A DNA stretch of 64,000 bases from Bacillota bacterium. GTDB taxonomy: Bacteria > Bacillota_A > Clostridia > Lachnospirales > Lachnospiraceae. This document shows positions 1 to 64,000 of this stretch, piece after piece. A program made the translations under genes and the position numbers. The notes below the pieces were generated by a model. That model saw only the letters and a program-made list of their open reading frames with translations, made no database searches and was not told the origin of the DNA. Where the stretch lies: the NCBI GenBank assembly GCA_023443625.1, contig JAEZTQ010000101.1, positions 1-64,000 of the forward strand, written 5' to 3'. Position 1 is the first letter of the stretch. Every line of letters starts with the position of its first letter.

Positions 1-161
1 CCAATAGTAAAGAGGCACCCCTATATAGAATAACATTTGAAAGAGTAACTTCCATCTATACTTTTTGAAAAAGTTATTTCCACCAACAGAAGGAGGAGGG
101 GTGGAATTTAGTTTTTCAATCGACGAAATAAAGAAAATGTGTAAAAAGTTTAAAAAAGTGG

Positions 162-190
162 TTGACATTACAGCAATGCTATTATATAAT
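162..190 (+). promoter_or_regulatory. SigA promoter of the tRNA operon
   Basis: A perfect consensus pair is visible: TTGACA at 162-167, a 17-base spacer, and TATAAT at 185-190. It is the only good promoter upstream of the seven tRNA genes and should drive them as one transcript ending at the terminator near 1520. The 150 bases between it and the first tRNA hold two small hairpins (arms TGCCA/TGGCA near 268-284 and AGACAA/TTGTCT near 302-320) and no gene. These may be 5' leader processing structures, which is inference. Confidence 0.85.
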
Positions 191-341
191 AATTCTTGCG
201 TCACGGCTGGAACAAAAGTAAAACCTTGATAATACTTGGCATAAGACAAGTAAAGATTTTATAAGCTGCCATGTAGTGGCAAGCAGGAAACCAGATGGAA
301 AAGACAATATTTGCTTTGTCTAGTCAATTCACATTATAATT

Positions 342-416
342 CGGGGTGTGGCGCAGCTTGGCTAGCGCGCTTGATTTGGGATCAAGAGGTCGCAGGTTCG
401 AATCCTGTCACCCCGA
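342..416 (+). tRNA. tRNA-Pro (TGG)
   Basis: This is a full cloverleaf. The acceptor stem is CGGGGTG/CACCCCG with discriminator A, the anticodon arm TTGAT/ATCAA has loop TTTGGGA giving anticodon TGG, and the T-arm carries GGTTCGAATCC. The 3' CCA is not encoded; the genomic sequence continues CTGG. It is the first gene of the seven-tRNA operon. Confidence 0.95.
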
Positions 417-492
417 CTGGTCAACATAAGTGGCCAATATAAATAGCAAATCGTAATCGCATTCACTAGAGAAAATTAATAGTAACAAATAT

Positions 493-563
493 GCGGGTGT
501 AGTTCAATGGTAGAACACTAGCCTTCCAAGCTAGATACGTGGGTTCGATTCCCATCACCCGCT
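493..563 (+). tRNA. tRNA-Gly (TCC)
   Basis: The acceptor stem GCGGGTG/CACCCGC pairs fully, with discriminator T. The anticodon arm CTAGC/GCTAG has loop CTTCCAA, giving anticodon TCC. The T-loop is GGTTCGATTCC. At 71 nt it is the usual length for tRNA-Gly. No CCA is encoded. Confidence 0.95.
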
Positions 564-607
564 TGATATTTGGTTTTTAAGCAATAGAACCATATCATAC
601 ACCATAT

Positions 608-681
608 GTGCTAGTAGCTCAGTTGGATAGAGCAATGGCCTTCTAAGCCATGTGTCGGGGGTTCGAATCCCTTCTGGCACA
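608..681 (+). tRNA. tRNA-Arg (TCT)
   Basis: The acceptor stem GTGCTAG pairs with CTGGCAC through one wobble pair, and the discriminator is A. The anticodon arm ATGGC/GCCAT has loop CTTCTAA, giving anticodon TCT, which reads AGA/AGG. The D- and T-arms are normal. No CCA is encoded. Confidence 0.95.
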
Positions 682-718
682 TTTTTCATCTATGGATATG
701 TGGATGAGACTTGTTTAT

Positions 719-793
719 GGTGGGTATAGCGCAGTTGGTTAGCGCGCCAGATTGTGGCTCTGGAGGCCAAGGGTTCGAATCCCTTTATCCACC
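719..793 (+). tRNA. tRNA-His (GTG), G-1 encoded
   Basis: The acceptor stem GTGGGTA/TATCCAC is extended by an encoded G at 719 opposite C at 793, the extra G-1:C73 pair that identifies histidine tRNAs. The anticodon arm CCAGA/TCTGG has loop TTGTGGC, giving anticodon GTG. No CCA is encoded. Confidence 0.95.
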
Positions 794-893
794 CTATATT
801 GTTTTTCTATATTGTTTTATTGGAAAAGTCTGTGAAGACTTTTCGTTTTCAATATAAGCTAAATAAGCAATATTGCCACTGTATAAGTAATAA

Positions 894-965
894 TGGGCTA
901 TCGCCAAGCGGTAAGGCACAGGACTTTGACTCCTGCAGTCGGTGGTTCGAATCCACCTAGCCCAG
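894..965 (+). tRNA. tRNA-Gln (TTG)
   Basis: The acceptor stem TGGGCTA/TAGCCCA has discriminator G. The anticodon arm CAGGA/TCCTG has loop CTTTGAC, giving anticodon TTG. The body resembles the Bacillus tRNA-Gln sequence as remembered. No CCA is encoded. Its last seven bases plus eight flanking bases (959-973) are exactly repeated in inverted orientation at 1003-1017, the start of the repeat array that follows. Confidence 0.95.
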
Positions 966-1205
966 TTACCGGATAAGACATATCCGGTTTTGAAAAGTAC
1001 ATTCCGGTAACTGGGCTTGCCCAGATTGACGGAGGAAGTCTCCGGTAGATAAAAAGTATAACGGAAAACTGGGCTTGCCCAGCTTGACGGATAGATATAT
1101 CCGGTTTTGAAAAGTACATTCCGGTAACTGGGCTTGCCCAGATTGACGGAGAAAGTCTCCGGTTGATATAATTTAAACGGAAAACTGGGCTTGCCCAGCT
1201 TGACG
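966..1205 (+). repeat. Hairpin repeat array after tRNA-Gln
   Basis: Four exact copies of the 14-base palindrome CTGGGCTTGCCCAG lie at 1011-1024, 1069-1082, 1128-1141 and 1185-1198, spaced 57-59 bases apart. Alternate spacers are near-identical (one type carries TATCCGGTTTTG and AAGTACATTCCGG, the other TTGACGGA and AAGTCTCCGG), so the larger unit is about 116 bases and present twice. Each spacer can itself fold, because CCGG and CGGA arms recur. The array lies inside the tRNA operon, between tRNA-Gln and tRNA-Lys, so it should be transcribed. No protein is apparent. Confidence 0.9.
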
Positions 1206-1262
1206 GAAGAAAACTTACTTCCAGTAAATAAAAAAAGCAGATATGAACATACTTTATTACAT

Positions 1263-1335
1263 GGGATATTAGCTCAGTCGGTAGAGCACATGACTTTTAA
1301 TCATGGTGTCCCGGGTTCGAATCCCGGATGTCTCA
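1263..1335 (+). tRNA. tRNA-Lys (TTT)
   Basis: The acceptor stem GGGATAT/ATGTCTC includes G-U pairs, with discriminator A, followed by T8-A9 and a normal GCTC/GAGC D-stem. The anticodon arm CATGA/TCATG has loop CTTTTAA, giving anticodon TTT. The T-arm is CGGGTTCGAATCCCG. No CCA is encoded. Confidence 0.95.
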
Positions 1336-1392
1336 CTTATCTATATAACAGATAAATTGGAAGATTAATTTATTTATCCTATATAGAAATAT

Positions 1393-1472
1393 GCGGATGT
1401 GGCGGAACTGGCAGACGCGCTAGACTTAGGATCTAGTGGGAGACCGTGCAGGTTCAATTCCTGTCATCCGCA
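1393..1472 (+). tRNA. tRNA-Leu (TAG)
   Basis: This is a class II tRNA of 80 nt. The acceptor stem is GCGGATG/CATCCGC with discriminator A, the anticodon arm CTAGA/TCTAG has loop CTTAGGA giving anticodon TAG, and a variable arm lies between the anticodon and T arms. It is the last gene of the operon and no CCA is encoded. Confidence 0.95.
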
Positions 1473-1478
1473 GTACTA

Positions 1479-1520
1479 AAAACACTTGAAAATACTACGT
1501 TTTCAGGTGTTTTTTATTTT
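1479..1520 (+). terminator. Terminator of the tRNA operon
   Basis: Arms AACACTTGAAAA and TTTTCAGGTGTT form a 12-base stem with one wobble around a short loop, followed directly by a T-rich run. It is placed just after tRNA-Leu. Confidence 0.9.
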
Positions 1521-1837
1521 ATAGAAAACTGCGTCCTTTAACGAAGCATTATTAGAAAATGATTTAATTTTATGATCTGCGTATAATTCTACAGTAACTC
1601 AAGAAGGAAAATAGTGTTGTATCCCTTCCCTTGGAATGGTACAATGAATTTGTAATTTAAAGAAAGTATGCTGTTTCTCATCAATGAGATTGAATAAAAA
1701 TGTCCACTTTTAATTTAAATCAGTAAGATGTAGATTATGAGGTGCAGGCAGTGCATGGTGTGTACACAAACTGTTGATCGGGATAGCGTGAGGAGCTTCT
1801 CTGAGTGGCAGTGCATGATAAAGGAATGGGATGATAG
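1521..1837 (+). other. Intergenic region upstream of locus A
   Basis: No gene is seen in these 317 bases. Two exact copies of GGCAGTGCATG lie at 1747-1757 and 1807-1817, exactly 60 bases apart and just ahead of the response-regulator start, so they could be operator half-sites (inference). A small hairpin TCTCAT/ATGAGA lies near 1676-1690. The start of the region resembles the left edge of the dispersed repeat found at 27935. Confidence 0.4.
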
Positions 1838-2887
1838 ATGCTGAAAATAGTTGCGGTTGATGACGAGTTCCTTGTGATTGAGGGAATTAAGCTGTTAGTT
1901 GGGGAAATAAACGTTGAATGTGAGATCGTTGGATATGCCAACAACGGATTAGCAGCGTGGGAAATGATACAGGACAATAAGCCGGATGTGGTGATTACGG
2001 ATATCAAAATGCCGGGAATGAACGGTCTGGAGTTGATCAAAAAATGTAGGGAAGAATATCCGAAAATGCTGGCGATAGTAATAAGCGGTTATCAGGAATT
2101 TGCCTACGCACAAAAAGCCATCGGGCTTGGGGTGGTCAGCTATGTTGATAAGCCGATTACACTTGAAAAGCTAGAGGGAGCACTACGGCTTGCAGAGGAT
2201 ATCTATTATAAAAATATACATAAAAAAACGGGCAATCCATATTTAACGCATAAATTCGATGAGCTCGTGAGGGCGCAGTGCGCTGGAAAATACGAAGAGA
2301 TGGAAGTGGTCTACAATAGCATCAAGAAGCAGATGCACAGGGGCCACATGGATATAGAGGATTATAAACGCTATATGTATAACCTTGTCATGCTCGTTGT
2401 CGGCGTTTATTACGACAATGCGAGGACCAACGTGGTGGAAAAGCATTTTCCCTCCTACCGGAACCTATTTATTCTACAATCCCAGGATGAGGTGGATGAA
2501 TATGCGGATTATATCATCCTGAATATCATTAATAAGCTTAATTTGGAAAATCAAGGGGTCGTCCATGGGAGTATCAAGGATCTCGTTCAATATATTCAGG
2601 AGCATTATCATGAGGATATCAGCTTGAATAAATTGGCCGAGCTTGTGAAAATGAGCCCGATTTATTTGAGTAGCCTTTTTAAGGAGGAGCTTGGTATCAG
2701 TTACGTAAAATACCTGACGGACCTTAGGTTGCAAAAGGCAAAAAAGTTTCTGGCGGAGGGCTATCTTGTGATAGAGACCAGCGAAATGGTCGGTTATCAC
2801 AATTACCGGTATTTTTGCGATCTGTTTAAACGGCATACAGGTATGACGCCAAATGAATATAAAGGGACAATCAGAAAGGACCGGTAG
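1838..2887 (+). CDS. AraC-type response regulator (YesN family), locus A
   Basis: A 349-residue transcriptional regulator. Residues 1-120 form a receiver domain with acidic pair D8-D9, phospho-acceptor D55 in VVITDIKMPG, a Ser in VISGYQEF and a Lys in VDKPI. The last ~100 residues carry two AraC helix-turn-helix motifs (LNKLAELVKMSPIYLSSLFK and a second around VIETSEMVGYHNYRYFCDLF). The middle is variable, as usual in this family. The kinase starts 5 bases after its stop, so the two form an operon and a cognate pair. In YesMN systems the regulator activates the adjacent sugar ABC operon; that target is inferred here from position. Confidence 0.93.
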   Translation: MLKIVAVDDEFLVIEGIKLLVGEINVECEIVGYANNGLAAWEMIQDNKPDVVITDIKMPGMNGLELIKKCREEYPKMLAIVISGYQEFAYAQKAIGLGVVSYVDKPITLEKLEGALRLAEDIYYKNIHKKTGNPYLTHKFDELVRAQCAGKYEEMEVVYNSIKKQMHRGHMDIEDYKRYMYNLVMLVVGVYYDNARTNVVEKHFPSYRNLFILQSQDEVDEYADYIILNIINKLNLENQGVVHGSIKDLVQYIQEHYHEDISLNKLAELVKMSPIYLSSLFKEELGISYVKYLTDLRLQKAKKFLAEGYLVIETSEMVGYHNYRYFCDLFKRHTGMTPNEYKGTIRKDR

Positions 2888-2892
2888 GGTCA

Positions 2893-4635
2893 ATGAAACA
2901 GAACTGGAATAAAAGAAGAAAGTTGAAATGGCAAATCCTGATTACCATCATCATCGTATCCTTTGTCTCGGTCACGGTATCGGTACTGACTGTTTACCGC
3001 ATATCCCAAAAAACAGTTCAAAGCCAATATATCAAACTAGCAGAGGACAACCTAGCGGCCTTTGATATTGTAGTGGACAAGGATTTGGATACCTTAATCA
3101 GTACGATTAGAAATTATATGCTGGATGATACAATCATCAATGTAATTAATGCACCACCTAAAAAACGGAAGGGGCATTATTATGATTCCAAGAGCAGAAC
3201 CGTGATTTTTAATCAGGTCAGTGAGATGTTCAACCAGTTGAATATGGTCGAGGGTGTTTTTTTGTTTGATAATTATGACCGTTATTATATGTATTTGAAA
3301 AATGGAAAGAATACGTCTCCCTATCTGACCTATTATCAGGAAGGTGCTGATATGGACAGCGACTGGTACAAGGCTGCAAAGGATACCCGGGGCAAGGAGA
3401 TCTTCTGGAACGGGGATGTGCTTAACCCGGAGAACAAGGCCTGCTTTTCCATCATCAAAAAATTGAATGATACAACTGATTACCAGCAGACAGGGATCAT
3501 GATTATCACAGTTAGAAAAACGTTTTTAAAGACAATTTACAGCGAGCTGAATACACGTAATATCGTCCTGCTTTTGGATGGGGCCGATAATTATCTCACG
3601 CAGATAGGTCATAACGACAATACGGATAATTTTTTTGAAGCCTATCAGAACAGGGATCAAAATGGGGATGCACAGGAGTATCTTTATCTTCAGCGGATCA
3701 ATACAACGACGGGGTGGAAATTTATCACCGGTATCCAAAAAGATGAATTATATAAGGAGAATATGTATATCGTTTCCTACATCCGTATCCTGCTCTTAAT
3801 CGTTGTCAGTGCGGTATTTCTTATTTCAATCCTCGTTACCAACAGTATATACAAGCCCCTAAGCAAGCTCGAGGAGGCAGTGGGGGAGATTAACGGCGGT
3901 AAACGGCAAATCGATACAGAATTCGACAATAGCGAAATCGGCACTATTGGGGAGACGATCAAGCGGGTCGTAAATAATAACCTCTATTTGGAAAAGCAGA
4001 TTGTGGACGTCGAGCTAAGCAAGAAAAAGGCGCAATTTCTGCTTTTGCAGGCACAAATTAATCCCCATTACCTATATAATACGTTAAATTCCATCTATAT
4101 TCTGGCACTGAAATACAAAACCCAGGATATTGCACAGATGGTGCTTTCCTTATCGGACATGTTTAAGCTTTCGCTAAATGAGGGAAAAGGCTACATACGC
4201 GTGTTGGATGAGATCACCTATGTGGAAAATTATATGCGTGTAATGAATTACCGTTTCCAGAATAGGTTCAAGGTCTATTTTGATATTGACGATGAAATCC
4301 TCGAATGCTATATAATGAAGTTTATGCTGCAACCCTTTGTTGAGAATTCGATTATACACGGCTTGGAGCAGAAGGTCGGAGACGGTAGCGTCATTATTTT
4401 GGGCCACCGCATTGGAGAGGATCTGGAATTTCAGATTATTGACGACGGCGTTGGCTTTGACGTAGAGTTAAAGAGGGAGTCAGGTTACGGGATCAGAAAT
4501 GTAGCCGATCGGATTAGACTCATCTACGGTGAGGAATACAGTATAAAGATCGCAAGTACCATGGGGGAAGGCACGACGGTTGTTATTAAAATACCGGTCA
4601 GGGATTTGGAGTTTTATCAACAGAGCGAAGCTTAA
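2893..4635 (+). CDS. YesM-type sensor histidine kinase, locus A
   Basis: A 580-residue membrane kinase. There is a transmembrane helix at about residues 14-36, an extracytoplasmic sensor region to about 290, a second helix at about 296-317, then HAMP, a His_kinase domain with phospho-acceptor H392 in NPHYLYN, and a C-terminal HATPase with IIDDGVGF and GYGIRNV. It should autophosphorylate on sensing an extracellular sugar or a loaded binding protein, and pass phosphate to the regulator encoded just upstream. Its 3' end (about the last 37 bases) reappears as a degenerate copy about 266 bases downstream. Confidence 0.93.
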   Translation: MKQNWNKRRKLKWQILITIIIVSFVSVTVSVLTVYRISQKTVQSQYIKLAEDNLAAFDIVVDKDLDTLISTIRNYMLDDTIINVINAPPKKRKGHYYDSKSRTVIFNQVSEMFNQLNMVEGVFLFDNYDRYYMYLKNGKNTSPYLTYYQEGADMDSDWYKAAKDTRGKEIFWNGDVLNPENKACFSIIKKLNDTTDYQQTGIMIITVRKTFLKTIYSELNTRNIVLLLDGADNYLTQIGHNDNTDNFFEAYQNRDQNGDAQEYLYLQRINTTTGWKFITGIQKDELYKENMYIVSYIRILLLIVVSAVFLISILVTNSIYKPLSKLEEAVGEINGGKRQIDTEFDNSEIGTIGETIKRVVNNNLYLEKQIVDVELSKKKAQFLLLQAQINPHYLYNTLNSIYILALKYKTQDIAQMVLSLSDMFKLSLNEGKGYIRVLDEITYVENYMRVMNYRFQNRFKVYFDIDDEILECYIMKFMLQPFVENSIIHGLEQKVGDGSVIILGHRIGEDLEFQIIDDGVGFDVELKRESGYGIRNVADRIRLIYGEEYSIKIASTMGEGTTVVIKIPVRDLEFYQQSEA

Positions 4636-5015
4636 AGATGGAACATTATATTGTACATAAAGGTGAAAACCTGAAATAATATGACAACTTGTAGGAAAAG
4701 ACTCTCTACATAAATGATGGCAAATTGACTATAACACCCCATCTTAGACAGCTGTTAAAGTAAAGCTCTGTAACCTAGTTAAATCAAGAGGTTCAGAGCT
4801 TTCATTATGTTATTTTAAAGATAATAGGATGCCCGCCTTGCGGCAAGGAAGCACATTGCTTGTCTGTCAGGGATTTGAAAATTGATTATCAGAGTGAAGC
4901 TTAAGAATTTGAACATTTTATTGTTTTTACAGACATAGAGGTGAAAAAATCTGAAATTATATGACAAATTGTAGAAAAAGACTCTCTACAAAAATGATAG
5001 CAAATTAGGTATAAC
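4599..5015 (+). repeat. Duplicated kinase tail plus promoter-like block
   Basis: Two related blocks run from about 4599 to 4735 and from about 4865 to 5015. Each begins with GTCAGGGATTTG, continues through CAGAG(C/T)GAAGCTTAA (in the first copy this is the end and stop codon of the kinase), then GAACATT, AGGTGAAAA, ATGACAA, an inverted repeat TTGTAG-N11-CTACA, and a TATAAC box. The distance from CTACA to TATAAC is 24 bases in both copies. The second copy lies where the promoter of the binding-protein gene is expected, so the inverted repeat may be an activator site for the YesN regulator (inference). Between the blocks lie a terminator and a degenerate piece of the dispersed repeat (4829-4872). 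Confidence 0.75.
4762..4808 (+). terminator. Terminator after histidine kinase A
   Basis: Arms AAGCTCTG-TAACCT and AGGTT-CAGAGCTT form a long stem around a 12-base loop, followed by TTCATTATGTTATTTT. It separates the two-component operon from the transporter operon. Confidence 0.8.
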
Positions 5016-5071
5016 ATAAGTATCAGGTTTTAAAAACTTGTAAAGCAGGTCATCACAATAAGGAGGGTAAT

Positions 5072-6442
5072 ATGAAAAAGAAATTATTAGCAGTACTTTT
5101 AAGTGTATCCATGGTTACAGTGATGTTGGCAGGTTGTAAAAAAAATACTGTTCAAGAAGAGAGCGCTGATCCGGCAACAGAGGAGGTTGCAAAAGATACA
5201 GCGAAGGATACAGCGGACACCCCTGCTTCCAGAACGATCAAGATACTGTCCATGTGGCCGGAGGATGATGCGGCAACAACAGCAAACGGAAGTATCATCA
5301 CAGCAATGTGCGAGCAGTACAAGGCAGAAGTAGATCCGAATTTTAAATGGGAATTCGAATATGTGGATTCTGACAACTTAAAGACCAAGGTGCAAACCCT
5401 TGCGGCATCTGACGATTTGCCGGACATGTTTGCGTATGACGCAGGAACGCCATTGGTTGATTTGATTGAAGCAGATCTTGTACTTGATGTGACAAAGGCG
5501 CTTACTGACGCAGGTGTTTATGATAAGCTTGACAAAGGTGCGACGACTTATTTGGCAGCGCTAACCGGAACAGACTCTATTTATGATCTTCCATTAGGGC
5601 TCAATATTGAAGGTTTTTGGTACAACAAGGCATTATTTGAGAAGGCAGGCATTACCGAAGCACCGTCGACTTGGGATGAAATGCTAACAGCAGCAGATAA
5701 GCTTTTGGCTGCTGGCATCCAGCCATTTGCAACAGGTGCAGGCGATTCATGGCCAGCAACGAGATTGATTCATGCTTATGCCATCCGTCTTATGGGCAAG
5801 GACTGCATGCAAAAGGCGGCAGACGGATCCATGGCTTATAACAGCGAGGGCTTTGTAGCAGCAGCACAGATGATTCAAGATATGAACCAAAAGGGCTATT
5901 TCGGTATCGGTGCGACGACGGTAGACCAGAACACGGCAGCTGACATGATATTGTCTGGTGAAGCAGCAATGATCTATAATGGAAGCTGGTATACCTCTTC
6001 CCTAAATGCGGATACAAACCCGGCAGGTGCGGACGGAATCGGTTTCTTTAACATCCCCATCGTAGATGGTGGAAAAGGAACAGGCACAGAATATGCCATG
6101 AACTGCGGAACGATTCTCTGCCTTAACAAGAAATCCTATGATGATACCATGGCTGGTTTCCTCAAATATTTCGTATCCAATGTCGGCGACTACTCTATGA
6201 ACCAATTTGGTGCATTAAAGGGTTATGTAATCGAAAACTATCCAGCAGACATGAGCAACTATACAAAGCTTGTTGCGGATGAAATGAATAAGGTAACAGG
6301 AACGGCAAACTGGTTCGAGGCATTGATGAACGGAATGCTTTCCACGATCTCACAGGATAATGTACAGTCTTTAATGAATGGGGATATGACGGCACAGGAA
6401 TATTGCGATGCCATGCAGGAATGCTATGAAACAACAAAATAA
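5072..6442 (+). CDS. Sugar ABC transporter substrate-binding lipoprotein, locus A
   Basis: A 456-residue family 1 extracellular solute-binding protein. The N-terminus is a lipoprotein signal peptide with lipobox LAGC (Cys22), followed by a Glu/Asp/Thr-rich linker and a bilobal binding domain with the WYNKALFEKAGI and PSTWDEML motifs typical of CUT1 binding proteins. It should capture oligosaccharides at the outer membrane face and deliver them to the two permeases downstream. The start is fixed by AGGAGGG seven bases upstream of ATG. The ligand is not readable from sequence; the neighbouring GH78 and GH43 genes suggest plant-cell-wall oligosaccharides. Confidence 0.95.
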   Translation: MKKKLLAVLLSVSMVTVMLAGCKKNTVQEESADPATEEVAKDTAKDTADTPASRTIKILSMWPEDDAATTANGSIITAMCEQYKAEVDPNFKWEFEYVDSDNLKTKVQTLAASDDLPDMFAYDAGTPLVDLIEADLVLDVTKALTDAGVYDKLDKGATTYLAALTGTDSIYDLPLGLNIEGFWYNKALFEKAGITEAPSTWDEMLTAADKLLAAGIQPFATGAGDSWPATRLIHAYAIRLMGKDCMQKAADGSMAYNSEGFVAAAQMIQDMNQKGYFGIGATTVDQNTAADMILSGEAAMIYNGSWYTSSLNADTNPAGADGIGFFNIPIVDGGKGTGTEYAMNCGTILCLNKKSYDDTMAGFLKYFVSNVGDYSMNQFGALKGYVIENYPADMSNYTKLVADEMNKVTGTANWFEALMNGMLSTISQDNVQSLMNGDMTAQEYCDAMQECYETTK

Positions 6443-6469
6443 ACGAAGCAGCTGATAAAGGTGTAAGCA

Positions 6470-6512
6470 AAAATGAGGCAGGCAGGGTGTTTTCTGCACT
6501 GCCTCATTTTGT
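6470..6512 (+). terminator. Terminator/attenuator between binding protein and permease
   Basis: AAAATGAGGCAG (6470-6481) pairs perfectly with CTGCCTCATTTT (6499-6510). The 3' arm itself provides the T run. Placed directly after the binding-protein gene, it probably lets only part of transcription reach the permeases, a common way to make binding protein in excess (inference). Confidence 0.8.
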
Positions 6513-6551
6513 TAAAGCTGGCATGAAGCTGCGGTAGAGAGGTGGACAGGT

Positions 6552-7436
6552 TTGAAAAAGGTCTTAGGAAATAAAAAAGTAGTTGGGATCTATGTGATTC
6601 CAGGACTGATTCTGTATACATGCTTTTTAATTATTCCAGTCATATGGTCGTTTTACTATACGTTATTTGATGGTTCGCCGGGGATCAAATGGAAATTCTG
6701 CGGTCTTGACAATTATTTAAGGTTATTTTCCGACAAGCAGTTCTTTCGGTCGCTGACTGTCAACTTTAAATATATTGCGATCGTCATGACGGGACAGATC
6801 CTGTTGGGTCTAGCGATGGCACTGATGTTTCATTTCTGGCTGAGACACTTCAAATCTTTAGTGCGGACCATCGTATTCTTTCCGGTTGTATTGCCCGTTG
6901 TTGCGGTAGCGCAGCTATTTACGAAAATTTATGAGGTACAGCCGCATTTCGGGTTGCTAAACAGCATTCTGGCTAATATCGGCCTGGAACAGCATGTACA
7001 GGCATGGCTTGGACAGAAGAGCACGTCACTGGGATCCCTGAGTGCCATGGATATCTGGACCTCCATCGGCTTTTATGCCATTATTTTTTACGGTGCGCTC
7101 ATTGATATTTCTCAGGATGTCATCGAAGCAGCGCGTATCGACGGTGCGAAATCCTTCCAGCTACTAAGATACATCCTGCTTCCGCTTATCAAACCAATCA
7201 TGACTGTATGTCTCGTATTCAGCTTTACCGGTACGGTGAAAATGTTTGATTCCGCACTTGCTTTGACGGGTGGCGGACCCAGCGGTGCGACGAAATCCCT
7301 TTCCCTGTATATGTATGAGGTTGCCTTCACCTATAGCAAGGTCGGATATGCCAGCATTGTTGCAATCGTTGTCTTTTTGATCTGTGTGGCTGGCTCTTTT
7401 GTGATTAAAAAATTTGACAGGGATGTTACCGCTTAG
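6552..7436 (+). CDS. Sugar ABC permease, MalF/LacF-like, locus A
   Basis: A 294-residue CUT1-family inner-membrane permease with about six hydrophobic segments. The EAA loop EAARIDGAKSFQLLRYILLP, which contacts the ATPase, lies near residues 195-215. The start is a TTG codon preceded by GAGAGGTGG; no in-frame ATG gives an adequate N-terminus. It pairs with the second permease that follows after an 11-base gap. No ATPase gene is present in the locus. Confidence 0.93.
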   Translation: MKKVLGNKKVVGIYVIPGLILYTCFLIIPVIWSFYYTLFDGSPGIKWKFCGLDNYLRLFSDKQFFRSLTVNFKYIAIVMTGQILLGLAMALMFHFWLRHFKSLVRTIVFFPVVLPVVAVAQLFTKIYEVQPHFGLLNSILANIGLEQHVQAWLGQKSTSLGSLSAMDIWTSIGFYAIIFYGALIDISQDVIEAARIDGAKSFQLLRYILLPLIKPIMTVCLVFSFTGTVKMFDSALALTGGGPSGATKSLSLYMYEVAFTYSKVGYASIVAIVVFLICVAGSFVIKKFDRDVTA

Positions 7437-7447
7437 GAGGAAGCCTT

Positions 7448-8302
7448 ATGAATACAAAGATATCATTAAAAGCAAAAAAGAAAACCAAACGATTTTTCAT
7501 TACGCTCCTCATTTTATGCGTGGTGTTCATTGATATTTATCCATTGTTCTGGATGATCACTGCCTCATTAAAAAAGCCATCGGAATTCGTTACGAAAGCA
7601 GCCTATTCGCTGAACGACGGATTTTATATCCAAAACTATATTGATGCGTGGACAAAAGGTAACATGTCGCTTTTCTTCAAAAACAGTCTGATAAACACCT
7701 GCGTTTCGATTTTCTTTATCACGGCCTTCTCGGTGATGATGTCCTTTGCACTTGTTAAAATGGACTGGAAGTTGAAAAAGGTGGTTGATCAATATGTTGC
7801 CTTTGGGATTATGGTCCCTTTTACGACAGCGATGATCCCATTATTTCAGATTTTCAGCAAAATGAATTTGATCAATACGCGGACTTGCCTCATTTTGATC
7901 TATGTGTCGACCTCGATCTCATTCTCAATATTTTTGATTGGCGGTTATATGCGATCACTCCCAGATGAGATACTGGAGGCGGCGGTAATTGATGGCTGTG
8001 GGATCCATGGGCTGTTATTTCGGATTGTCATTCCCCTCATCAAAAATGCAATTATAACCAACATTGTCATCCAGTTTTTCTTCAAATGGAATGACCTGCT
8101 GGCTGCGATGACCTTTGTGAGCAGCAAAAAACTAAAGACAGTGCAGACTGGGCTACTGTATTTTTCGGATGAGTTTGGAACAAAGAACTGGGGAGCGATT
8201 TTTGCGTCGGTGTCGATCTGCGTTATCCCGATGCTGATCATGTATCTATTTTTAAATAAAAGAGTAATCGAGGGTATGACCTCTGGAGCGATGAAAGGAT
8301 AA
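7448..8302 (+). CDS. Sugar ABC permease, MalG-like, locus A
   Basis: A 284-residue CUT1-family permease with a positively charged cytoplasmic N-terminus, about six membrane segments, and an EAA loop around EAAVIDGCGIHGLLFRIVIP. The C-terminus VIEGMTSGAMKG is typical of MalG-type permeases. AGGAGG lies eight bases before ATG. The glycosidase gene follows five bases after the stop. Confidence 0.94.
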   Translation: MNTKISLKAKKKTKRFFITLLILCVVFIDIYPLFWMITASLKKPSEFVTKAAYSLNDGFYIQNYIDAWTKGNMSLFFKNSLINTCVSIFFITAFSVMMSFALVKMDWKLKKVVDQYVAFGIMVPFTTAMIPLFQIFSKMNLINTRTCLILIYVSTSISFSIFLIGGYMRSLPDEILEAAVIDGCGIHGLLFRIVIPLIKNAIITNIVIQFFFKWNDLLAAMTFVSSKKLKTVQTGLLYFSDEFGTKNWGAIFASVSICVIPMLIMYLFLNKRVIEGMTSGAMKG

Positions 8303-8307
8303 GGAAG

Positions 8308-9567
8308 ATGAGATATCAAGATTATGAACAATTAATTAAAAACTATGTGTTGGAAAATGTGGAAACAATTTTAAAGGAGCCCCACTCCTTTATTCGCTAT
8401 CCCTTTATTGATCCCGGCTCCGTTTATGACGGAAATGTGTGGGATTGGGATACCTACTGGTCCGTCTTTGGGCTACTTGGATTGATGGACAATTTTCCGA
8501 AGGAAACGCAGGAAAAGATTATTGTCCATGCGAAAGGAAATGTGGAAAACTTCTTTGACCATCAACTGGAAGATGGCTATATCCCCATGATGATCGAGGT
8601 GGCGGACTGGCCAGAACCCTATTTGAATATGAAGCACAAGGAAGGCGTGCTTATGAACATGCATAAGCCATTTTTGTGTGGGCAGATCTGCATGATCAGT
8701 GAATATGTGAAGGATTATTCGTGGGCGGCAGGCTTTGTCGATGGATTGAAGCGTTATTTTGAATATTATAGGAAGACGTATTTTAACGAAAACACAGGGC
8801 TTTACGTATGGTGCGATGATATTATGATCGGGATGGACAATGATCCGGCTAGCTTCGGCAGGCCCAAGTTCTCCACGGCGAATATTTATCTAAATAGTTT
8901 TTTTGTACAGGAGCTGCAATGCATGGCGGATTTCCTCGACAAGCTTGGGATCGGGGATAAGGACATTTATCTTGACCAGGCTAAGGAACTTGTTAAGAGC
9001 ATTCAGTCGGAATGCTGGGATGAGAGAGACGGCTTCTTTTATTCCGTGGATGTTGATATTGAAACAAGGAAATTTGACTGGTTCCATCAGGGGCTTGGTG
9101 TGTTTTGGAAAACACTTCCTATTAAAATAAGGGTATGGTCTGGGTTTATCCCCCTTTGGAGCGGTTTTGCGACAAAGGAACAGGCCCAGCGACTCGCTGA
9201 GCATTTTTGGGACGAGGGTACTTTTTATTCCGAATATGGTATTGCCACACTTGCCAAGGATGAGAAGATGTTCAATTTGGATGCGACGAACAATCCGTCC
9301 AACTGGCTGGGACCCATCTGGCTTGTTGCCAATTATGTGGTGTTTCATGGGTTGCTTGAATACGGTTATGTAAAAGAGGCAAAGACCCTTTGCCAGAATT
9401 CTCTAAAGCTCTTGGGAGAGGATCTTAAAAAGAATCATTGTATGCATGAATACTATAATCCATATACCGGAGAACCAGTCATGAATGGCGGTTTCATTAA
9501 CTGGAATATGCTTGCTGTGACCATGGCGTCGGAACTGAAAAAGAAGGGAATCGACTATGAAGGGTAG
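8308..9567 (+). CDS. (alpha/alpha)6-barrel glycoside hydrolase, trehalase/GH63-like
   Basis: A 419-residue cytosolic protein without a signal peptide. VWDWDTYW near residue 35, the conserved DATNNPSNWLGPIW region near 325, and the C-terminal YNPYTGEP/GGFINWN motifs match the MGH1-like/GH63/GH37 group of (alpha/alpha)6 glycosidases. That group includes trehalase-like, glucosidase and mannosylglycerate hydrolase activities, so the substrate cannot be named from sequence. It is co-transcribed with the transporter and probably acts on the imported sugar. The stop codon overlaps the first base of the leader repeats that follow. Confidence 0.75.
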   Translation: MRYQDYEQLIKNYVLENVETILKEPHSFIRYPFIDPGSVYDGNVWDWDTYWSVFGLLGLMDNFPKETQEKIIVHAKGNVENFFDHQLEDGYIPMMIEVADWPEPYLNMKHKEGVLMNMHKPFLCGQICMISEYVKDYSWAAGFVDGLKRYFEYYRKTYFNENTGLYVWCDDIMIGMDNDPASFGRPKFSTANIYLNSFFVQELQCMADFLDKLGIGDKDIYLDQAKELVKSIQSECWDERDGFFYSVDVDIETRKFDWFHQGLGVFWKTLPIKIRVWSGFIPLWSGFATKEQAQRLAEHFWDEGTFYSEYGIATLAKDEKMFNLDATNNPSNWLGPIWLVANYVVFHGLLEYGYVKEAKTLCQNSLKLLGEDLKKNHCMHEYYNPYTGEPVMNGGFINWNMLAVTMASELKKKGIDYEG

Positions 9568-9785
9568 TGTGAAAATAAAAAGCAATTTTCACACCTAGAA
9601 GTTTGTGCCTGCGTGATCCTCGGCACAAACTAACTCAAGGGGAAGGCATGTACTGTTAGTGTGAATTATTGAAAAACATAATTCACACTTAGAAGTTTGT
9701 GCCTGCATAATCCTCGGCACAAACTAACTCAAAGGGAAGGAATGTACTGATAGTGTGAAAAATAAAATTTTTCGCACGCAAATTT
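9567..9785 (+). repeat. Tandem hairpin leader repeat before the dehydrogenase
   Basis: Units of 92-94 bases start at 9567, 9659 and 9753 (the last diverges). Each opens with a hairpin between GTGTGAA-type and TTCACAC-type arms (GTGTGAAAA...TTTTCACAC in the first). The first two continue with a second hairpin GTTTGTGCC...GGCACAAAC, then AAGGGGAAGGC or AAAGGGAAGGA directly before ATGTAC and an in-frame stop within two codons. The third unit swaps its second hairpin for TGCCTGCGGCCCAAAG...GCAGGC and leads into the real gene start. The array looks like a duplicated 5' leader. Confidence 0.85.
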
Positions 9786-9833
9786 GTGCCTGCGGCCCAA
9801 AGTTTGCAGGCTTTGAAGAAAGGCATGGTAATT

Positions 9834-10871
9834 ATGATGAAAGTCTGTGTATTGACAGGAAAGCAGAAACTGGAATGGATGGAGAGGGAGATACCACAGC
9901 CGGGTTACGGAGAACTACAAATTCAATTAAAACACGTTGGAGTATGCGGCTCTGATCTGCATTTTTATCAAGAAGGACGTCTGGCTAATTGGGAATTGAA
10001 CGGCCCGCTGGCACTGGGCCATGAGCCGGGAGGCGTCGTATCTGCCATCGGCGAGGGCGTGGAAGGCTTTGAAGTTGGCGACCGGGTAGCGTTGGAACCG
10101 GGGGTTGGCTGCGGTAAATGCAAGGATTGTCTGGAAGGGCATTATAATCTTTGCAGCCATGTGAAATTCATGGCGATTCCCAATGAAAAGGACGGAGTGT
10201 TCTCGGATTACTGCGTGCATGATGCGTCCATGTGCTTTAAACTGCCGGACAACGTGGATACCATGGAGGGAGGCTTGATGGAGCCCCTTTGCGTAGGTTT
10301 GCATGCAACGGAGCTTTCTAACGCTAAAATCGGAGAGACAGCCATCGTGCTGGGAAGCGGCTGTATCGGCTTGTGTACGGTCATGGCCTTAAAAGCGAGG
10401 GGCGTCAGCGAGATCTATGTTTCAGACGTACTCGATAAACGCTTGGAAAAGGCCATGGAGGTCGGCGCAAAGAGAACATTCAACAGCGCCAAGGGCGAAG
10501 ATATCGAAGCCTTTGCGAGGACGATGCCTAAGGGTGGTGCAGATCAGGTATACGAATGCGCAGGTAATGGTTTTACCACGCTGCAGACCTGCCGTCTTAT
10601 TAGCAAGGCTGGAAAAGTGACCCTTGTGGGCGTTTCTCCCCAACCGGTGTTAGAGCTTGATATTGCGACGCTGAATGCAATGGAAGGGACGATCTATTCT
10701 GTGTATCGTTACCGCAACCTTTATCCGAAGGCCATCGCCGCTGTTTCATCGGGATTGATCCCCCTTAAAAAAATCGTTTCCCATGTGTTTGAATTTAAGG
10801 ATTGCATTGAGGCCCTTGAATATAGTCTGGAGCATAAGGATGAAGTAATTAAGGCAGTCATAGAATTTTAA
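9834..10871 (+). CDS. Zinc-dependent medium-chain dehydrogenase (sorbitol/threonine dehydrogenase-like)
   Basis: A 345-residue NAD(P)-dependent alcohol/polyol dehydrogenase. Catalytic zinc ligands are C38 and H63-E64 (LGHEPGG); structural zinc cysteines lie in GCGKCKDCLEGHYNLC; the Rossmann motif is VLGSGCIGLCTVM near residue 170. It probably oxidises a sugar alcohol or reduces a sugar released by the neighbouring glycosidases; the substrate is not known. ATG at 9834 was chosen because AAGAAAGG lies about ten bases upstream and homologues begin close to KVCVLTG; the reading frame is open back to 9786, and ATG at 9825 sits only one base after the ribosome-binding site. Confidence 0.9.
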   Translation: MMKVCVLTGKQKLEWMEREIPQPGYGELQIQLKHVGVCGSDLHFYQEGRLANWELNGPLALGHEPGGVVSAIGEGVEGFEVGDRVALEPGVGCGKCKDCLEGHYNLCSHVKFMAIPNEKDGVFSDYCVHDASMCFKLPDNVDTMEGGLMEPLCVGLHATELSNAKIGETAIVLGSGCIGLCTVMALKARGVSEIYVSDVLDKRLEKAMEVGAKRTFNSAKGEDIEAFARTMPKGGADQVYECAGNGFTTLQTCRLISKAGKVTLVGVSPQPVLELDIATLNAMEGTIYSVYRYRNLYPKAIAAVSSGLIPLKKIVSHVFEFKDCIEALEYSLEHKDEVIKAVIEF

Positions 10872-10923
10872 TTAATGACAAAGGACACTTTTGAAAATTA
10901 GATATGGCGGGAAGGAGAAGGCA

Positions 10924-13581
10924 ATGGCCGAAATAGCAAACATCAGTATCAATTATCAGCAGGCTCCTATTGGGATTGAAGACATTTTTCAGCTGGGCTG
11001 GGAGATCCATTCTGAGAAAAGAGCAGTGCTTCAGAAGAGCTATCAGCTTGAACTTGTGCAGGATGCAACATTTGAAGAGATCCTGTATGACAGCGGCATC
11101 GTAGAATCAGACGAATCCGCTCATGTGATCCTTGACCTTGGGGCCGACGTTTTACAACCGCTTAAAAAATACTGGATCCGCATACGGATAGTAACGACGG
11201 ACGGGGAAGAAAGCGGCTGGAAAGAAAGCAGCTTCGTGACTGCATATCCCAAGGGGACGCAGTGGGATGCCAACTTCATTACGATTGAAACGGAAGAAGA
11301 CCGGGAGGATAGTAAGGGCTTTTATATAAGAAAGAATGTATGTGTGCAGAAAAAAGTTAAAGAGGCCTATGCTTGCACTACTGCCCTCGGTCTGTATCAT
11401 TTTTATATAAATGGAAAAAAGGTCAGCGAGGATGAATTCGCACCAGGCTGGACGTCCTACAATAAGCATTTGCTCTATCAGACCTATGATGTGACTGCCT
11501 ACTTGCAGGAAGGTGAAAATACCCTTGGTGCCCTTGTAGGAGCTGGATGGTATAAGGGTGTGATGGGGTTTATGCATTACCGTAACAATTACGGGAGTAG
11601 AGCTGCTTTTTTCGCTCAAATCCTCGTAACCTATGAGGATGGCAGCATAGATCGTTTTGTAACGGACGAGAACTGGCAGGGTGAATGGGGTCCGGTGCTA
11701 TTTTCAGAGATTTATGACGGAGAACTATATGATGCCAGAGATGAGATCGACGGGTGGAGTAGGAATGACTGTGTCTATGCAGACTGGAAATCGGTACATC
11801 GGGTAGGGTTTGACTGTTCTGTTCTATCAGCCCAGAGCGGTGCAAAGGTACGGAAGATGACAAGGCTTCCGGCTAAGGAGTTGATTGTGACGCCCCAGGG
11901 CGATACTGTCATCGATTTTGGACAGAATCTAACGGGTTGGGTTGAGTTTACGGTGAAAGGCAAGCCTGGCGATCAAGTCGTCCTAAACTGTTTTGAAGTG
12001 TTGGACGCTGATGGGAATGTGTATCTTGACAATCTGCGGGCGGCGAAGCAGACTGTTACCTATGTATGTAATAAGGAGCAGGAGGTCACATTTCATCCGA
12101 ACTTTTCCTATCAGGGTTTTCAATATGTTCGGGTACAGGAATATCCGGGAACCATAAACCTTGACAACTTCACGGCCTATGCGGTGCATTCTGATATGGA
12201 GATGGCAGGGAGTTTTACCTGCTCCAACCCCGATTTAAACCAGCTGCATCACAATATCCTGTGGGGGATGAAGGGAAATTTTCTCGACGTACCCACAGAC
12301 TGTCCCCAAAGGGACGAACGGCTTGGCTGGACGGGAGATGCCCAAATTTTCTGCCGTACAGCAAGCTATCTGATGGATACCTATACATTTTTTACGAAAT
12401 GGCTCGTCGATGTCGCTGCGGATCAGACAGAAGATGGAGGCGTACCCCATGTCGTGCCGGATCTTTTGATTGGCAGGAGCGCAGGAGATTGGCTGACTGA
12501 GCAGGGTGAGCATTCGGCAGCAGCCTGGGCTGATGTTGCGGTCATCATGCCTTGGACCTTGTATTTAATGTACGGAGATAAGGAAGTTATCAAAAAACAG
12601 TACCCCAGCATGAAGGCGTGGATTGATTTCATGCAAAGACATGCTGTGGGAAATATATGGAATTATAAGCTGCAGTTTGGCGACTGGGTCGCTCTGGATG
12701 CCGAGGAGGGCAGCTATTTCGGCGCAACACCAAATGATTTGACCTGCACCGCCTATTACGCTTATTCAACGAAGCTGTTTTCCAAAATGGCAGCAGTCAT
12801 TGGAAAGGAAGATGATGCGAAGAAATACGGGATGCTCTATAAAGAGATCGTGAAGACCTATCAAAAAACCTTTCTTTGTGAGAATGGGCACTTAAATGTT
12901 CAGACCCAGACCGCTCAGATTCTGTCACTCTATTTTGATTTGGTGCCGCAAAACTGCCGGGCCACTGTGACAGAGGATCTCCTTAAACTACTTAAAAAAG
13001 AAAAGGGGCATCTTGTGACGGGCTTTGTCGGTACACCCTATTTTTGCCATGCCCTGAGTCAGAACGGTCATACTAAGGAAGCATATGAGCTATTATTAAA
13101 AGATGACTTTCCGTCGTGGCTCTATCAGGTGAAGCAGGGTGCGACGACGGTGTGGGAGCATTGGGATGGAAAAAAACCTGATGGTACCATGTGGAGTCCT
13201 GACATGAATTCCTTTAATCATTATGCCTATGGTGCAATCGGGGAATGGTTGTACCGTGTGGCAGCGGGCATTGAATGCGACGAGGCACAGCCAGGCTTTA
13301 AGAATAGTATCATCGCTCCACACATCGGCGGAGGACTGAGCTACTTGAACGCATCTTACAAAAGCATTTATGGAAGGATTGTTTCTAACTGGAAAAAGGA
13401 AGGGACATGTGTTACACTGCATATTGAGATACCTTGTAATACCACGGCTGAGCTGCGCCTAAGTAATGTAAAGGAGCTAAAGGAGTCAGCCGGGTTATGT
13501 TTTGTAAAAGAAAAGGATATGTTGTCGGCAAAAGTACTTTCTGGCAGCTATGATATCCTATATGAGGAATGCCTATGTTGA
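10924..13581 (+). CDS. Alpha-L-rhamnosidase, GH78
   Basis: An 885-residue intracellular glycosidase that removes terminal alpha-L-rhamnose. An N-terminal Ig-like domain is followed by Bac_rhamnosid_N, with the carbohydrate-binding motif FYINGKKVSEDEFAPGWTSY near residues 160-180, then the concanavalin-like domain, the (alpha/alpha)6 catalytic domain, and a C-terminal beta-sandwich. The GH78 hallmark DCPQRDERLGWTGD starts at D459, and TTVWEHWDG supplies the later conserved Glu. There is no signal peptide. ATG at 10924 follows GGAAGGAG by six bases, better than the TTG 33 bases upstream. Confidence 0.95.
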   Translation: MAEIANISINYQQAPIGIEDIFQLGWEIHSEKRAVLQKSYQLELVQDATFEEILYDSGIVESDESAHVILDLGADVLQPLKKYWIRIRIVTTDGEESGWKESSFVTAYPKGTQWDANFITIETEEDREDSKGFYIRKNVCVQKKVKEAYACTTALGLYHFYINGKKVSEDEFAPGWTSYNKHLLYQTYDVTAYLQEGENTLGALVGAGWYKGVMGFMHYRNNYGSRAAFFAQILVTYEDGSIDRFVTDENWQGEWGPVLFSEIYDGELYDARDEIDGWSRNDCVYADWKSVHRVGFDCSVLSAQSGAKVRKMTRLPAKELIVTPQGDTVIDFGQNLTGWVEFTVKGKPGDQVVLNCFEVLDADGNVYLDNLRAAKQTVTYVCNKEQEVTFHPNFSYQGFQYVRVQEYPGTINLDNFTAYAVHSDMEMAGSFTCSNPDLNQLHHNILWGMKGNFLDVPTDCPQRDERLGWTGDAQIFCRTASYLMDTYTFFTKWLVDVAADQTEDGGVPHVVPDLLIGRSAGDWLTEQGEHSAAAWADVAVIMPWTLYLMYGDKEVIKKQYPSMKAWIDFMQRHAVGNIWNYKLQFGDWVALDAEEGSYFGATPNDLTCTAYYAYSTKLFSKMAAVIGKEDDAKKYGMLYKEIVKTYQKTFLCENGHLNVQTQTAQILSLYFDLVPQNCRATVTEDLLKLLKKEKGHLVTGFVGTPYFCHALSQNGHTKEAYELLLKDDFPSWLYQVKQGATTVWEHWDGKKPDGTMWSPDMNSFNHYAYGAIGEWLYRVAAGIECDEAQPGFKNSIIAPHIGGGLSYLNASYKSIYGRIVSNWKKEGTCVTLHIEIPCNTTAELRLSNVKELKESAGLCFVKEKDMLSAKVLSGSYDILYEECLC

Positions 13582-15209
13582 TAAAAAATCCAATTATAGC
13601 CGGATTTCATCCGGATCCTTCCATCATTCGGGTGGAAGACACCTTTTATATTGCAAACTCCACCTTTGAGTGGTTTCCAGGTGTATCGATTCACCGATCG
13701 AAGAATTTAAGAGACTGGGAGCTGATTACTTACCCTCTTGCCTCATCAGGGATGCTTGATTTACGTGGGATACTAAACGGCGGCGGTGTATGGGCTCCCT
13801 GCCTAAGCTTCCATAAGGGCACCTTCTATCTCGTGTTTTCCATAGTCAGAACCGCCGAGGAGCGGATGCAGGACACGGCTAATTATTTGACCATGGCAAA
13901 GGATATTATGGGTCCCTGGAGTACGCCCGTCTATTTAAACAGCGGCGGCTTTGATGCCTCACTTTTTCACGATGAGGAAGATCAAACGGCGTGGCTCTTG
14001 CAGATGAAATGGGATTTCCAGCCGGGACATAACCTGTTTCGGGGCATTTTCATGAGAAGGTTGGACCTTACATCCAGCCGATTGGTTGGAGAGTCGGTAT
14101 GCATTTTCAAAGGGACAGAACGGGGTTTCACCGAAGGGCCACACCTGTATCGGCATGGAGGCTGGTACTATCTGATGACGGCGGAAGGTGGCACAAGAGA
14201 TACCCACTGTATCACCATGGCAAGAAGCTTAAAACGGGAAGGTCCTTATGAAGTTGATCCGGCCGGACCCCTCTTATCCGCTTACGAGGTACCGGACTGG
14301 CCTATTCAATACGCTGGACATGGAGATTTGTTCGAGGATGGAAAGGGAAACTGGTTCATTGTCCATCTAGGTGTCAGGAAGCACCTTACGAAGGGTTACA
14401 GTGTCATGGGCAGAGAAACCTTTTTACAGGCGGGACACTGGACTAAGGACGGGTGGTTTCGATTAGATTATGGAATGCTGCCCCAGGAACAAGTGGAAGT
14501 GAAAGAAAGTAGGGACGAGATTGAGAAAGAGGAGTCAAAAGAGCCTACTTCGGATTTCTATAGAACCTATACCTTTGACAATCCGAATTTGGATATTCAC
14601 TTTTCCACACTGCGGATTCCTCTTTCAGAAGGAGATTTGAGCTTGACTGAGCGCCCTGGCTATTTGCGCTTAAAAGGCGGAGAAAGCATTTTTTCCAAGC
14701 ATTTGCAGGTAATGGCAGCCATCCGTATCGCAGATGTCTGCTTTAGTGCGGAAACAGAAATAGAATTTCAACCGGAGCATTACCAGCAGATGGCAGGGAT
14801 CACGCTCTTTTATAGCACGGCGAATTTTTACTACTGTTTTATTAGCTACGAAGAAGGGATTGGCAGGTTTTTGCAAGTGATGATACGGGATGGGAACCGG
14901 ATGCGCTATCTCTGTGAAGAGCCAGTCATACTTACCTCAAGCCTCCCCATACGCCTGCGCGTCCAATTCAGCCCTCAGGGTATTCGCTTTTATTATACCC
15001 AGGTGGATACCACCGATTTGTCCAATGATTTCATTTATACCCCAATTGGAGAGGATGCAGATTTGCTTCCTGTAACGATTCTGTCGGATGAATATGCGAC
15101 TATAAGCGGCGAGCAAGGTTACACCGGAGCCTTCCTTGGCCTATGTTGCCAAGATTTAAGTGGCGCTAGAAAGCCCGCAGATTTTAAATATCTGATAATA
15201 AGTCAATAA
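13575..15209 (+). CDS. GH43 beta-xylosidase / alpha-L-arabinofuranosidase
   Basis: A 544-residue five-bladed beta-propeller glycosidase. It has the general-base D14 in GFHPDPSI, pKa-tuning D127 in GGFDASLF, and general-acid E187 in TEGPHLY, then a C-terminal beta-sandwich from about residue 330. The N-terminal NSTFEWFPGV motif is typical of GH43 xylosidases (subfamily 11/12-like). No signal peptide is present, so it acts on imported oligosaccharides. The start ATG overlaps the rhamnosidase stop by seven bases and is spaced six bases from GAGGA, indicating translational coupling; an ATG two codons earlier is too close to that site. Confidence 0.92.
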   Translation: MLIKNPIIAGFHPDPSIIRVEDTFYIANSTFEWFPGVSIHRSKNLRDWELITYPLASSGMLDLRGILNGGGVWAPCLSFHKGTFYLVFSIVRTAEERMQDTANYLTMAKDIMGPWSTPVYLNSGGFDASLFHDEEDQTAWLLQMKWDFQPGHNLFRGIFMRRLDLTSSRLVGESVCIFKGTERGFTEGPHLYRHGGWYYLMTAEGGTRDTHCITMARSLKREGPYEVDPAGPLLSAYEVPDWPIQYAGHGDLFEDGKGNWFIVHLGVRKHLTKGYSVMGRETFLQAGHWTKDGWFRLDYGMLPQEQVEVKESRDEIEKEESKEPTSDFYRTYTFDNPNLDIHFSTLRIPLSEGDLSLTERPGYLRLKGGESIFSKHLQVMAAIRIADVCFSAETEIEFQPEHYQQMAGITLFYSTANFYYCFISYEEGIGRFLQVMIRDGNRMRYLCEEPVILTSSLPIRLRVQFSPQGIRFYYTQVDTTDLSNDFIYTPIGEDADLLPVTILSDEYATISGEQGYTGAFLGLCCQDLSGARKPADFKYLIISQ

Positions 15210-15283
15210 TAAATCATCCTAAAGCAAACTACCGGGTATGCCGGTAGTCATCCGTAGTAGCATCAAGGAATAACTTTGTTAGT

Positions 15284-15326
15284 AAAAAAGGGCGTCGCAA
15301 TTAAATTAATGAGCGATGCCCTTTTT
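15284..15326 (+). terminator. Terminator of locus A
   Basis: AAAAAGGGCGTCGC pairs with GCGATGCCCTTTTT with one wobble around an AT-rich loop, ending in a run of T. It follows the GH43 gene and closes the locus A operon. Confidence 0.9.
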
Positions 15327-15435
15327 GCATTAGTGTACTATAAAACTGAAGTTAATCCATAGAAGTTCTAACTTTCATCTATGGCTAATGAGAAGATAAA
15401 TTTATATAATAGAGAAAAATAAAGGAGGAGAACAA

Positions 15436-16797
15436 ATGAAAAAGTTTATAAGTTTACTGCTAATCTTCTCAATGGCAGCTACCTTATTTATCGGTTGTGG
15501 TAAATCAGGTACTACTAAGGAAAAAGATGAAACAGACATCAGCACAGAGGATTCAAAAAAGCAAACAGAAGAATCGAAAGATGAAGGGACGAAAGAAGAA
15601 GCAAAACCTGTCACCCTGACCCTTTATGGGGATGCAGGTAACGTACAAAGACCCTTCATGCAAAAGATATTTGCTTTGTATGAGGAAGCAACAGGCAATA
15701 AAATTGATGTGCAGGGAATTGAATCTGAGAATTTTGAAAGTGTATGTCTGATGAAATTTCAGACAGGTGATATTCCTGACTTGTTTTTACATCAAGGCGG
15801 ATACTCCTTAGATGCTTATAATCCATCTGAAAATTTTGTGGATTTTACTAGCAGCAGCTGGGTGGCAGATATTATAGACAGTGTATTGCCTACAGCAAAA
15901 AGAGGTGAGACTGTATATGGTTTACCTTTCTGGGAAGCATCATATTCTGGGCTCCTATATAATAAAGTGTTATTTGAGGAGCTAGGTATAAAGCTGCCAA
16001 AAACACAGGAGGAATTTAATGCTGTCTGCGAAGAGCTATTAGAGAAGGGAGTACAGCCAATTTATTTCCCTGTAAAAGATGTGTGGCCGATGCTTTATCA
16101 ATATGGTATGGATCCTATTTTTGAAAATAAAGATTTACTGAATAAGCTGAATACAAATCAGACGACCTATGCAGAAATTCCAGAAATGAAGAATATGATT
16201 AATTGGTATAAGATGGCGGCAGATAAAGGTTATTTTGGTAAAACCTTTGCTACAGATACATGGGATTATTGTATGGAGGTATTGGGTGAAGGTGAAGCTG
16301 CTATGATGTATTGCTGGGATACTTGGCTATACAGTGACTATGATAGTGAGGCTTATACCTATGTGGCAGATGATTTTGGTTTAATGCCTGCTTTCCTTAA
16401 TACTACTGATAATGGAACCTTTGAAGGCCCTAACTGTAATTTAATGTTGGCAAATAAGAATAGTGAGAATAAGGAGGAAGCTATTAATTTTATTAACTTT
16501 ATGGCTGACCCGGTAAATTATAATAAGGCTTTTGATGGCTTTGAAACTGCACCTGTTTTTAAAGGACAGACTACAATTAAAACAACACCACAATATAGCA
16601 GTTCTAAGGATTGGATTGCTGAAGTAGGACGAGCATCTATTGCTAATCCAGAAATCATAGGATTTTCCTTGGTAGATGGCGGAAAATATATTCAAGAGTT
16701 ATTAATTGGAAATATAGATGTAGATCAGTGCCTGAAATCAATGGATGTAGAGCGTATCAAAACTGCAAAAGCGCAACAGGCAGAAGGATTTGAGTAA
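15436..16797 (+). CDS. Sugar ABC transporter substrate-binding lipoprotein, locus B
   Basis: A 453-residue family 1 solute-binding protein with a lipoprotein signal peptide (lipobox FIGC, Cys21) and a long charged Glu/Lys/Asp linker to about residue 55. The binding domain shows LYNKVLFEELGI and LPKTQEEFN. AAAGGAGGAG lies seven bases upstream of ATG, and a TATAAT at 15405-15410 is a plausible -10 box with no good -35, as expected for an activator-dependent promoter. It heads a second YesMN-ABC sugar locus and is more AT-rich than its counterpart at 5072. Confidence 0.94.
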   Translation: MKKFISLLLIFSMAATLFIGCGKSGTTKEKDETDISTEDSKKQTEESKDEGTKEEAKPVTLTLYGDAGNVQRPFMQKIFALYEEATGNKIDVQGIESENFESVCLMKFQTGDIPDLFLHQGGYSLDAYNPSENFVDFTSSSWVADIIDSVLPTAKRGETVYGLPFWEASYSGLLYNKVLFEELGIKLPKTQEEFNAVCEELLEKGVQPIYFPVKDVWPMLYQYGMDPIFENKDLLNKLNTNQTTYAEIPEMKNMINWYKMAADKGYFGKTFATDTWDYCMEVLGEGEAAMMYCWDTWLYSDYDSEAYTYVADDFGLMPAFLNTTDNGTFEGPNCNLMLANKNSENKEEAINFINFMADPVNYNKAFDGFETAPVFKGQTTIKTTPQYSSSKDWIAEVGRASIANPEIIGFSLVDGGKYIQELLIGNIDVDQCLKSMDVERIKTAKAQQAEGFE

Positions 16798-16832
16798 TAT
16801 AATTAATTTGGAGACATAGTGCAAGTTTGAGA

Positions 16833-16881
16833 GGGGCTGTTGCAAAAGAGGTAGAATACGATTTTTGCGATGGCCCTTTTT
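16833..16881 (+). terminator. Attenuator after binding protein B
   Basis: GGGGCTGTTGCAAAA can pair imperfectly with TTTTTGCGATGGCCC, followed by TTTTTGC. As in locus A it lies between the binding-protein gene and the first permease. Confidence 0.65.
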
Positions 16882-16946
16882 GCAATATGTTCCTAACCAT
16901 TTGATCGCTTGACTAGCTGAATTACTAATAGACTAAGAGGATAATT

Positions 16947-17819
16947 ATGAATAAAAAGAAAATATACCCATCCTATATGATGATAGTACCACTTACGGTA
17001 TTTGCTATCTTTTTTCTTCTGCCATCTACAGTGGGGTTTTTTTATGCATTTACTGATTGGAGTGCATATGTCAGGGATTTTAAATTTATTGGTTTAAGAA
17101 ATTTTATTGAGGTGCTACAAAATAAGACATTAATTACGGCTCTAGAAAATACCATAATATTCGCAGGGGTTAAAACAATTATTGTCACAATTTTAGGGTT
17201 TGTATTTGCCATTCCTCTCAACCGTAAAATTAAGAGCACTAATATATTAAGAACTATATATTTCGTGCCGGCTGTTTTCTCATCCCTGGTAGTGGGATTG
17301 ATATTTAATGCAGTTTTTGATGCCCGACATGGCATAGCGAATAGTTTATTAACTTTTCTTGGACTTGAAAGTCTTATCCAACCATGGCTTGGTAGTAGGT
17401 GGCCTGGGGTCTTTTCTATATGCTTTGCAGAAGTGTGGAGAAATATTGGCTATGCCGTTGTAATTACCCTAGCTGGGCTTCAATCAGTCAATAGTGACTA
17501 TCTGGAGGCAGCTAAAGTAGACGGGGCTACGGGGTGGCAATTGTTTAGAAAAATTACCTTGCCATTAATTTTACCTTCCGTCAACGTGAACATCTTATTT
17601 AGCTTAATTTATGGGTTGAAGATGTTTGATCTTGTATATGTAATGACAGGAGGAGGTCCGGGACATGATACAGAGACCTTTGGTACACTCATGGTAAATG
17701 AAATGTCATCGGGTAGATTTTCCCACTCCGTTGCCATAAATCTGTTGTTTACCATTATATTAGTCATAGTTGCAATTCTTTATCAAAAACTGTCTGAAAG
17801 GTGGGAGCATATAGAGTGA
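16947..17819 (+). CDS. Sugar ABC permease, MalF-like, locus B
   Basis: A 290-residue CUT1 permease with about six membrane segments. The EAA loop is EAAKVDGATGWQLFRKITLP near residues 188-208, followed by the conserved GLKMFDLVYVMTGGGPG region. AGAGGA precedes the ATG. The next permease gene begins inside its stop codon. Confidence 0.94.
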   Translation: MNKKKIYPSYMMIVPLTVFAIFFLLPSTVGFFYAFTDWSAYVRDFKFIGLRNFIEVLQNKTLITALENTIIFAGVKTIIVTILGFVFAIPLNRKIKSTNILRTIYFVPAVFSSLVVGLIFNAVFDARHGIANSLLTFLGLESLIQPWLGSRWPGVFSICFAEVWRNIGYAVVITLAGLQSVNSDYLEAAKVDGATGWQLFRKITLPLILPSVNVNILFSLIYGLKMFDLVYVMTGGGPGHDTETFGTLMVNEMSSGRFSHSVAINLLFTIILVIVAILYQKLSERWEHIE

Positions 17820-18640
17820 AAATAAAAAAAAGGCTTGTAAATCTTAGTATTACATTAGGATTATGGATATTTTCTATATTATTTTTATATCCGATTTTCA
17901 TGGTTGTGATTACCTCCTTTAAAGCAAAAAGCGAGGCTAATGTCTTAAGTATCGCCCTACCGAAAGAATGGCTATTAGAAAATTATAAAATCGTATGGGA
18001 AAAAGGCAAAATAGGAAATTCATTGATTAACAGTATTGAAATATCAGTATTATCTGTTATATTAATATTATCATTAGCATCTACATTAAGTTATATTTTG
18101 GTTCGAAGAAATACTAATCTTTGCAAAAAGATAAATCGTTTATTAACTTTTGGAATTATTGCTCCAATGGCTATATTGCCCACAGTTCAGATGCTGAAGA
18201 TAATTCATATTTATGGAAGCAGAATTTCTCTTGTATTTATCTATGCAGCATTGTATTTACCTTTCTCTGCTATGCTTTATTCCAGTTTCATTAAAGGAAT
18301 TCCAAAGGAAATTGACGAAGCAGCTGTCATGGATGGTGCAAAAGGTTTTAAACTATTTCTTAAGGTTATTTTTCCCATATTAAAACCTGTGACGGCAACT
18401 ACAGGAATATTAACCTTTATGTGGGTTTGGAATGATTTTCAGTATCCACTGTATTTATTAAATTCCTCATCCAAATGGACCTTGCCCTTATCTGTTTATA
18501 ACTTTTACGGGCAATTTAGCAGGAGCTGGAATTTAGTATGTGCTGATATGGTGATTGTATCCATACCCATTGTTTTGGTTTATATTTTAGCTCAAAAATA
18601 TGTAATTGATGGAATGACAGCAGGAGCGGTAAAAGGATAA
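17816..18640 (+). CDS. Sugar ABC permease, MalG-like, locus B
   Basis: A 274-residue CUT1 permease with an EAA loop at EAAVMDGAKGFKLFLKVIFP and the typical C-terminus VIDGMTAGAVKG. I place the start at GTG 17816, which overlaps the upstream TGA (GTGA) and lies eight bases after GGGAG; a GTG 15 bases earlier would itself include that site. The overlap implies translational coupling of the two permeases. Confidence 0.92.
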   Translation: MKIKKRLVNLSITLGLWIFSILFLYPIFMVVITSFKAKSEANVLSIALPKEWLLENYKIVWEKGKIGNSLINSIEISVLSVILILSLASTLSYILVRRNTNLCKKINRLLTFGIIAPMAILPTVQMLKIIHIYGSRISLVFIYAALYLPFSAMLYSSFIKGIPKEIDEAAVMDGAKGFKLFLKVIFPILKPVTATTGILTFMWVWNDFQYPLYLLNSSSKWTLPLSVYNFYGQFSRSWNLVCADMVIVSIPIVLVYILAQKYVIDGMTAGAVKG

Positions 18641-18658
18641 CCGCATGGAAGGATGCGC

Positions 18659-20446
18659 ATGCTTCAAAGATTCTCATATCAATATAAACTCTACATCTCA
18701 TTTTCGATTATTATTTTAATAGTGTTGTCCATAAGTGGGACATTCTTTTATCAATATAATGCCTCCATACTCCATGAAAATCAAGAACAGAATTCCATGG
18801 AAGCTTTAGTCGTAATCAATACAAGAATTGATGACTGCTTAATTGATATGGATGACATCATTAAGAATATTCATGCTTCAAAAGAATTTACGGATTTGGT
18901 TTTTGATATATCAAATCAACCTATGAATTATTTTACCTATAATCCAAGTATTAAGGCACAATTAAATGATATCTTATTATCATCCTTAATCAGTGAAAAG
19001 CTTAGTACAAATATCTGCTATATCAGCAGATATTACGATTATATGGGTGTGTATATGAAGATTTCTTCCTATTCTAAAGCGGTTTTGCCAAAAAATGAAA
19101 TTGGAGAAATTAATTATGTTCGTGAGGGCATGGAGACAAAACAATATCGAATGTTTTTAACACCCCAGGATAATCCTTGGTTAGTGGGACAGCAAGAGGT
19201 CTTCTCTGTAGTACGTCCGATTCGGGACAATTACAAGACACACGGAATATTAATAATCAATAAAGATACCGAGGAATTAGAAGAGCTCTGTACAATTAAA
19301 GATATATGGGAAGAATATAATATAGCAATTTTAGATGAAACAGGTAAATTGGTTTATGAAACAGCAGATTTTGGTGTAGATGATAGCTTCTATTATAAAG
19401 GAAAGATAAAGGACGGACAGGGGAGTTGGTATTCCTCTGGAAATACCCTATATAGCTATCATAAATCGGACCTTACTGGCTGGACTGTAGTTATGCAGAG
19501 GGATCTTTCGAATTATAATCAAAAACTAATGACCTTAAGAAATACCATTGTTATAGGATACTTAGCAGGCTTTTCTGTTATACTTATTTTTCTTTATGTT
19601 ATAACCAAGAGTCTCACCAAACCACTAAAGCAGTTAAGAAATAATCTGTCAAATTTGCAGGTAGATAAAGAAATACATATTGATGTACAATCCAATTCCA
19701 ATGAAGTTACTGTTCTGGCAATAGCCATTGAGGAGATTTTAAATAAAATAAAGCAACAAAATGATATGCTTATTCAAGAGAGAAAGAGGGCCCTAAAGGC
19801 GCATGTGGATATGCTGGAAGCACAGATGAATCCCCATTTCTTATATAATGCATTGACTGTAATCGGAGCCTGCGGTTATGAAGACGGAAGTGAAAGAGTC
19901 AATCAAATGTGCAGAAAATTAGGAAATTTACTCAGATACTCCATTAAGTATGATCATAAGCGGGTAAAGTTATCAGATGAAATCCAAAATATTAAAGATT
20001 ATTTAGCCATCATGAAAATGCGATACGAAGATAATATGAGTGTAAGCTGGGAACTGGATGATAGTTTAAGTGATATTCTGGTACCAAAACTGGTATTGCA
20101 ACCGATAATCGAGAATTGCTTCAAGCATGGATTTTATAATAAGCTTCCTATATGGAAGATAGTCATATGCTCCAAAAGAGAGAAGAATGACTTTAGAATT
20201 ATAATTAAAAATAATGGTAATCTTTTTGACAAGGATCTAATCATTGCCTTAAAAAATAATTATGAATATTTTAAAGCAACTGTGATTGGTAAGGGACAAG
20301 AAGATGATAGTGAAAGAAAAGGAGTGGGGCTTGAGAATACTTTGAAAAGATTATATCTCTTGTATGGTGAACATGCTTATTATCATATTTTGGAGGAAGA
20401 TGGATGGTGTGTTGTCATAATTGGAGGAAGAATCCATGAAGACTAG
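18659..20446 (+). CDS. YesM-type sensor histidine kinase, locus B
   Basis: A 595-residue membrane kinase. The first helix spans about residues 10-30, the extracytoplasmic sensor reaches about 285, the second helix lies at about 297-318, followed by HAMP, then a His_kinase domain with H393 in NPHFLYN, and HATPase with LQPIIENCFKHG and GVGLENT. ATG at 18659 is six bases after GGAAGG; an ATG six bases earlier abuts that site. It overlaps the regulator gene downstream by 11 bases. It probably senses the substrate of locus B. Confidence 0.93.
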   Translation: MLQRFSYQYKLYISFSIIILIVLSISGTFFYQYNASILHENQEQNSMEALVVINTRIDDCLIDMDDIIKNIHASKEFTDLVFDISNQPMNYFTYNPSIKAQLNDILLSSLISEKLSTNICYISRYYDYMGVYMKISSYSKAVLPKNEIGEINYVREGMETKQYRMFLTPQDNPWLVGQQEVFSVVRPIRDNYKTHGILIINKDTEELEELCTIKDIWEEYNIAILDETGKLVYETADFGVDDSFYYKGKIKDGQGSWYSSGNTLYSYHKSDLTGWTVVMQRDLSNYNQKLMTLRNTIVIGYLAGFSVILIFLYVITKSLTKPLKQLRNNLSNLQVDKEIHIDVQSNSNEVTVLAIAIEEILNKIKQQNDMLIQERKRALKAHVDMLEAQMNPHFLYNALTVIGACGYEDGSERVNQMCRKLGNLLRYSIKYDHKRVKLSDEIQNIKDYLAIMKMRYEDNMSVSWELDDSLSDILVPKLVLQPIIENCFKHGFYNKLPIWKIVICSKREKNDFRIIIKNNGNLFDKDLIIALKNNYEYFKATVIGKGQEDDSERKGVGLENTLKRLYLLYGEHAYYHILEEDGWCVVIIGGRIHED

Positions 20447-21974
20447 CGATAGGATAAGAATTTTGATTGCAGAAGATGAACCTGCTATACTTAGATATAT
20501 TAAAAATGTAATTGGTCAAGAAATTAATGATTATGAAGTTATTGGTACTGCCTTTAATGGTAAAGAGGCCTTTCATATGATAAAGGAGAAGAAGCCGGAT
20601 GTTGTCATTACTGATATTATGATGCCAATGTTGACTGGACTTGAGTTGATTGAGGAATGCAGAGAAAATGAAATAAATTCTAATTTTATCATTTTGACAG
20701 GTTATGAAAAGTTTGAGTATGCCCGGCAGGCCATGTCCTTAGGAGTTACTAACTATTTGCTTAAGCCCATTGACAGTATGGAGCTAAAAACATGTCTTAA
20801 TGAAATAAGGAGTAGGATATTTTCTGACAGAAGGCAGCAATGTTTAACATGGCTTCGATATACTTATATGGATAATGGAAAGTGTAAAAGTATGGGGCTC
20901 ATGAAGGATAAAAAAATATATTTGCTTTCAACTTTCTTTGGATCTATTGGAAACAATCTTTATTGTACTTTTCATAAATCAATTGATATAATAAACTTGA
21001 TTTCTTTCGATTTTGTTAATGAAATAGAACGTCTGTATGATGTTCAGATTTATCATTTTCCAGGAAACTATCAAAATGAATATGTCTTTGTTGCTGTAGC
21101 AGATAAAGATAAAAATATTAACATTGAAAGAATTGGTCAATCTATACACGGGTCTTTAGTTAATAATAAGATTAGTGTGACGCTCTGCTCCTCCCAGGAG
21201 ATTAGGGAGGCCAAGAGTATGGAAGAGGTCATTCGTAATATCTATCTATCCGTTGTTACAAATTTAAAATTTGGGCAGAACACCTTATTAAATACGAATA
21301 TGAATATTACGCAGGATATTACAGTATCTGATTTTGTACATAAGAAAGTAGAAAATATCAACCCAATGCTCCATCAGGAGGAAGTAAGAAGAATCATTGA
21401 TGAAATAATTGATTACTGGGAGGAGATAGAAGCAACCCAATTCTCCATACAGATGGATTTACGCTACATTCTTCAATATTCTTTACAAAGTTCAACTGTG
21501 ATACCGGAACAAATATCCGATGTTAATGATTTGATATATTTTTCTTACGATTACAATGATCTTAGGTCTGCAATTATTTATGAGATTGATAAGATTTTTA
21601 ATTATACTGACGGAAGACAGATGAAGGGTAATCGAAAGAAGGCGTTATCCGAAGAAGTAAAACAGTATCTGGATAAACACTTTGTGGAACAGATTACATT
21701 TAAGGAATTCCACGATAAATTCGGCTATAATGAAAAATATATTACATCACTATTTAAAGAGCAGTATGGAATTTCTCCTAGTAGATATGTATTAGAAAGA
21801 AGAATTGAACTTGCTAAAAAACTTCTTGTCCAAAAGCCGGATATTTTATTAAAGGATATTTCAGAAATTGTAGGCTACAGTGATTCCTTGTATTTTAGCA
21901 GAGTTTTTAAAACAAGTGTTGGAGTTTCACCTAGTGCCTATGTAAAGCATAATAATCAAGGAGATAAAGAATGA
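20436..21974 (+). CDS. AraC-type response regulator (YesN family), locus B
   Basis: A 512-residue regulator. The receiver domain has E13-D14 and phospho-acceptor D60 in VVITDIMMP, with Thr in ILTGYEKF and Lys in LLKPID. A long central region of about 250 residues shows no recognised motif. The C-terminal AraC DNA-binding domain includes ITFKEFHDKFGYNEKYITSL and ISEIVGYSDSLYFSRVFK. ATG at 20436 is eight bases after GGAGG; the frame is open to a TTG within that site. The gene order here (kinase then regulator) is the reverse of locus A. Confidence 0.93.
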   Translation: MKTSDRIRILIAEDEPAILRYIKNVIGQEINDYEVIGTAFNGKEAFHMIKEKKPDVVITDIMMPMLTGLELIEECRENEINSNFIILTGYEKFEYARQAMSLGVTNYLLKPIDSMELKTCLNEIRSRIFSDRRQQCLTWLRYTYMDNGKCKSMGLMKDKKIYLLSTFFGSIGNNLYCTFHKSIDIINLISFDFVNEIERLYDVQIYHFPGNYQNEYVFVAVADKDKNINIERIGQSIHGSLVNNKISVTLCSSQEIREAKSMEEVIRNIYLSVVTNLKFGQNTLLNTNMNITQDITVSDFVHKKVENINPMLHQEEVRRIIDEIIDYWEEIEATQFSIQMDLRYILQYSLQSSTVIPEQISDVNDLIYFSYDYNDLRSAIIYEIDKIFNYTDGRQMKGNRKKALSEEVKQYLDKHFVEQITFKEFHDKFGYNEKYITSLFKEQYGISPSRYVLERRIELAKKLLVQKPDILLKDISEIVGYSDSLYFSRVFKTSVGVSPSAYVKHNNQGDKE

Positions 21975-24211
21975 TGAAGCTAAATTTTGTTACTTGGGGG
22001 GAAAGATGGTTTGAGGCTATGCCTCTTGGTAATGGACATCTTGGTGCAATGGTTTATGGCAATCCTTATAAGGAGCGGATAGATTTATCGGAAAATACGT
22101 TTTTTAGCGGGGATAATCAAGAGGATTGCAATAGAAAGGGTGCAAAAGATGCCTTTTATCAAATGAGACAATCCCTTTTAGAGGAAAATCACTCGGATGC
22201 CTATGATATGGCAGCAAACTTTATTGGGATACGAGGCAATTATGGGACAAACATCCCAGTGGGGAATTTAAATATTGATTTTGGATTGGATCAGGAAGTT
22301 ATAAGTAATTATAATAGAAGTCTCAACCTTACCCATGGGATAATAGAAACAGCATATGAATTAAAAAATAGAAATTGTAAGGTTAGGTCAGAATGCTTTG
22401 TCTCACATCCCGATCTGATGCTGGTGTATCGGATAAAAGCCAGCGATAGAGTATTGAACCCTATTATCAGCGTAGAGACCTATTCCAATGTGGGAAGTAT
22501 GGATTGTACGGATCACTCACTTCTTTTCTATACCTCTGCAAGGGAGGAAATGCACAGTGACGGCAAAACAGGCACAAGTCTCATGGGACTTGTCATGGCA
22601 GATAGCGATGGTTCAGTGACTTATCAGAAAGGTAGTATCTGTATAATAGGCGCATCCTATATAGATATAATAGTGAAAGTAATCACTGATTTTGAGAACC
22701 CGGTATATCATCAGCAGTGTTCAGAATTCGCAAACAGCACAAGCACCTTATTTCCGCTTAATCTAGAGGAATGTAAAGAACGTCATATTAAAGATATAGA
22801 AAGCTATATGTTAAGAAGTGAGCTAAAGCTTATGGGTGATAATCAAAAAGAACTGGATAATATTATGATTATGTACCAATATGGCAGGTATTTGTTGCTA
22901 TCAAGCTCACGGGAGGATTCTAAATTACCGGCCCACCTACAGGGAATATGGAATGATAATGTAGCCTGTCGTATTGGCTGGACTTGTGATATGCATCTTG
23001 ATATCAATACACAGATGAATTACTGGCCTGCAGATGTCACGAACTTATCGGAGTTAAATCAGCCTTTATTTCAATGGATTAAAAATAAACTTATGCCCTC
23101 TGGAAAGAAGGCTGCGAGAAACAACTATGGACTAGAAGGATGGATTGCTGAAATTGTCTCTAACTCCTGGGGATTTACATCACCCTATTGGGCAGAACCA
23201 ATAGCACCCTGTCCTACAGGGGGAGTATGGATACTAACCCATCTATGGGAGTACTATCAATTTACCCAGGATATAGAATTTCTGAGAGATAATTATCATG
23301 TGATTTACCAGGCAGTTGAATTTTTCGCAGATTATGTATTTATTGATCCTCAAACAGGATACTATGTCTCTGGACCATCTATTTCGCCGGAAAATAGCTT
23401 CCTTGGCAAGGATGGCAGAAAGTATCAGATGGATATTGGCTGCACCTATGAAATCGTATTGATACGAGAATTGTTTAGCATTTTTCTTAAGGTGGCAGAG
23501 ATATTGCAGCTGGAAGATCCCCTAACAGGTAAAATTAGTGAAATATTGCAAAGGCTTATACCTTACCCAATACTTAAGGATGGAAGTATTGGAGAATGGC
23601 GTGAGGAACGGATAGAAATAGATCCCCAGCATAGACATACAAGTCATTTGTTAGGACTGTTTCCTTTTTGGCAAATTACTCCGGAGGATACGCCAGAACT
23701 TGCAGAGGCAGCGCAAAAAACCATAGACAAGAAACTAATGGATGAGGAACAATTTGAAGCTACAGGGTGGGCTACTAATATGCTGATCCTATATGCGGCT
23801 AGGCTTTGTGATGGCAATACTGCCTATTATCATATACAAAAGCTAATGAAGGATTTACTGGAAGAAAATTATCTTGTTTATCATCCGCCAACAAGAGGTG
23901 CAATGTCCTTTGATAATGTATACGAGTTGGATGGCAATACGGGATTAACATCAGCCATAGCAGAGATGCTCTTACAAAGTAATAAGGGTCTGATTCATAT
24001 ATTGCCAGCACTTCCCAGTCAATGGAAAAACGGTTACATCAAAGGTTTAAAGGCTAGAGGCAATATTATAGTGGATATTGGATGGTCCGAGGGAAAAGCT
24101 GATTTTGTAAAGCTCTATTCCCAGGAGAATACTATTTGTGAGGTTAGATACAATAATAGCGTAATGCTTTGTAATATCAAAGAAAAAGAAGTAAAGACAA
24201 TAAAATACTGA
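21971..24211 (+). CDS. GH95-family glycosidase (alpha-L-fucosidase / alpha-L-galactosidase type)
   Basis: A 746-residue intracellular glycosidase. The N-terminal beta-sandwich carries EAMPLGNGHLGAMVYG and LSENTFFSG, the family signature. The (alpha/alpha)6 domain holds QGIWND, DINTQMNYWPA (Asn/Asp of the catalytic network), SGPSISPENSF (candidate acid Glu) and LDGNTGLTSAIAEML (candidate Asp). GH95 enzymes invert and act mostly on alpha-1,2-fucosyl or L-galactosyl residues, for example on xyloglucan; which of these is not decidable here. The start overlaps the regulator stop (ATGA). It is the only glycosidase of locus B. Confidence 0.88.
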   Translation: MMKLNFVTWGERWFEAMPLGNGHLGAMVYGNPYKERIDLSENTFFSGDNQEDCNRKGAKDAFYQMRQSLLEENHSDAYDMAANFIGIRGNYGTNIPVGNLNIDFGLDQEVISNYNRSLNLTHGIIETAYELKNRNCKVRSECFVSHPDLMLVYRIKASDRVLNPIISVETYSNVGSMDCTDHSLLFYTSAREEMHSDGKTGTSLMGLVMADSDGSVTYQKGSICIIGASYIDIIVKVITDFENPVYHQQCSEFANSTSTLFPLNLEECKERHIKDIESYMLRSELKLMGDNQKELDNIMIMYQYGRYLLLSSSREDSKLPAHLQGIWNDNVACRIGWTCDMHLDINTQMNYWPADVTNLSELNQPLFQWIKNKLMPSGKKAARNNYGLEGWIAEIVSNSWGFTSPYWAEPIAPCPTGGVWILTHLWEYYQFTQDIEFLRDNYHVIYQAVEFFADYVFIDPQTGYYVSGPSISPENSFLGKDGRKYQMDIGCTYEIVLIRELFSIFLKVAEILQLEDPLTGKISEILQRLIPYPILKDGSIGEWREERIEIDPQHRHTSHLLGLFPFWQITPEDTPELAEAAQKTIDKKLMDEEQFEATGWATNMLILYAARLCDGNTAYYHIQKLMKDLLEENYLVYHPPTRGAMSFDNVYELDGNTGLTSAIAEMLLQSNKGLIHILPALPSQWKNGYIKGLKARGNIIVDIGWSEGKADFVKLYSQENTICEVRYNNSVMLCNIKEKEVKTIKY

Positions 24212-24221
24212 TTTATTATGG

Positions 24222-24282
24222 GACTGTTTTAAATTGTGTTATCGGTTAAATAGATCGGTACATTAATTAAAACAGTCTTTTT
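24222..24282 (+). terminator. Terminator of locus B
   Basis: GACTGTTTTAA (24222-24232) pairs exactly with TTAAAACAGTC (24267-24277), followed by TTTTT. The long loop is AT-rich. Confidence 0.85.
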
Positions 24283-24373
24283 ATGAATAAGATACATAAT
24301 ACTAATGAAAATTAACACAATATTAACACGGTAGAGAGTATCTTAATGCAATATTAACGAGGAAGGTGATAGA

Positions 24374-25726
24374 ATGAAAATATTACCGTTGTGTAATAAA
24401 GTAATAGAGTTAAAAAGAATTGAGGTTCTATTTATGAAGTTAATGAAAAAAATGAGCCCTGGGCGTTTCATTGCTCTAGGTTTTGTTTTGGTAATTCTAA
24501 TAGGGGCATTGATATTATTTTTACCAGTTTCACATAATGAAGGTGTTGATGTTGCCTTTATTGATGCTTTATTTACATCAACCAGTGCAGTATGTGTAAC
24601 AGGATTAATTGCGGTTGATACAGCAGATACATATAATGTATTTGGACAGACTATTGTTGCTCTATTAATACAAATTGGTGGCTTGGGTGTAACCAGTGTT
24701 GGTGTAGGATTTATTATACTGGCAAGAGGTAAGGTAGACTTTAAAGAACGCATCCTGGTAAAAGAGGCTCTTAATTTAAGTTCATTAAAAGGAGTAGTGA
24801 AATTAATTAAAGCAGTTATCTTAATGACCTTATGTTTCGAAGGGGTAGGAGCCGTATTAAGTTTTATTGTATTTTCCCAGGATTATCCCTTGGTTAAAGC
24901 AATAGGTACCAGCATATTTCATGCCATTGCCTCCTTTAATAATTCTGGCTTTGATAACTTGGGTGGATTTAAAAATCTAATAAATTATCAATCCAATATA
25001 CTTTTAAATCTTACTACCTGTGGCTTAATTATATTTGGTGGCTTAGGCTTTGTTGTTATTAAGGAGATTATTTATAAACGCTCCTTTAAAAAATTAAGTT
25101 TGCATTCGAAAGTAGTAATAACCATGTCGGTGTCACTGCTGGTAGTAGGAACAATTCTTTTAAAATTAACAGAAGATATCACTTGGCTAGGTGCTTTCTT
25201 CTTTAGTACCTCAGCAAGAACCGCAGGTTTTTCAACCTATCCCTTGGGTGATTTTACGAAATCGGGCTTGTTTATACTAATAATTCTAATGTTTATTGGT
25301 GCTTCTCCAGGATCTACTGGCGGCGGTATTAAAACAACAACAGCCTTTACCTTATTCAAAAGTGCTTATAGTGTCTCCACAAATAAACACTGCAGTGGCT
25401 TTAAAAGAAAAATTCCTACTGACACAATATCAAAAGCTTTTATTATTTTCTTTTTAGCCCTTTGTGTGGTTTGCTTTAATACCTTGGTTCTTAGTATATT
25501 AGAACCGGATTATTCCTTCATGCAGTTGTTGTTTGAGGTTGTATCTGCTTTTGGTACTGTGGGTCTATCAACAGGGATTACTCCGGATTTGAATCCCTTA
25601 AGTGAATTTGTTATTATTCTTACCATGTTTATTGGTCGTGTAGGACCTCTTACAATTGCCTCATTATGGTCATTTAAACCTCTTTCCGGTGTAAGATATT
25701 CTGAAGAGACGATTACAATTGGATAA
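24374..25726 (+). CDS. ktrB: K+ uptake channel subunit, KtrB/TrkH family
   Basis: A 450-residue membrane protein of the Trk/Ktr/HKT superfamily, with four M1-P-M2 repeats. Selectivity-filter-like segments are visible at TSAVCVTGL, SFNNSGFDNLGG, SARTAGFSTYP and SAFGTVGLSTG, the last three with the hallmark Gly. GASPGSTGGGIKTTT is the conserved gating-loop region. The length fits KtrB better than TrkH. The start follows AGGAAGGTGAT; a second ATG 60 bases downstream is also possible. It works with the RCK subunit encoded two genes on. Confidence 0.93.
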   Translation: MKILPLCNKVIELKRIEVLFMKLMKKMSPGRFIALGFVLVILIGALILFLPVSHNEGVDVAFIDALFTSTSAVCVTGLIAVDTADTYNVFGQTIVALLIQIGGLGVTSVGVGFIILARGKVDFKERILVKEALNLSSLKGVVKLIKAVILMTLCFEGVGAVLSFIVFSQDYPLVKAIGTSIFHAIASFNNSGFDNLGGFKNLINYQSNILLNLTTCGLIIFGGLGFVVIKEIIYKRSFKKLSLHSKVVITMSVSLLVVGTILLKLTEDITWLGAFFFSTSARTAGFSTYPLGDFTKSGLFILIILMFIGASPGSTGGGIKTTTAFTLFKSAYSVSTNKHCSGFKRKIPTDTISKAFIIFFLALCVVCFNTLVLSILEPDYSFMQLLFEVVSAFGTVGLSTGITPDLNPLSEFVIILTMFIGRVGPLTIASLWSFKPLSGVRYSEETITIG

Positions 25727-25855
25727 TAGCTTTGGATATGGGCTATTGATAAAAGAATTGAATTATACTAATAGTATGATATACTGTAAATCATATTATT
25801 AATGTAGAATTTGTTCTTCAGCAAAAGAGGGCTGAAGCTATATGGAGGAAATAAA

Positions 25856-27187
25856 ATGAATGACCCTGACCCTGACCCTGACGCGGATAAGATTATTAGC
25901 CAGATTATTATTTTAGTTATTTTAACATTAATTAATGCTTTCTTCTCCTGTGCTGAGATGGCTATGGTTTCTTCTAATAAAGGGAAGATTAGAAGGTTGG
26001 CAGAAGAAGGAAACAAGAGCGCTAAATTGGTTCATAGATTTTTGGAGGAGCCAACAAAATTTCTATCTACAATACAAGTTGCAATCACTCTAGCTGGTTT
26101 CTTTTCCAGTGCATCTGCTGCATCTGGTCTTTCCCAACCATTGGGAGAGTGGCTGTCAAGTCGTAACATAGGCTATGGAAATCAAGTATCTTTAGTAGTA
26201 GTAACATTGGTATTATCCTATTTTACCCTGGTATTTGGGGAGCTGGTACCCAAGAAGGTGGCCTTGCAGAATCCTGAAGCTATCAGCATGTTTTGTGTGA
26301 AACCTATTAAAGGGGTATCGAAGATAGCCTATCCCTTTATTAAGCTACTAACCTTTTCAACCAATTTAGTGACCATGCCCTTTGGTATAAAGGAAGGAGA
26401 TACAGAGGAGATATTATCAAGGGAGGAACTGATATCACTTGTTAATGAAGGACAGGCGCATGGTGTGTTGAACAAAAAAGAAAAAGAAATGATTAATTCT
26501 ATCATGGAATTTGATGAAAAGACGGCAAAGGAAATTATGACACCTAGGATTAATGTGTTTGCTATTGATATTTCTGAACCCAAGGAAGAGTATGCGGAGG
26601 CATTAATAAATAGCAGATATACTAGAATTCCTGTATATGAAGAAGAAATAGATAATATAGTAGGTATGCTGTATATTAAAGATTTTCTTAAAGCGGCAGT
26701 CAAGGTAGGCTATATGAAAGTTGATATCCGAAGTATTATACAAAAGCCTTACCTAGTTCCAGAAAGTAAAATTGTTAAAGATTTATTTCGGGATTTACAG
26801 CAATCGAAGAAGCAGATCGCTGTATTAATAGATGAATATGGTGGTGTTTCAGGAATTGTAACCATGGAAGATTTGGTGGAAGAGGTCATGGGGGATATCG
26901 AGGATGAATATGATCCTATTTCAGTAAAAATTAAAAAGCTGGATGATTCTACCTATCTTATTGATGGGTTAGTAACAATAGATGAGCTTAATATCAAATT
27001 AGATCTAGATATATATTCAGAAAACTACGATACCATCTCTGGATTCTTAATTGATAAGATGGGAGCCATTCCACAGGAAAATGATAAAAGTACAATTGAA
27101 ATTGACCATTTGATTTTTAAACTTGAAAGTGTTAAAAATAAACGTATTGATAAAGTAAAACTCTATATTGGGAAAAAGGATAATTAA
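25856..27187 (+). CDS. CNNM/CorC-family membrane protein (hemolysin-C-like)
   Basis: A 443-residue protein with an N-terminal DUF21/CNNM membrane domain (ILTLINAFFSCAEMAMVSSN), two CBS domains at about residues 205-335 (FDEKTAKEIMTPRINVFAID opens them), and a C-terminal CorC_HlyC domain. Family members are linked to Mg2+ or Co2+ transport or resistance. The N-terminus is an odd Asp-Pro run encoded by three GACCCT repeats. GGAGG is seven bases before the ATG at 25856; a TTG 45 bases upstream is rejected. It lies between ktrB and ktrA, which is unusual. Confidence 0.9.
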   Translation: MNDPDPDPDADKIISQIIILVILTLINAFFSCAEMAMVSSNKGKIRRLAEEGNKSAKLVHRFLEEPTKFLSTIQVAITLAGFFSSASAASGLSQPLGEWLSSRNIGYGNQVSLVVVTLVLSYFTLVFGELVPKKVALQNPEAISMFCVKPIKGVSKIAYPFIKLLTFSTNLVTMPFGIKEGDTEEILSREELISLVNEGQAHGVLNKKEKEMINSIMEFDEKTAKEIMTPRINVFAIDISEPKEEYAEALINSRYTRIPVYEEEIDNIVGMLYIKDFLKAAVKVGYMKVDIRSIIQKPYLVPESKIVKDLFRDLQQSKKQIAVLIDEYGGVSGIVTMEDLVEEVMGDIEDEYDPISVKIKKLDDSTYLIDGLVTIDELNIKLDLDIYSENYDTISGFLIDKMGAIPQENDKSTIEIDHLIFKLESVKNKRIDKVKLYIGKKDN

Positions 27188-27208
27188 GATTTAATGGGAG
27201 GTATAGTG

Positions 27209-27880
27209 ATGGCACAACATAAGCCGGTTATAGATTTTGGCATAATTGGACTAGGTCGTTTTGGGTTTTCCCTGGCGACAACCTTGGCAGAGGCAAAGAG
27301 AGAAGTGCTAGTGCTTGATAGCAATGAAAGTAAGGTAAAGCAAATTAGACATTTAACAGATAATGCTTTTGTTGTAAATGATCTTACGAAAGAAACATTG
27401 GAAGAAGTAGGGATTCAAAATTGTGAAACCGTAATTATTTGTATTGGAGAGAAAATAGATGTCAGTATATTGACTACCTTAAATATAATCAGCATGGGAG
27501 TTCCCCGAGTGATTGCTAAGGCAATTAGTATTGAACAAGGTCACGTCCTAGAAAAAATCGGTGCTGAGGTTATTTACCCTGAACGTGATATGGCCATACG
27601 CCTTGCCAATAAATTACTTTCATCCAGCGTTATGAATTATATAACTTTAAATGATGATATTACCATAAGTGAATTAAAGCTAAGTTCTAAATTGTCAGGG
27701 CAGTCAGTACATCAAACAGGTATTCGTATGAAATATAAGTTAAATATTATAGCACTACAACAGGAGGATAGAACTATTACAGATATTACTGCTGATTTGG
27801 TGCTAAAGGAAAATGATATTATTGTAGTTGTTGGAAAGAAAGATGACATAGGAAAATTTGAAAATTTTCTAAGGGGATAA
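27209..27880 (+). CDS. ktrA: K+ uptake regulatory subunit, KtrA/TrkA (RCK)
   Basis: A 223-residue cytosolic gating ring subunit. RCK_N shows the NAD/ATP-binding GIIGLGRFGFSLA motif and an acidic residue after the second strand (VLDSNE); RCK_C covers about residues 140-223 with SELKLSSKLSGQSV. The length equals Bacillus KtrA and is half of TrkA. ATG at 27209 is six bases after GGGAGG; an ATG 15 bases earlier overlaps that site. Together with the KtrB-like protein it should form the K+ uptake system. Confidence 0.93.
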   Translation: MAQHKPVIDFGIIGLGRFGFSLATTLAEAKREVLVLDSNESKVKQIRHLTDNAFVVNDLTKETLEEVGIQNCETVIICIGEKIDVSILTTLNIISMGVPRVIAKAISIEQGHVLEKIGAEVIYPERDMAIRLANKLLSSSVMNYITLNDDITISELKLSSKLSGQSVHQTGIRMKYKLNIIALQQEDRTITDITADLVLKENDIIVVVGKKDDIGKFENFLRG

Positions 27881-27903
27881 GTAAGGTTAATAAATACTTT
27901 TTT

Positions 27904-27932
27904 GAGCAGAGCAGATAATGCCCTGCTTTTTT
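27904..27932 (+). terminator. Terminator after ktrA
   Basis: A short hairpin with arms AGCAG and CTGCT is followed by eight T residues. The stem is only about five pairs, but the T tract is strong. Confidence 0.6.
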
Positions 27933-27934
27933 TA

Positions 27935-28205
27935 TTTCATAGGAAACTGCTTCCTATGAAATAAAAAAATTAGATGCGCACCTCGCGGTAAGGAATAGAT
28001 TGCTTCGCAATCCCCTCGGGCGCAGAGTGTCAGCAAGCTGACACTTTCTTGTTTCATAGGAAATTTCTCGTTACTGTATAGTGTTAAATTATGACCCTAT
28101 GAAATAAAAAATCACTGCGTGAAGCATGCGCACCTCGCGGCAAGGAAGTATATTGCTTCGCAATCCCCTCGGGTGCGGAGTGTCAGCAAGCTGACACTTT
28201 GATGT
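27935..28205 (+). repeat. Two direct copies of a dispersed palindromic repeat
   Basis: Each copy holds, in order: TTTCATAGGAA and its inverse TTCCTATGAAA, TGCGCACCTCGCGG, AAGGAA, the hairpin ATTGCTTCGCAAT, CCCCTCGGG, and a perfect hairpin GTGTCAG-CAAG-CTGACAC (28027-28044 and 28180-28197) ending in TTT. The copies run from 27935 to 28051 and from 28052 to 28205. Degenerate pieces recur at 4829-4872, 34366-34391, 38185-38225 and 63689-63710. No coding capacity is seen. It fills most of the 420-base gap before the anchor-A protein gene. Confidence 0.85.
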
Positions 28206-28300
28206 AAAATCTATAAAAAGCCTGCACGATTATAGTACAGCTGAATAAACTGAATTAAGAATATTCATATAGAAAATGTTGTGTTTTCATGGAGGGAACT

Positions 28301-30097
28301 ATGTATTTTAACAGAAATCAAAATGCCGGGCTGCCTTATAATGACATAAATTGGTCTGATATTAATGGTCAACCTTTTGGCGTTGCTTCCAACTTTAACG
28401 CAATTATATTTGGAAATGCTAATAATATTGTAGATACAAAAGGGGCCATGGCCGTAGGCGGTAATTTCACAAGCTCTAGAGGACTCACTCTTGGCTATGG
28501 TAATGATTTGAATCTTACTGGAACAGGTTATAGTCCTGATTTGGTACGTTTCTTGGTTGGAGGGAATGTAGCTATGCAAGGCCCGCTGGTTGTTATTGGT
28601 CATGTATTGGCGGGTGGAGAATTCAAAGCTGCAAGAGGCAGTACTTACATGATTGGTAAAGACGGATCCCCGGAACAGGCACGGGTATTGATGGATTTAT
28701 ACAGTGCACCTGGCGGAAGTAGGTACTGGAGCTTGGGTGACAGAGGAACCCATTATGCTGTGTCCAGTTATGATGTTCCCAGATTCATTCCTGCAGCAAG
28801 AGTTAATGCCAATGTTAGAGGATTTTTTTCGGATGCAAAGGAGAGCATTACTAATTTCTTTGAATGTATCACGGGGCTTCAACCGAATGGCACTGTAACA
28901 GAACGTTATCATGAATGGATACTGCGAGGAAGTGATCCTCGCCAAAATGTATTTCTAATAGATGCAAGGCCAAATGGAATATTGAACAAAGAAATTCGAT
29001 TTGAAATACCACAGGGAAGCCTTGCGATTGTCATATTCAGAACCGGTAATAATGCACATATTCAATACGGCCTCTGGGGTGATAAGAGCCATGCAAATAA
29101 TACTTTATATGTTTTTGAAGATGCTAGTAATATTCATATGGAAGTTCCCGCGGCAATTTGGGGAAGTATACTTGCACCACAGGTCACATTCAATGCACAT
29201 CCTACGGGAGGTACTGTTAACGGTAATGCCGCATTAGGAGCCTTAAATGTAAATGCAACCAGTGGCTTTGAGTTTCATCTCTTTCCTTTTGTTGGAGGAG
29301 TAGTATGTAGAGCAAAAGAGCAGGCACCAGCTCCCAGACCAAGACCGACCCCTATTCCAAGACCAATACCGAGACCCAGACCAACACCAATACCAAGGGC
29401 AACACCGGTTCCAACTCCTGTGCAGCAGCCAGAACAAGTTGTAATACCTACACCTGTAGAATGTCCAGAGTGTCCGCAGCCAGTGCCCTGTCCACAGCCA
29501 GCACCCTGTCCACTGCCTGCACCCTGTCCTAGCTGTCCAGAGCAACAACCTTGTCCAGAAGCAAAGCCCTGTCCACAGCCAGCACCCTGTCCTAGCTGTC
29601 CAGAAGCAAAGCCCTGTCCACAGCCAGCGCCTTGTCCTAGCTGTCCAGAACAACAACCTTGCCCAGAAGCAAAGCCTTGTCCTAGCTGTCCGCAACCAGC
29701 TCCCTGCCCGCCTTGTCCGCCAGCACAACCCAGCCTCATTAAAATTCAACCAGTACCAATTCCTATTCCAATGCCATGTCCGGAACAGGAAAAATGTGAA
29801 GAATGCTTAGTTACACCGGGTGTAATCTACGGATGCATCTGGGGCTGCTCTTGCTGCCATGACCATGAATGGGAAATCAAGCTTTACAGAAACTGTGGTG
29901 ATAGAAGAACATTACTTTATTGCATTAGAATATGTAACTGTGGCTGTTTTAATTTTGAAGTACCCTATGATGATTTTTATCTCCTGGTGATCTGCCCAGT
30001 TCATAAATCTAATAGACGCAGCAGATATAGAGAAGAATGCAAACCCAAGGTTACACTCAAAAATATCGGCGTAGCGAATTTAATGATAGAAAAATAA
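28301..30097 (+). CDS. Choice-of-anchor-A-like protein with Pro-rich and Cys-Pro repeat region
   Basis: A 598-residue protein in three parts. Residues 1-340 resemble the choice-of-anchor A domain (FNAIIFGNANNIVDTKGAMAVGG, LVGGNVAMQGPLVVIGHVLAGG, WGSILAPQVTFN, NGNAALGALNV). Residues about 345-385 are PRP/TPIPRP repeats, and 386-480 are Cys-Pro repeats built from CPQPAPCPSCPE units. The last 115 residues are a Cys-rich domain (GCIWGCSCCHDHEWEIKLYR, CIRICNCGCFNFEVP). There is no signal peptide and no LPXTG-like anchor. GGAGGG precedes ATG 28301. The lack of export signal, the cysteines and the spore-forming host suggest a spore-coat-like or cytosolically assembled structure, but this is inference. 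Confidence 0.8.
   Translation: MYFNRNQNAGLPYNDINWSDINGQPFGVASNFNAIIFGNANNIVDTKGAMAVGGNFTSSRGLTLGYGNDLNLTGTGYSPDLVRFLVGGNVAMQGPLVVIGHVLAGGEFKAARGSTYMIGKDGSPEQARVLMDLYSAPGGSRYWSLGDRGTHYAVSSYDVPRFIPAARVNANVRGFFSDAKESITNFFECITGLQPNGTVTERYHEWILRGSDPRQNVFLIDARPNGILNKEIRFEIPQGSLAIVIFRTGNNAHIQYGLWGDKSHANNTLYVFEDASNIHMEVPAAIWGSILAPQVTFNAHPTGGTVNGNAALGALNVNATSGFEFHLFPFVGGVVCRAKEQAPAPRPRPTPIPRPIPRPRPTPIPRATPVPTPVQQPEQVVIPTPVECPECPQPVPCPQPAPCPLPAPCPSCPEQQPCPEAKPCPQPAPCPSCPEAKPCPQPAPCPSCPEQQPCPEAKPCPSCPQPAPCPPCPPAQPSLIKIQPVPIPIPMPCPEQEKCEECLVTPGVIYGCIWGCSCCHDHEWEIKLYRNCGDRRTLLYCIRICNCGCFNFEVPYDDFYLLVICPVHKSNRRSRYREECKPKVTLKNIGVANLMIEK
29460..29730 (+). repeat. Cys-Pro coding repeats
   Basis: In-frame imperfect repeats of about 24-60 bases encode CPQPAPCPSCPE(A/Q) and CPEAKPCP units. 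CCCTGTCC, GCAAAGCC and CCTAGCTGTCCAGA recur nearly unchanged at DNA level, so the array has expanded recently or is kept homogenised. The complementary strand is open over long stretches because of this composition; those frames are not genes. Confidence 0.85.
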
Positions 30098-30124
30098 GTG
30101 TTAATAACTTAATAACTTAGTATA

Positions 30125-30153
30125 TTGAATTGAAAGAAAAAGAACTATATAAT
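30125..30153 (+). promoter_or_regulatory. SigA promoter of the DJ-1/PfpI gene
   Basis: TTGAAT at 30125-30130, a 17-base spacer and a perfect TATAAT at 30148-30153, lying about 33 bases before the start codon. Confidence 0.75.
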
Positions 30154-30185
30154 AAAACTATCAAAGTACGAAAGGAAGTATGCTT

Positions 30186-30743
30186 ATGGCAAAGGTATAT
30201 ATTTTTCTTGCTGACGGATATGAAGAAATTGAAGGATTAACCGTAGTTGATTTATTACGCAGAGCAAATATAGAAATCATAATGGTATCTCTCACCGGTG
30301 ATATATATGTTACAGGATCCCATGCTATAACCACTAAAGCGGATATGCTTTTTGATGATGTCAACTTTACAGATGCAGATATGTTAGTTCTGCCGGGAGG
30401 CTTACCCGGAACTAATCATTTAAAGGCACATGAAGGTCTTGACCTTTTATTAAGAGAATTTCATGCCAAGGGTAAGAAACTGGCTGCCATCTGTGCTGCA
30501 CCAAGTGTTCTTGGAACAAAGGGCTTACTTAAGGGGAAGAATGCAACCTGCTATCCCGGCCATGAGGATTCGCTTTTTGGTGCAAATATAATTAACAATG
30601 GAGTCGTTGAGGATGGTAATATAGTAACATCAAAGGGTTTGGGCACAGCTATAGATTTCTCTTTATCCTTAATTAAAATAATTGCAGGAGAAGCAGAAGC
30701 AGTGAAAATAGCAAGAGCAATTCAATACCCAAATTATAAATGA
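30186..30743 (+). CDS. DJ-1/PfpI family protein
   Basis: A 185-residue cytosolic protein of the DJ-1/ThiJ/PfpI superfamily. ADGYEEIEGLTVVDLLRRA carries the conserved acidic residue, and LAAICAAPSVLG contains the nucleophilic-elbow Cys near residue 103. The length and the CAAPSVLG motif match the DJ-1/YajL clade, linked to glyoxalase, deglycase or oxidative-stress roles that are debated. ATG 30186 is eight bases after AAAGGAAG; an ATG two codons earlier is too close. It is a single-gene unit. Confidence 0.9.
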   Translation: MAKVYIFLADGYEEIEGLTVVDLLRRANIEIIMVSLTGDIYVTGSHAITTKADMLFDDVNFTDADMLVLPGGLPGTNHLKAHEGLDLLLREFHAKGKKLAAICAAPSVLGTKGLLKGKNATCYPGHEDSLFGANIINNGVVEDGNIVTSKGLGTAIDFSLSLIKIIAGEAEAVKIARAIQYPNYK

Positions 30744-30771
30744 GTTCATCTGTTAGTAAAAGGTAATTATT

Positions 30772-30810
30772 ATGCCTGCGACCCAAGGTTTGCGGGCTAC
30801 AAAAGGCATA
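30772..30810 (+). repeat. Hairpin repeat shared with 9788-9825
   Basis: ATGCCTGCGACCCAAGG-TTTGCGGGCT-ACAAAAGGCAT can fold with outer arms ATGCCT/AGGCAT. Nearly the same sequence, TGCCTGCGGCCCAAAG-TTTGCAGGCT-N-AAAGGCAT, lies at the start of the zinc dehydrogenase gene. Here it falls between the DJ-1 gene and the convergent symporter gene, where it may act as a terminator. Confidence 0.6.
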
Positions 30811-30830
30811 GTTCTTTATATAGCTATATT

Positions 30831-32162
30831 TTATGAAGCTGGCTTTGTAATTTCCTTTCTTAGTAGGAACAGACATACTAGATTTGGTATAGCCATAAAA
30901 GCGTTTACCAAATCGGTCATTTCCCAAACCAGTTTTAAAGACATGATGGAGCCAATAAATATCATAAGGATATAGCAGAGGCGGTAGGTACTTATTCCGG
31001 ATTTTCCGAATAGGTATTCTACCGCTTTTTCTCCAAAATATGACCAGCCAATGAGTGTGGCTACAGCAAAGGCAATCAATGATAACCCCAGACACAAATT
31101 GCCGTAGGGAAGGGAGTTAAAAGCTGCGCTTGTGAGTTCTGCAAAGGAATAGCCATCAACAGAAGAGGGATTTTTCAGTAGATTGGTTACAATGACAAGC
31201 CCGGTAATGGCGCACATTACTACAGTATCCCAGAAGGTTGCACTCATGGAAATCAGAGCCTGGCGAGAGGGATGAGAAGTCTTTGCTCCCGCTGCTGCTA
31301 TGGCAGCAGAGCCAAGACCTGCTTCATTAGTAAACAGACCTCTGGCAATTCCATATCTAGCTGCAGTACGAAGGGTCCCGCCGATAAAACCACCTACAAC
31401 AGCAGCAGGAAGCTTGGTAGGAACAAAGGCAGACTTTATTATTAAACTCATTGCAGGGACGATATAATTGAAGTTAAGGATTAGGATGAGAAAACAGCCG
31501 AGGATATAAAATAATCCCATGGTTGGCACCAGCCGGCTGCATATGCTACCAATGGATTTAATACCTCCTACAATAACCAGTCCAACAATTACAGCAATAA
31601 CCATTCCAACAGCATATTCGGGAAGATTCCATAAAGTTCTGGCAGCTTCTGTTACTGCCCTGGCCTGGGTTGAACATCCCACTCCATAGGAAGCGATTAA
31701 GGTAAATAGGCAGTAGAGGATTGCCAGCCACTTTTTGTTTAAGCCGTATTCAAGGGTATACATGGGTCCTCCAAGGTAAGTTCCCTCCTGGGTTTTCCTA
31801 CGGTAAAGCACACCAAGAAAGCATTCCGCATAAGCGGTAGACATTCCAAGCAATCCCGTAAGCCAACACCAGAAGACTGCTCCCGGACCACCATAAGCCA
31901 CAGCGGTAGAGATACCCACGATATTTCCTGTACCAAGTGTGGCAGCCAGAGTAGCTGTCAGGGAGGCAAAGCCGCTTAAATCACCCTCAGCGGACTTATC
32001 TGGAGTAATAGATAATTTAACTGCTTTACCAATATGACGCTGAATACCCTTTAGATGTATGGTGAAATAAATATGTGAACCAAATAGTAATAAGGGCAAA
32101 GGAATGCCCCATATGAAATTATTTATTTTTTCTAAAAATACGATCAAGATATGAAACCTCAT
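30831..32162 (-). CDS. Sodium:alanine/glycine symporter, AGCS family
   Basis: A 443-residue membrane protein with about eleven hydrophobic segments. GFASLTATLAATLGTGNIVGISTA is the family signature (Na+ and substrate site), and FTNEAGLGSAAIAAAGAKTSHP is the second conserved loop. It imports small neutral amino acids with Na+. No ribosome-binding site precedes the ATG at 32162; a TTG five codons later, at 32147, lies nine bases after GAGG and would give the usual N-terminus (IVFLEKINNFIWG), so the true start may be 32147. Confidence 0.93.
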   Translation of the reverse strand: MRFHILIVFLEKINNFIWGIPLPLLLFGSHIYFTIHLKGIQRHIGKAVKLSITPDKSAEGDLSGFASLTATLAATLGTGNIVGISTAVAYGGPGAVFWCWLTGLLGMSTAYAECFLGVLYRRKTQEGTYLGGPMYTLEYGLNKKWLAILYCLFTLIASYGVGCSTQARAVTEAARTLWNLPEYAVGMVIAVIVGLVIVGGIKSIGSICSRLVPTMGLFYILGCFLILILNFNYIVPAMSLIIKSAFVPTKLPAAVVGGFIGGTLRTAARYGIARGLFTNEAGLGSAAIAAAGAKTSHPSRQALISMSATFWDTVVMCAITGLVIVTNLLKNPSSVDGYSFAELTSAAFNSLPYGNLCLGLSLIAFAVATLIGWSYFGEKAVEYLFGKSGISTYRLCYILMIFIGSIMSLKLVWEMTDLVNAFMAIPNLVCLFLLRKEITKPAS

Positions 32163-32531
32163 TGATTGATTTTTTATATGTATATGTAATAAAAGGATGA
32201 TGTAGTATGTTTCTTTTGATAAACTACTATAGGTATTGCGCTTTTTGTTATTAAAGTAGTATTAAAAATCAAGGAAGATAGATAAAAGGCAAATAAATTT
32301 AATAAAAAAGGGCATGATGTAATTATTATCATTTTTTATATTTTTCATTTTTTAATATATTACATATGATGAAGAAATTACCATAATAATATCTCCCTCT
32401 CCTGTAAACAATAAGATTACAGGCAATACAAAACAAGATCACTCGCGGTGATAATACTTAATAACCGCTGAACCTACTAATAGTTGATTTTGTAACTTGG
32501 TTGCTTTGATAACAACAAAACGGAGGTGAAA
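32163..32531 (+). other. AT-rich intergenic region upstream of the spore protein gene
   Basis: No gene is seen. It contains a small hairpin ATCAC-TCGCG-GTGAT near 32439 and very AT-rich tracts. The spore-protein gene should be read by forespore SigG, but I could not identify a convincing SigG promoter. Confidence 0.4.
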
Positions 32532-32759
32532 ATGAGTATGGCAAGTAATAACAACAGTGGATCAAACAGAGCAGAAGTTCCTCAGGCAAAAGAAGCTCTC
32601 AATCGTTTCAAAATGGAAATTGCTAATGAATTAGGTGTTCCGTTAAAGCAAGGATATAACGGCGACTTAACAAGTAAGCAGAATGGTTCTGTAGGTGGTG
32701 AAATGGTTAAACGTATGATCAGACAACAGGAACAGCAGATGTCTGGCGGCCAACAGTAA
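32532..32759 (+). CDS. Small acid-soluble spore protein, alpha/beta type
   Basis: A 75-residue protein that coats and protects spore DNA. It shows the two conserved blocks of the family: EALNRFKMEIANELGV, which includes the GPR protease site at E-IA, and LTSKQNGSVGGEMVKRMI. The N-terminus is Asn/Ser-rich and the C-terminus Gln-rich. GGAGGTGA lies five bases before the ATG. This is direct evidence that the organism makes endospores. Confidence 0.95.
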   Translation: MSMASNNNSGSNRAEVPQAKEALNRFKMEIANELGVPLKQGYNGDLTSKQNGSVGGEMVKRMIRQQEQQMSGGQQ

Positions 32760-32810
32760 AATAGGTATTATATAATGTATTGCCTATATTAAGGGAATAC
32801 AATGAATAAA

Positions 32811-32857
32811 GCATCACTGATATTTTCTGGAAACAGCAAAGTATCAGTGATGTTTTT
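32811..32857 (+). terminator. Terminator after the spore protein gene
   Basis: CATCACTGATA (32812-32822) pairs exactly with TATCAGTGATG (32842-32852), followed by TTTTT. Confidence 0.92.
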
Positions 32858-32880
32858 CTGTGTTATTCTAGAAAAAATTA

Positions 32881-32909
32881 TTTTCAAAATGATTTTACTG
32901 TGCTACAAT
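32881..32909 (+). promoter_or_regulatory. Probable promoter of glmM
   Basis: TTTTCA at 32881-32886, 17-base spacer, and TACAAT at 32904-32909 with an extended TGC just before it. It lies about 95 bases ahead of the glmM start. Confidence 0.6.
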
Positions 32910-33003
32910 AAACACTTGAAAGAGCTTAGAATAAATAAAAAAGACATGAGTGATATTAAGAATGGCATATACTTATATATATTATTGAAAGGATATGGTA
33001 AAA

Positions 33004-34347
33004 ATGGGAAAATACTTTGGGACAGATGGATTTCGAGGTGAGGCAAATGTAAATCTTACAGTAGAGCATGCCTATAAAGTTGGAAGATTTTTAGGACATT
33101 ATTATGGCAAGAGCCATAAGGCAAATATAGTAATCGGAAAAGATACTAGAAGATCTAGCTATATGTTTGAGTATGCCCTAGTAGCTGGACTAACTGCTAG
33201 CGGAGCAGATGTATTCCTGCTTCATGTAACAACTACACCCAGTGTCTCCTATGTTGTAAGAACAGAAGGATTTGATTGCGGAATTATGATTTCTGCCAGT
33301 CATAATGCATATTATGATAATGGAATTAAAGTTATTAATAGTAGTGGTTATAAATTAGAAGCTGAAGTAGAAGAGCTAATTGAGAAATACATAGACAGTG
33401 AAGAAGACATCATTCCTTTTGCCACAAGGGAACATATTGGAAAAACCACCGATTATGCTATAGGAAGAAACCGTTATATAGGATATTTAATATCTCTTGC
33501 AACTAGGTCTTTCCAAAACAAGAGAATTGGTCTTGATTTGGCTAATGGAGCTGCTACTACGGTTGCTAAGGGTGTTTTTGATGCCTTGGGAGCTAAAACC
33601 TTTGTTATAAATTGTGAACCCGATGGAACGAATATTAATAGGAATTGTGGCTCAACCCATATAGAAGTAATTAAGAAGTTTGTATTAGATAACAATTTAG
33701 ATGTAGGATTTGCCTATGACGGAGATGCAGATAGATGCTTAGCGGTTGATGAAAAGGGAAATATTATAGATGGAGACTTAATACTCTATCTATGCAGTGT
33801 ATATATGAAGGACCGTGGCGAATTGGCAAATAATACGGTGGTAACAACGATAATGTCCAATCTTGGATTGTATCAAGCCCTAGACAGAAAAGGTATTCTT
33901 TATGAAAAAACTGCGGTAGGCGATAAATATGTATATGAAAATATGATGGCCAATGGACATTATATTGGAGGAGAGCAATCGGGACATATCATATTTAAGA
34001 AACATGCGGTAACGGGTGACGGCATATTAACTTCATTAAAGTTGATGGAGGTTATGCTAGAAAGTAAAGCACCTCTATCTGAACTTTATAAGGATGTGGT
34101 AATTTTCCCTCAGATATTAGTAAATGTTAGAGTTCATAATAAGAAAGCTGTGCAAGATGACCAGGAGGTTAGAGACATTGTAGAGTTAGTAGGGCAAGAA
34201 CTAGGAGAAGATGGTCGGGTTTTAGTTCGAGAAAGTGGAACAGAACCGTTAATCAGAGTTATGGTTGAGGCGAAAACAGATGAAATATGTAAGGAAGAAG
34301 CAGATAAAATTATCCATGTTCTCAAGAAACAGGGGCATGTAGTCTAA
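33004..34347 (+). CDS. glmM: Phosphoglucosamine mutase
   Basis: A 447-residue enzyme interconverting glucosamine-6-phosphate and glucosamine-1-phosphate for peptidoglycan precursor synthesis. Motifs: GKYFGTDGFRG at the N-terminus, phosphoserine loop MISASHNAYYDNGIK near residue 100, Mg2+ loop AYDGDADRCL near 240, sugar loop GGEQSGH, and phosphate-binding RESGTEPLIRVM at the C-terminus. ATG 33004 gives the standard MGKYFGTDG start and is ten bases after AGGA; an ATG nine bases earlier is nearly in contact with that site. Confidence 0.95.
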   Translation: MGKYFGTDGFRGEANVNLTVEHAYKVGRFLGHYYGKSHKANIVIGKDTRRSSYMFEYALVAGLTASGADVFLLHVTTTPSVSYVVRTEGFDCGIMISASHNAYYDNGIKVINSSGYKLEAEVEELIEKYIDSEEDIIPFATREHIGKTTDYAIGRNRYIGYLISLATRSFQNKRIGLDLANGAATTVAKGVFDALGAKTFVINCEPDGTNINRNCGSTHIEVIKKFVLDNNLDVGFAYDGDADRCLAVDEKGNIIDGDLILYLCSVYMKDRGELANNTVVTTIMSNLGLYQALDRKGILYEKTAVGDKYVYENMMANGHYIGGEQSGHIIFKKHAVTGDGILTSLKLMEVMLESKAPLSELYKDVVIFPQILVNVRVHNKKAVQDDQEVRDIVELVGQELGEDGRVLVRESGTEPLIRVMVEAKTDEICKEEADKIIHVLKKQGHVV

Positions 34348-34467
34348 TCATGGACTTGATTACAGAAGTGTCAGTAGCAGGCACTTTCTTGTATAAATTA
34401 ATGATTTTATGATAAATCCTAGAGTAAAAGCTTTAAAAAATAATATATGGTATTTACAGATTCAATA

Positions 34468-34476
34468 TGATATAAT
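34468..34476 (+). promoter_or_regulatory. Extended -10 promoter for tig
   Basis: TGATATAAT is a perfect extended -10 element (TGnTATAAT). No good -35 box lies at the standard distance. Transcription from here would give a leader of about 330 bases that includes the SD-hairpin array. Confidence 0.6.
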
Positions 34477-34642
34477 ATACTAATGTCAAACTGTCTGCAA
34501 AATCAGACATAATGTACTTCTGCAAATCCTGGGTATAGTATTACACAAAGTAGTAAAGAGTAAAGTACATCACAGTAAGGAGGAATACACTTTCTTCTTA
34601 TTAAAAATAAAAAGAGAAAAAGAAATCTCATAATGATAAACC

Positions 34643-34803
34643 AGGAGGAAAAATCCCTCCGAAGAAAGACAAAGGAGGAGGGAAAAACCTCCTAAGAAAG
34701 ATAAACCAGGAGGAAAAATCCTCCTAAAAGACAAAACAGGGAGGAAAAATTCCTCCTATAAAGACAAAACAGGGAGGAAAATTCCTCCCAAAAAAACAGG
34801 AGG
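34643..34803 (+). repeat. Array of five Shine-Dalgarno/anti-Shine-Dalgarno hairpins upstream of tig
   Basis: Five tandem units of 31-33 bases each hold an AGGAGG-type sequence, a short A-rich loop and its complement CCTCC(T): GGAGG 34644-34648 with CCTCC 34656-34660; AGGAGG 34676-34681 with CCTCCT 34688-34693; AGGAGGA 34708-34714 with TCCTCCT 34719-34725; GGAGGAA 34740-34746 with TTCCTCC 34750-34756; GGGAGGA 34772-34778 with TCCTCCC 34783-34789. The linkers are purine-rich with GACAAA repeated. A sixth AGGAGG (34798-34803) has no partner and is the real ribosome-binding site, 12 bases before ATG. An extra unpaired AGGAGG lies at 34578-34583. Confidence 0.93.
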
Positions 34804-34815
34804 AAATTAAAAAAA

Positions 34816-36102
34816 ATGAGTTTACAAGTAGAAAAATTAGAAAAGAATATGGCAAAGCTTACAATAGAGGCTTCCGCTGATGAATTTGAGAATGCACTTC
34901 AAAAGGCATATCTTAAGAATAAGGATAAAATTAACGTGCAGGGCTTCCGTAAGGGTAAGGCTCCCCGTGTTCTTATTGAAAAAATGTACGGTGCATCCAT
35001 TTTTTATGAGGATGCAGCTAATGAATTAATTCCTGAGGCATATGAGAAGGCAGCTCTTGAGAGTGAATTAGAGATTGTATCCAGACCAGAAATTGATGTA
35101 GTTCAGGTAGAGAAGGGTAAAAGCTTTATCTTTACTGCTGAAGTTGCAGTTAAGCCTGAAGTAACCTTAGGTGACTATAAAGGTATTGAAGTAGAGAAAA
35201 AAGAAGTATCTGTAACTGATGAAGAAGTTATGGAACGCATCAATAAAGAGCTTGAGCAAAACTCCAGAACCATAACAGTGGATGACAGAGCCGTGCAGAA
35301 GGATGATATTGCTGTTATAGATTTCGAAGGTTTTGTAGATGGAACTCCATTCGAGGGAGGAAAGGGAGAAGATTATTCTCTTACCATTGGATCCCATTCC
35401 TTTATTGATACCTTTGAGGATCAATTAATTGGTAAAGCAATTGGCGAAGATGTAGATGTTAATGTTACCTTCCCAGAGGAATATCAAGCCAAGGAATTAG
35501 CTGGTAAGCCTGCATTATTTAAGGTAAAGGTTAAAGAAATCAAAGTAAAAGAGCTTCCTGAGTTAGATGATGATTTCGCACAGGATGTATCTGAATTTAA
35601 TACTTTAGATGAATATAAAGAGAGCATCAAGGCTACAATTAAAGAAAATAAAGAAAAAGAATTAAAGACTGCAAAGGAAAATGAAATTGTAGATAAGATT
35701 ATTGAGAATGCAACTATGGATATTCCTGAGCCTATGATTGATGCACAGGTTAATCAGATGGCTGAAGATTTTGCTCAAAGAGTTCAGTATCAAGGACTTT
35801 CCATCGAGCAGTACTTCCAGTTTACTGGTATGGATGCAAAAAAATTCTTAGAAAGCTTAAGACCACAGGCATTAAAGCGTATTCAGAGCAGATTAGTACT
35901 TGAAGCTGTTGCTAAGGCTGAGAATATCGAAGTATCTGAGGAAGAGCTGGATAAGGAATTAGCAGATATGGCTTCTAAGTATCAGATGGAAGTAGATAAA
36001 TTGAAGGAATTAGTCGGTGAGAAAGAAAAAGAGCAGATTAAAGCTGATATCGCAGTTCAAAAAGCAGTTGATTTTATAGCTTCTTGTGCAAAAGAAGTAT
36101 AA
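34816..36102 (+). CDS. tig: Trigger factor (ribosome-associated chaperone)
   Basis: A 428-residue peptidyl-prolyl isomerase/chaperone. The N-terminal ribosome-binding domain carries the signature NVQGFRKGKAPR near residue 45; the FKBP domain is at about 150-235 (DIAVIDFEGFVDGTPFEGG); the rest is the helical chaperone domain. It binds ribosomes near the exit tunnel and nascent chains. It is followed by clpP and clpX, the standard order. The leader with paired SD sequences is exceptional and may regulate this abundant protein according to free ribosome or 16S 3' end availability (inference). Confidence 0.97.
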   Translation: MSLQVEKLEKNMAKLTIEASADEFENALQKAYLKNKDKINVQGFRKGKAPRVLIEKMYGASIFYEDAANELIPEAYEKAALESELEIVSRPEIDVVQVEKGKSFIFTAEVAVKPEVTLGDYKGIEVEKKEVSVTDEEVMERINKELEQNSRTITVDDRAVQKDDIAVIDFEGFVDGTPFEGGKGEDYSLTIGSHSFIDTFEDQLIGKAIGEDVDVNVTFPEEYQAKELAGKPALFKVKVKEIKVKELPELDDDFAQDVSEFNTLDEYKESIKATIKENKEKELKTAKENEIVDKIIENATMDIPEPMIDAQVNQMAEDFAQRVQYQGLSIEQYFQFTGMDAKKFLESLRPQALKRIQSRLVLEAVAKAENIEVSEEELDKELADMASKYQMEVDKLKELVGEKEKEQIKADIAVQKAVDFIASCAKEV

Positions 36103-36160
36103 TATTTTCTTTATTAAGGAATGGAACAAAGGATATATAATTAGATAAGGAGGATAATGT

Positions 36161-36742
36161 ATGAGTTTAGTACCTTATGTCATTGAACAAACAAGTCGTG
36201 GTGAAAGAAGTTATGATATATATTCAAGATTATTAAAAGAAAGAATCATTTTCCTCGGTGAGGAAGTAAATGATGTTACTGCAAGTCTGATAGTAGCTCA
36301 ATTACTATTTCTTGAATCAGAAGATACTAGCAAGGATATTAGTTTTTATATCAATAGTCCTGGCGGATCTGTAACAGCAGGTATGGCAATTTATGATACA
36401 ATGAATTATATTAAATGTGATGTTTCAACAATTTGCATTGGTATGGCAGCCAGCATGGGAGCATTCCTACTCTCAGGAGGAGCAAAGGGCAAGAGATTTG
36501 CTCTGCCTAATGCAGAGATTATGATTCATCAGCCTTCCGGTGGTGCAAGAGGGCAGGCCACAGATATTAAAATTGTAGCTGATAATATTATTAAAACAAG
36601 AAAGAAATTAAATGAGATATTAGCTAAGAATACAGGAAAGCCTCTTGAAGTGATAGAAATAGATACAGAGAGAGACTATTATATGAGTGCTGAAGAAGCT
36701 AAAGAATATGGTATTATTGATGGAATCCTTGCCAGTAGATAA
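36161..36742 (+). CDS. clpP: ATP-dependent Clp protease proteolytic subunit
   Basis: A 193-residue serine peptidase with catalytic S98 (GMAASMGAF), H123 (MIHQPSGG) and the Asp in [17 protein letters not shown] near residue 172. It forms the two-ring tetradecamer that degrades substrates unfolded by ClpX or ClpC. AAGGAGG precedes the ATG. It sits between tig and clpX. Confidence 0.97.
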
Positions 36743-36795
36743 TCAGAGGTCTTTCATAGTATTATACACATCGAATAGAATGAGGTGATTAGGCA

Positions 36796-38091
36796 GTGGC
36801 AGGAAAAGTAGATGACAGAAAACAGCTAAGATGTTCCTTCTGTAATAAGACTCAGGATCAGGTCAGAAAATTGATAGCTGGACCTGGTGTATATATATGT
36901 GACGAGTGCATTGAGATATGCAGTGAAATCATTGAAGAAGAATTTGACGGAGATCCAATCATTGATTCAGATATCAATTTATTAAAACCCGTAGAGATTA
37001 AGGCTTTCTTAGATCAACATGTGGTTGGGCAGGAGGAGGCTAAAAAGGTTCTTGCTGTATCTGTTTATAATCATTACAAAAGAGTATTAGCTGATAAGGA
37101 TTTGGATGTCGAGCTTCAAAAAAGTAATATACTTATGATTGGTCCTACAGGATCAGGTAAGACATATCTAGCGCAGACTCTGGCTAAACTATTAAATGTT
37201 CCTTTTGCCATAGCAGATGCTACTGCTTTAACCGAAGCAGGATATGTAGGAGAAGATGTAGAGAATATACTTCTTAAAATTATCCAGGCAGCAGATTTCG
37301 ATCTTGAGCGTGCACAGTATGGTATAATTTATATTGACGAAATTGATAAAATTACCAGAAAATCAGAAAACACATCTATTACAAGAGATGTGTCCGGTGA
37401 AGGTGTTCAACAGGCTTTGCTTAAAATTTTAGAAGGTACAATTGCTTCTGTTCCGCCTCAGGGTGGAAGAAAACATCCTCATCAGGAATTTATTCAGATT
37501 GATACTACCAACATTTTATTTATCTGTGGTGGTGCTTTCGATGGGTTAGAGAAGATAATAGAGGCACGTATTGGTCAGAGGTCCATCGGCTTTAATGCAA
37601 ATATAGCAGATAAGAGTAAGATCAATGTAGGTGAACTCTTTAAACAGGTAATGCCCCAGGATTTAATCAAATTCGGTTTGATACCAGAGTTTGTTGGTCG
37701 TGTTCCCGTTCCCGTGGCACTTGATATGTTGGATGAAGAAGCCTTGGTGCATATTCTTACAGAACCCAAAAACGCTATTTCAAAGCAGTATAAGAAATTA
37801 TTTGAACTAGACGGTGTTGAACTGGAGTTTGAAGAGGATGCCCTTGAGGAGATTGCAAAGCAGTCTTTCCAAAGAAAAATTGGTGCTAGAGGACTTCGAG
37901 CAATCATGGAATCTGTAATGATGGATTCAATGTATAACATTCCTTCGGATACAAATACTATTAAGTGTATTATCACCAAGGACTCAGTTCTTGGAAAGGA
38001 TAAGCCGAAACTAGTAATGTCGGAAGAAAATGTAGCAAGAAAACCTATTGCCAAGCGTGGTTCAAAAAAAAGCAAGGGTGAAATAGCATAA
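36796..38091 (+). CDS. clpX: ATP-dependent Clp protease ATP-binding subunit ClpX
   Basis: A 431-residue AAA+ unfoldase. The N-terminal C4 zinc finger is CSFCNK...CDECIEIC, Walker A is GPTGSGKT near residue 120, Walker B is [10 protein letters not shown], and the arginine-finger/sensor region is [12 protein letters not shown]. It delivers tagged proteins to ClpP. The start is GTG, six bases after GAGGTGAT. In many clostridia lon follows clpX; here only about 190 bases with a terminator and repeat remnants separate it from engB. Confidence 0.97.
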
Positions 38092-38135
38092 TAAACAAGG
38101 AGTGGCACTCTATGCGAGCCACATGTTGTTAACAA

Positions 38136-38182
38136 AAAGGGGATATTACAAAACATTATTGTTTTGCAGCATCCCCTTCTTT
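38136..38182 (+). terminator. Terminator after clpX
   Basis: GGGGAT...CAAAAC pairs with GTTTTG...ATCCCC, followed by TTCTTTATT. It may be partial, since engB follows within 100 bases. The downstream part (38185-38225) resembles the dispersed repeat of 27935-28205. Confidence 0.75.
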
Positions 38183-38277
38183 ATTCAATAGGCGAGTAGC
38201 CACTTTCTTGTTCAATAGAAAATTACCCAATAATATATAAGAGCCCTAGCTTTTCCATAGGGTAGAAAGAGGAAAAT

Positions 38278-38898
38278 GTGATAATAAAAAGTACTAATTT
38301 GGAGACGGTCTGTGGAATAACAAGTGCATTTCCCCAGAATGATAAACCAGAGGTTGCTTTTGCTGGTAAATCTAATGTGGGTAAATCCTCATTAATTAAT
38401 GGCCTTATGAATCGTAAAGCCTTAGCCAGAACATCATCCCAACCCGGTAAGACGCAGACAGTTAATTTTTATAATATCAATGAAGAGCTTTACTTTGTGG
38501 ATTTGCCAGGGTATGGATATGCAAAGGTGTCTGTAGCAGTGAAGGAAAAGTGGGGTAAGATGATTGAGAAGTATTTAAGAACCTCAGAGCAATTAAAAGC
38601 TGTATTTCTACTTGTAGATATACGACATGAACCCTCAGCTAATGATAAGAATATGTATGATTGGATAGTATATCAGGGTTTTAAGCCAATTATTATCGCT
38701 ACAAAGCTTGATAAGATAAATCGTAGTCAAAGGGATAAGCAGCTTAAAATAATTAGAGAAGGACTTGAAGTTGTACCAGGTACAAAAATACTGCCCTTTT
38801 CTTCTGTGACGAAGCAGGGCAGAGATGAAATATGGGAATGTATTGAGGAAATCTGTGGATTGAATACAGAGGAAGTAAATCCTACAAATCCCACATAA
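38278..38898 (+). CDS. engB: Ribosome biogenesis GTPase EngB (YsxC)
   Basis: A 206-residue GTPase needed for large-subunit assembly. G1 is GKSNVGKS, G3 is DLPGYGYA, G4 is TKLD, and the G5 region is SSVTKQG. The start is GTG, five bases after AAAGAGG; the ATG two bases earlier is out of frame. It lies downstream of clpX, as in other Firmicutes. Confidence 0.95.
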   Translation: MIIKSTNLETVCGITSAFPQNDKPEVAFAGKSNVGKSSLINGLMNRKALARTSSQPGKTQTVNFYNINEELYFVDLPGYGYAKVSVAVKEKWGKMIEKYLRTSEQLKAVFLLVDIRHEPSANDKNMYDWIVYQGFKPIIIATKLDKINRSQRDKQLKIIREGLEVVPGTKILPFSSVTKQGRDEIWECIEEICGLNTEEVNPTNPT

Positions 38899-38907
38899 AG
38901 GATAATG

Positions 38908-39432
38908 CTATTTATTTTCCAACAGAGTAGACATTAAGTAGGAATAAATGTCTGAACTTTTTTCTTTCCAATTACTACAGAGGAGAGAAGCTTCTTCTTG
39001 CGTTGTTACGGATAAAGTCAAATCTATAATGGGTAGATCTCTTTCGATTACGCATAGATGAACTCCAAACTCTCCCTTTTTAATCTGGTAGTATTCTGCA
39101 CGAGTAGAAACCTCTTCCTGAAGTTCATATTTATTTTTAGAAAGATAACTCTCAATATCCTCTTTGATTCCGGAGGATATCATATTATCAAAGAAAACCA
39201 GAGTCTGTAATCCGCTTTCTGTTATGCGGTATAAAGTGCTATTACGAATGGTTTTAGTTGATATAAAAGCATCATCTATCAACTCAGAGATAGCCCGCTG
39301 AATATTAAAATAGTTGGTATACTCCTTTTCTAATATAAAGGCAGTCAACTGAGCATTTGTTAGTGGAAAGCTTACTCGGCTAAGAATATACAAAATCATT
39401 AATTTATATAACATAAAGGTATCAGATTGCAT
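38908..39432 (-). CDS. DUF4364 family protein
   Basis: A 174-residue protein whose N-terminal half looks like a winged helix (LYKLMILYILSRVSFPLTNAQL, AISELIDDAFI, YRITESG), followed by a mixed alpha/beta C-terminal half. This matches DUF4364, found in clostridia with unknown function; a DNA-binding role is inferred from the fold. Its start overlaps the radical SAM gene by 11 bases, so the two are co-translated. Confidence 0.8.
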   Translation of the reverse strand: MQSDTFMLYKLMILYILSRVSFPLTNAQLTAFILEKEYTNYFNIQRAISELIDDAFISTKTIRNSTLYRITESGLQTLVFFDNMISSGIKEDIESYLSKNKYELQEEVSTRAEYYQIKKGEFGVHLCVIERDLPIIDLTLSVTTQEEASLLCSNWKEKSSDIYSYLMSTLLENK

Positions 39433-40372
39433 AATGACCTCCTTTGAATGCGAATAACCCCTGATAACTGTCTAGCTCTTTCATCCTGCTGTGAATTCGG
39501 TTTAAGACCTTTTTTTTATCGGCACTCCAGAGTGGAGCCAGAAGTAGTTTTTTTGGGCCATCTCCAGTGATACGATGGATTATCATATGTGGAGGAAGAA
39601 CCTCCAGGCAGGCTATGAGGACATCAATATAATCTTCCATGGATAAGGCCTCGTCTAGCAGTCCCTCTTGATATAACTTTCCAAGATCTGTATCTTTTAA
39701 TATGTGTAGAAGTTGAAGCTTTATGCCTTGTACTGGAAGTCTGGATATATATTCCATGGTCCTTAACATATCATGTTTTGTCTCTCCTGGCAAGCCCAGA
39801 ATGGTATGAACAATAATGGTGATTCCTAGGGAGTGGAGTTTATGAACTTGTTCTTCAAAGGTAGATAAGGAATATCCACGGCGTATAAAGGATGATGTCT
39901 CTTCATGGATCGTCTGCAGTCCTAGTTCAATCCAAACTGGTTTGATACTGTTAAGTTCTTTTAATAAGTCTAGGACGTCATCACCTAGACAGTCAGGTCT
40001 TGTTGCTATAGATAGAATTACAATATCAGGATGCTTGATGGCTTCCATAAATAAATTCCTAAGATAGGATATAGGAGCGTGGGTGTTGGTATATGCTTGA
40101 AAATAAGCAATATATTTTAATTCCCCCGATTTTTTTGTTTTTGGTACAATTAACTTTTTTGCATTCTCTATCTGATGGGTAATGGAATTAGAAAAAGGTG
40201 CTGCAAAATCTCCAGATCCCCCCTTACTGCAGAAGATACAACCACGGGTATCAATGGTTCCATCACGATTAGGGCAACTCATACCACCATTTAAGGATAA
40301 TTTATATATTTTGTGGCCATAGGTTTTCTTTAGTTCATAATCTAGAGAATGATACCGTTTCTCATCCCACAT
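39422..40372 (-). CDS. Radical SAM protein, YhcC/TIGR01212-like
   Basis: A 316-residue radical S-adenosylmethionine protein. The [4Fe-4S] cysteines lie in CPNRDGTIDTRGCIFC near residues 33-48, followed by GGSGDFA. Further conserved parts are WIELGLQTIHEETSSFIRRG and HTILGLPGET. Its C-terminus is like that of the Elp3-related YhcC group. The substrate is unknown. It is downstream of the malic enzyme gene (six-base gap) and overlaps the DUF4364 gene. Confidence 0.9.
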   Translation of the reverse strand: MWDEKRYHSLDYELKKTYGHKIYKLSLNGGMSCPNRDGTIDTRGCIFCSKGGSGDFAAPFSNSITHQIENAKKLIVPKTKKSGELKYIAYFQAYTNTHAPISYLRNLFMEAIKHPDIVILSIATRPDCLGDDVLDLLKELNSIKPVWIELGLQTIHEETSSFIRRGYSLSTFEEQVHKLHSLGITIIVHTILGLPGETKHDMLRTMEYISRLPVQGIKLQLLHILKDTDLGKLYQEGLLDEALSMEDYIDVLIACLEVLPPHMIIHRITGDGPKKLLLAPLWSADKKKVLNRIHSRMKELDSYQGLFAFKGGHYAI

Positions 40373-40378
40373 AAAATC

Positions 40379-41545
40379 CTACTTTCTAATATGCGCTTTT
40401 ACTGCTTGGCTAACAACATCACTTACTCTTAGGTCAAAGGCCTGAGGCATTATATTATTCTCGTTAAGGTCTTTATCTTCCACAAGCCCTGCGATTGCAA
40501 TAGCAGCTGCGAGCTTCATCTCCTCAGTAATCTGTGTAGCTCTGCCTTCTAATGCCCCCTTAAAAATACCCGGGAAGGCCACAACATTATTAACTTGATT
40601 AGCAAAATCAGATCGTCCAGTGGCTACAACTTTAGCTCCAGCTTCCTTTGCCAAGTCCGGCATTATTTCGGGAATAGGATTTGCCATGGCAAAGATAATC
40701 CCATTCTTATTCATGGAAGCAACCATTTCCTTTGTAACTATATTAGGTGCTGAAACACCAACAAATAAATCGGCACCAAGGAAAGCGTCTGCCAGAGATC
40801 CCTCTTTATTCTCAAGATTGGTAACTTGCAGCATTTGTTCCTGCATCCAATTCAGATTATCAGAATTTTTAGAAATAATTCCATTTCTATCACAAAGTAT
40901 TAGTTGCTGAAAGCCATAGGTAAGTAATAGCTTAGATATGGCTATTCCTGCTGATCCAGCTCCATTTACTACTACTTTGCAGTCTTCTTTATTCTTACCG
41001 GTGACCTTAAGAGCATTAATTGCAGCAGCTAGTACAACAATAGCAGTTCCATGCTGGTCATCGTGAAAAACTGGGATATCAAGGATAGTTTTTAGTCTTT
41101 CTTCTATTTCGAAGCATTTGGGTGCAGAGATATCCTCTAGATTAATACCGCCAAAGGCGGGAGCAATTGCGGTGATGGTTTTTATGATTTCTTCTGTATC
41201 CTGTGTATCAAGACAAATGGGAATGGCATTTATACCTGCAAACTCCTTAAATAGAACGGCTTTTCCTTCCATTACAGGCATAGCAGCGTAAGGGCCGATA
41301 TTACCAAGTCCCAGTACAGCACTGCCATCCGATATAACAGCAATGGTATTAGATTTAATGGTATATTTATATGCAGCTTCTTTATTCTCAGCTATAACTC
41401 TACAGGGCTCTGCAACTCCAGGGGTGTAGGCAATGGCTAAATCTTCTCTTGATTTCACCTGACACTTTGAAGTGATTTCCAATTTGCCACGCCAGGCTTC
41501 GTGCATTTTTAAAGCTTCCTCGTTAATATTCAAAATAACCTCCAT
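40379..41545 (-). CDS. NAD(P)-dependent malic enzyme
   Basis: A 388-residue enzyme that oxidatively decarboxylates malate to pyruvate. AYTPGVAEPCR is the N-terminal signature; FHDDQHGTAIVVLAA is the metal and catalytic loop; VVNGAGSAGIAI is the Rossmann motif; FAMANPIPEI completes the NAD(P) domain. It lacks the C-terminal phosphotransacetylase-like extension. A good minus-strand promoter lies 65-93 bases upstream (41610-41638). Confidence 0.95.
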   Translation of the reverse strand: MEVILNINEEALKMHEAWRGKLEITSKCQVKSREDLAIAYTPGVAEPCRVIAENKEAAYKYTIKSNTIAVISDGSAVLGLGNIGPYAAMPVMEGKAVLFKEFAGINAIPICLDTQDTEEIIKTITAIAPAFGGINLEDISAPKCFEIEERLKTILDIPVFHDDQHGTAIVVLAAAINALKVTGKNKEDCKVVVNGAGSAGIAISKLLLTYGFQQLILCDRNGIISKNSDNLNWMQEQMLQVTNLENKEGSLADAFLGADLFVGVSAPNIVTKEMVASMNKNGIIFAMANPIPEIMPDLAKEAGAKVVATGRSDFANQVNNVVAFPGIFKGALEGRATQITEEMKLAAAIAIAGLVEDKDLNENNIMPQAFDLRVSDVVSQAVKAHIRK

Positions 41546-41609
41546 TCTGTCAAAGCAACGTGAATTTGAGTATTAGTTCAAGTTACCAACAGTTAAATAT
41601 TCCAAAGCT

Positions 41610-41638
41610 ATCATATCACTATAAAATTGGTAAATCAA
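41610..41638 (-). promoter_or_regulatory. Promoter of the malic enzyme operon
   Basis: On the minus strand TTGATT (41638-41633), a 17-base spacer, then TATGAT (41615-41610). It directs transcription toward the malic enzyme, radical SAM and DUF4364 genes. The rest of the 320-base divergent gap holds a TATAAT (41750-41755) that may serve rho, with no clear -35. Confidence 0.75.
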
Positions 41639-41866
41639 GTATTTTACTGGCTGATCTATGCGCACATTATATATAAAATTATAGAAATATGGAGGAAAAT
41701 AGGAGGATTAGCTTATAAGAAAATACTTTTCTTTCTTGTCTCCATGTTGTATAATAAACTAGTGTAATCAAGGATAATCTATGGATATATTCTCATAATT
41801 ATTATCTAATTCATCTCTATATCACATTCCGTAAGAGAATCCAATTTAAATCGAAGGAGCGTATGC

Positions 41867-43357
41867 ATGAAAAATAGGTATGATTCAATGACCCTTGTTA
41901 ATTTGAGGGAACTTGCAAAAGAAAAAGGACTAAAGAATATTACCACGCTTAAAAAAGGCGAATTAGTGGAGGTTTTGATTAAATCAGATTCGGAATCGGG
42001 TCAAACGCAACAGGTGAACATAGAAAAGAAACCTGCTGAGACGACCTTGGCAAAGCAGATAAAGACGGAAAAGGATAAGACAGAGATGATTAATGCTGAC
42101 CCGAATACAGAAAATCAGAATAAGGAAGAGAACGATAAAATTGAGCAAGAAAAAGTAGAACAGACGCAACAGGCAGTACGTGATGAGAAGAAAACTCTGG
42201 CAGCTCAAAGCGAAGTGGACCAATTGGACAGTGGCGAAACTAAGGTTGGTATTTTAGAAGTTCTCCCTGATGGATATGGATTTATCCGCTGTGATAATTA
42301 TCTGCCAGGTGAAAATGATGTCTATGTTTCACCTGCCCAGATTCGCCGTTTTAATTTAAAAACGGGAGACATTGTATCCGGTAATACTAGAGTACGAAAT
42401 CAGAATGAGAAGTTTAGCGCATTATTATATATTAAATCTGTAAATGGTTTTCATCCAAGTGAGGCACAAAAACGTAAGAGATTTGAAGATCTTACGCCTG
42501 TTTTTCCTAACAATAGAATACATCTGGAGACTCCTGGAATTGGCGTGGCAATGAGGATGGTAGATTTAATTTCGCCAATTGGCAAAGGACAAAGAGGGAT
42601 GATTGTATCACAGCCAAAGGCCGGAAAAACAACCTTATTGAAGCAGATAGCTAAGGCTGTAACAAAGAATCACGCGGATATGAAGCTGATTATACTTTTA
42701 ATTGATGAACGCCCCGAAGAGGTTACGGACATTAAAGAATCCATTGAAGGAAAAAATGTAGAGGTTATATACTCGACTTTTGATGAACTTCCTGAAAATC
42801 ACAAAAGGGTATCGGAGATGGTTATTGAGCGTGCAAAGCGTCTGGTGGAGCATAAACAGGATGTTATTATTCTTCTTGACAGTATAACTAGACTTGCAAG
42901 AGCATATAACTTAACAGTACAGCCAAGCGGAAGGACTCTTTCCGGTGGTTTGGACCCGGCAGCTCTTCATATGCCAAAGAAGTTTTTTGGTGCAGCAAGA
43001 AATATGCGTGAAGGAGGAAGTCTTACTATACTTGCCACAGCCCTGGTAGAGACAGGCAGTAGAATGGATGATGTAGTCTTTGAAGAATTTAAGGGAACAG
43101 GTAATATGGAATTAGTACTTGATAGAAGCTTATCTGAGAAACGAATATTCCCTGCCATAGATCTTCATAGATCCAGTACAAGACGAGATGATCTATTACT
43201 TACTCAAGGTGAGATGGAAGCTACTTATTTAATGCGAAAAGCCTTAGGCGGGTTAAAATCTGATGAAGCCTTAGAAAGAATTATTGATATGTTCTTTCGA
43301 ACAAAAACTAATATAGAGTTTATTGAGACCATTAAAAAAACCAAAATAGTGTTCTAG
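41867..43357 (+). CDS. rho: Transcription termination factor Rho
   Basis: A 496-residue RNA helicase. The Rho_N motif ([13 protein letters not shown]) is followed at about residues 45-125 by a Gln/Glu/Lys-rich, probably disordered insertion, then the cold-shock-like RNA-binding domain ([10 protein letters not shown]), and the hexameric ATPase with Walker [12 protein letters not shown], Walker [15 protein letters not shown] and the Q/R-loop region. Insertions of this type are known in some clostridial and actinobacterial Rho proteins. AAGGAG is seven bases upstream of the ATG. It is followed by rpmE, the usual order. Confidence 0.96.
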
Positions 43358-43481
43358 TCCTAATATTATTAATATATTCTCAATTAATATATCTATTTCA
43401 AAAATCTTCAAAAAATCTTGTTATATGAATACATCAGGTTGAAAGTCAGTAGGGGCATCTGCTTTTTACTTTATTTAGCTA

Positions 43482-43510
43482 TTGCAATAGAAGTCATCCT
43501 ATGCTATAAT
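43482..43510 (+). promoter_or_regulatory. SigA promoter of rpmE
   Basis: TTGCAA at 43482-43487, a 17-base spacer ending in TGC, and TATAAT at 43505-43510, giving an extended -10. A weak hairpin with T run (about 43447-43470) just upstream may terminate rho. The rest of the 240-base gap shows nothing else. Confidence 0.8.
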
Positions 43511-43599
43511 GATAAAGCTGTTTATTAGATTGGAATTACTATAATATAATCATATTATACTAATCTATAAATACTATATGTTAGTAAAGAGGTGAAAAC

Positions 43600-43809
43600 A
43601 TGAAAGACGGAATCCATCCCAAATATCATCAGGCTAAAGTTGTATGCAACTGCGGTAACGAATTTGTAACAGGATCAACAAAGGACGACATCCATGTTGA
43701 AGTCTGCTCCAAATGTCATTCATTCTACACAGGTCAGCAAAAGGCTGCTACAGCACGTGGTGCTATTGATAGGTTTAATCGTAAGTATGGTTTAGGTCAG
43801 GATAAATAA
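43600..43809 (+). CDS. rpmE: Ribosomal protein bL31
   Basis: A 69-residue large-subunit protein. It has the four zinc cysteines in VVCNCGN and [11 protein letters not shown], so it is the zinc-containing (C+) form, and the typical ending [20 protein letters not shown] precedes the ATG. Confidence 0.97.
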
Positions 43810-43861
43810 TAGAATTAGATTTTATTAACTTATCTACTAATCTAATGCAAAATTTAAGGTT

Positions 43862-43900
43862 AAAAATTGGGTTGAGGTTTGCTTCCTCAGCCTATTTTTA
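43862..43900 (+). terminator. Terminator after rpmE
   Basis: AAAAATTGGGTTGAGG pairs with CCTCAGCCTATTTTT (one wobble and small mismatches) around a seven-base loop; the 3' arm ends in a T run. Confidence 0.85.
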
Positions 43901-43986
43901 AATAAAGAAAAGGTTTATATGGCATTTTACTAAGATTTTTACAAGAGTACGATAACAGATAATTGAAGAAAGGTTCGGGTGTAAAA

Positions 43987-45450
43987 ATGAGACCATCAGG
44001 TATTAGAGGAATGGCTGTTATGGAAGGCGTTTTGATGAAGAATAAAGCAGATTACGCCGTAGCAGTTCGTAAACCTAATAATGAAATTTCAGTGGAAAAA
44101 AATGTACACAAAGATTTTTCAGATAAGGTAAAACTATTTAAGCTACCCATTTTCCGTGGAATGCTTGCCTTTGTTGATTCCGTAGTAATTGGTGTTAAAG
44201 TCTTAAATTATTCCTCCAACTTCTTAGAAGAAGAGGATAAAGCCCAGAACAATAATAAGAAGATTAAAAAGGACAATAAGGCAAGCGCTGATACCTCCGA
44301 CTTTGAAATAGAAGAGGTATCAATTATGCCCAGCAATGCTGACAGTCTTGATCATACAGAAAACATAAAAGAATCAGAAGAAAGAAAATGGGATAAAGGA
44401 AATACATTATTAATTGCAGTGGCAATAATAATATCTATGATCTTGTCTGCTGCACTTTTCATGATATTACCGGTAGTTATTATTAATTTACTTTCTCGTG
44501 TTATAGAAAGTAAACAGATAATAAATATTATCGATGCTGTAATTCGCCTTGGAATTTTTATAGGATTTGTTATCCTTGCAGTTAAAATTCTTGGAATACG
44601 TAGGATATTTATGTATCATGGGGCAGAACATAAAACGATTAATTGTCTGGATAATGGACTTGAGCTGACAGTTCATAATATAAAAAAACAATCATTAGAG
44701 CATAAATATTGTAGAACGGGATTTATCTTATTTGTGATACTTTTGAGCATAGTGATATTTATGCTTTTACCATCAGGAAGCCTCCTATGGAGAATAGTAT
44801 CAAGAATACTTCTTATTCCTTTGATAGCAGGTATCTCTTATGAGCTAAGCTGTTTACTTGGAAGAAGTGATAGTAAGATAGTTAATCTACTCAGAAAACC
44901 AGGATTGTGGTTGCAGGGACTAACTGTAAAAGAACCGGATGATTCCATGATTGAGGTAGCAATTGAAGCTGTAGGAGCGGTGTTTAACTGGAAAGAATTT
45001 GTGGCTTCCTCCAAAGCATCAAAGAAAGAGAAAAGTACTTCACTTAGAAAACGTTCTATGCAATCAAAGCAAGAAGAGTTATCAAAGAAAAAGGATAACA
45101 AATCAAAGCAGACATCAAAAGAAGCTTCAAAGCCGGCCAAGGAGTCGAAACAGGTAGATACATCCAAGGAAAGAATAACATCTACAACTGGGGATGCTTC
45201 TATTAAAGAACAGACCGGTAAAGAACAGACCGGTAAGGAGAGTAATTCATCAGCAAATACGAAAGATATGACCAACATATCAAAGAAGGATAATAGAGGA
45301 AAGAAAAATTTCTCTGAACAAAGTGAGATTACTCCTGTCCAGCGTAAGTCATCGAAGGCTGATGAAGAGGATGATGAGATTTTAAAGGCTCTGGATAAAT
45401 ACTTTGATAGTGGCTTGAAGGATTCTGGCAAAGCATCTGGAGATAAATAG
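43987..45450 (+). CDS. DUF1385 (YqhQ-like) membrane protein with long charged tail
   Basis: A 487-residue protein. The DUF1385 core spans about residues 1-340: MRPSGIRGMAVMEGVLMKNK at the start, several membrane helices at about 140-215 and 245-285, and MYHGAEHKTINCLD, a motif typical of the family. The function is unknown; the gene is conserved next to rpmE and prmC in Firmicutes. The last 145 residues are Lys/Ser/Glu-rich low complexity and not normal for the family. ATG 43987 gives the typical N-terminus; a TTG 24 bases upstream is the other option. Confidence 0.88.
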   Translation: MRPSGIRGMAVMEGVLMKNKADYAVAVRKPNNEISVEKNVHKDFSDKVKLFKLPIFRGMLAFVDSVVIGVKVLNYSSNFLEEEDKAQNNNKKIKKDNKASADTSDFEIEEVSIMPSNADSLDHTENIKESEERKWDKGNTLLIAVAIIISMILSAALFMILPVVIINLLSRVIESKQIINIIDAVIRLGIFIGFVILAVKILGIRRIFMYHGAEHKTINCLDNGLELTVHNIKKQSLEHKYCRTGFILFVILLSIVIFMLLPSGSLLWRIVSRILLIPLIAGISYELSCLLGRSDSKIVNLLRKPGLWLQGLTVKEPDDSMIEVAIEAVGAVFNWKEFVASSKASKKEKSTSLRKRSMQSKQEELSKKKDNKSKQTSKEASKPAKESKQVDTSKERITSTTGDASIKEQTGKEQTGKESNSSANTKDMTNISKKDNRGKKNFSEQSEITPVQRKSSKADEEDDEILKALDKYFDSGLKDSGKASGDK

Positions 45451-45476
45451 TACATTCAATGAGTTTGTGAGGTTGC

Positions 45477-46307
45477 ATGAGCACATATAAGGAGTTATTA
45501 AAGACAGCACGAAAAATACTGGAAGAAAAGGGTATTGAAGATGCAAATGTGGATGCTTGGTATTTGTTGTCTTACGTATTTAAGATAAGTCGAACAGATT
45601 ATATACTTAAGGAAGATCATATTGGAGACCTTGAAGATACATCGCGCTTTATGAAATATGTTAAAATGAGGTCAGAACATGTTCCGTTACAATATATTAC
45701 AGGTTCCCAGGAATTCATGGGTTTAGAATTTGATGTTACTCCTAAAGTTCTGATACCAAGACAGGATACGGAGACTTTGGTAGAAGAGGTAATTAAGGTA
45801 TGCGAGGGAAAATCAGTATTAGATATGTGTACTGGGTCCGGCTGTATTATTGTTAGTATTGCCAAGTTAGGAAGACCTATTAAAGCAGTAGGAGTGGATA
45901 TTTCTGCGGATGCCCTAGGAGTTGCAGCTAAAAATGCTATGAAGCATGATGTCCAGATAGAATGGATCGAAAGTAATTTATTTGAGCAAATCCATGGAGA
46001 TTATGATATTATCGTATCTAACCCACCTTATATACGGGCAAAGGTTATTGAAGAGCTAATGCCGGAGGTAAAGAATTACGAACCTCATATTGCACTTAAT
46101 GGAAGAGAAGATGGCTTGTATTTTTATCGTAGAATTACTGCGTCTTTGAAAATACATTTACGCAGTAAGGGAGCCATATTTTTTGAAATAGGGCATGATC
46201 AGGGGGAAGCCGTGAGGGAAATCCTTAAGCAGGAAGGCTTTGCGGATATATTAATTAAAAAGGATTTAAGCGGACTTGACAGGGTTGTGTCTGCAATAAA
46301 ACCGTAA
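45477..46307 (+). CDS. prmC: Release factor glutamine methyltransferase
   Basis: A 276-residue SAM-dependent enzyme that methylates the GGQ glutamine of release factors. SAM-binding motif LDMCTGSGCI and catalytic NPPYI are present, with an N-terminal helical domain (DAWYLLSYV). It lies 21 bases ahead of its substrate gene prfA. Confidence 0.95.
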   Translation: MSTYKELLKTARKILEEKGIEDANVDAWYLLSYVFKISRTDYILKEDHIGDLEDTSRFMKYVKMRSEHVPLQYITGSQEFMGLEFDVTPKVLIPRQDTETLVEEVIKVCEGKSVLDMCTGSGCIIVSIAKLGRPIKAVGVDISADALGVAAKNAMKHDVQIEWIESNLFEQIHGDYDIIVSNPPYIRAKVIEELMPEVKNYEPHIALNGREDGLYFYRRITASLKIHLRSKGAIFFEIGHDQGEAVREILKQEGFADILIKKDLSGLDRVVSAIKP

Positions 46308-46328
46308 TTTATTGGAGGAATTATAGTT

Positions 46329-47402
46329 ATGTTTGATAAACTAGAAGATATCCTAAAGCGTTTTGAGGAAATTGAAGAAGAAATGATGAATCCGGATATC
46401 ATGAATGACCAGAATAGATATAGAAGTCTTAGAAAGGAGCACTCGGATCTTTCAGATATTGTTGAAAAGTATAAAGAATATAAGGACACTCAGAACAGTA
46501 TAGAAGATAGTCTTGCAATGCTTGATGAAGAAAGCGACGAAGATATCCGAGAACTGGCAAAGGAAGAATTAAACGAGTGTAAGCAGAAGATTGTCCAAAT
46601 TGAAGAAGAGCTTAAAATTCTTCTTCTACCTAAGGATCCTAATGATGAGAAGAATGTTATCGTTGAAATCCGTGGTGGTGCAGGCGGTGATGAGGCAGCT
46701 CTTTTTGCAGCACAGTTATATCGTATGTATGTGATGTATGCAGAGCGTTACCGTTGGAAAATAGATATGATGAACTTAAATGAAAATGGAATAGGTGGAT
46801 TTAAGGAAGTTGTATTTATGGTTATCGGTAAAGGAGCATACTCAAGATTGAAATATGAAAGCGGGGTCCACCGTGTACAGAGAGTTCCCGTAACTGAATC
46901 TGGCGGTAGAATTCATACCTCTACTGCAACGGTAGCAATTATGCCTGAAGCAGAAGAAGTAGATGTTGAGCTGGATTTAAATGATTGTAAGTTCGACGTA
47001 TTCCGTTCCTCAGGGAATGGCGGACAGTGTGTTAATACCACAGACTCGGCGGTAAGACTTACTCATATTCCAACAGGCATTGTAATATCTTGTCAGGATG
47101 AAAAATCACAATTAAAGAATAAAGATAAGGCTATTCGTGTTTTACGTTCCAAACTTTATGAATTAGAGTTGGAGAAAGCACAAAGTGCGGAGGCTGAAGC
47201 AAGAAAAAGCCAGGTTGGTACAGGCGACCGTTCCGAAAAGATTAGAACCTATAACTTCCCCCAGGGGCGTGTTACAGATCATCGTATCAAATTGACTGTT
47301 CACCAAATAGATGATGTAATGAATGGTGATTTGGAAGAAATCCTTGACAGCCTCATCGCAGCCGACCAGGCAGCAAAACTAGCAAATATGAATCAAGATT
47401 AA
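46329..47402 (+). CDS. prfA: Peptide chain release factor 1
   Basis: A 357-residue release factor reading UAA and UAG. The anticodon-like PVT motif (RVPVTE) near residue 188 identifies RF1, and GGQ is at residues 231-233 (NGGQCVN). GGAGG precedes the ATG. The final ~13 codons and stop lie inside a 57-58-base unit that is repeated twice more immediately downstream; the annotated stop is in the first unit, and the protein length is normal. Confidence 0.97.
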
Positions 47403-47530
47403 ATAGCCTGGTCGGCTTGCGACCAAGGCAGCAAAACTAGCAAATATGAATCAAGACTAAATAGCCTGGTCGGCTTGCGACCAAGGCAGCAAAGCTGGCA
47501 AATATGAATCAAGATTAAATAGCCTGGTAC
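47364..47530 (+). repeat. Tandem triplication of the prfA 3' end
   Basis: Units start at 47364, 47421 and 47479 (57 and 58 bases apart; the third is partial). Each reads GACCA(A)GGCAGCAAA, GCAAATATGAATCAAGA, TTAAATAGCC or CTAAATAGCC. At unit junctions CCTGGTCG-GCTTG-CGACCAAGG forms a strong hairpin. The first unit encodes the C-terminus of release factor 1; the extra copies carry one inserted base and do not extend it. Confidence 0.92.
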
Positions 47531-47531
47531 A

Positions 47532-47572
47532 AACCTTCCTGAAACAGCCATGTACAGGGAAGGTTTTATTAT
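47532..47572 (+). terminator. Terminator after prfA
   Basis: AACCTTCC (47532-47539) pairs exactly with GGAAGGTT (47558-47565), followed by TTATTATTTT. Confidence 0.85.
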
Positions 47573-47623
47573 TTTACTGTAAGTTATATCATATAACCTA
47601 TGATAACATGGAGGTAATGTGAA

Positions 47624-48331
47624 ATGTATTCATGCAATTGTGAGAAATGCGCACATGAGATGTGTACAAGAAGAGTACCTATTTTTGCTGCCCTTGATAG
47701 GGATGAACTGAACAGAGTGGCTGATCTTATTATTAGAAGAGAGTATGCTAAAGCTGAATTGATAACCATGGAAGGTGATCATCTTGATAGTCTTGTGATT
47801 ATTAATCAGGGACAGGTGAAAGCTTTTAAAGATACCAATGAAGGGAAAGAACAGATTCTCTACATCTTTTCAGCAGGAGATTTTTTTGGAGAAAAGAATA
47901 TATTGCAGCAGCAGAAAGCTGCTTATCATATTGAGGCTCTAGAAAGAACAAATGTCTGTATGATTAATAAGAAGGACTTTCAGCTTTTGCTACGTGAATA
48001 TCCTGACATTGGACTGAAAATTATTGACGAACTTTCTAATCGGATTGATAAGCTTGAAAATGCAATTCATACGATGGGAACAAAAAATGTAGAAGTAAGA
48101 GTAAATTCTGTACTTCTGGAATTTGCGAAGAAGTATGGAAAGGATCATATAAAAGGGGTGGAGATTGAACTTCCCCTGAGCCGGGAAGGTATTGCAAATT
48201 ATATAGGGCTGACCCGGGAAACAGTTAGCCGCAAGATGAACCTTCTTCAGGAAGAAGGCATCATCGAGATGTTGGGTAATAAAAGGATTATCCTATTGGA
48301 TAAGCAGGCATTAGAAGCTTCTGTGGAATAA
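47624..48331 (+). CDS. Crp/Fnr family transcriptional regulator with N-terminal Cys cluster
   Basis: A 235-residue regulator. An N-terminal cluster of four cysteines (C4, C6, C9, C14 in CNCEKCAHEMC) precedes the cyclic-nucleotide-binding-like beta-roll (about 20-135), a dimer helix and a C-terminal helix-turn-helix (LSREGIANYIGLTRETVSRK) whose recognition helix keeps the E-x-x-S-R of the Crp/Fnr family. The cysteines suggest an oxygen- or NO-sensitive Fe-S cluster as in FNR. It probably controls the DUF1858 and hemerythrin/PAS genes downstream, before which lies a TGTGA-N6-TCACA site. Confidence 0.9.
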   Translation: MYSCNCEKCAHEMCTRRVPIFAALDRDELNRVADLIIRREYAKAELITMEGDHLDSLVIINQGQVKAFKDTNEGKEQILYIFSAGDFFGEKNILQQQKAAYHIEALERTNVCMINKKDFQLLLREYPDIGLKIIDELSNRIDKLENAIHTMGTKNVEVRVNSVLLEFAKKYGKDHIKGVEIELPLSREGIANYIGLTRETVSRKMNLLQEEGIIEMLGNKRIILLDKQALEASVE

Positions 48332-48352
48332 TATACATAGGAGTTCCTTATC

Positions 48353-48428
48353 TTGTGGTCTTGTCATAATTATGATATAAAAATAGCTATTTTTTTAAAA
48401 ACTGTGAACACAATCACAGTTTTTTTTA
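48353..48428 (+). promoter_or_regulatory. Promoter and Crp/Fnr-like palindrome overlapping a terminator hairpin
   Basis: TTGTGG (48353-48358), 17 bases, TATAAA (48376-48381) is a plausible promoter. Just after it, TGTGA-N6-TCACA at 48403-48418 is an exact match to the Crp/Fnr consensus half-sites. The same bases sit in a longer stem, AAAAACTGTGA/TCACAGTTTTT with a six-base loop and a run of eight T, that reads as an intrinsic terminator for the regulator gene. Both roles are possible; which is real cannot be told from sequence. Confidence 0.65.
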
Positions 48429-48543
48429 TTGCACAGGTGTATTCTATAACCAAGTGAAGCACATGTGCTGACAAATATATAATTCGAATATAACTTGTGG
48501 CGTGGCATTTATCCATACATAGAATAATGAAGCAGGTGATATA

Positions 48544-48771
48544 ATGAGTAAAAGAATTAATTTTCAGAAAAGTATCTATGAAATCTGTAAAGAAAATCCC
48601 GAGGTCATCAAAATTATGAAAGAGCTTGGCTTTGATAATATTGGAAATCCAGGGATGCTTAATACCGCCGGACGTTTTATGACCATTCCAAAGGGAGCAG
48701 CAATGAAAAATATCAACATTGATATAATTAAGGAGCATTTTATGAATAAGGGCTATACCATATCAGAATAA
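48544..48771 (+). CDS. DUF1858 domain protein
   Basis: A 75-residue cytosolic protein that is one DUF1858 domain (SIYEICKENPEVIKIMKELGF, then GMLNTAGRFMTI). Such domains occur alone or fused to hybrid-cluster, hemerythrin or ScdA/Ric-like proteins involved in Fe-S repair or NO stress. AGGTGAT precedes the ATG. It is 12 bases ahead of the DUF438 gene, as if it were a detached domain of the same module. Confidence 0.88.
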   Translation: MSKRINFQKSIYEICKENPEVIKIMKELGFDNIGNPGMLNTAGRFMTIPKGAAMKNINIDIIKEHFMNKGYTISE

Positions 48772-48783
48772 GGAGGAAACAAT

Positions 48784-50013
48784 ATGAGTGAAATGATCAA
48801 TAACAGAGAATATCGTCAAAAAGTATTAAAAGAGCTTATTATGGAGTTGCATAATGGAAAAAGTGTGGATGAAGTAAAAGAAAGATTTGAGAATTTGATT
48901 CAGGGGATATCTGCTACAGAAATTTCTGAAATGGAGAATGCTTTAATTAGGGAAGGTATGCCGGTTGAAAACATTCAGAAGCTCTGCGATGTACATGCTG
49001 CGGTATTCAAAGGTTCAATAGAAGAAATTCACCGTCCGGAGAAACCAGAAGAGATACCAGGCCATCCTGTGCACACCTTTCGCTTGGAAAATAGGAAAAT
49101 TGAAAGTCTTATTAATGATAAAATAAAGCCAGGGCTGGAAGCTCTTAACAGTTCCGATAACCAGCAGATTATTGCCGAACTCCTTAAGGATTTTAACACT
49201 TTAATGGAAATCGATAAGCATTATTCGCGAAAGGAAAATTTACTATTCCCATATATGGAGAAGTATGATATCATAGCACCTCCCAAAGTAATGTGGGGTG
49301 TTGATGATGAGATTAGAGCGGCAATCAAGGAGAGTCGTAAGCTACTTTCCGATTATTCTGGAGATAAAGAACAGTTTTTAGGTATAGCCAGGGAGGCCCT
49401 TGACAAGGTAATTGAGATGATTTTCAAGGAAGAGAATATTCTTTTCCCAATGGTACTAGAAACTTTATCAGAGGATGAATGGTCTAAGATTGCGAATGAA
49501 AGCGGAGAGATCGGTTACTGTCTTATCAAACCGGCAGGAAGCTGGAGACCGGTTAAAACTAATGTAGAAGACAAGGTAGAGGAGGAGGGTGCTAAGCCAT
49601 CTAATAATGGATATATTGAGTTCGATGCAGGAATTCTTATACCAGAAGAAATCAATGCTATGCTCAACACCCTTCCCTTAGATATGACTTTTGTGGATAA
49701 GGATGGAGTTGTGAAATATGTATCCATGGGGAAGGAGAGGATTTTTGCCAGACCTAAGTCCGTTATAGGAAGGCTGGTGAATAATTGTCATCCCCCAGCA
49801 AGTGTACACATTGTAGAAAAGATTGTTGAGGATTTTAAAGAGGGCAGAAAAGACCATGAGGATTTCTGGATTAAGATGGGACAAAAGTATGTTTATATTA
49901 GATACTATGCAGTTAGAAATGAAAAAGGGGAATACCTTGGAACCCTAGAGGTAACCCAGGATATCAAGCCCATACAGGATATTGCTGGTGAAAAGCGCCT
50001 GGTAGAAGAGTAG
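48784..50013 (+). CDS. DUF438 / hemerythrin-like / PAS protein
   Basis: A 409-residue cytosolic protein. Residues 10-75 match DUF438, about 100-240 form a hemerythrin-like helical bundle with spaced His and Glu (HPVHTFRLEN, HYSRKENLLFPYMEKY, EENILFPM), and about 290-395 a PAS domain (LPLDMTFVDKDGVVKYVS, GRLVNNCHPP). Hemerythrin folds bind a di-iron centre and O2 or NO; the PAS domain may sense a ligand. AAGGAGG precedes the ATG. With the Fnr-like regulator upstream, a role in oxygen or NO response is likely but inferred. Confidence 0.88.
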   Translation: MSEMINNREYRQKVLKELIMELHNGKSVDEVKERFENLIQGISATEISEMENALIREGMPVENIQKLCDVHAAVFKGSIEEIHRPEKPEEIPGHPVHTFRLENRKIESLINDKIKPGLEALNSSDNQQIIAELLKDFNTLMEIDKHYSRKENLLFPYMEKYDIIAPPKVMWGVDDEIRAAIKESRKLLSDYSGDKEQFLGIAREALDKVIEMIFKEENILFPMVLETLSEDEWSKIANESGEIGYCLIKPAGSWRPVKTNVEDKVEEEGAKPSNNGYIEFDAGILIPEEINAMLNTLPLDMTFVDKDGVVKYVSMGKERIFARPKSVIGRLVNNCHPPASVHIVEKIVEDFKEGRKDHEDFWIKMGQKYVYIRYYAVRNEKGEYLGTLEVTQDIKPIQDIAGEKRLVEE

Positions 50014-50020
50014 TAGACCC

Positions 50021-50049
50021 TTGTAATCCTAATAGATTTCGAGTATAAT
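50021..50049 (+). promoter_or_regulatory. SigA promoter of the SpoU/TrmH gene
   Basis: TTGTAA at 50021-50026, a 17-base spacer and TATAAT at 50044-50049. Confidence 0.75.
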
Positions 50050-50145
50050 GGCAAATATTAGATTTGACATAATACAATAAGAAATACTATGTATATATGG
50101 ATCTATACCAATATAAGTTTAGTGATATATAAGAGGATTATTAGA

Positions 50146-50946
50146 ATGAAACCCAAAAGTTTAATAAGCAGTTCAAGTAATGCACAGGTTAAAAATATAG
50201 TATTATTACAGAAGAAAGCGAAGGCAAGAGGGGAACAGGGTGTCTTTGTTGTTGAAGGGCTCAAAATGTTTGAAGAAGCAAGAAGGGAAGGCCTTCTTAT
50301 TAAAGCATTTGTATCCCAAAGCTTCTATCAAGAAAAGCAGTCAGATAGTCCTGGTTTTTTTGAGGGCTTGGATTTTGAGATCATTATTGATCAGGTTTTT
50401 AATGAGACTTCAGATACGAAAACTCCCCAGGGGATTATGGGAATTGTAAAGCAGGCCAAACACAGTCTTGAAAGTATAATAACTGTCCCTGATGCCTGCC
50501 TTCTGTTATTGGAAGATATCCGTGATCCCGGTAACCTTGGAACCATGATAAGAACTGCTGAGGGTGCAGGAATAACCGGGATCATTTTTAATAATTCTTG
50601 TGTTGATATTTATAATCCAAAAGTTATACGCTCAACAATGGGGTCCATATATCGGATGCCATTTTATCAGTGTGAGGATTTTTATGAAGCCTTGATGAAA
50701 ATAAAGGAAAAAGACATTGTACTTTTTGCAGCCCATTTACAGGGAATTTCCTATGATACAGAAGGAAGTTTCAAAGGAAAGTGCGGATTCTTAATTGGAA
50801 ATGAAGCCAATGGTTTAAGCGATAAGATATCCAGTTTAGCGGACGTCTTAATCAAAATTCCTATGGAAGGGAAATTAGAATCCTTAAACGCTGCTATTGC
50901 AGCAGCTATCTTAATGTATGAGGCTCACAGGCAAAGGAGCAATTGA
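50146..50946 (+). CDS. TrmH/SpoU-family RNA 2'-O-methyltransferase
   Basis: A 266-residue SPOUT enzyme. The N-terminal substrate-binding domain (SSSNAQVKNIVLLQKKAKARGE, FVVEGLKMFEEA) precedes the knotted domain with its three motifs: EDIRDPGNLGTMIRTAEGAG, GNEANGLS and KIPMEGKLESLNAAIAAAI. Close relatives methylate 23S rRNA (RlmB group) or tRNA; the target is not assigned. ATG 50146 follows AGAGGAT by about nine bases; the frame is open 57 bases further upstream. Confidence 0.9.
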   Translation: MKPKSLISSSSNAQVKNIVLLQKKAKARGEQGVFVVEGLKMFEEARREGLLIKAFVSQSFYQEKQSDSPGFFEGLDFEIIIDQVFNETSDTKTPQGIMGIVKQAKHSLESIITVPDACLLLLEDIRDPGNLGTMIRTAEGAGITGIIFNNSCVDIYNPKVIRSTMGSIYRMPFYQCEDFYEALMKIKEKDIVLFAAHLQGISYDTEGSFKGKCGFLIGNEANGLSDKISSLADVLIKIPMEGKLESLNAAIAAAILMYEAHRQRSN

Positions 50947-51084
50947 TTTCGTAAAAATTCCATTGTTTGGTCACAGCATCTTCACAATTTCTCAATATGA
51001 TATATCTTGTGAGCTGGCACTACTTTATATCGTGGAAGGTACATGTGTAATCATATAAGAAATACAGATAAAGGAGAGGATAAG

Positions 51085-51840
51085 GTGGCAATAGAGGTCT
51101 TTAATAGATATGAAAAGAAATATATGGTTTCGGAAGAAATTTATGAAAAGATAAAACCTCTTTTGGAAGAACATATGGAAATGGATGAATTTAGTCGCAG
51201 TGGAGACTCCTATACCATTTGTAATATTTATTATGATACCAATGATAATGAAATTATAAGAAAATCCATTGAGAAACCTATCTATAAAGAAAAATTTCGT
51301 ATGAGAAGCTATGGTGTGGTTAACCCCAAGGATAAAGTTTATCTGGAGATTAAGAAGAAATTTAAAGGTTGTGTTAATAAACGAAGAACTGCAATAGAGT
51401 TAGCACAGGCCTATCGTTATTTGGAGACTAAGGAAAAGCCTGGTGATATGGCTATAAGCAATGCACAAATTTTAAATGAAATAGATTATATGCTGCAAAA
51501 GTATCCAACCCTTCACCCAGCAATATATCTTTCATATAATAGAAATGCCATGTTTGGCAAAGAGGATAGGAATTTTAGAATTACCTTTGATAGAAATATA
51601 CTGACACGCCGTTATGATTTAGGCTTGGATTATGGTATCTATGGTGACCTTCTACTTCCCCAAGGTCTGAGGATTATGGAAGTAAAAGTTAATTATGCAG
51701 CTCCTCTATGGTTAGTAAGGCTGTTATCAGAATATGCAATTTACCCTGTATCCTATTCAAAATATGGGATGGAGTATAAGAAATATCTTGTAATGAGTAA
51801 TAAGAATATTACGACAGATGCTATGAGAAAGTGCATTTAG
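51085..51840 (+). CDS. VTC-domain protein (polyphosphate polymerase-like)
   Basis: A 251-residue protein of the triphosphate-tunnel VTC family. NRYEKKYMV, IYYDT, KEKFRMRSYG, VYLEIKKKFKG and the late acidic-basic EVKV motif supply the Lys, Arg and Glu side chains of the tunnel. The yeast VTC4 homologue makes polyphosphate from ATP; bacterial function is less certain. The start is GTG after GGAGAGG; the frame is open 42 bases earlier. The next gene (DUF4956) follows in 10 bases, a recurring pair that suggests a membrane complex. Confidence 0.9.
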   Translation: MAIEVFNRYEKKYMVSEEIYEKIKPLLEEHMEMDEFSRSGDSYTICNIYYDTNDNEIIRKSIEKPIYKEKFRMRSYGVVNPKDKVYLEIKKKFKGCVNKRRTAIELAQAYRYLETKEKPGDMAISNAQILNEIDYMLQKYPTLHPAIYLSYNRNAMFGKEDRNFRITFDRNILTRRYDLGLDYGIYGDLLLPQGLRIMEVKVNYAAPLWLVRLLSEYAIYPVSYSKYGMEYKKYLVMSNKNITTDAMRKCI

Positions 51841-51850
51841 GAGGAGAGAA

Positions 51851-52543
51851 ATGTTTGAGACAATTTTGCAAGAAGGATCAGCTACAGACTTATCCATAGG
51901 CTTTGATACAGCGATTGTTTGTATTCTAGGAGCTTTACTTATGGGAGCAGCTATTTGCGGGGTCTACTATCTAACAACGAATAAGGGGAGCAGGTCTGAT
52001 AGCTTTTCTTTGAGTTTGATTATCTTACCCGCAGTGGTTGCCATTGTTATTATATTAGTTGGAGAGAATGTTGCTAGAGCATTTTCCTTAGCAGGCATCT
52101 TTACCCTAGTGCGTTTTCGTAGTATTCCTGGGGATTCTAAGGATATAACCTTTGTGTTTTTATCTATGGCAGTAGGCTTATGTGTGGGACTGGGATACAT
52201 TTCCTTAGGTGCTTTTATCACCCTTGTATTAGGAGGAGTGTTAGCTGTTGTCTACAGATTTGTGTTTACGAAGGCAAAACAGCAATTAAAGAGGTTGAAG
52301 ATTACCATACCCGAGGATATGAATTATCAAGATGTCTTCGAGGATTTATTTAGAAAGTTCACAAGTAGTCATGTTTTAAATAAAGTAAAGACCACCAATA
52401 TGGGAACTTTATTTGAACTCCACTATGATGTAATTATGAAAAAGGACGTATCAGAGAAGGAGTTTATAGATTCCTTACGTTGTAGAAATGGTAATTTAAC
52501 GATCTTGCTTGGTATGCCGGATAATCAAAATCAACAATTGTAA
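51851..52543 (+). CDS. DUF4956 membrane protein
   Basis: A 230-residue protein with four hydrophobic segments at about residues 18-40, 52-75, 90-112 and 115-140, then a cytosolic C-terminal domain of about 80 residues. FTLVRFRSIPGDSKDI, between two helices, is the most conserved DUF4956 segment. The function is unknown. It is paired with the VTC-domain gene and may anchor it or move its product. Confidence 0.85.
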   Translation: MFETILQEGSATDLSIGFDTAIVCILGALLMGAAICGVYYLTTNKGSRSDSFSLSLIILPAVVAIVIILVGENVARAFSLAGIFTLVRFRSIPGDSKDITFVFLSMAVGLCVGLGYISLGAFITLVLGGVLAVVYRFVFTKAKQQLKRLKITIPEDMNYQDVFEDLFRKFTSSHVLNKVKTTNMGTLFELHYDVIMKKDVSEKEFIDSLRCRNGNLTILLGMPDNQNQQL

Positions 52544-52560
52544 TAAGGGAATTAATTTGT

Positions 52561-52604
52561 CATTCTTTGTAGGGAAGAAGAGCCCTACAAGGAGTGACTT
52601 TTTT
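52561..52604 (+). terminator. Terminator of the VTC-DUF4956 operon
   Basis: CATTCTTTGTAGGG pairs with CCCTACAAGGAGTG (14 pairs including wobbles) around an eight-base loop, followed by ACTTTTTTC. Confidence 0.9.
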
Positions 52605-52649
52605 CTTATAATCAAAGAGGGATTAAGAAAAAATTAAGAATTTTACGGC

Positions 52650-52678
52650 TTGATATTCAATTGGTAATGAGATATTAT
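52650..52678 (+). promoter_or_regulatory. Promoter of the LTA-synthase-like gene
   Basis: TTGATA at 52650-52655, a 17-base spacer and TATTAT at 52673-52678, 58 bases before the start codon. Confidence 0.7.
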
Positions 52679-52735
52679 AAGGTTGATTTGTTAATTGTAT
52701 ATCAATTGGTTATTTAGGACATAGTGAGGGATACC

Positions 52736-54583
52736 ATGAAAAAGTTAAGGGAAATACTAGCTTCACCATATTTCGTATCGGTTTTATTTGTAGTTAAGAT
52801 GATGGTATATTATGCTCTCATCGATGTAAATTATATGGAGATGGTTTTCATTATATTAAGTCTTATTGTCTGGGGCACAATTTATATCTGCTTTGGAAGA
52901 ATGGGACTGAAGAGAAAACATTTCTTGTTTTTAATAGTCTATTTTCTTTTTAGTTTACTGATGTTTGCGGATACCATGTATTATAATTATTATAATCAGA
53001 CAGTATCCATTAAGCAATTGTGGCAGGCAAAATCTGTTGCTGCAGTACCAAAAAGCTTTATTGCTACTTTAATACCAGCAAGCTTTTTATTATTTATAGA
53101 TATTCCTTTTGCTTATATCAGTTTTAAGAAATATGCTACCAGGGAAAATCTTCAGAAATGGCTGCCTTGGCCTAAATTTAAATATTTAATCTATGTTTTT
53201 ACAGTAGTATTTATTACATTAGTAGCAAACCCATTTCGCACCGCTGCTTTTGAGAAAGTAAATAGTGTAGAGTTCTTTACAAATCATGTAACGGATGTAT
53301 ATGAGACAATTTCTGATAACTTGTCCAAGGAAGCAATGGATGAGGAGGAAATCTTTGATGTACTTAATGAAGTAAAAGAAGATGTACCAAAGATGGATAT
53401 TGTACGACATAAAGGCATAGGAAAAGGTAAGAATCTGATTGTAATACAATTAGAAGCTTTTCAAGATTTTGTTCTTGGTGCAACCTACAATGGTCAAGAA
53501 ATTACCCCTAACCTAAATCGTCTTATTGAAAAAGATACCTTGTACTATGATCAATATTTCTCAAACATTGGAAAAGGAAATACAGCAGATGCTGAATTCT
53601 CTACTTTAAATAGTTTGTATCCAGTTATTGATGGGGAAAGTTATCGCCTGTATCAGGATAATACCTATAATGGTTTGCCCTGGTTAATGAGGGATAATGG
53701 TTATTATTCTTTTGCGATCCATGGCTTTGAGGGTAGTTTCTGGAACAGAGAGTATGCTTATCCTCAACTAGGCTTCCAAGATTTCTATAGTATGGAGGAC
53801 CTTAATCAGGAAGAAATAATCGGATTAGGAGTTTCAGACAAATCAATGTTTGAGCAGCTAATGCCTGTTTTAGAGAAACAGACACAACCCTTTTTTACCT
53901 TTGCTATAACCCTAACCAATCATCATCCCTATGTACTTGATGAGCAATATGAGTCAATAACCCTGATTGAAGAAGATAAGGAAACTAAATTCGGTGATTA
54001 TTTACAAACAGTACGTTACACGGATGAGGCTATTGGTCAGTTGATAGAAGATTTAAAGGCAGCAGGCCTCTATGATAATACAGTGATTGCCTTGTATGGT
54101 GATCACCATGGTCTAAACTGTGGTATGGAGGATGTTCGTTACCGTGTAGGTGAATATATAGGAAGAATTTATGATTATGATGAGATGCTGAATATTCCCT
54201 TAATCATACACGTTCCTGGAAGTGGGGTAAAAGAAACCATCAGTACCACTGGCGGACAGATTGATTTTTTACCGACAATAGCAAATGTTATGGATATTAC
54301 TTATGAAGAAACCTTTGTTCTGGGGCAGGATTTAACCAATGCAGAGGATGGTTTTGTGGCTTTTACTTCTTACTTATTTGATGGGTCCTTTGCTACCAAT
54401 GATATTATCTTTGAGATTTCCAGAGAAGAGATTTTTGAAGGCAGCAGGGCTTGGAAGATCGGGACCAATGAGCAGGTGGATGCAGGTCTCTATCAGGAGG
54501 AATACGAAAAAGCCGTATTGCTAAAGAAAACTTCAAAGGAGATACAGGAACAGAATCTAATTGCTAATTTTATTGAACATTAA
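52736..54583 (+). CDS. LTA synthase family sulfatase (phosphoglycerol transferase)
   Basis: A 615-residue membrane enzyme. About five N-terminal transmembrane helices (residues 10-175) are followed by an extracellular sulfatase-fold domain. The catalytic Thr is T283 in GKGNTADAEF; metal and substrate motifs include LEAFQDF, TNHHPY and LYGDHHG. Family members polymerise glycerol-phosphate from phosphatidylglycerol onto glycolipids. Here the exact product is unknown. ATG 52736 is six bases after GAGGG; a GTG 12 bases earlier overlaps that site. Confidence 0.92.
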   Translation: MKKLREILASPYFVSVLFVVKMMVYYALIDVNYMEMVFIILSLIVWGTIYICFGRMGLKRKHFLFLIVYFLFSLLMFADTMYYNYYNQTVSIKQLWQAKSVAAVPKSFIATLIPASFLLFIDIPFAYISFKKYATRENLQKWLPWPKFKYLIYVFTVVFITLVANPFRTAAFEKVNSVEFFTNHVTDVYETISDNLSKEAMDEEEIFDVLNEVKEDVPKMDIVRHKGIGKGKNLIVIQLEAFQDFVLGATYNGQEITPNLNRLIEKDTLYYDQYFSNIGKGNTADAEFSTLNSLYPVIDGESYRLYQDNTYNGLPWLMRDNGYYSFAIHGFEGSFWNREYAYPQLGFQDFYSMEDLNQEEIIGLGVSDKSMFEQLMPVLEKQTQPFFTFAITLTNHHPYVLDEQYESITLIEEDKETKFGDYLQTVRYTDEAIGQLIEDLKAAGLYDNTVIALYGDHHGLNCGMEDVRYRVGEYIGRIYDYDEMLNIPLIIHVPGSGVKETISTTGGQIDFLPTIANVMDITYEETFVLGQDLTNAEDGFVAFTSYLFDGSFATNDIIFEISREEIFEGSRAWKIGTNEQVDAGLYQEEYEKAVLLKKTSKEIQEQNLIANFIEH

Positions 54584-54610
54584 AATAAACTAAAATTAAA
54601 TATTTATAAT

Positions 54611-54660
54611 AGAATGGGGTATTATCCTTACTGACATAGTAAAGATAACACTCCATTATA
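54611..54660 (+). terminator. Terminator after the LTA-synthase-like gene
   Basis: AATGGGGTATTATC pairs with GATAACACTCCATT through two wobble pairs, with a further CTTAC/GTAAAG pairing inside, followed by ATATTTTATAT. Confidence 0.7.
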
Positions 54661-54694
54661 TTTTATATCATTGATATATTGTAGAATAATTTCC

Positions 54695-54794
54695 TTGACA
54701 TTATTAATAATTTGGAATAATGTATAAATAAACATTAAACAGTATAAATATAAGTCTATCGTTACACCTATAATACAACATAAGTAGACTTATA
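54695..54794 (+). promoter_or_regulatory. argF promoter region with ARG-box-like palindrome and leader hairpin
   Basis: TTGACA at 54695-54700 is followed 17 bases later by TAATGT, a weak -10. Over it lies an 18-base near-palindrome AATGTATAAATAAACATT (54719-54736), similar in size and AT-richness to ArgR operator boxes. Downstream, TATAAGTCTA (54749-54758) pairs exactly with TAGACTTATA (54785-54794), a stem in the leader just before the ribosome-binding site. Repression of argF by ArgR/AhrC is the likely function (inference). Confidence 0.55.
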
Positions 54795-54823
54795 ATTACT
54801 ATAAGAGAATGGAGGAGATTATT

Positions 54824-55759
54824 ATGAATTTAAAAGGAAGAAGCTTTCTAACACTTAAGGATTATACCCCTGAGGAAATAGATTATTTACTGGAGCTGGC
54901 AGCAGATTTAAAAAAGAAGAAAAAGCAGGGCATTACTGGCAGCAGTCTGAAGGGAAAAAATATCGCATTAATATTTGAAAAACCATCAACGAGAACACGT
55001 TGTGCATTTACCATTGGCTGTATCGATGAGGGAGGACACCCGGAGTATTTAAGTAAGGATGATATTCAATTAGGGTATAAGGAAAGTGTAGAAGACACCG
55101 CCAGAGTTCTTGGGAGAATGTTTGATGGCATAGAGTTTCGTGGTTTCAAGCAGGATACAGTAGTAAAGCTGGCGAAGTATAGCGGGGTTCCGGTGTGGAA
55201 CGGTTTGACTGATGCAGATCATCCGACACAAATTCTGGCTGACTTCTTGACATTAAAAGAACAGTTTGGTAAGCTAAAGGGATTAAAACTTGTTTATGCT
55301 GGAGATGGACGTAATAATATGGCCAATAGCTTAATGATTGGCTCTTCTAAGATGGGTATTGACTTTACTATCTTAGCACCAAAGTCTTTATGGCCAGAAC
55401 AGGATTTAGTAGAGGAATGTAAAGAGTATGCTAAGGTTTTTGGCAGTCAGATTGTTATTTCTGATGATACCTGTGCAGTAGAAGGAGCAGATGCAGTATA
55501 TACAGATGTATGGTGTTCTATGGGTGAGGAAGATTTAGCAGCAGAGAGAATTGCCATTCTTAAGCCCTACCAGGTAAATGATGCATTAATAGCTCGAACT
55601 AAGAAGTCAAATACTGTGCTTCTACACTGTTTACCTGCAGTCAAAGGATATGAGGTTACGGAAGAGGTCTTTGAACGTTTTGCTGATGTGATATTTGATG
55701 AAGCAGAAAATCGTATGCACACGATTAAAGCTGTTATGGTGGCTACCTTAGGCAGTTGA
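54824..55759 (+). CDS. argF: Ornithine carbamoyltransferase
   Basis: A 311-residue enzyme joining carbamoyl phosphate and ornithine to citrulline. The carbamoyl-phosphate loop is STRTRCAF near residue 50, with HPTQ near 130, the ornithine-binding region DVWCSMGEE, and catalytic HCLPA. ATG 54824 is about six bases after GGAGGAG; an ATG 15 bases upstream overlaps that site. It stands alone, without other arginine genes. Confidence 0.95.
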
Positions 55760-55781
55760 TTGAGACAGAAGGGAGGTTATT

Positions 55782-56063
55782 TTGAATAAGATTAACAAGC
55801 TCTTAGAGAAATTTTCATTTAAAGTAGAAATCCATAATATTATTATGGGAATTGCTTTAATTGTCTCTTTATTTTTTGTTTTTAATAACCCCAGCAATCC
55901 AATTGCTTTGCTGGCTGCATGCATTTCAGCTGGGTTAATCAATATATTCAATGGCCTTAAAACAATGAAAGACCCTAAAAGAAAGACGATGGGTATGTCT
56001 TACTTGATGATGGGAATAATTATCATAATTTTGGGAATTTTCATTACTAATCTAAATAAGTAG
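55782..56063 (+). CDS. Small membrane protein of unknown function
   Basis: A 93-residue protein with three hydrophobic segments at about residues 18-36, 40-57 and 70-90 and a basic loop MKDPKRKTMG between the last two. The start is TTG, six bases after GGGAGG, the only sensible initiation site. It follows argF by 22 bases and may be in the same transcript. I do not recognise a family. Confidence 0.7.
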   Translation: MNKINKLLEKFSFKVEIHNIIMGIALIVSLFFVFNNPSNPIALLAACISAGLINIFNGLKTMKDPKRKTMGMSYLMMGIIIIILGIFITNLNK

Positions 56064-56078
56064 TAAAAGGAGCAACAA

Positions 56079-56426
56079 ATGTATCAGGATAAGGTTGTCT
56101 TGTGTGCCAGTAGTGCATATACTAAGAAATTCTGGTTAAATGATGATTTTAAAATGTTACCTGAGGAAATAAAGCAGGAACTTAAAATCTTATGTGTCTT
56201 ATATACAGAAGATATTGGAGGGATATTATCCCTAGAATTTGCTGATGATGGATCGCTGTTATTTAAGGCAGAAGCAGATGAAGGAGATTATCTTTATGAT
56301 GATATTGGAAGTGTACTAAAATTGAAACAGCTACAGAGGGAGAAAGCAGAGCTATTAGAATCCCTGGAACTTTATTATAAGGTGTTTTTTCTCGGAGAGG
56401 ATTCCTCCGAGCTTTTAAAGGATTAG
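56079..56426 (+). CDS. Conserved hypothetical protein (DUF6145-like)
   Basis: A 115-residue acidic, soluble protein with no membrane segment: SAYTKKFWLNDDFKMLPEEIKQELK, then a beta-rich part and a C-terminal helix. It recalls the clostridial DUF6145 family; that name is from memory and unverified. AAAGGAG precedes the ATG, 15 bases after the small membrane protein gene. Confidence 0.7.
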   Translation: MYQDKVVLCASSAYTKKFWLNDDFKMLPEEIKQELKILCVLYTEDIGGILSLEFADDGSLLFKAEADEGDYLYDDIGSVLKLKQLQREKAELLESLELYYKVFFLGEDSSELLKD

Positions 56427-56518
56427 AAAATCAGTAAACCTATCTATAAGCTATAGCTATATTGACCAAGGCAGAGCTTATAATAATAGGTATTCATAGG
56501 AAAGGCTAAGAAATCATT

Positions 56519-57292
56519 ATGTTATTAGCGATTGATGTAGGAAATACAAACATAACCTTGGGCGTTTTTGATGATGTCCATTTAAAGACCACCTTCCGTT
56601 TGACTACAAGTATGCTCAGAACCTCAGATGAGTATGGTCTGATTATTTGTGATATGTTAAAGGCAAAGGAAATTAATATACCAGATATTAAATCAGTTAC
56701 AATTGCGTCAGTAGTTCCAAAGATTATGTATTCCCTGACCTCGGGTATCATAAAGTACTTGTCCATTACCCCTTTGATTGTAGGGACTGGAACGAAGACG
56801 GGAATCAGAATAACAACTACTTATACGAAGGAGTTAGGAGCAGATAGAGTTGTTGATGCTGTTGCAGCATATGAAATATATGGTGGTCCAGCACTAGTCA
56901 TTGATTTTGGAACGGCAATCACCTATGATTTGATTACAGAGGATGGAGCCTTTGTAGCTGCAGTTACTAGCCCAGGTCTTCGTATTGCCGCCAATGCTTT
57001 ATGGGAAGGTACAGCCAAGCTTCCAGTGATAGAAATTGCAATGCCAGATTCAATATTAGCAAAAGATACGGTAACCAGTATGCAAGCAGGTCTCGTATTT
57101 GGTTGTATTGGACAAACAGAATACATCATTAAGAGAATGCTTCAGGAAGCTGATATTAATAAATGTAAAGTGATTGCAACAGGTGGAATGGGTAAAATTA
57201 TTTCTGATGCCACAGATTTAATTGATGTCTATGATGTTAATTTAACTTTAAAGGGATTGAAGATCGTTACAGATAAGAATAAGATTCGTTAA
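56519..57292 (+). CDS. coaX: Type III pantothenate kinase
   Basis: A 257-residue enzyme phosphorylating pantothenate, the first step to coenzyme A. ASKHA-fold motifs are [12 protein letters not shown] at the N-terminus, [24 protein letters not shown] and ATGGMGK. It lacks feedback inhibition by CoA as a class. The window ends with an ECF S component whose substrate might be a related vitamin, but no link is shown. Confidence 0.95.
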
Positions 57293-57297
57293 TGTAC

Positions 57298-57329
57298 CTC
57301 TCCATTATAATAAACCTTACAATGGAGAG
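57298..57329 (+). terminator. Hairpin after coaX
   Basis: CTCTCCATT (57298-57306) pairs exactly with AATGGAGAG (57321-57329). No T run follows, so it may be a processing or weak termination structure. Confidence 0.5.
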
Positions 57330-57408
57330 AGAAATTAATTTAGCTAAGAATGTTAAGGATAGAGAAACTTGTTATATGTAGTAGAAAAGATGGAGAAAGT
57401 GTAAGAAG

Positions 57409-58383
57409 ATGAATTTTAAAATCGGAAATGTTGAATTGGAAGGAAATCTGATTTTAGGACCCATGGCAGGAGTTACTGACCTGCCTTTTCGTTTGTTATG
57501 CAAGGAAAAAGGTGCAGACCTTGTCTATACGGAGATGGTCAGTGCCAAGGGAGTTCAATATAATAATAAGAATACAGAAAGCTTAATCTATATTACCAAA
57601 GAGGAACGTCCTGTGGCTCTGCAACTATTTGGTGCAGACCCGGACATACTAAGTGAAACAGCCAAGAGATTAGAACATCGTAACTTCGATATCCTGGATA
57701 TTAATATGGGATGTCCTGTTCCCAAGGTGGTTAATAATGGAGAGGGCTCAGCCTTAATGAAAAATCCCAAGCTAATCGGAGAGATAATTCGTAAAGTATC
57801 ACAAGGCTATAGTAAACCGGTAACAGTAAAAATACGTAAAGGGTTTCATGATGACTGTATTAATGCTGTGGAGGTTGCTAAGATTGCAGAAGACAATGGG
57901 GCTGCTGCAATAGCAGTGCATGCCAGAACTAGAGAACAATATTACAGTGGAGTTGCGGATTGGGAAATAATCAGAAAAGTTAAGGAAGCCGTAAGTATAC
58001 CGGTTATTGGAAGCGGGGATGTATTTACACCCACAGATGCTAAAAATATGCTGGAAGATACTAAATGTGATGCCATAATGTTGGCTAGGGGAACCAGAGG
58101 AAATCCGTGGATATTTGAACAGATTAAAAGGTATCTGGACAAGGGAATTTTAATGCCCAAGCCGGATATCAGAGAAGTGATAGAAATGATTACTCGCCAT
58201 GCAAAGCTGTCCGTGGAATATAAGGGTGAATTTATTGGTATTCGTGAGATGCGTAAGCATGTAGCTTGGTATACAACAGGGTATCCTAGCTCAGCTAAGT
58301 TTAGAAATAGGGTAAACGAAATAGAAACCTTAGAAGACCTCCACAAACTATTAAAGGACTATCAAAATCACCTAGAAAAATAA
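57409..58383 (+). CDS. dusB: tRNA-dihydrouridine synthase, DusB-like
   Basis: A 324-residue flavoenzyme reducing uridine to dihydrouridine in the tRNA D-loop. Motifs: [20 protein letters not shown], the [20 protein letters not shown] region with the catalytic Cys, [27 protein letters not shown] and [13 protein letters not shown]. The assignment to the DusB branch rests on overall similarity. Confidence 0.93.
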
Positions 58384-58455
58384 CCAAACAATATTTGTGA
58401 ATTGAGGATATCTTATATAATAGTAACAAATATGTAAGATTTCTTCAAAAAAATG

Positions 58456-58483
58456 TTGATTTTTCTTAAAATTAAGTTATAGT
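58456..58483 (+). promoter_or_regulatory. Promoter of asd
   Basis: TTGATT at 58456-58461, a 16-base spacer and TATAGT at 58478-58483, about 57 bases before the start codon. Confidence 0.65.
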
Positions 58484-58539
58484 ATATTTACATGAAAGAC
58501 AAATGTTTGCCATACGAGAACATAAATGGAGGAATGGAA

Positions 58540-59622
58540 ATGGGTAAGTTAAGAGTAGGTATACTTGGAGGAACAGGAATGGTTGGACAGCGTTTTGTTT
58601 CATTGCTGGATAATCACCCTTGGTTTGAAGTAGTAACAGTTGCAGCTAGTCCTAGAAGCGCAGGAAAAACATATGAAGAGGCTGTAGGTGATCGTTGGAA
58701 AATGGCAACACCGATGCCGGAGAGCGTAAAGAAGCTTATTGTTAAAAATGTAAACAATGTAGCTGAGGTAAGTGCCAGTGTTGATTTCGTTTTTAGTGCT
58801 GTAGATATGACAAAGGATGAAATTAAAGCAATTGAAGAGGAATACGCAAAGACAGACACGCCTGTTGTATCTAATAACAGTGCTCATAGATGGACCCCTG
58901 ATGTTCCCATGGTTGTTCCGGAACTAAATCCAGAGCATTTGGAGGTAATAAGTGCTCAAAAAGAACGCCTTGGTACAAATAGAGGATTTATTGTAGTTAA
59001 ACCCAACTGCTCTATCCAAAGCTATACGCCTGCACTACATGCCCTCAAGGAATTTGGACCGAAGTTAGTTGTTGCAACCACTTATCAGGCGATTTCTGGA
59101 GCTGGTAAGAACTTTGCTGATTGGCCAGAGATGGTTGATAATGTGATCCCTTATATTGGCGGTGAAGAAGAAAAGAGTGAGCAGGAGCCATTACGTATCT
59201 GGGGTAAGGTGGTTGACGGTAAGATAGAGAAGGCAGCAAGCCCTATCATTACAACCCAGTGTATTCGTGTACCTGTTACAGATGGACACACAGCAGCAGT
59301 ATTTGTAAACTTTGAGAAGAAGCCTACCAAGGAGGAGATCTTAAAAGCATGGTCTGAGTTTAAAGGTCTTCCCCAGGAACTTGATTTACCTAGTGCTCCA
59401 AAACAATTCATCAAGTATTTTGAAGAAGATAACCGTCCTCAAGCGAAGTTAGATCGTGACTATGAAAATGGTATGGGAGTTTGCTTTGGAAGACTTCGTG
59501 AAGACAGTGTATTTGATTATAAATTCGTTGGTCTTTCACATAACACTGTTCGTGGTGCAGCAGGAGGAGCGGTATTAATTGCAGAGCTTCTGAAAGCACA
59601 GGGTTATATTACAGAGAAATAA
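58540..59622 (+). CDS. asd: Aspartate-semialdehyde dehydrogenase, archaeal/fungal-type
   Basis: A 360-residue NADP enzyme of the lysine/threonine/methionine pathway. NADP motif GILGGTGMVGQRF; catalytic Cys in KPNCSIQSYTPAL near residue 155; substrate motifs ISGAGKN and VPVTDGHTA with active His. The length and the NCSIQ context fit the archaeal-type (TIGR00978) group rather than the enteric type. ATG 58540 is seven bases after GGAGG; the frame is open 48 bases upstream. It is a single-gene unit. Confidence 0.94.
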   Translation: MGKLRVGILGGTGMVGQRFVSLLDNHPWFEVVTVAASPRSAGKTYEEAVGDRWKMATPMPESVKKLIVKNVNNVAEVSASVDFVFSAVDMTKDEIKAIEEEYAKTDTPVVSNNSAHRWTPDVPMVVPELNPEHLEVISAQKERLGTNRGFIVVKPNCSIQSYTPALHALKEFGPKLVVATTYQAISGAGKNFADWPEMVDNVIPYIGGEEEKSEQEPLRIWGKVVDGKIEKAASPIITTQCIRVPVTDGHTAAVFVNFEKKPTKEEILKAWSEFKGLPQELDLPSAPKQFIKYFEEDNRPQAKLDRDYENGMGVCFGRLREDSVFDYKFVGLSHNTVRGAAGGAVLIAELLKAQGYITEK

Positions 59623-59679
59623 GCTAAGTTTTTTCTAAGATTTTGATTACTTCTCTCTTCTAAAAATATAAGAATAATA

Positions 59680-59726
59680 TAAAGGCTACCTAAAATTAGT
59701 TAAGTATAATTTTGGGTAGCCTTTAT
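59680..59726. terminator. Bidirectional terminator between asd and the minus-strand gene
   Basis: AAAGGCTACCTAAAATTA pairs with TATAATTTTGGGTAGCCTTT with one wobble around a short loop; A and T runs flank both sides, so it can serve both converging genes. Confidence 0.88.
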
Positions 59727-59748
59727 ATTCAATGAAAAAGTTTAAAAC

Positions 59749-60456
59749 CTATTTGTTATTAAACAAAAATCTAATAAATTCAATGGAATTTTCATTATTG
59801 GGTGCGTTCACTAGAATTCCAAGAACATAGGGTTCAGTACTTAGAGAGTTATCCTTATATAGTTTGGTATCAGTGAGATAAATACCATAGACACTACTTT
59901 CTGCATCCTCTTCTGTATGCGCCATGTAGAAGTTATCCGTTAATGAACTGTAAATATCTGTTGGAAGCTTGTCCGATAACTTGCTAAAGTAACCAATATA
60001 GGCATAGTCTTTAAATTCTGATTCCGGAGCAATGATTACATCAATTTCGTTAGCAGCGATATAAGTTGTCAGAGCATTCCTCATACCCATGGTATATTGA
60101 TCTTCACTAGGCCCAAAATTAAAGTTGGTACTGAGATTAACACTCTCTCTCTCAGTATTTAATTCCAGTTTACCAGCAAAGTTATTGCTGTATTCTTGAA
60201 TAACATCTTCGCTAATGGCATTATTAACCATTGCTGCATAAAATACTGTCGCAGGAGCTGGGTTAACTATACCATATACAATATATATAATGATTGCAAC
60301 CGCTACAATACTGCCAATAATATGAAATTTATAATATTCTCTTATATATGCTACTTTCTCTCGAAAGGACATTTCCCGAAGTTTTTCCTTCTCTGTCTGC
60401 TTTTTACGAGGCTGATAAATCATAGCATCATCGCCTAGTCGCGTTTGTTTTTGCAT
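59749..60456 (-). CDS. Membrane-anchored protein of unknown function
   Basis: A 235-residue protein. A basic cytosolic N-terminus of 45 residues (YQPRKKQTEKEKLREMSFREKV) is followed by one transmembrane helix (about 46-66) and an extracytoplasmic domain of about 165 residues with no motif I recognise; its alternating pattern (IDVIIAPESEF, YVLGILV) hints at a periplasmic-binding-like alpha/beta fold. GTGAGGT precedes the ATG. An extended -10 (TGATACAAT, 60519-60511 on the minus strand) lies about 55 bases upstream. Confidence 0.75.
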   Translation of the reverse strand: MQKQTRLGDDAMIYQPRKKQTEKEKLREMSFREKVAYIREYYKFHIIGSIVAVAIIIYIVYGIVNPAPATVFYAAMVNNAISEDVIQEYSNNFAGKLELNTERESVNLSTNFNFGPSEDQYTMGMRNALTTYIAANEIDVIIAPESEFKDYAYIGYFSKLSDKLPTDIYSSLTDNFYMAHTEEDAESSVYGIYLTDTKLYKDNSLSTEPYVLGILVNAPNNENSIEFIRFLFNNK

Positions 60457-60712
60457 AGTAAGACCTCACTTTATTTAAAATTATAACATCTTCTGGCTTA
60501 ATTCTTTATCATTGTATCATAATAACTGATTAAAAAAAAGAAACTAAATATAAAATATGTATAAAACATATAGTAGAAGACTCCGTATTTTTTGTCTATT
60601 CGTAGCATTATTTGTAGGCGAATAATAGGGGGTTATATCTATTATATTAAATTTATTCATGATTCAGTATAGGAATAAGTCTTATTGTTAGCTCTAGGCT
60701 ACCAGTTTTTAG

Positions 60713-60741
60713 TTGAAATGCTCAGAAAGGTATAATATAAT
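60713..60741 (+). promoter_or_regulatory. SigA promoter of cellobiose phosphorylase
   Basis: TTGAAA at 60713-60718, a 17-base spacer and TATAAT at 60736-60741; a second TATAAT overlaps it five bases upstream. The remainder of the 326-base gap from 60457 shows only AT-rich sequence. Confidence 0.8.
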
Positions 60742-60782
60742 GTTCAATGAGAGTAAAAATAGTTATAAGGAGGACTTAGAAG

Positions 60783-63221
60783 ATGCAGTTCGGTTTTTTT
60801 GATGATGCTAGAAAGGAATATGTAATTACTACACCTACAACACCCTATCCATGGATCAATTATTTAGGATCCCAGGAGTATTTTTCTTTAATATCAAATA
60901 CTGCTGGTGGATATAGCTTTTACAAGGATGCCAAGTTAAGGAGAATAACTCGTTATAGGTACAACAATGTTCCCTTGGACTTAGGTGGTGGAAAGTATTA
61001 CTATATTAATGATGATGGTGATGTTTGGTCACCAGGATGGGCACCCGTTAAGAAAGAGTTAGACAAATATGAATGTAGACATGGAATGGGCTACACTAAA
61101 ATAACTGGTGCTAGGGGAGGCATCGAGACAGATGTTACATACTTTGTGCCCATTGATACCAATGCAGAAGTACATAAGGTGGTAGTAACAAATACTTCCG
61201 GAGTTAAAAAACAAGTTAAACTTTTCTCCTTTGTGGAGTGGTGTTTATGGAATGCTCAGGACGATATGTCAAATTTCCAGAGAAATTACAACACCGGTGA
61301 AGTTGAAGTGATGGATTCCGTAATCTATCATAAGACAGAATATAAGGAAAGACGTAACCATTATGCATTTTTCTCTGTCAATGCACCTATTGCAGGGTTT
61401 GATTCTGATAGAGAAAGCTTCATGGGAACTTATAATGGATTTAGCGATCCCCAGACAGTATTTGCTGGAAAACCAAACAATTCAATAGCAGATGGATGGC
61501 ATCCCATTGCATCCCATTGTCTTGTTGTAGATCTTGAGCCAGGAGAGACTAAGGATTATGTATTTGTATTAGGTTATGTAGAAAATGATTTGGACGAGAA
61601 ATGGGAAAGTAAGAATATTATTAATAAAAAGAAAGCCCAGGAGATGATTGCAAAGTTCTCAACAACAGAAGCAGTAGATAAGGCCTTTGCAGAACTTTCA
61701 GAGTATTGGGATCAGCTTTTATCAAAATATACAGTATCTACTAAGGATGCGAAGTTAAATCGTCAGGTAAACATATGGAATCAATATCAGTGTATGGTTA
61801 CCTTTAATCTATCAAGAAGTGCTTCCTACTTTGAATCAGGAATTGGAAGAGGAATGGGCTTCCGTGATTCTAATCAAGATTTACTTGGATTTGTACATCA
61901 GATACCGGATCGTGCAAGAGAGAGAATTATTGATCTTGCTTCTACCCAGTTAGAAGATGGTGGTGCATATCATCAATACCAACCTCTTACAAAGAAGGGT
62001 AATGATGAAATAGGCGGTAATTTTAATGACGATCCACTCTGGTTAGTGCTTGCAGTAACTGCATATATCAAAGAAACGGGAGATTTCTCGATATTAGATG
62101 TCATGACTCCTTTTGATAATGATGAGAGTAAGAGTACACCTCTTGCAGATCATTTGAAACGCTCTATTGACCATGTTATTAATAATGTAGGACCTCATGG
62201 ACTTCCATTGATTGGACGAGCTGACTGGAATGATTGTCTGAACTTAAACTGCTTCTCTACAGAGCCGGGTGAATCCTTCCAAACCACCACCAGTAAAGAT
62301 GGCAAGGTTGCAGAATCCGTAATGATAGCTGGAATGTTCTGCTATATCGGAGAGGAATACTGCATGCTTATGAAAAAGGTTGGTAACATTAGTGAATATG
62401 ACCGTGTTACTAAAGAAGTAGAGAAGATGCGTGAAATTATCATGAAGGATGGTTGGGATGGTTCCTGGTTCCTTCGTGCATATGATGACTTTGGCAGAAA
62501 AGTGGGCAGCAATGAGAATGAAGAAGGTAAGATTTTCATTGAATCTCAGGGTCTTTGTATTATGGGTAACTGTGGCATAAAGGACGGAAAGGCAATTCAG
62601 GCTTTGGATGCTGTAGAAGAACGTCTTGGAACCAAATATGGCCTAGTGCTTCAGAATCCTGCCTTTACAAAATATTATGTTGAATACGGAGAAATCTCCA
62701 CCTATCCTGCTGGATACAAAGAGAATGCAGGTATCTTCTGCCATAATAATGCATGGATTATGGTAGCAGAGGCGCATGTGGGTAGAGGTGATAAGGCCTT
62801 TGATTACTATACGAGAATAGCACCTGCATATACAGAAGAATATTCAGAGATTCACCGTGTTGAGCCCTATGTATATTCTCAAATGGTAGCGGGTAAGGAT
62901 GCAAGACGTCATGGAGAAGCAAAGAATTCCTGGTTAACGGGTACAGCATCATGGAACTTTCTTGCTATTTCTCAATCTATTCTTGGTATTAAGCCTGAGT
63001 ATGATGGATTACAGATAGATCCTTGTATCCCCAAGGATTGGGATGGTTATGTTGTTACACGTGAATTCAGAGGAGATAGGTATAATATCTCTATTAAGAA
63101 TCCAAATCATGTTTCCAAGGGTGTTGTAAAGATGATTGTTGATGGTAAACAAGTACAGGGTAATATTATTCCTGTGGCCGGAGATAAGAAGGAACATGAG
63201 GTTGAAGTTATTTTAGGTTGA
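60783..63221 (+). CDS. cbp: Cellobiose phosphorylase, GH94
   Basis: An 812-residue cytosolic enzyme converting cellobiose and phosphate to glucose-1-phosphate and glucose, which saves ATP. The N-terminal beta-sandwich ([22 protein letters not shown]) and (alpha/alpha)6 domain carry the GH94 signature: [16 protein letters not shown], the acid-bearing [10 protein letters not shown] (catalytic Asp), and GTASWNFLA. The length matches known cellobiose phosphorylases; chitobiose and cellodextrin phosphorylases are alternatives but less likely. AAGGAGG lies seven bases upstream of the ATG. Confidence 0.92.
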
Positions 63222-63243
63222 TTATATAGATAATGTAATTTAG

Positions 63244-63285
63244 AAAAGTGCTGCTGTGACCACATGTGTTATAGCAGCATTTTTA
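63244..63285 (+). terminator. Terminator after cellobiose phosphorylase
   Basis: AGTGCTGCTGTGAC pairs with GTTATAGCAGCATT with wobbles, followed by TTTAAAGTTTTTC. Confidence 0.85.
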
Positions 63286-63830
63286 AAGTTTTTCTTGCAA
63301 TTATTGGATAAATAAGTTAATATATTTGCAATTGAATAACAAGAATAAATTCAAGAGATGAATATCATAGCTTAATTATATTCCTAGGTTATTTCTACCG
63401 TACTCCTATGGGAGACGAAAAGAAAAACACTGGATACATCTACTCGTCTTATGAATTTAGTATCTAACCAGAGTTATTCATAGTGAGTGAATTATGGTAA
63501 TTCGGTAATAATATCTTAGACTTGGTTGGTCTTGACCTGTTTATAGCAGTGGAGGCAAGAACTAAAAAGAGGTCTTGTTTGGTTTTGTCTTTAAGAATCT
63601 TTTTAGGATTATGATACATAGATAAACGCTGACGCACTGGAACAGGTTTTTGTACGGTTCTTCTGGTCGGCGTTTTTATTTGGAAAAGAATTGTATCCTA
63701 TGAAATAAAAGCTCAGTGCAGAATAATCTTATAAACAGAGATATTTATGGACAAAAAATGTTATTCAAGAGTATAAAAAGTAGCGAGTTGTAAAAAGGTT
63801 GCCGTAAAATACGGCGGAATGGAGGAAATT
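63286..63830 (+). other. Long unexplained leader before the ECF S component
   Basis: No gene is seen in 545 bases. A possible promoter (TTGCAA 63295-63300, 17 bases, TAATAT 63318-63323) stands at the start. A hairpin CTCC-TATG-GGAG lies near 63404-63415. A clear terminator follows at 63624-63680: AAACGCTGAC pairs with GTCGGCGTTT (one wobble), then TTTAT. Near the gene GCCGTA-AAA-TACGGC (63801-63815) lies just before GGAGG. Promoter, structured stretch and terminator ahead of a vitamin transporter fit a riboswitch or a small RNA gene, but no known aptamer was recognised. Confidence 0.5.
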
Positions 63831-64000
63831 ATGAATACAACAACTAACTTTCACACCAAAAGGATGGTGCAGCTGGCACTTTTCACAGCCATTATAGCAT
63901 TGATGGCATTTACCCCAATTGGTTATATCAATACAATGGGGTTATCAATAACCTTAATGGGTATACCAGTAGTAGTAGGAGCTATACTTCTTGGACCTGT
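63831..64000 (+). CDS. ECF transporter S component (partial, cut by window end)
   Basis: The first 56 codons of an integral membrane protein. MVQLALFTAIIALMAFTPIGYI is a first membrane helix with the Ala-rich motif typical of S components, and a second helix includes LMGIPVVVGAILLGP, a pattern common to pantothenate- and other vitamin-type S components. The substrate cannot be set from this fragment. GGAGG lies five bases before the ATG. The gene continues beyond the window. Confidence 0.8.
   Translation, partial: MNTTTNFHTKRMVQLALFTAIIALMAFTPIGYINTMGLSITLMGIPVVVGAILLGP

Follow-up and report, generated by a model that had tools for sequence, protein, structure and literature searches.

Organization of the trigger factor leader

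In the window, by which we mean the whole 64,000-nucleotide stretch of DNA analysed, the gene encoding trigger factor (tig) is preceded by an array of five hairpins, each composed of a GGAGG and a CCTCC arm and spaced 31–33 nt apart, located ahead of the tig ribosome-binding site (RBS). The GGAGG cores, which resemble a Shine-Dalgarno sequence (SD), are found at 34644, 34677, 34709, 34740 and 34773, that is, in steps of 33, 32, 31 and 33 nt, and each is followed by a CCTCC (antiSD). The features of this leader are collected in Table 1.

Table 1. Features of the tig leader in the window
Feature	Position	Strand	Basis or remark
Probable tig promoter, TTTACA-17 nt-TATACT	34453..34481	+	Consensus scan 10/12, kept in 8 aligned relatives; consensus match only
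AAGGAGG at RBS position of array-less relatives	34577..34583	+	Sequence and alignment
Unit 1, less perfect hairpin of an SD-like 5' arm and an antiSD 3' arm around an A-rich loop	34644..34660	+	
Unit 2, AGGAGG / CCTCCT hairpin	34676..34693	+	
Unit 3, AGGAGGA / TCCTCCT hairpin	34708..34725	+	
Unit 4, GGGAGGAA / TTCCTCCT hairpin	34739..34757	+	
Unit 5, GGGAGGA / TCCTCCC hairpin; antiSD able to pair alternatively with the RBS (7 bp)	34772..34789	+	
tig RBS, AGGAGG	34798..34803	+	12 nt before ATG; RBS in orthologues too
tig, trigger factor, 428 aa	34816..36102	+	Open reading frame; 79–85% identity to the nearest 13 of the best 80 loci

The pattern GGAGGN{2,9}CCTCC has seven matches in the 64 kb, whereas 100 shuffled versions averaged 0.10 and never had more than 1; six of the seven fall in the array, where one hairpin is counted in two registers, and the seventh lies within an open reading frame (ORF) at 39591. 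The leader is predicted to fold with -72.2 kcal/mol, compared with -41.8 ± 4.5 kcal/mol in 200 shuffles (z = -6.8), and TRF reports a period of 32 with 4.7 copies and 82% matches. Sequence, shuffles and fold thus confirm a real array, far above chance, of five SD/antiSD hairpin units of 31–33 bases, as claimed in a preliminary description of this DNA. The same description took the sixth AGGAGG for the real RBS, which stands, and considered it to be without a partner, which strictly does not, given that the last CCTCC can pair with it. Among the 39 start sites examined in the window, tig is the only one with an RBS-complementary arm.

Positions 34488–34575 of the window and the tig leaders L001–L012 share a recurrent upstream stem (ATGTACTT ... 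AAGTACAT), and a TGTCTG ... CAGACA hairpin is also present in the tig leader of the window; these stem and hairpin features are partly conserved in relatives, whether the array is present or absent. Searched against Rfam 15 at the gathering score, the window returned seven tRNAs only, and ten array loci returned no match. The seven tRNA genes lie at 342–1472, with a 117-nt tandem repeat carrying other hairpins between them (970–1211). Further tandem repeats occur at 9588–9759 and 47363–47528, with periods of 94 and 58, respectively, and an ORF of 602 aa with Pro/Cys-rich repeats spans 28289–30097.

Comparison with the tig leaders of relatives

Of the 544 trigger factor stretches that were confirmed, the best 80 served for comparison, the leaders L001–L032 being inspected by eye and L033–L080 by script. 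The nearest 13 loci (identities in Table 1) include Mobilitalea sibirica, Herbinix MAGs and others, and most of them have the promoter and the upstream stem in common. In the alignment, the RBS of five relatives (L002, L003, L005, L007 and L012) sits where the window has its extra AAGGAGG, and the arrays of four others (L004, L006, L010 and L001) lie between that point and the start codon, with differing unit counts and partly differing arms; no tig array was seen in the other 76 of the best 80 loci. Unit number therefore varies among relatives, as had been anticipated in the preliminary description, from 0 to at least 7 before tig and, by sequence reading, from 0 to about 5 before gyrB.

In a tree of trigger factors, for which 430 of 651 columns were kept (651 aa being the length of the tig reading frame of genome G011), the window falls within a 14-row group with support of 100/99, and its top identity, 85%, is to genome G006. 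The leader L011, which belongs to G011, is labelled as an Anaerolineaceae MAG; its tig is of the Lachnospiraceae type, is 83% identical to the query and groups with this genus, and the assembly is probably mislabelled or mixed.

Distribution of the module across genomes

The unit is present in other genomes, as the earlier account had also expected: the module pattern was found in 24 of the 34 genomes of the Herbinix/Mobilitalea-group genus of Lachnospiraceae, with 1 to 112 matches where present. Among the 17 genomes behind the tig loci described above, 15 contain the hairpin-then-SD pattern, which occurs 74 times in G006. Outside the genus it becomes scarce, as judged from samples of genomes at the level of family, order and phylum. 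In the family, a tighter pattern matched 76 of 299 genomes, with 36 matches in G006 and at most 5 in every other; in the order, a specific pattern matched G006 and one of 391 other sampled genomes, and in the phylum G006 and one of 248.

We inspected six family matches outside the genus. Three of them (L225–L227, other Lachnospiraceae) have a single SD1-antiSD-RBS module ahead of an XRE-like regulator; the antiSD fits the RBS extension (GGAGGCGT) in L225 and L227 and does not fit in L226. The other three (L222–L224, also other Lachnospiraceae) have a recurrent leader in which CCCTCC and GGAGGG alternate before a frame starting with MMITY, MYVTY or MVTYE, which may resemble small holin-like toxins. 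A viral origin of the module was rejected: the exact hairpin-plus-SD was found in four viral contigs (L218–L221), with one intergenic match each and no array.

At individual genes, sequence reading places the module before gyrB in 8 of the 17 genomes and before ilvC in 5 of the 17; G010 has an additional, decayed hairpin at ilvC. The presence of the gyrB module is clustered on the tree, requiring two changes, a value as low as which was reached in 2 of 500 shuffles.

Position, orientation and target genes

Once 60 further regions had been added, 83 of the 96 clusters in L081–L170 end 18–43 nt before a start codon, the last SD being the RBS; some sites in this set are counted twice through overlapping loci, and 13 of the 96 have no RBS plus start by the rule used. 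A typical module reads GGAGGA-GAAA-TCCTCC, an A-rich spacer, GGAGGATT and the start codon. Because the hairpin-then-SD search pattern itself ends in an SD, the position test was redone with the hairpin alone. The 16-mer hairpin GGAGGAGAAATCCTCC has 75 matches in 15 of the 34 genomes of the genus, from which 30 loci were taken, corresponding to 22 distinct sites, several of them also in the earlier sets. All 22 sites have an RBS and a start within 13–85 nt on the sense side, with a GGAGG within 45 nt in 21; an antisense start within 260 nt occurs in 3.

For the discovery analyses, duplicates were merged and 72 leaders kept, 70 of which have a readable last unit and 69 a spacer of at most 40 nt; L081, L082, L083, L096, L097 and L110, from three genomes outside the genus, were excluded. 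A held-out set of 35 loci was drawn from part of the matches listed, in eight genomes that had played no part in forming the hypothesis. It was not collapsed to one row per orthologue group and contains three rows with a 336-aa gene, perhaps ilvC. In the held-out genomes, an RBS and a start codon follow 34 of the 36 clusters.

By gene name, the targets include gyrB, ilvC, recA, gatB, smpB, an flhA-like gene and others. The 70 leaders correspond to 50 target groups, 40 of which were scanned against Pfam; 37 were assigned to a family and 3 were not. The families comprise gyrase B, ketol-acid reductoisomerase, ParA-type ATPase, RecA, GatB, SmpB, class II tRNA synthetase, FHIPEP, FliL, pyruvate formate lyase-like, isocitrate/isopropylmalate dehydrogenase and acyl carrier protein, in addition to transporters, a histidine kinase and others, and no pathway was shared among these 40 groups. 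Control specific to trigger factor, and with it the special link to a ribosome-bound chaperone drawn in the preliminary description, was consequently rejected, since the module precedes many unrelated genes.

The antiSD arm matches the RBS of its own gene

A feature overlooked in the first description is the match between the antiSD arm and the RBS of its own gene. Complementarity runs past the common 5-bp core: gene by gene, the bases preceding CCTCC complement those following the RBS core, with antiSD/RBS extension pairs such as AAT-ATT, AAG-CTT, ATT-AAT, AAA-TTT and ATG-CAT. Taking a single gene from each orthologue group (n = 51), we obtained a mean extension of 2.55 bases, compared with 1.07 ± 0.14 when antiSDs were shuffled among genes, and none of 10,000 permutations reached the observed value. 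After removal of the commonest extension class the difference persists (2.31 versus 0.73 ± 0.22 permuted; n = 26), as it does over all 70 discovery rows (2.47 versus 1.16), and the decoy's own extension, that of the upstream SD arm, is 1.0. In the held-out set the extension is 1.85 versus 1.13 ± 0.15 permuted (0 of 10,000; n = 33). An extension of zero was found in 7 of 70 discovery rows and in 9 of 33 held-out rows. The extensions of RBS and antiSD at gyrB varied in concert from species to species (ATT/AAT in G002, TTT/AAA in G010 and AAT/ATT in G006), with the exception of G001, where they do not fit. In the array L265 (G651), the decoy arm of the repeated units is shortened (AGGAGAAATCCTCC) and the RBS is AGGAGAAT, so that, judging from the bases, unit and RBS look as if they had co-changed.

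Since the antiSD fits its own RBS, one antiSD can pair either with the upstream decoy SD, which would leave the RBS open, or with the RBS, which would close it. Another possibility is that a trans-acting protein or a small RNA recognises the hairpins and binds to them. The recurrence of the exact 16-mer (75 matches in 15 of 34 genomes) would suit such a factor; loops and extensions differ between genes, and we consider this explanation very unlikely.

A different account of the match is a mutational by-product, in which template switching at the RBS generates an inverted copy, slippage multiplies it, and the resulting arrays, largely functionless, are tolerated; the antiSD would then match the RBS by descent from it. 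The match could thus be a relic of inverted duplication, which would count against a regulatory role. Consistent with this account, tandem copies are near-identical, spacers included, the targets are functionally mixed, and match numbers vary widely between close genomes, from 0 to 112. Distance from the RBS also makes no difference to how well a unit matches it (2.27 at unit -1 and 2.27 at unit -2, with a tie in 26 of 33 arrays). Telling selection from birth by the distance between unit and RBS was therefore given up, and the adjacent unit gives no sign of special selection as far as these matches indicate. What the account explains poorly is the fixed orientation and position (22 of 22 sites), the presence of the gyrB module in 8 of 17 leaders with its clustering on the tree, and the properties of loops and arms described below, namely the sense-only loop bias with its GNRA loops and a decoy arm that is conserved as the antiSD arm drifts. 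We treat birth by inverted duplication and slippage as a serious rival, and we find it unlikely.

Constraint on arms and loops

The loops are A-rich on the sense strand. In the discovery set, 18 of 70 are GNRA loops and the antisense equivalent is absent (0); in the held-out set the corresponding values are 6 of 33 and 0. Together with the clustering of gyrB on the tree, this sense-only bias would speak for function, short of proof. The loops also bear on whether the arrays are antisense intrinsic terminators. The minus strand of the scanned region has seven terminator-like sites, every one of which overlaps the array, where shuffles average 1.1; this idea leaves both the antiSD-RBS match and the sense-side GNRA loops unaccounted for, and several single-unit leaders have no A-run before the hairpin, the would-be U-tract. 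We regard it as extremely improbable.

Changes in the arms were counted in units with one arm intact. In the antiSD arm, single changes exceed chance (32 versus 4.2 in the discovery set and 15 versus 2.9 in the held-out set), whereas in the decoy GGAGG arm they do not (6 versus 7.1 and 4 versus 4.4, respectively). On these counts, the decoy arm retains its SD sequence and the antiSD arm drifts; a sense-strand mutation bias at C could add to this asymmetry. Among the discovery changes of the antiSD, 19 of 32 are C>T, which retains a G-U pair in the sense RNA (1.2 by chance), and 8 are C>A, whereas the held-out set has 7 C>A changes, which break the pair, and 6 C>T. The tolerance of G-U pairs was dropped as proof of RNA pairing, its discovery signal having found no repeat in the held-out set. 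Compensatory change between the arms, which the preliminary description had foreseen, had a similar outcome. In the discovery set, 15 of 31 double changes fall on one pair, 13 of them Watson-Crick, but the held-out set has only 2 of 12 on one pair and none Watson-Crick; the signal was not replicated there, and for this reason we do not use it as proof of structure.

The retention of the decoy as an SD suggests that docking of the 30S subunit may be part of the mechanism, and it fits the idea of 30S binding put forward in the preliminary description, with the decoys as candidate binding sites. Taken further, the array may be primarily a 30S docking array, in which the upstream SDs are candidate standby or recruitment sites, the hairpins merely gate them, and control of the RBS by the antiSD is secondary. 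The contrast between a decoy arm without excess changes and an antiSD arm with excess is what would be expected if the SD itself were kept, and the decoy of the last unit is predicted to be open more than the RBS (mean 0.51 versus 0.28; 102 leaders). Nevertheless, docking leaves unexplained why the antiSD fits its own RBS beyond the core and why SD and antiSD match almost universally, and a mutation bias at C on the sense strand could produce the arm asymmetry too. It is a serious rival to the reading developed below, and on balance we judge it rather unlikely.

Predicted folding of the modules

In the predictions, the last unit prefers the closed fold by a median of 1.4 kcal/mol, and 55% of 69 leaders have the two states within 2 kcal/mol. 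The predicted mean openness of the RBS is 0.26, falling to 0.00 when the decoy is masked and rising to 0.73 when the antiSD is masked; the held-out set gave 0.27, 0.06 and 0.78, respectively. On paper, therefore, the antiSD would close the RBS and the decoy would relieve the closure. The tig leader of the window behaves differently: the hairpin-only fold is predicted to be better by 4.0 kcal/mol than the fold in which the last CCTCC pairs with the RBS, which counts against a toggle at this gene, and its RBS has a predicted openness of 0.90 with the last unit, 0.68 with five units and 0.76 in the 240-nt leader.

The preliminary description had also proposed a thermosensor, and an antiSD that holds the RBS is indeed the usual principle of an RNA thermometer. 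In FourU and other RNA thermometers, the SD is held in a stem by a complementary stretch (PMC10586365); FourU is there a U-run motif in a single hairpin, in contrast to the modules described here, whose predicted response to temperature is shallow. Median RBS openness in silico rises from 0.14 at 20 C to just 0.32 at 65 C over 69 leaders, and on this prediction we consider a thermometer highly improbable.

In the 22 arrays of at least three units, added units have no uniform effect on predicted openness. In six of them, openness swings by at least 0.15 per added unit, alternating with parity (for example, 0.02, 0.98 and 0.01 in L142, and 0.46, 0.22, 0.52 and 0.19 in L092). These predictions bear on a further reading of the arrays, in which n+1 SDs are contested by n antiSDs, so that roughly one SD would be free at a time and would move like a shift register between the RBS and the upstream docking sites; since palindromic neighbours can pair with one another too, the parity of the repeat number could set the state of the RBS. 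In that case, repeat slippage would serve as a phase-variation switch that works via RNA folding. The reading is weakened because 16 of the 22 arrays have no parity swing and the summed SD openness is not constant at one, spanning 0.02 to 1.00 across the arrays, and we consider it improbable.

Comparison with known systems

In the leaders described here, an upstream antiSD is complementary to the RBS, gene by gene and beyond the core, and on this ground they may be counted among SD-sequestering leaders. In erm-type translational attenuators, an SD1-antiSD-SD2 alternation controls SD2, and a leader peptide behind SD1 is needed. The alternation is the same in our modules; unlike those attenuators, only 11 of 265 internal GGAGG are followed by a start codon at 4–13 nt, and attenuation by a leader peptide was rejected accordingly.

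The STAB-SD that Agaisse and Lereclus reportedly described in 1996 is an additional SD in the 5' UTR, lone and unpaired, said to act on mRNA stability. Our leaders likewise have extra SDs in the 5' UTR; they differ in that these SDs are paired with antiSDs and adjoin the RBS. Stabilisation in a related sense, with hairpins, bound 30S subunits or both shielding the 5' region from nucleases, would agree with a stable leader that has several hairpins and SDs upstream of the RBS. However, many leaders carry one unit immediately before the RBS instead of at the 5' end, and the antiSD-RBS match is left without a reason, so that we see mRNA stabilisation as quite improbable.

A further likeness concerns the aapA3 type I toxin mRNA of H. 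pylori, in which an upstream antiSD (aSD1) pairs with the SD and mutually exclusive, metastable hairpins formed during transcription set the RBS open or closed (PMC6733600). An upstream antiSD that pairs with the SD and mutually exclusive hairpins are predicted here as well. Unlike aapA3, which is one toxin gene with an antisense antitoxin, lacks a tandem decoy SD and an array, and is not genome-wide, our modules precede many housekeeping genes among the targets scanned; with regard to small toxins, 37 of the 40 scanned target proteins belong to other Pfam families and 3 to none. On the tisB mRNA, ribosome standby relies on a docking region that is single-stranded and lies upstream of a sequestered RBS (PMC7708055). 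As described there, it is about 100 nt upstream and is not presented as SD repeats, whereas the candidate docking sites here are SD copies tens of nt upstream. In Beggiatoaceae, short TAACTGA direct repeats stand in tandem just upstream of many start codons of mixed function (PMC4679880). As described there, these direct heptamers are not SD-like and have no match to the RBS, in contrast to the inverted SD/antiSD repeats of our leaders.

The sequestration of an SD by an antiSD is thus known from individual genes; its genome-wide, tandem form before unrelated genes in one genus is unfamiliar, and no description of tandem SD/antiSD arrays turned up in the open-access literature searched.

A proposed SD-antiSD-SD toggle

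The explanation we favour, tentatively and with a little less than even confidence, is a genus-specific, cis-acting SD-antiSD-SD toggle of translation initiation that has been multiplied in tandem. It starts from what we observe: the architecture of the module, its placement and orientation, its near-restriction to one genus, the gene-by-gene match of antiSD and RBS, and the predicted energies of two states. The effect on translation, its kinetics and whatever may set the balance between the states we infer.

In this toggle, the module consists of a decoy SD as the 5' arm, a short A-rich loop, the antiSD as the 3' arm, a spacer of mostly 7–12 nt, the real SD and the start codon. The antiSD would have two mutually exclusive partners, the upstream decoy SD, with the RBS free, or the RBS itself, which would then be closed, so that the decoy would act as an anti-antiSD. 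As the decoy hairpin is transcribed first, a new mRNA would start open; an RBS without a bound 30S subunit could later be captured by the antiSD, which would tune translation according to use. Tandem duplication would multiply both antiSDs and decoys and alter the strength of the toggle. The toggle is weakened, and 30S docking is raised, because the held-out set lacks the preference for G-U pairs and has a conserved decoy SD.

If the toggle works as proposed, the genus would hold a natural library of graded translation toggles, in which it could be tested whether ordinary mRNAs sense ribosome availability directly, and the arrays would show how such control spreads through a genome by the birth of repeats at the RBS. 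Should the arrays prove functionless, they would still be a clear case of repeats born at the RBS that have invaded leaders.
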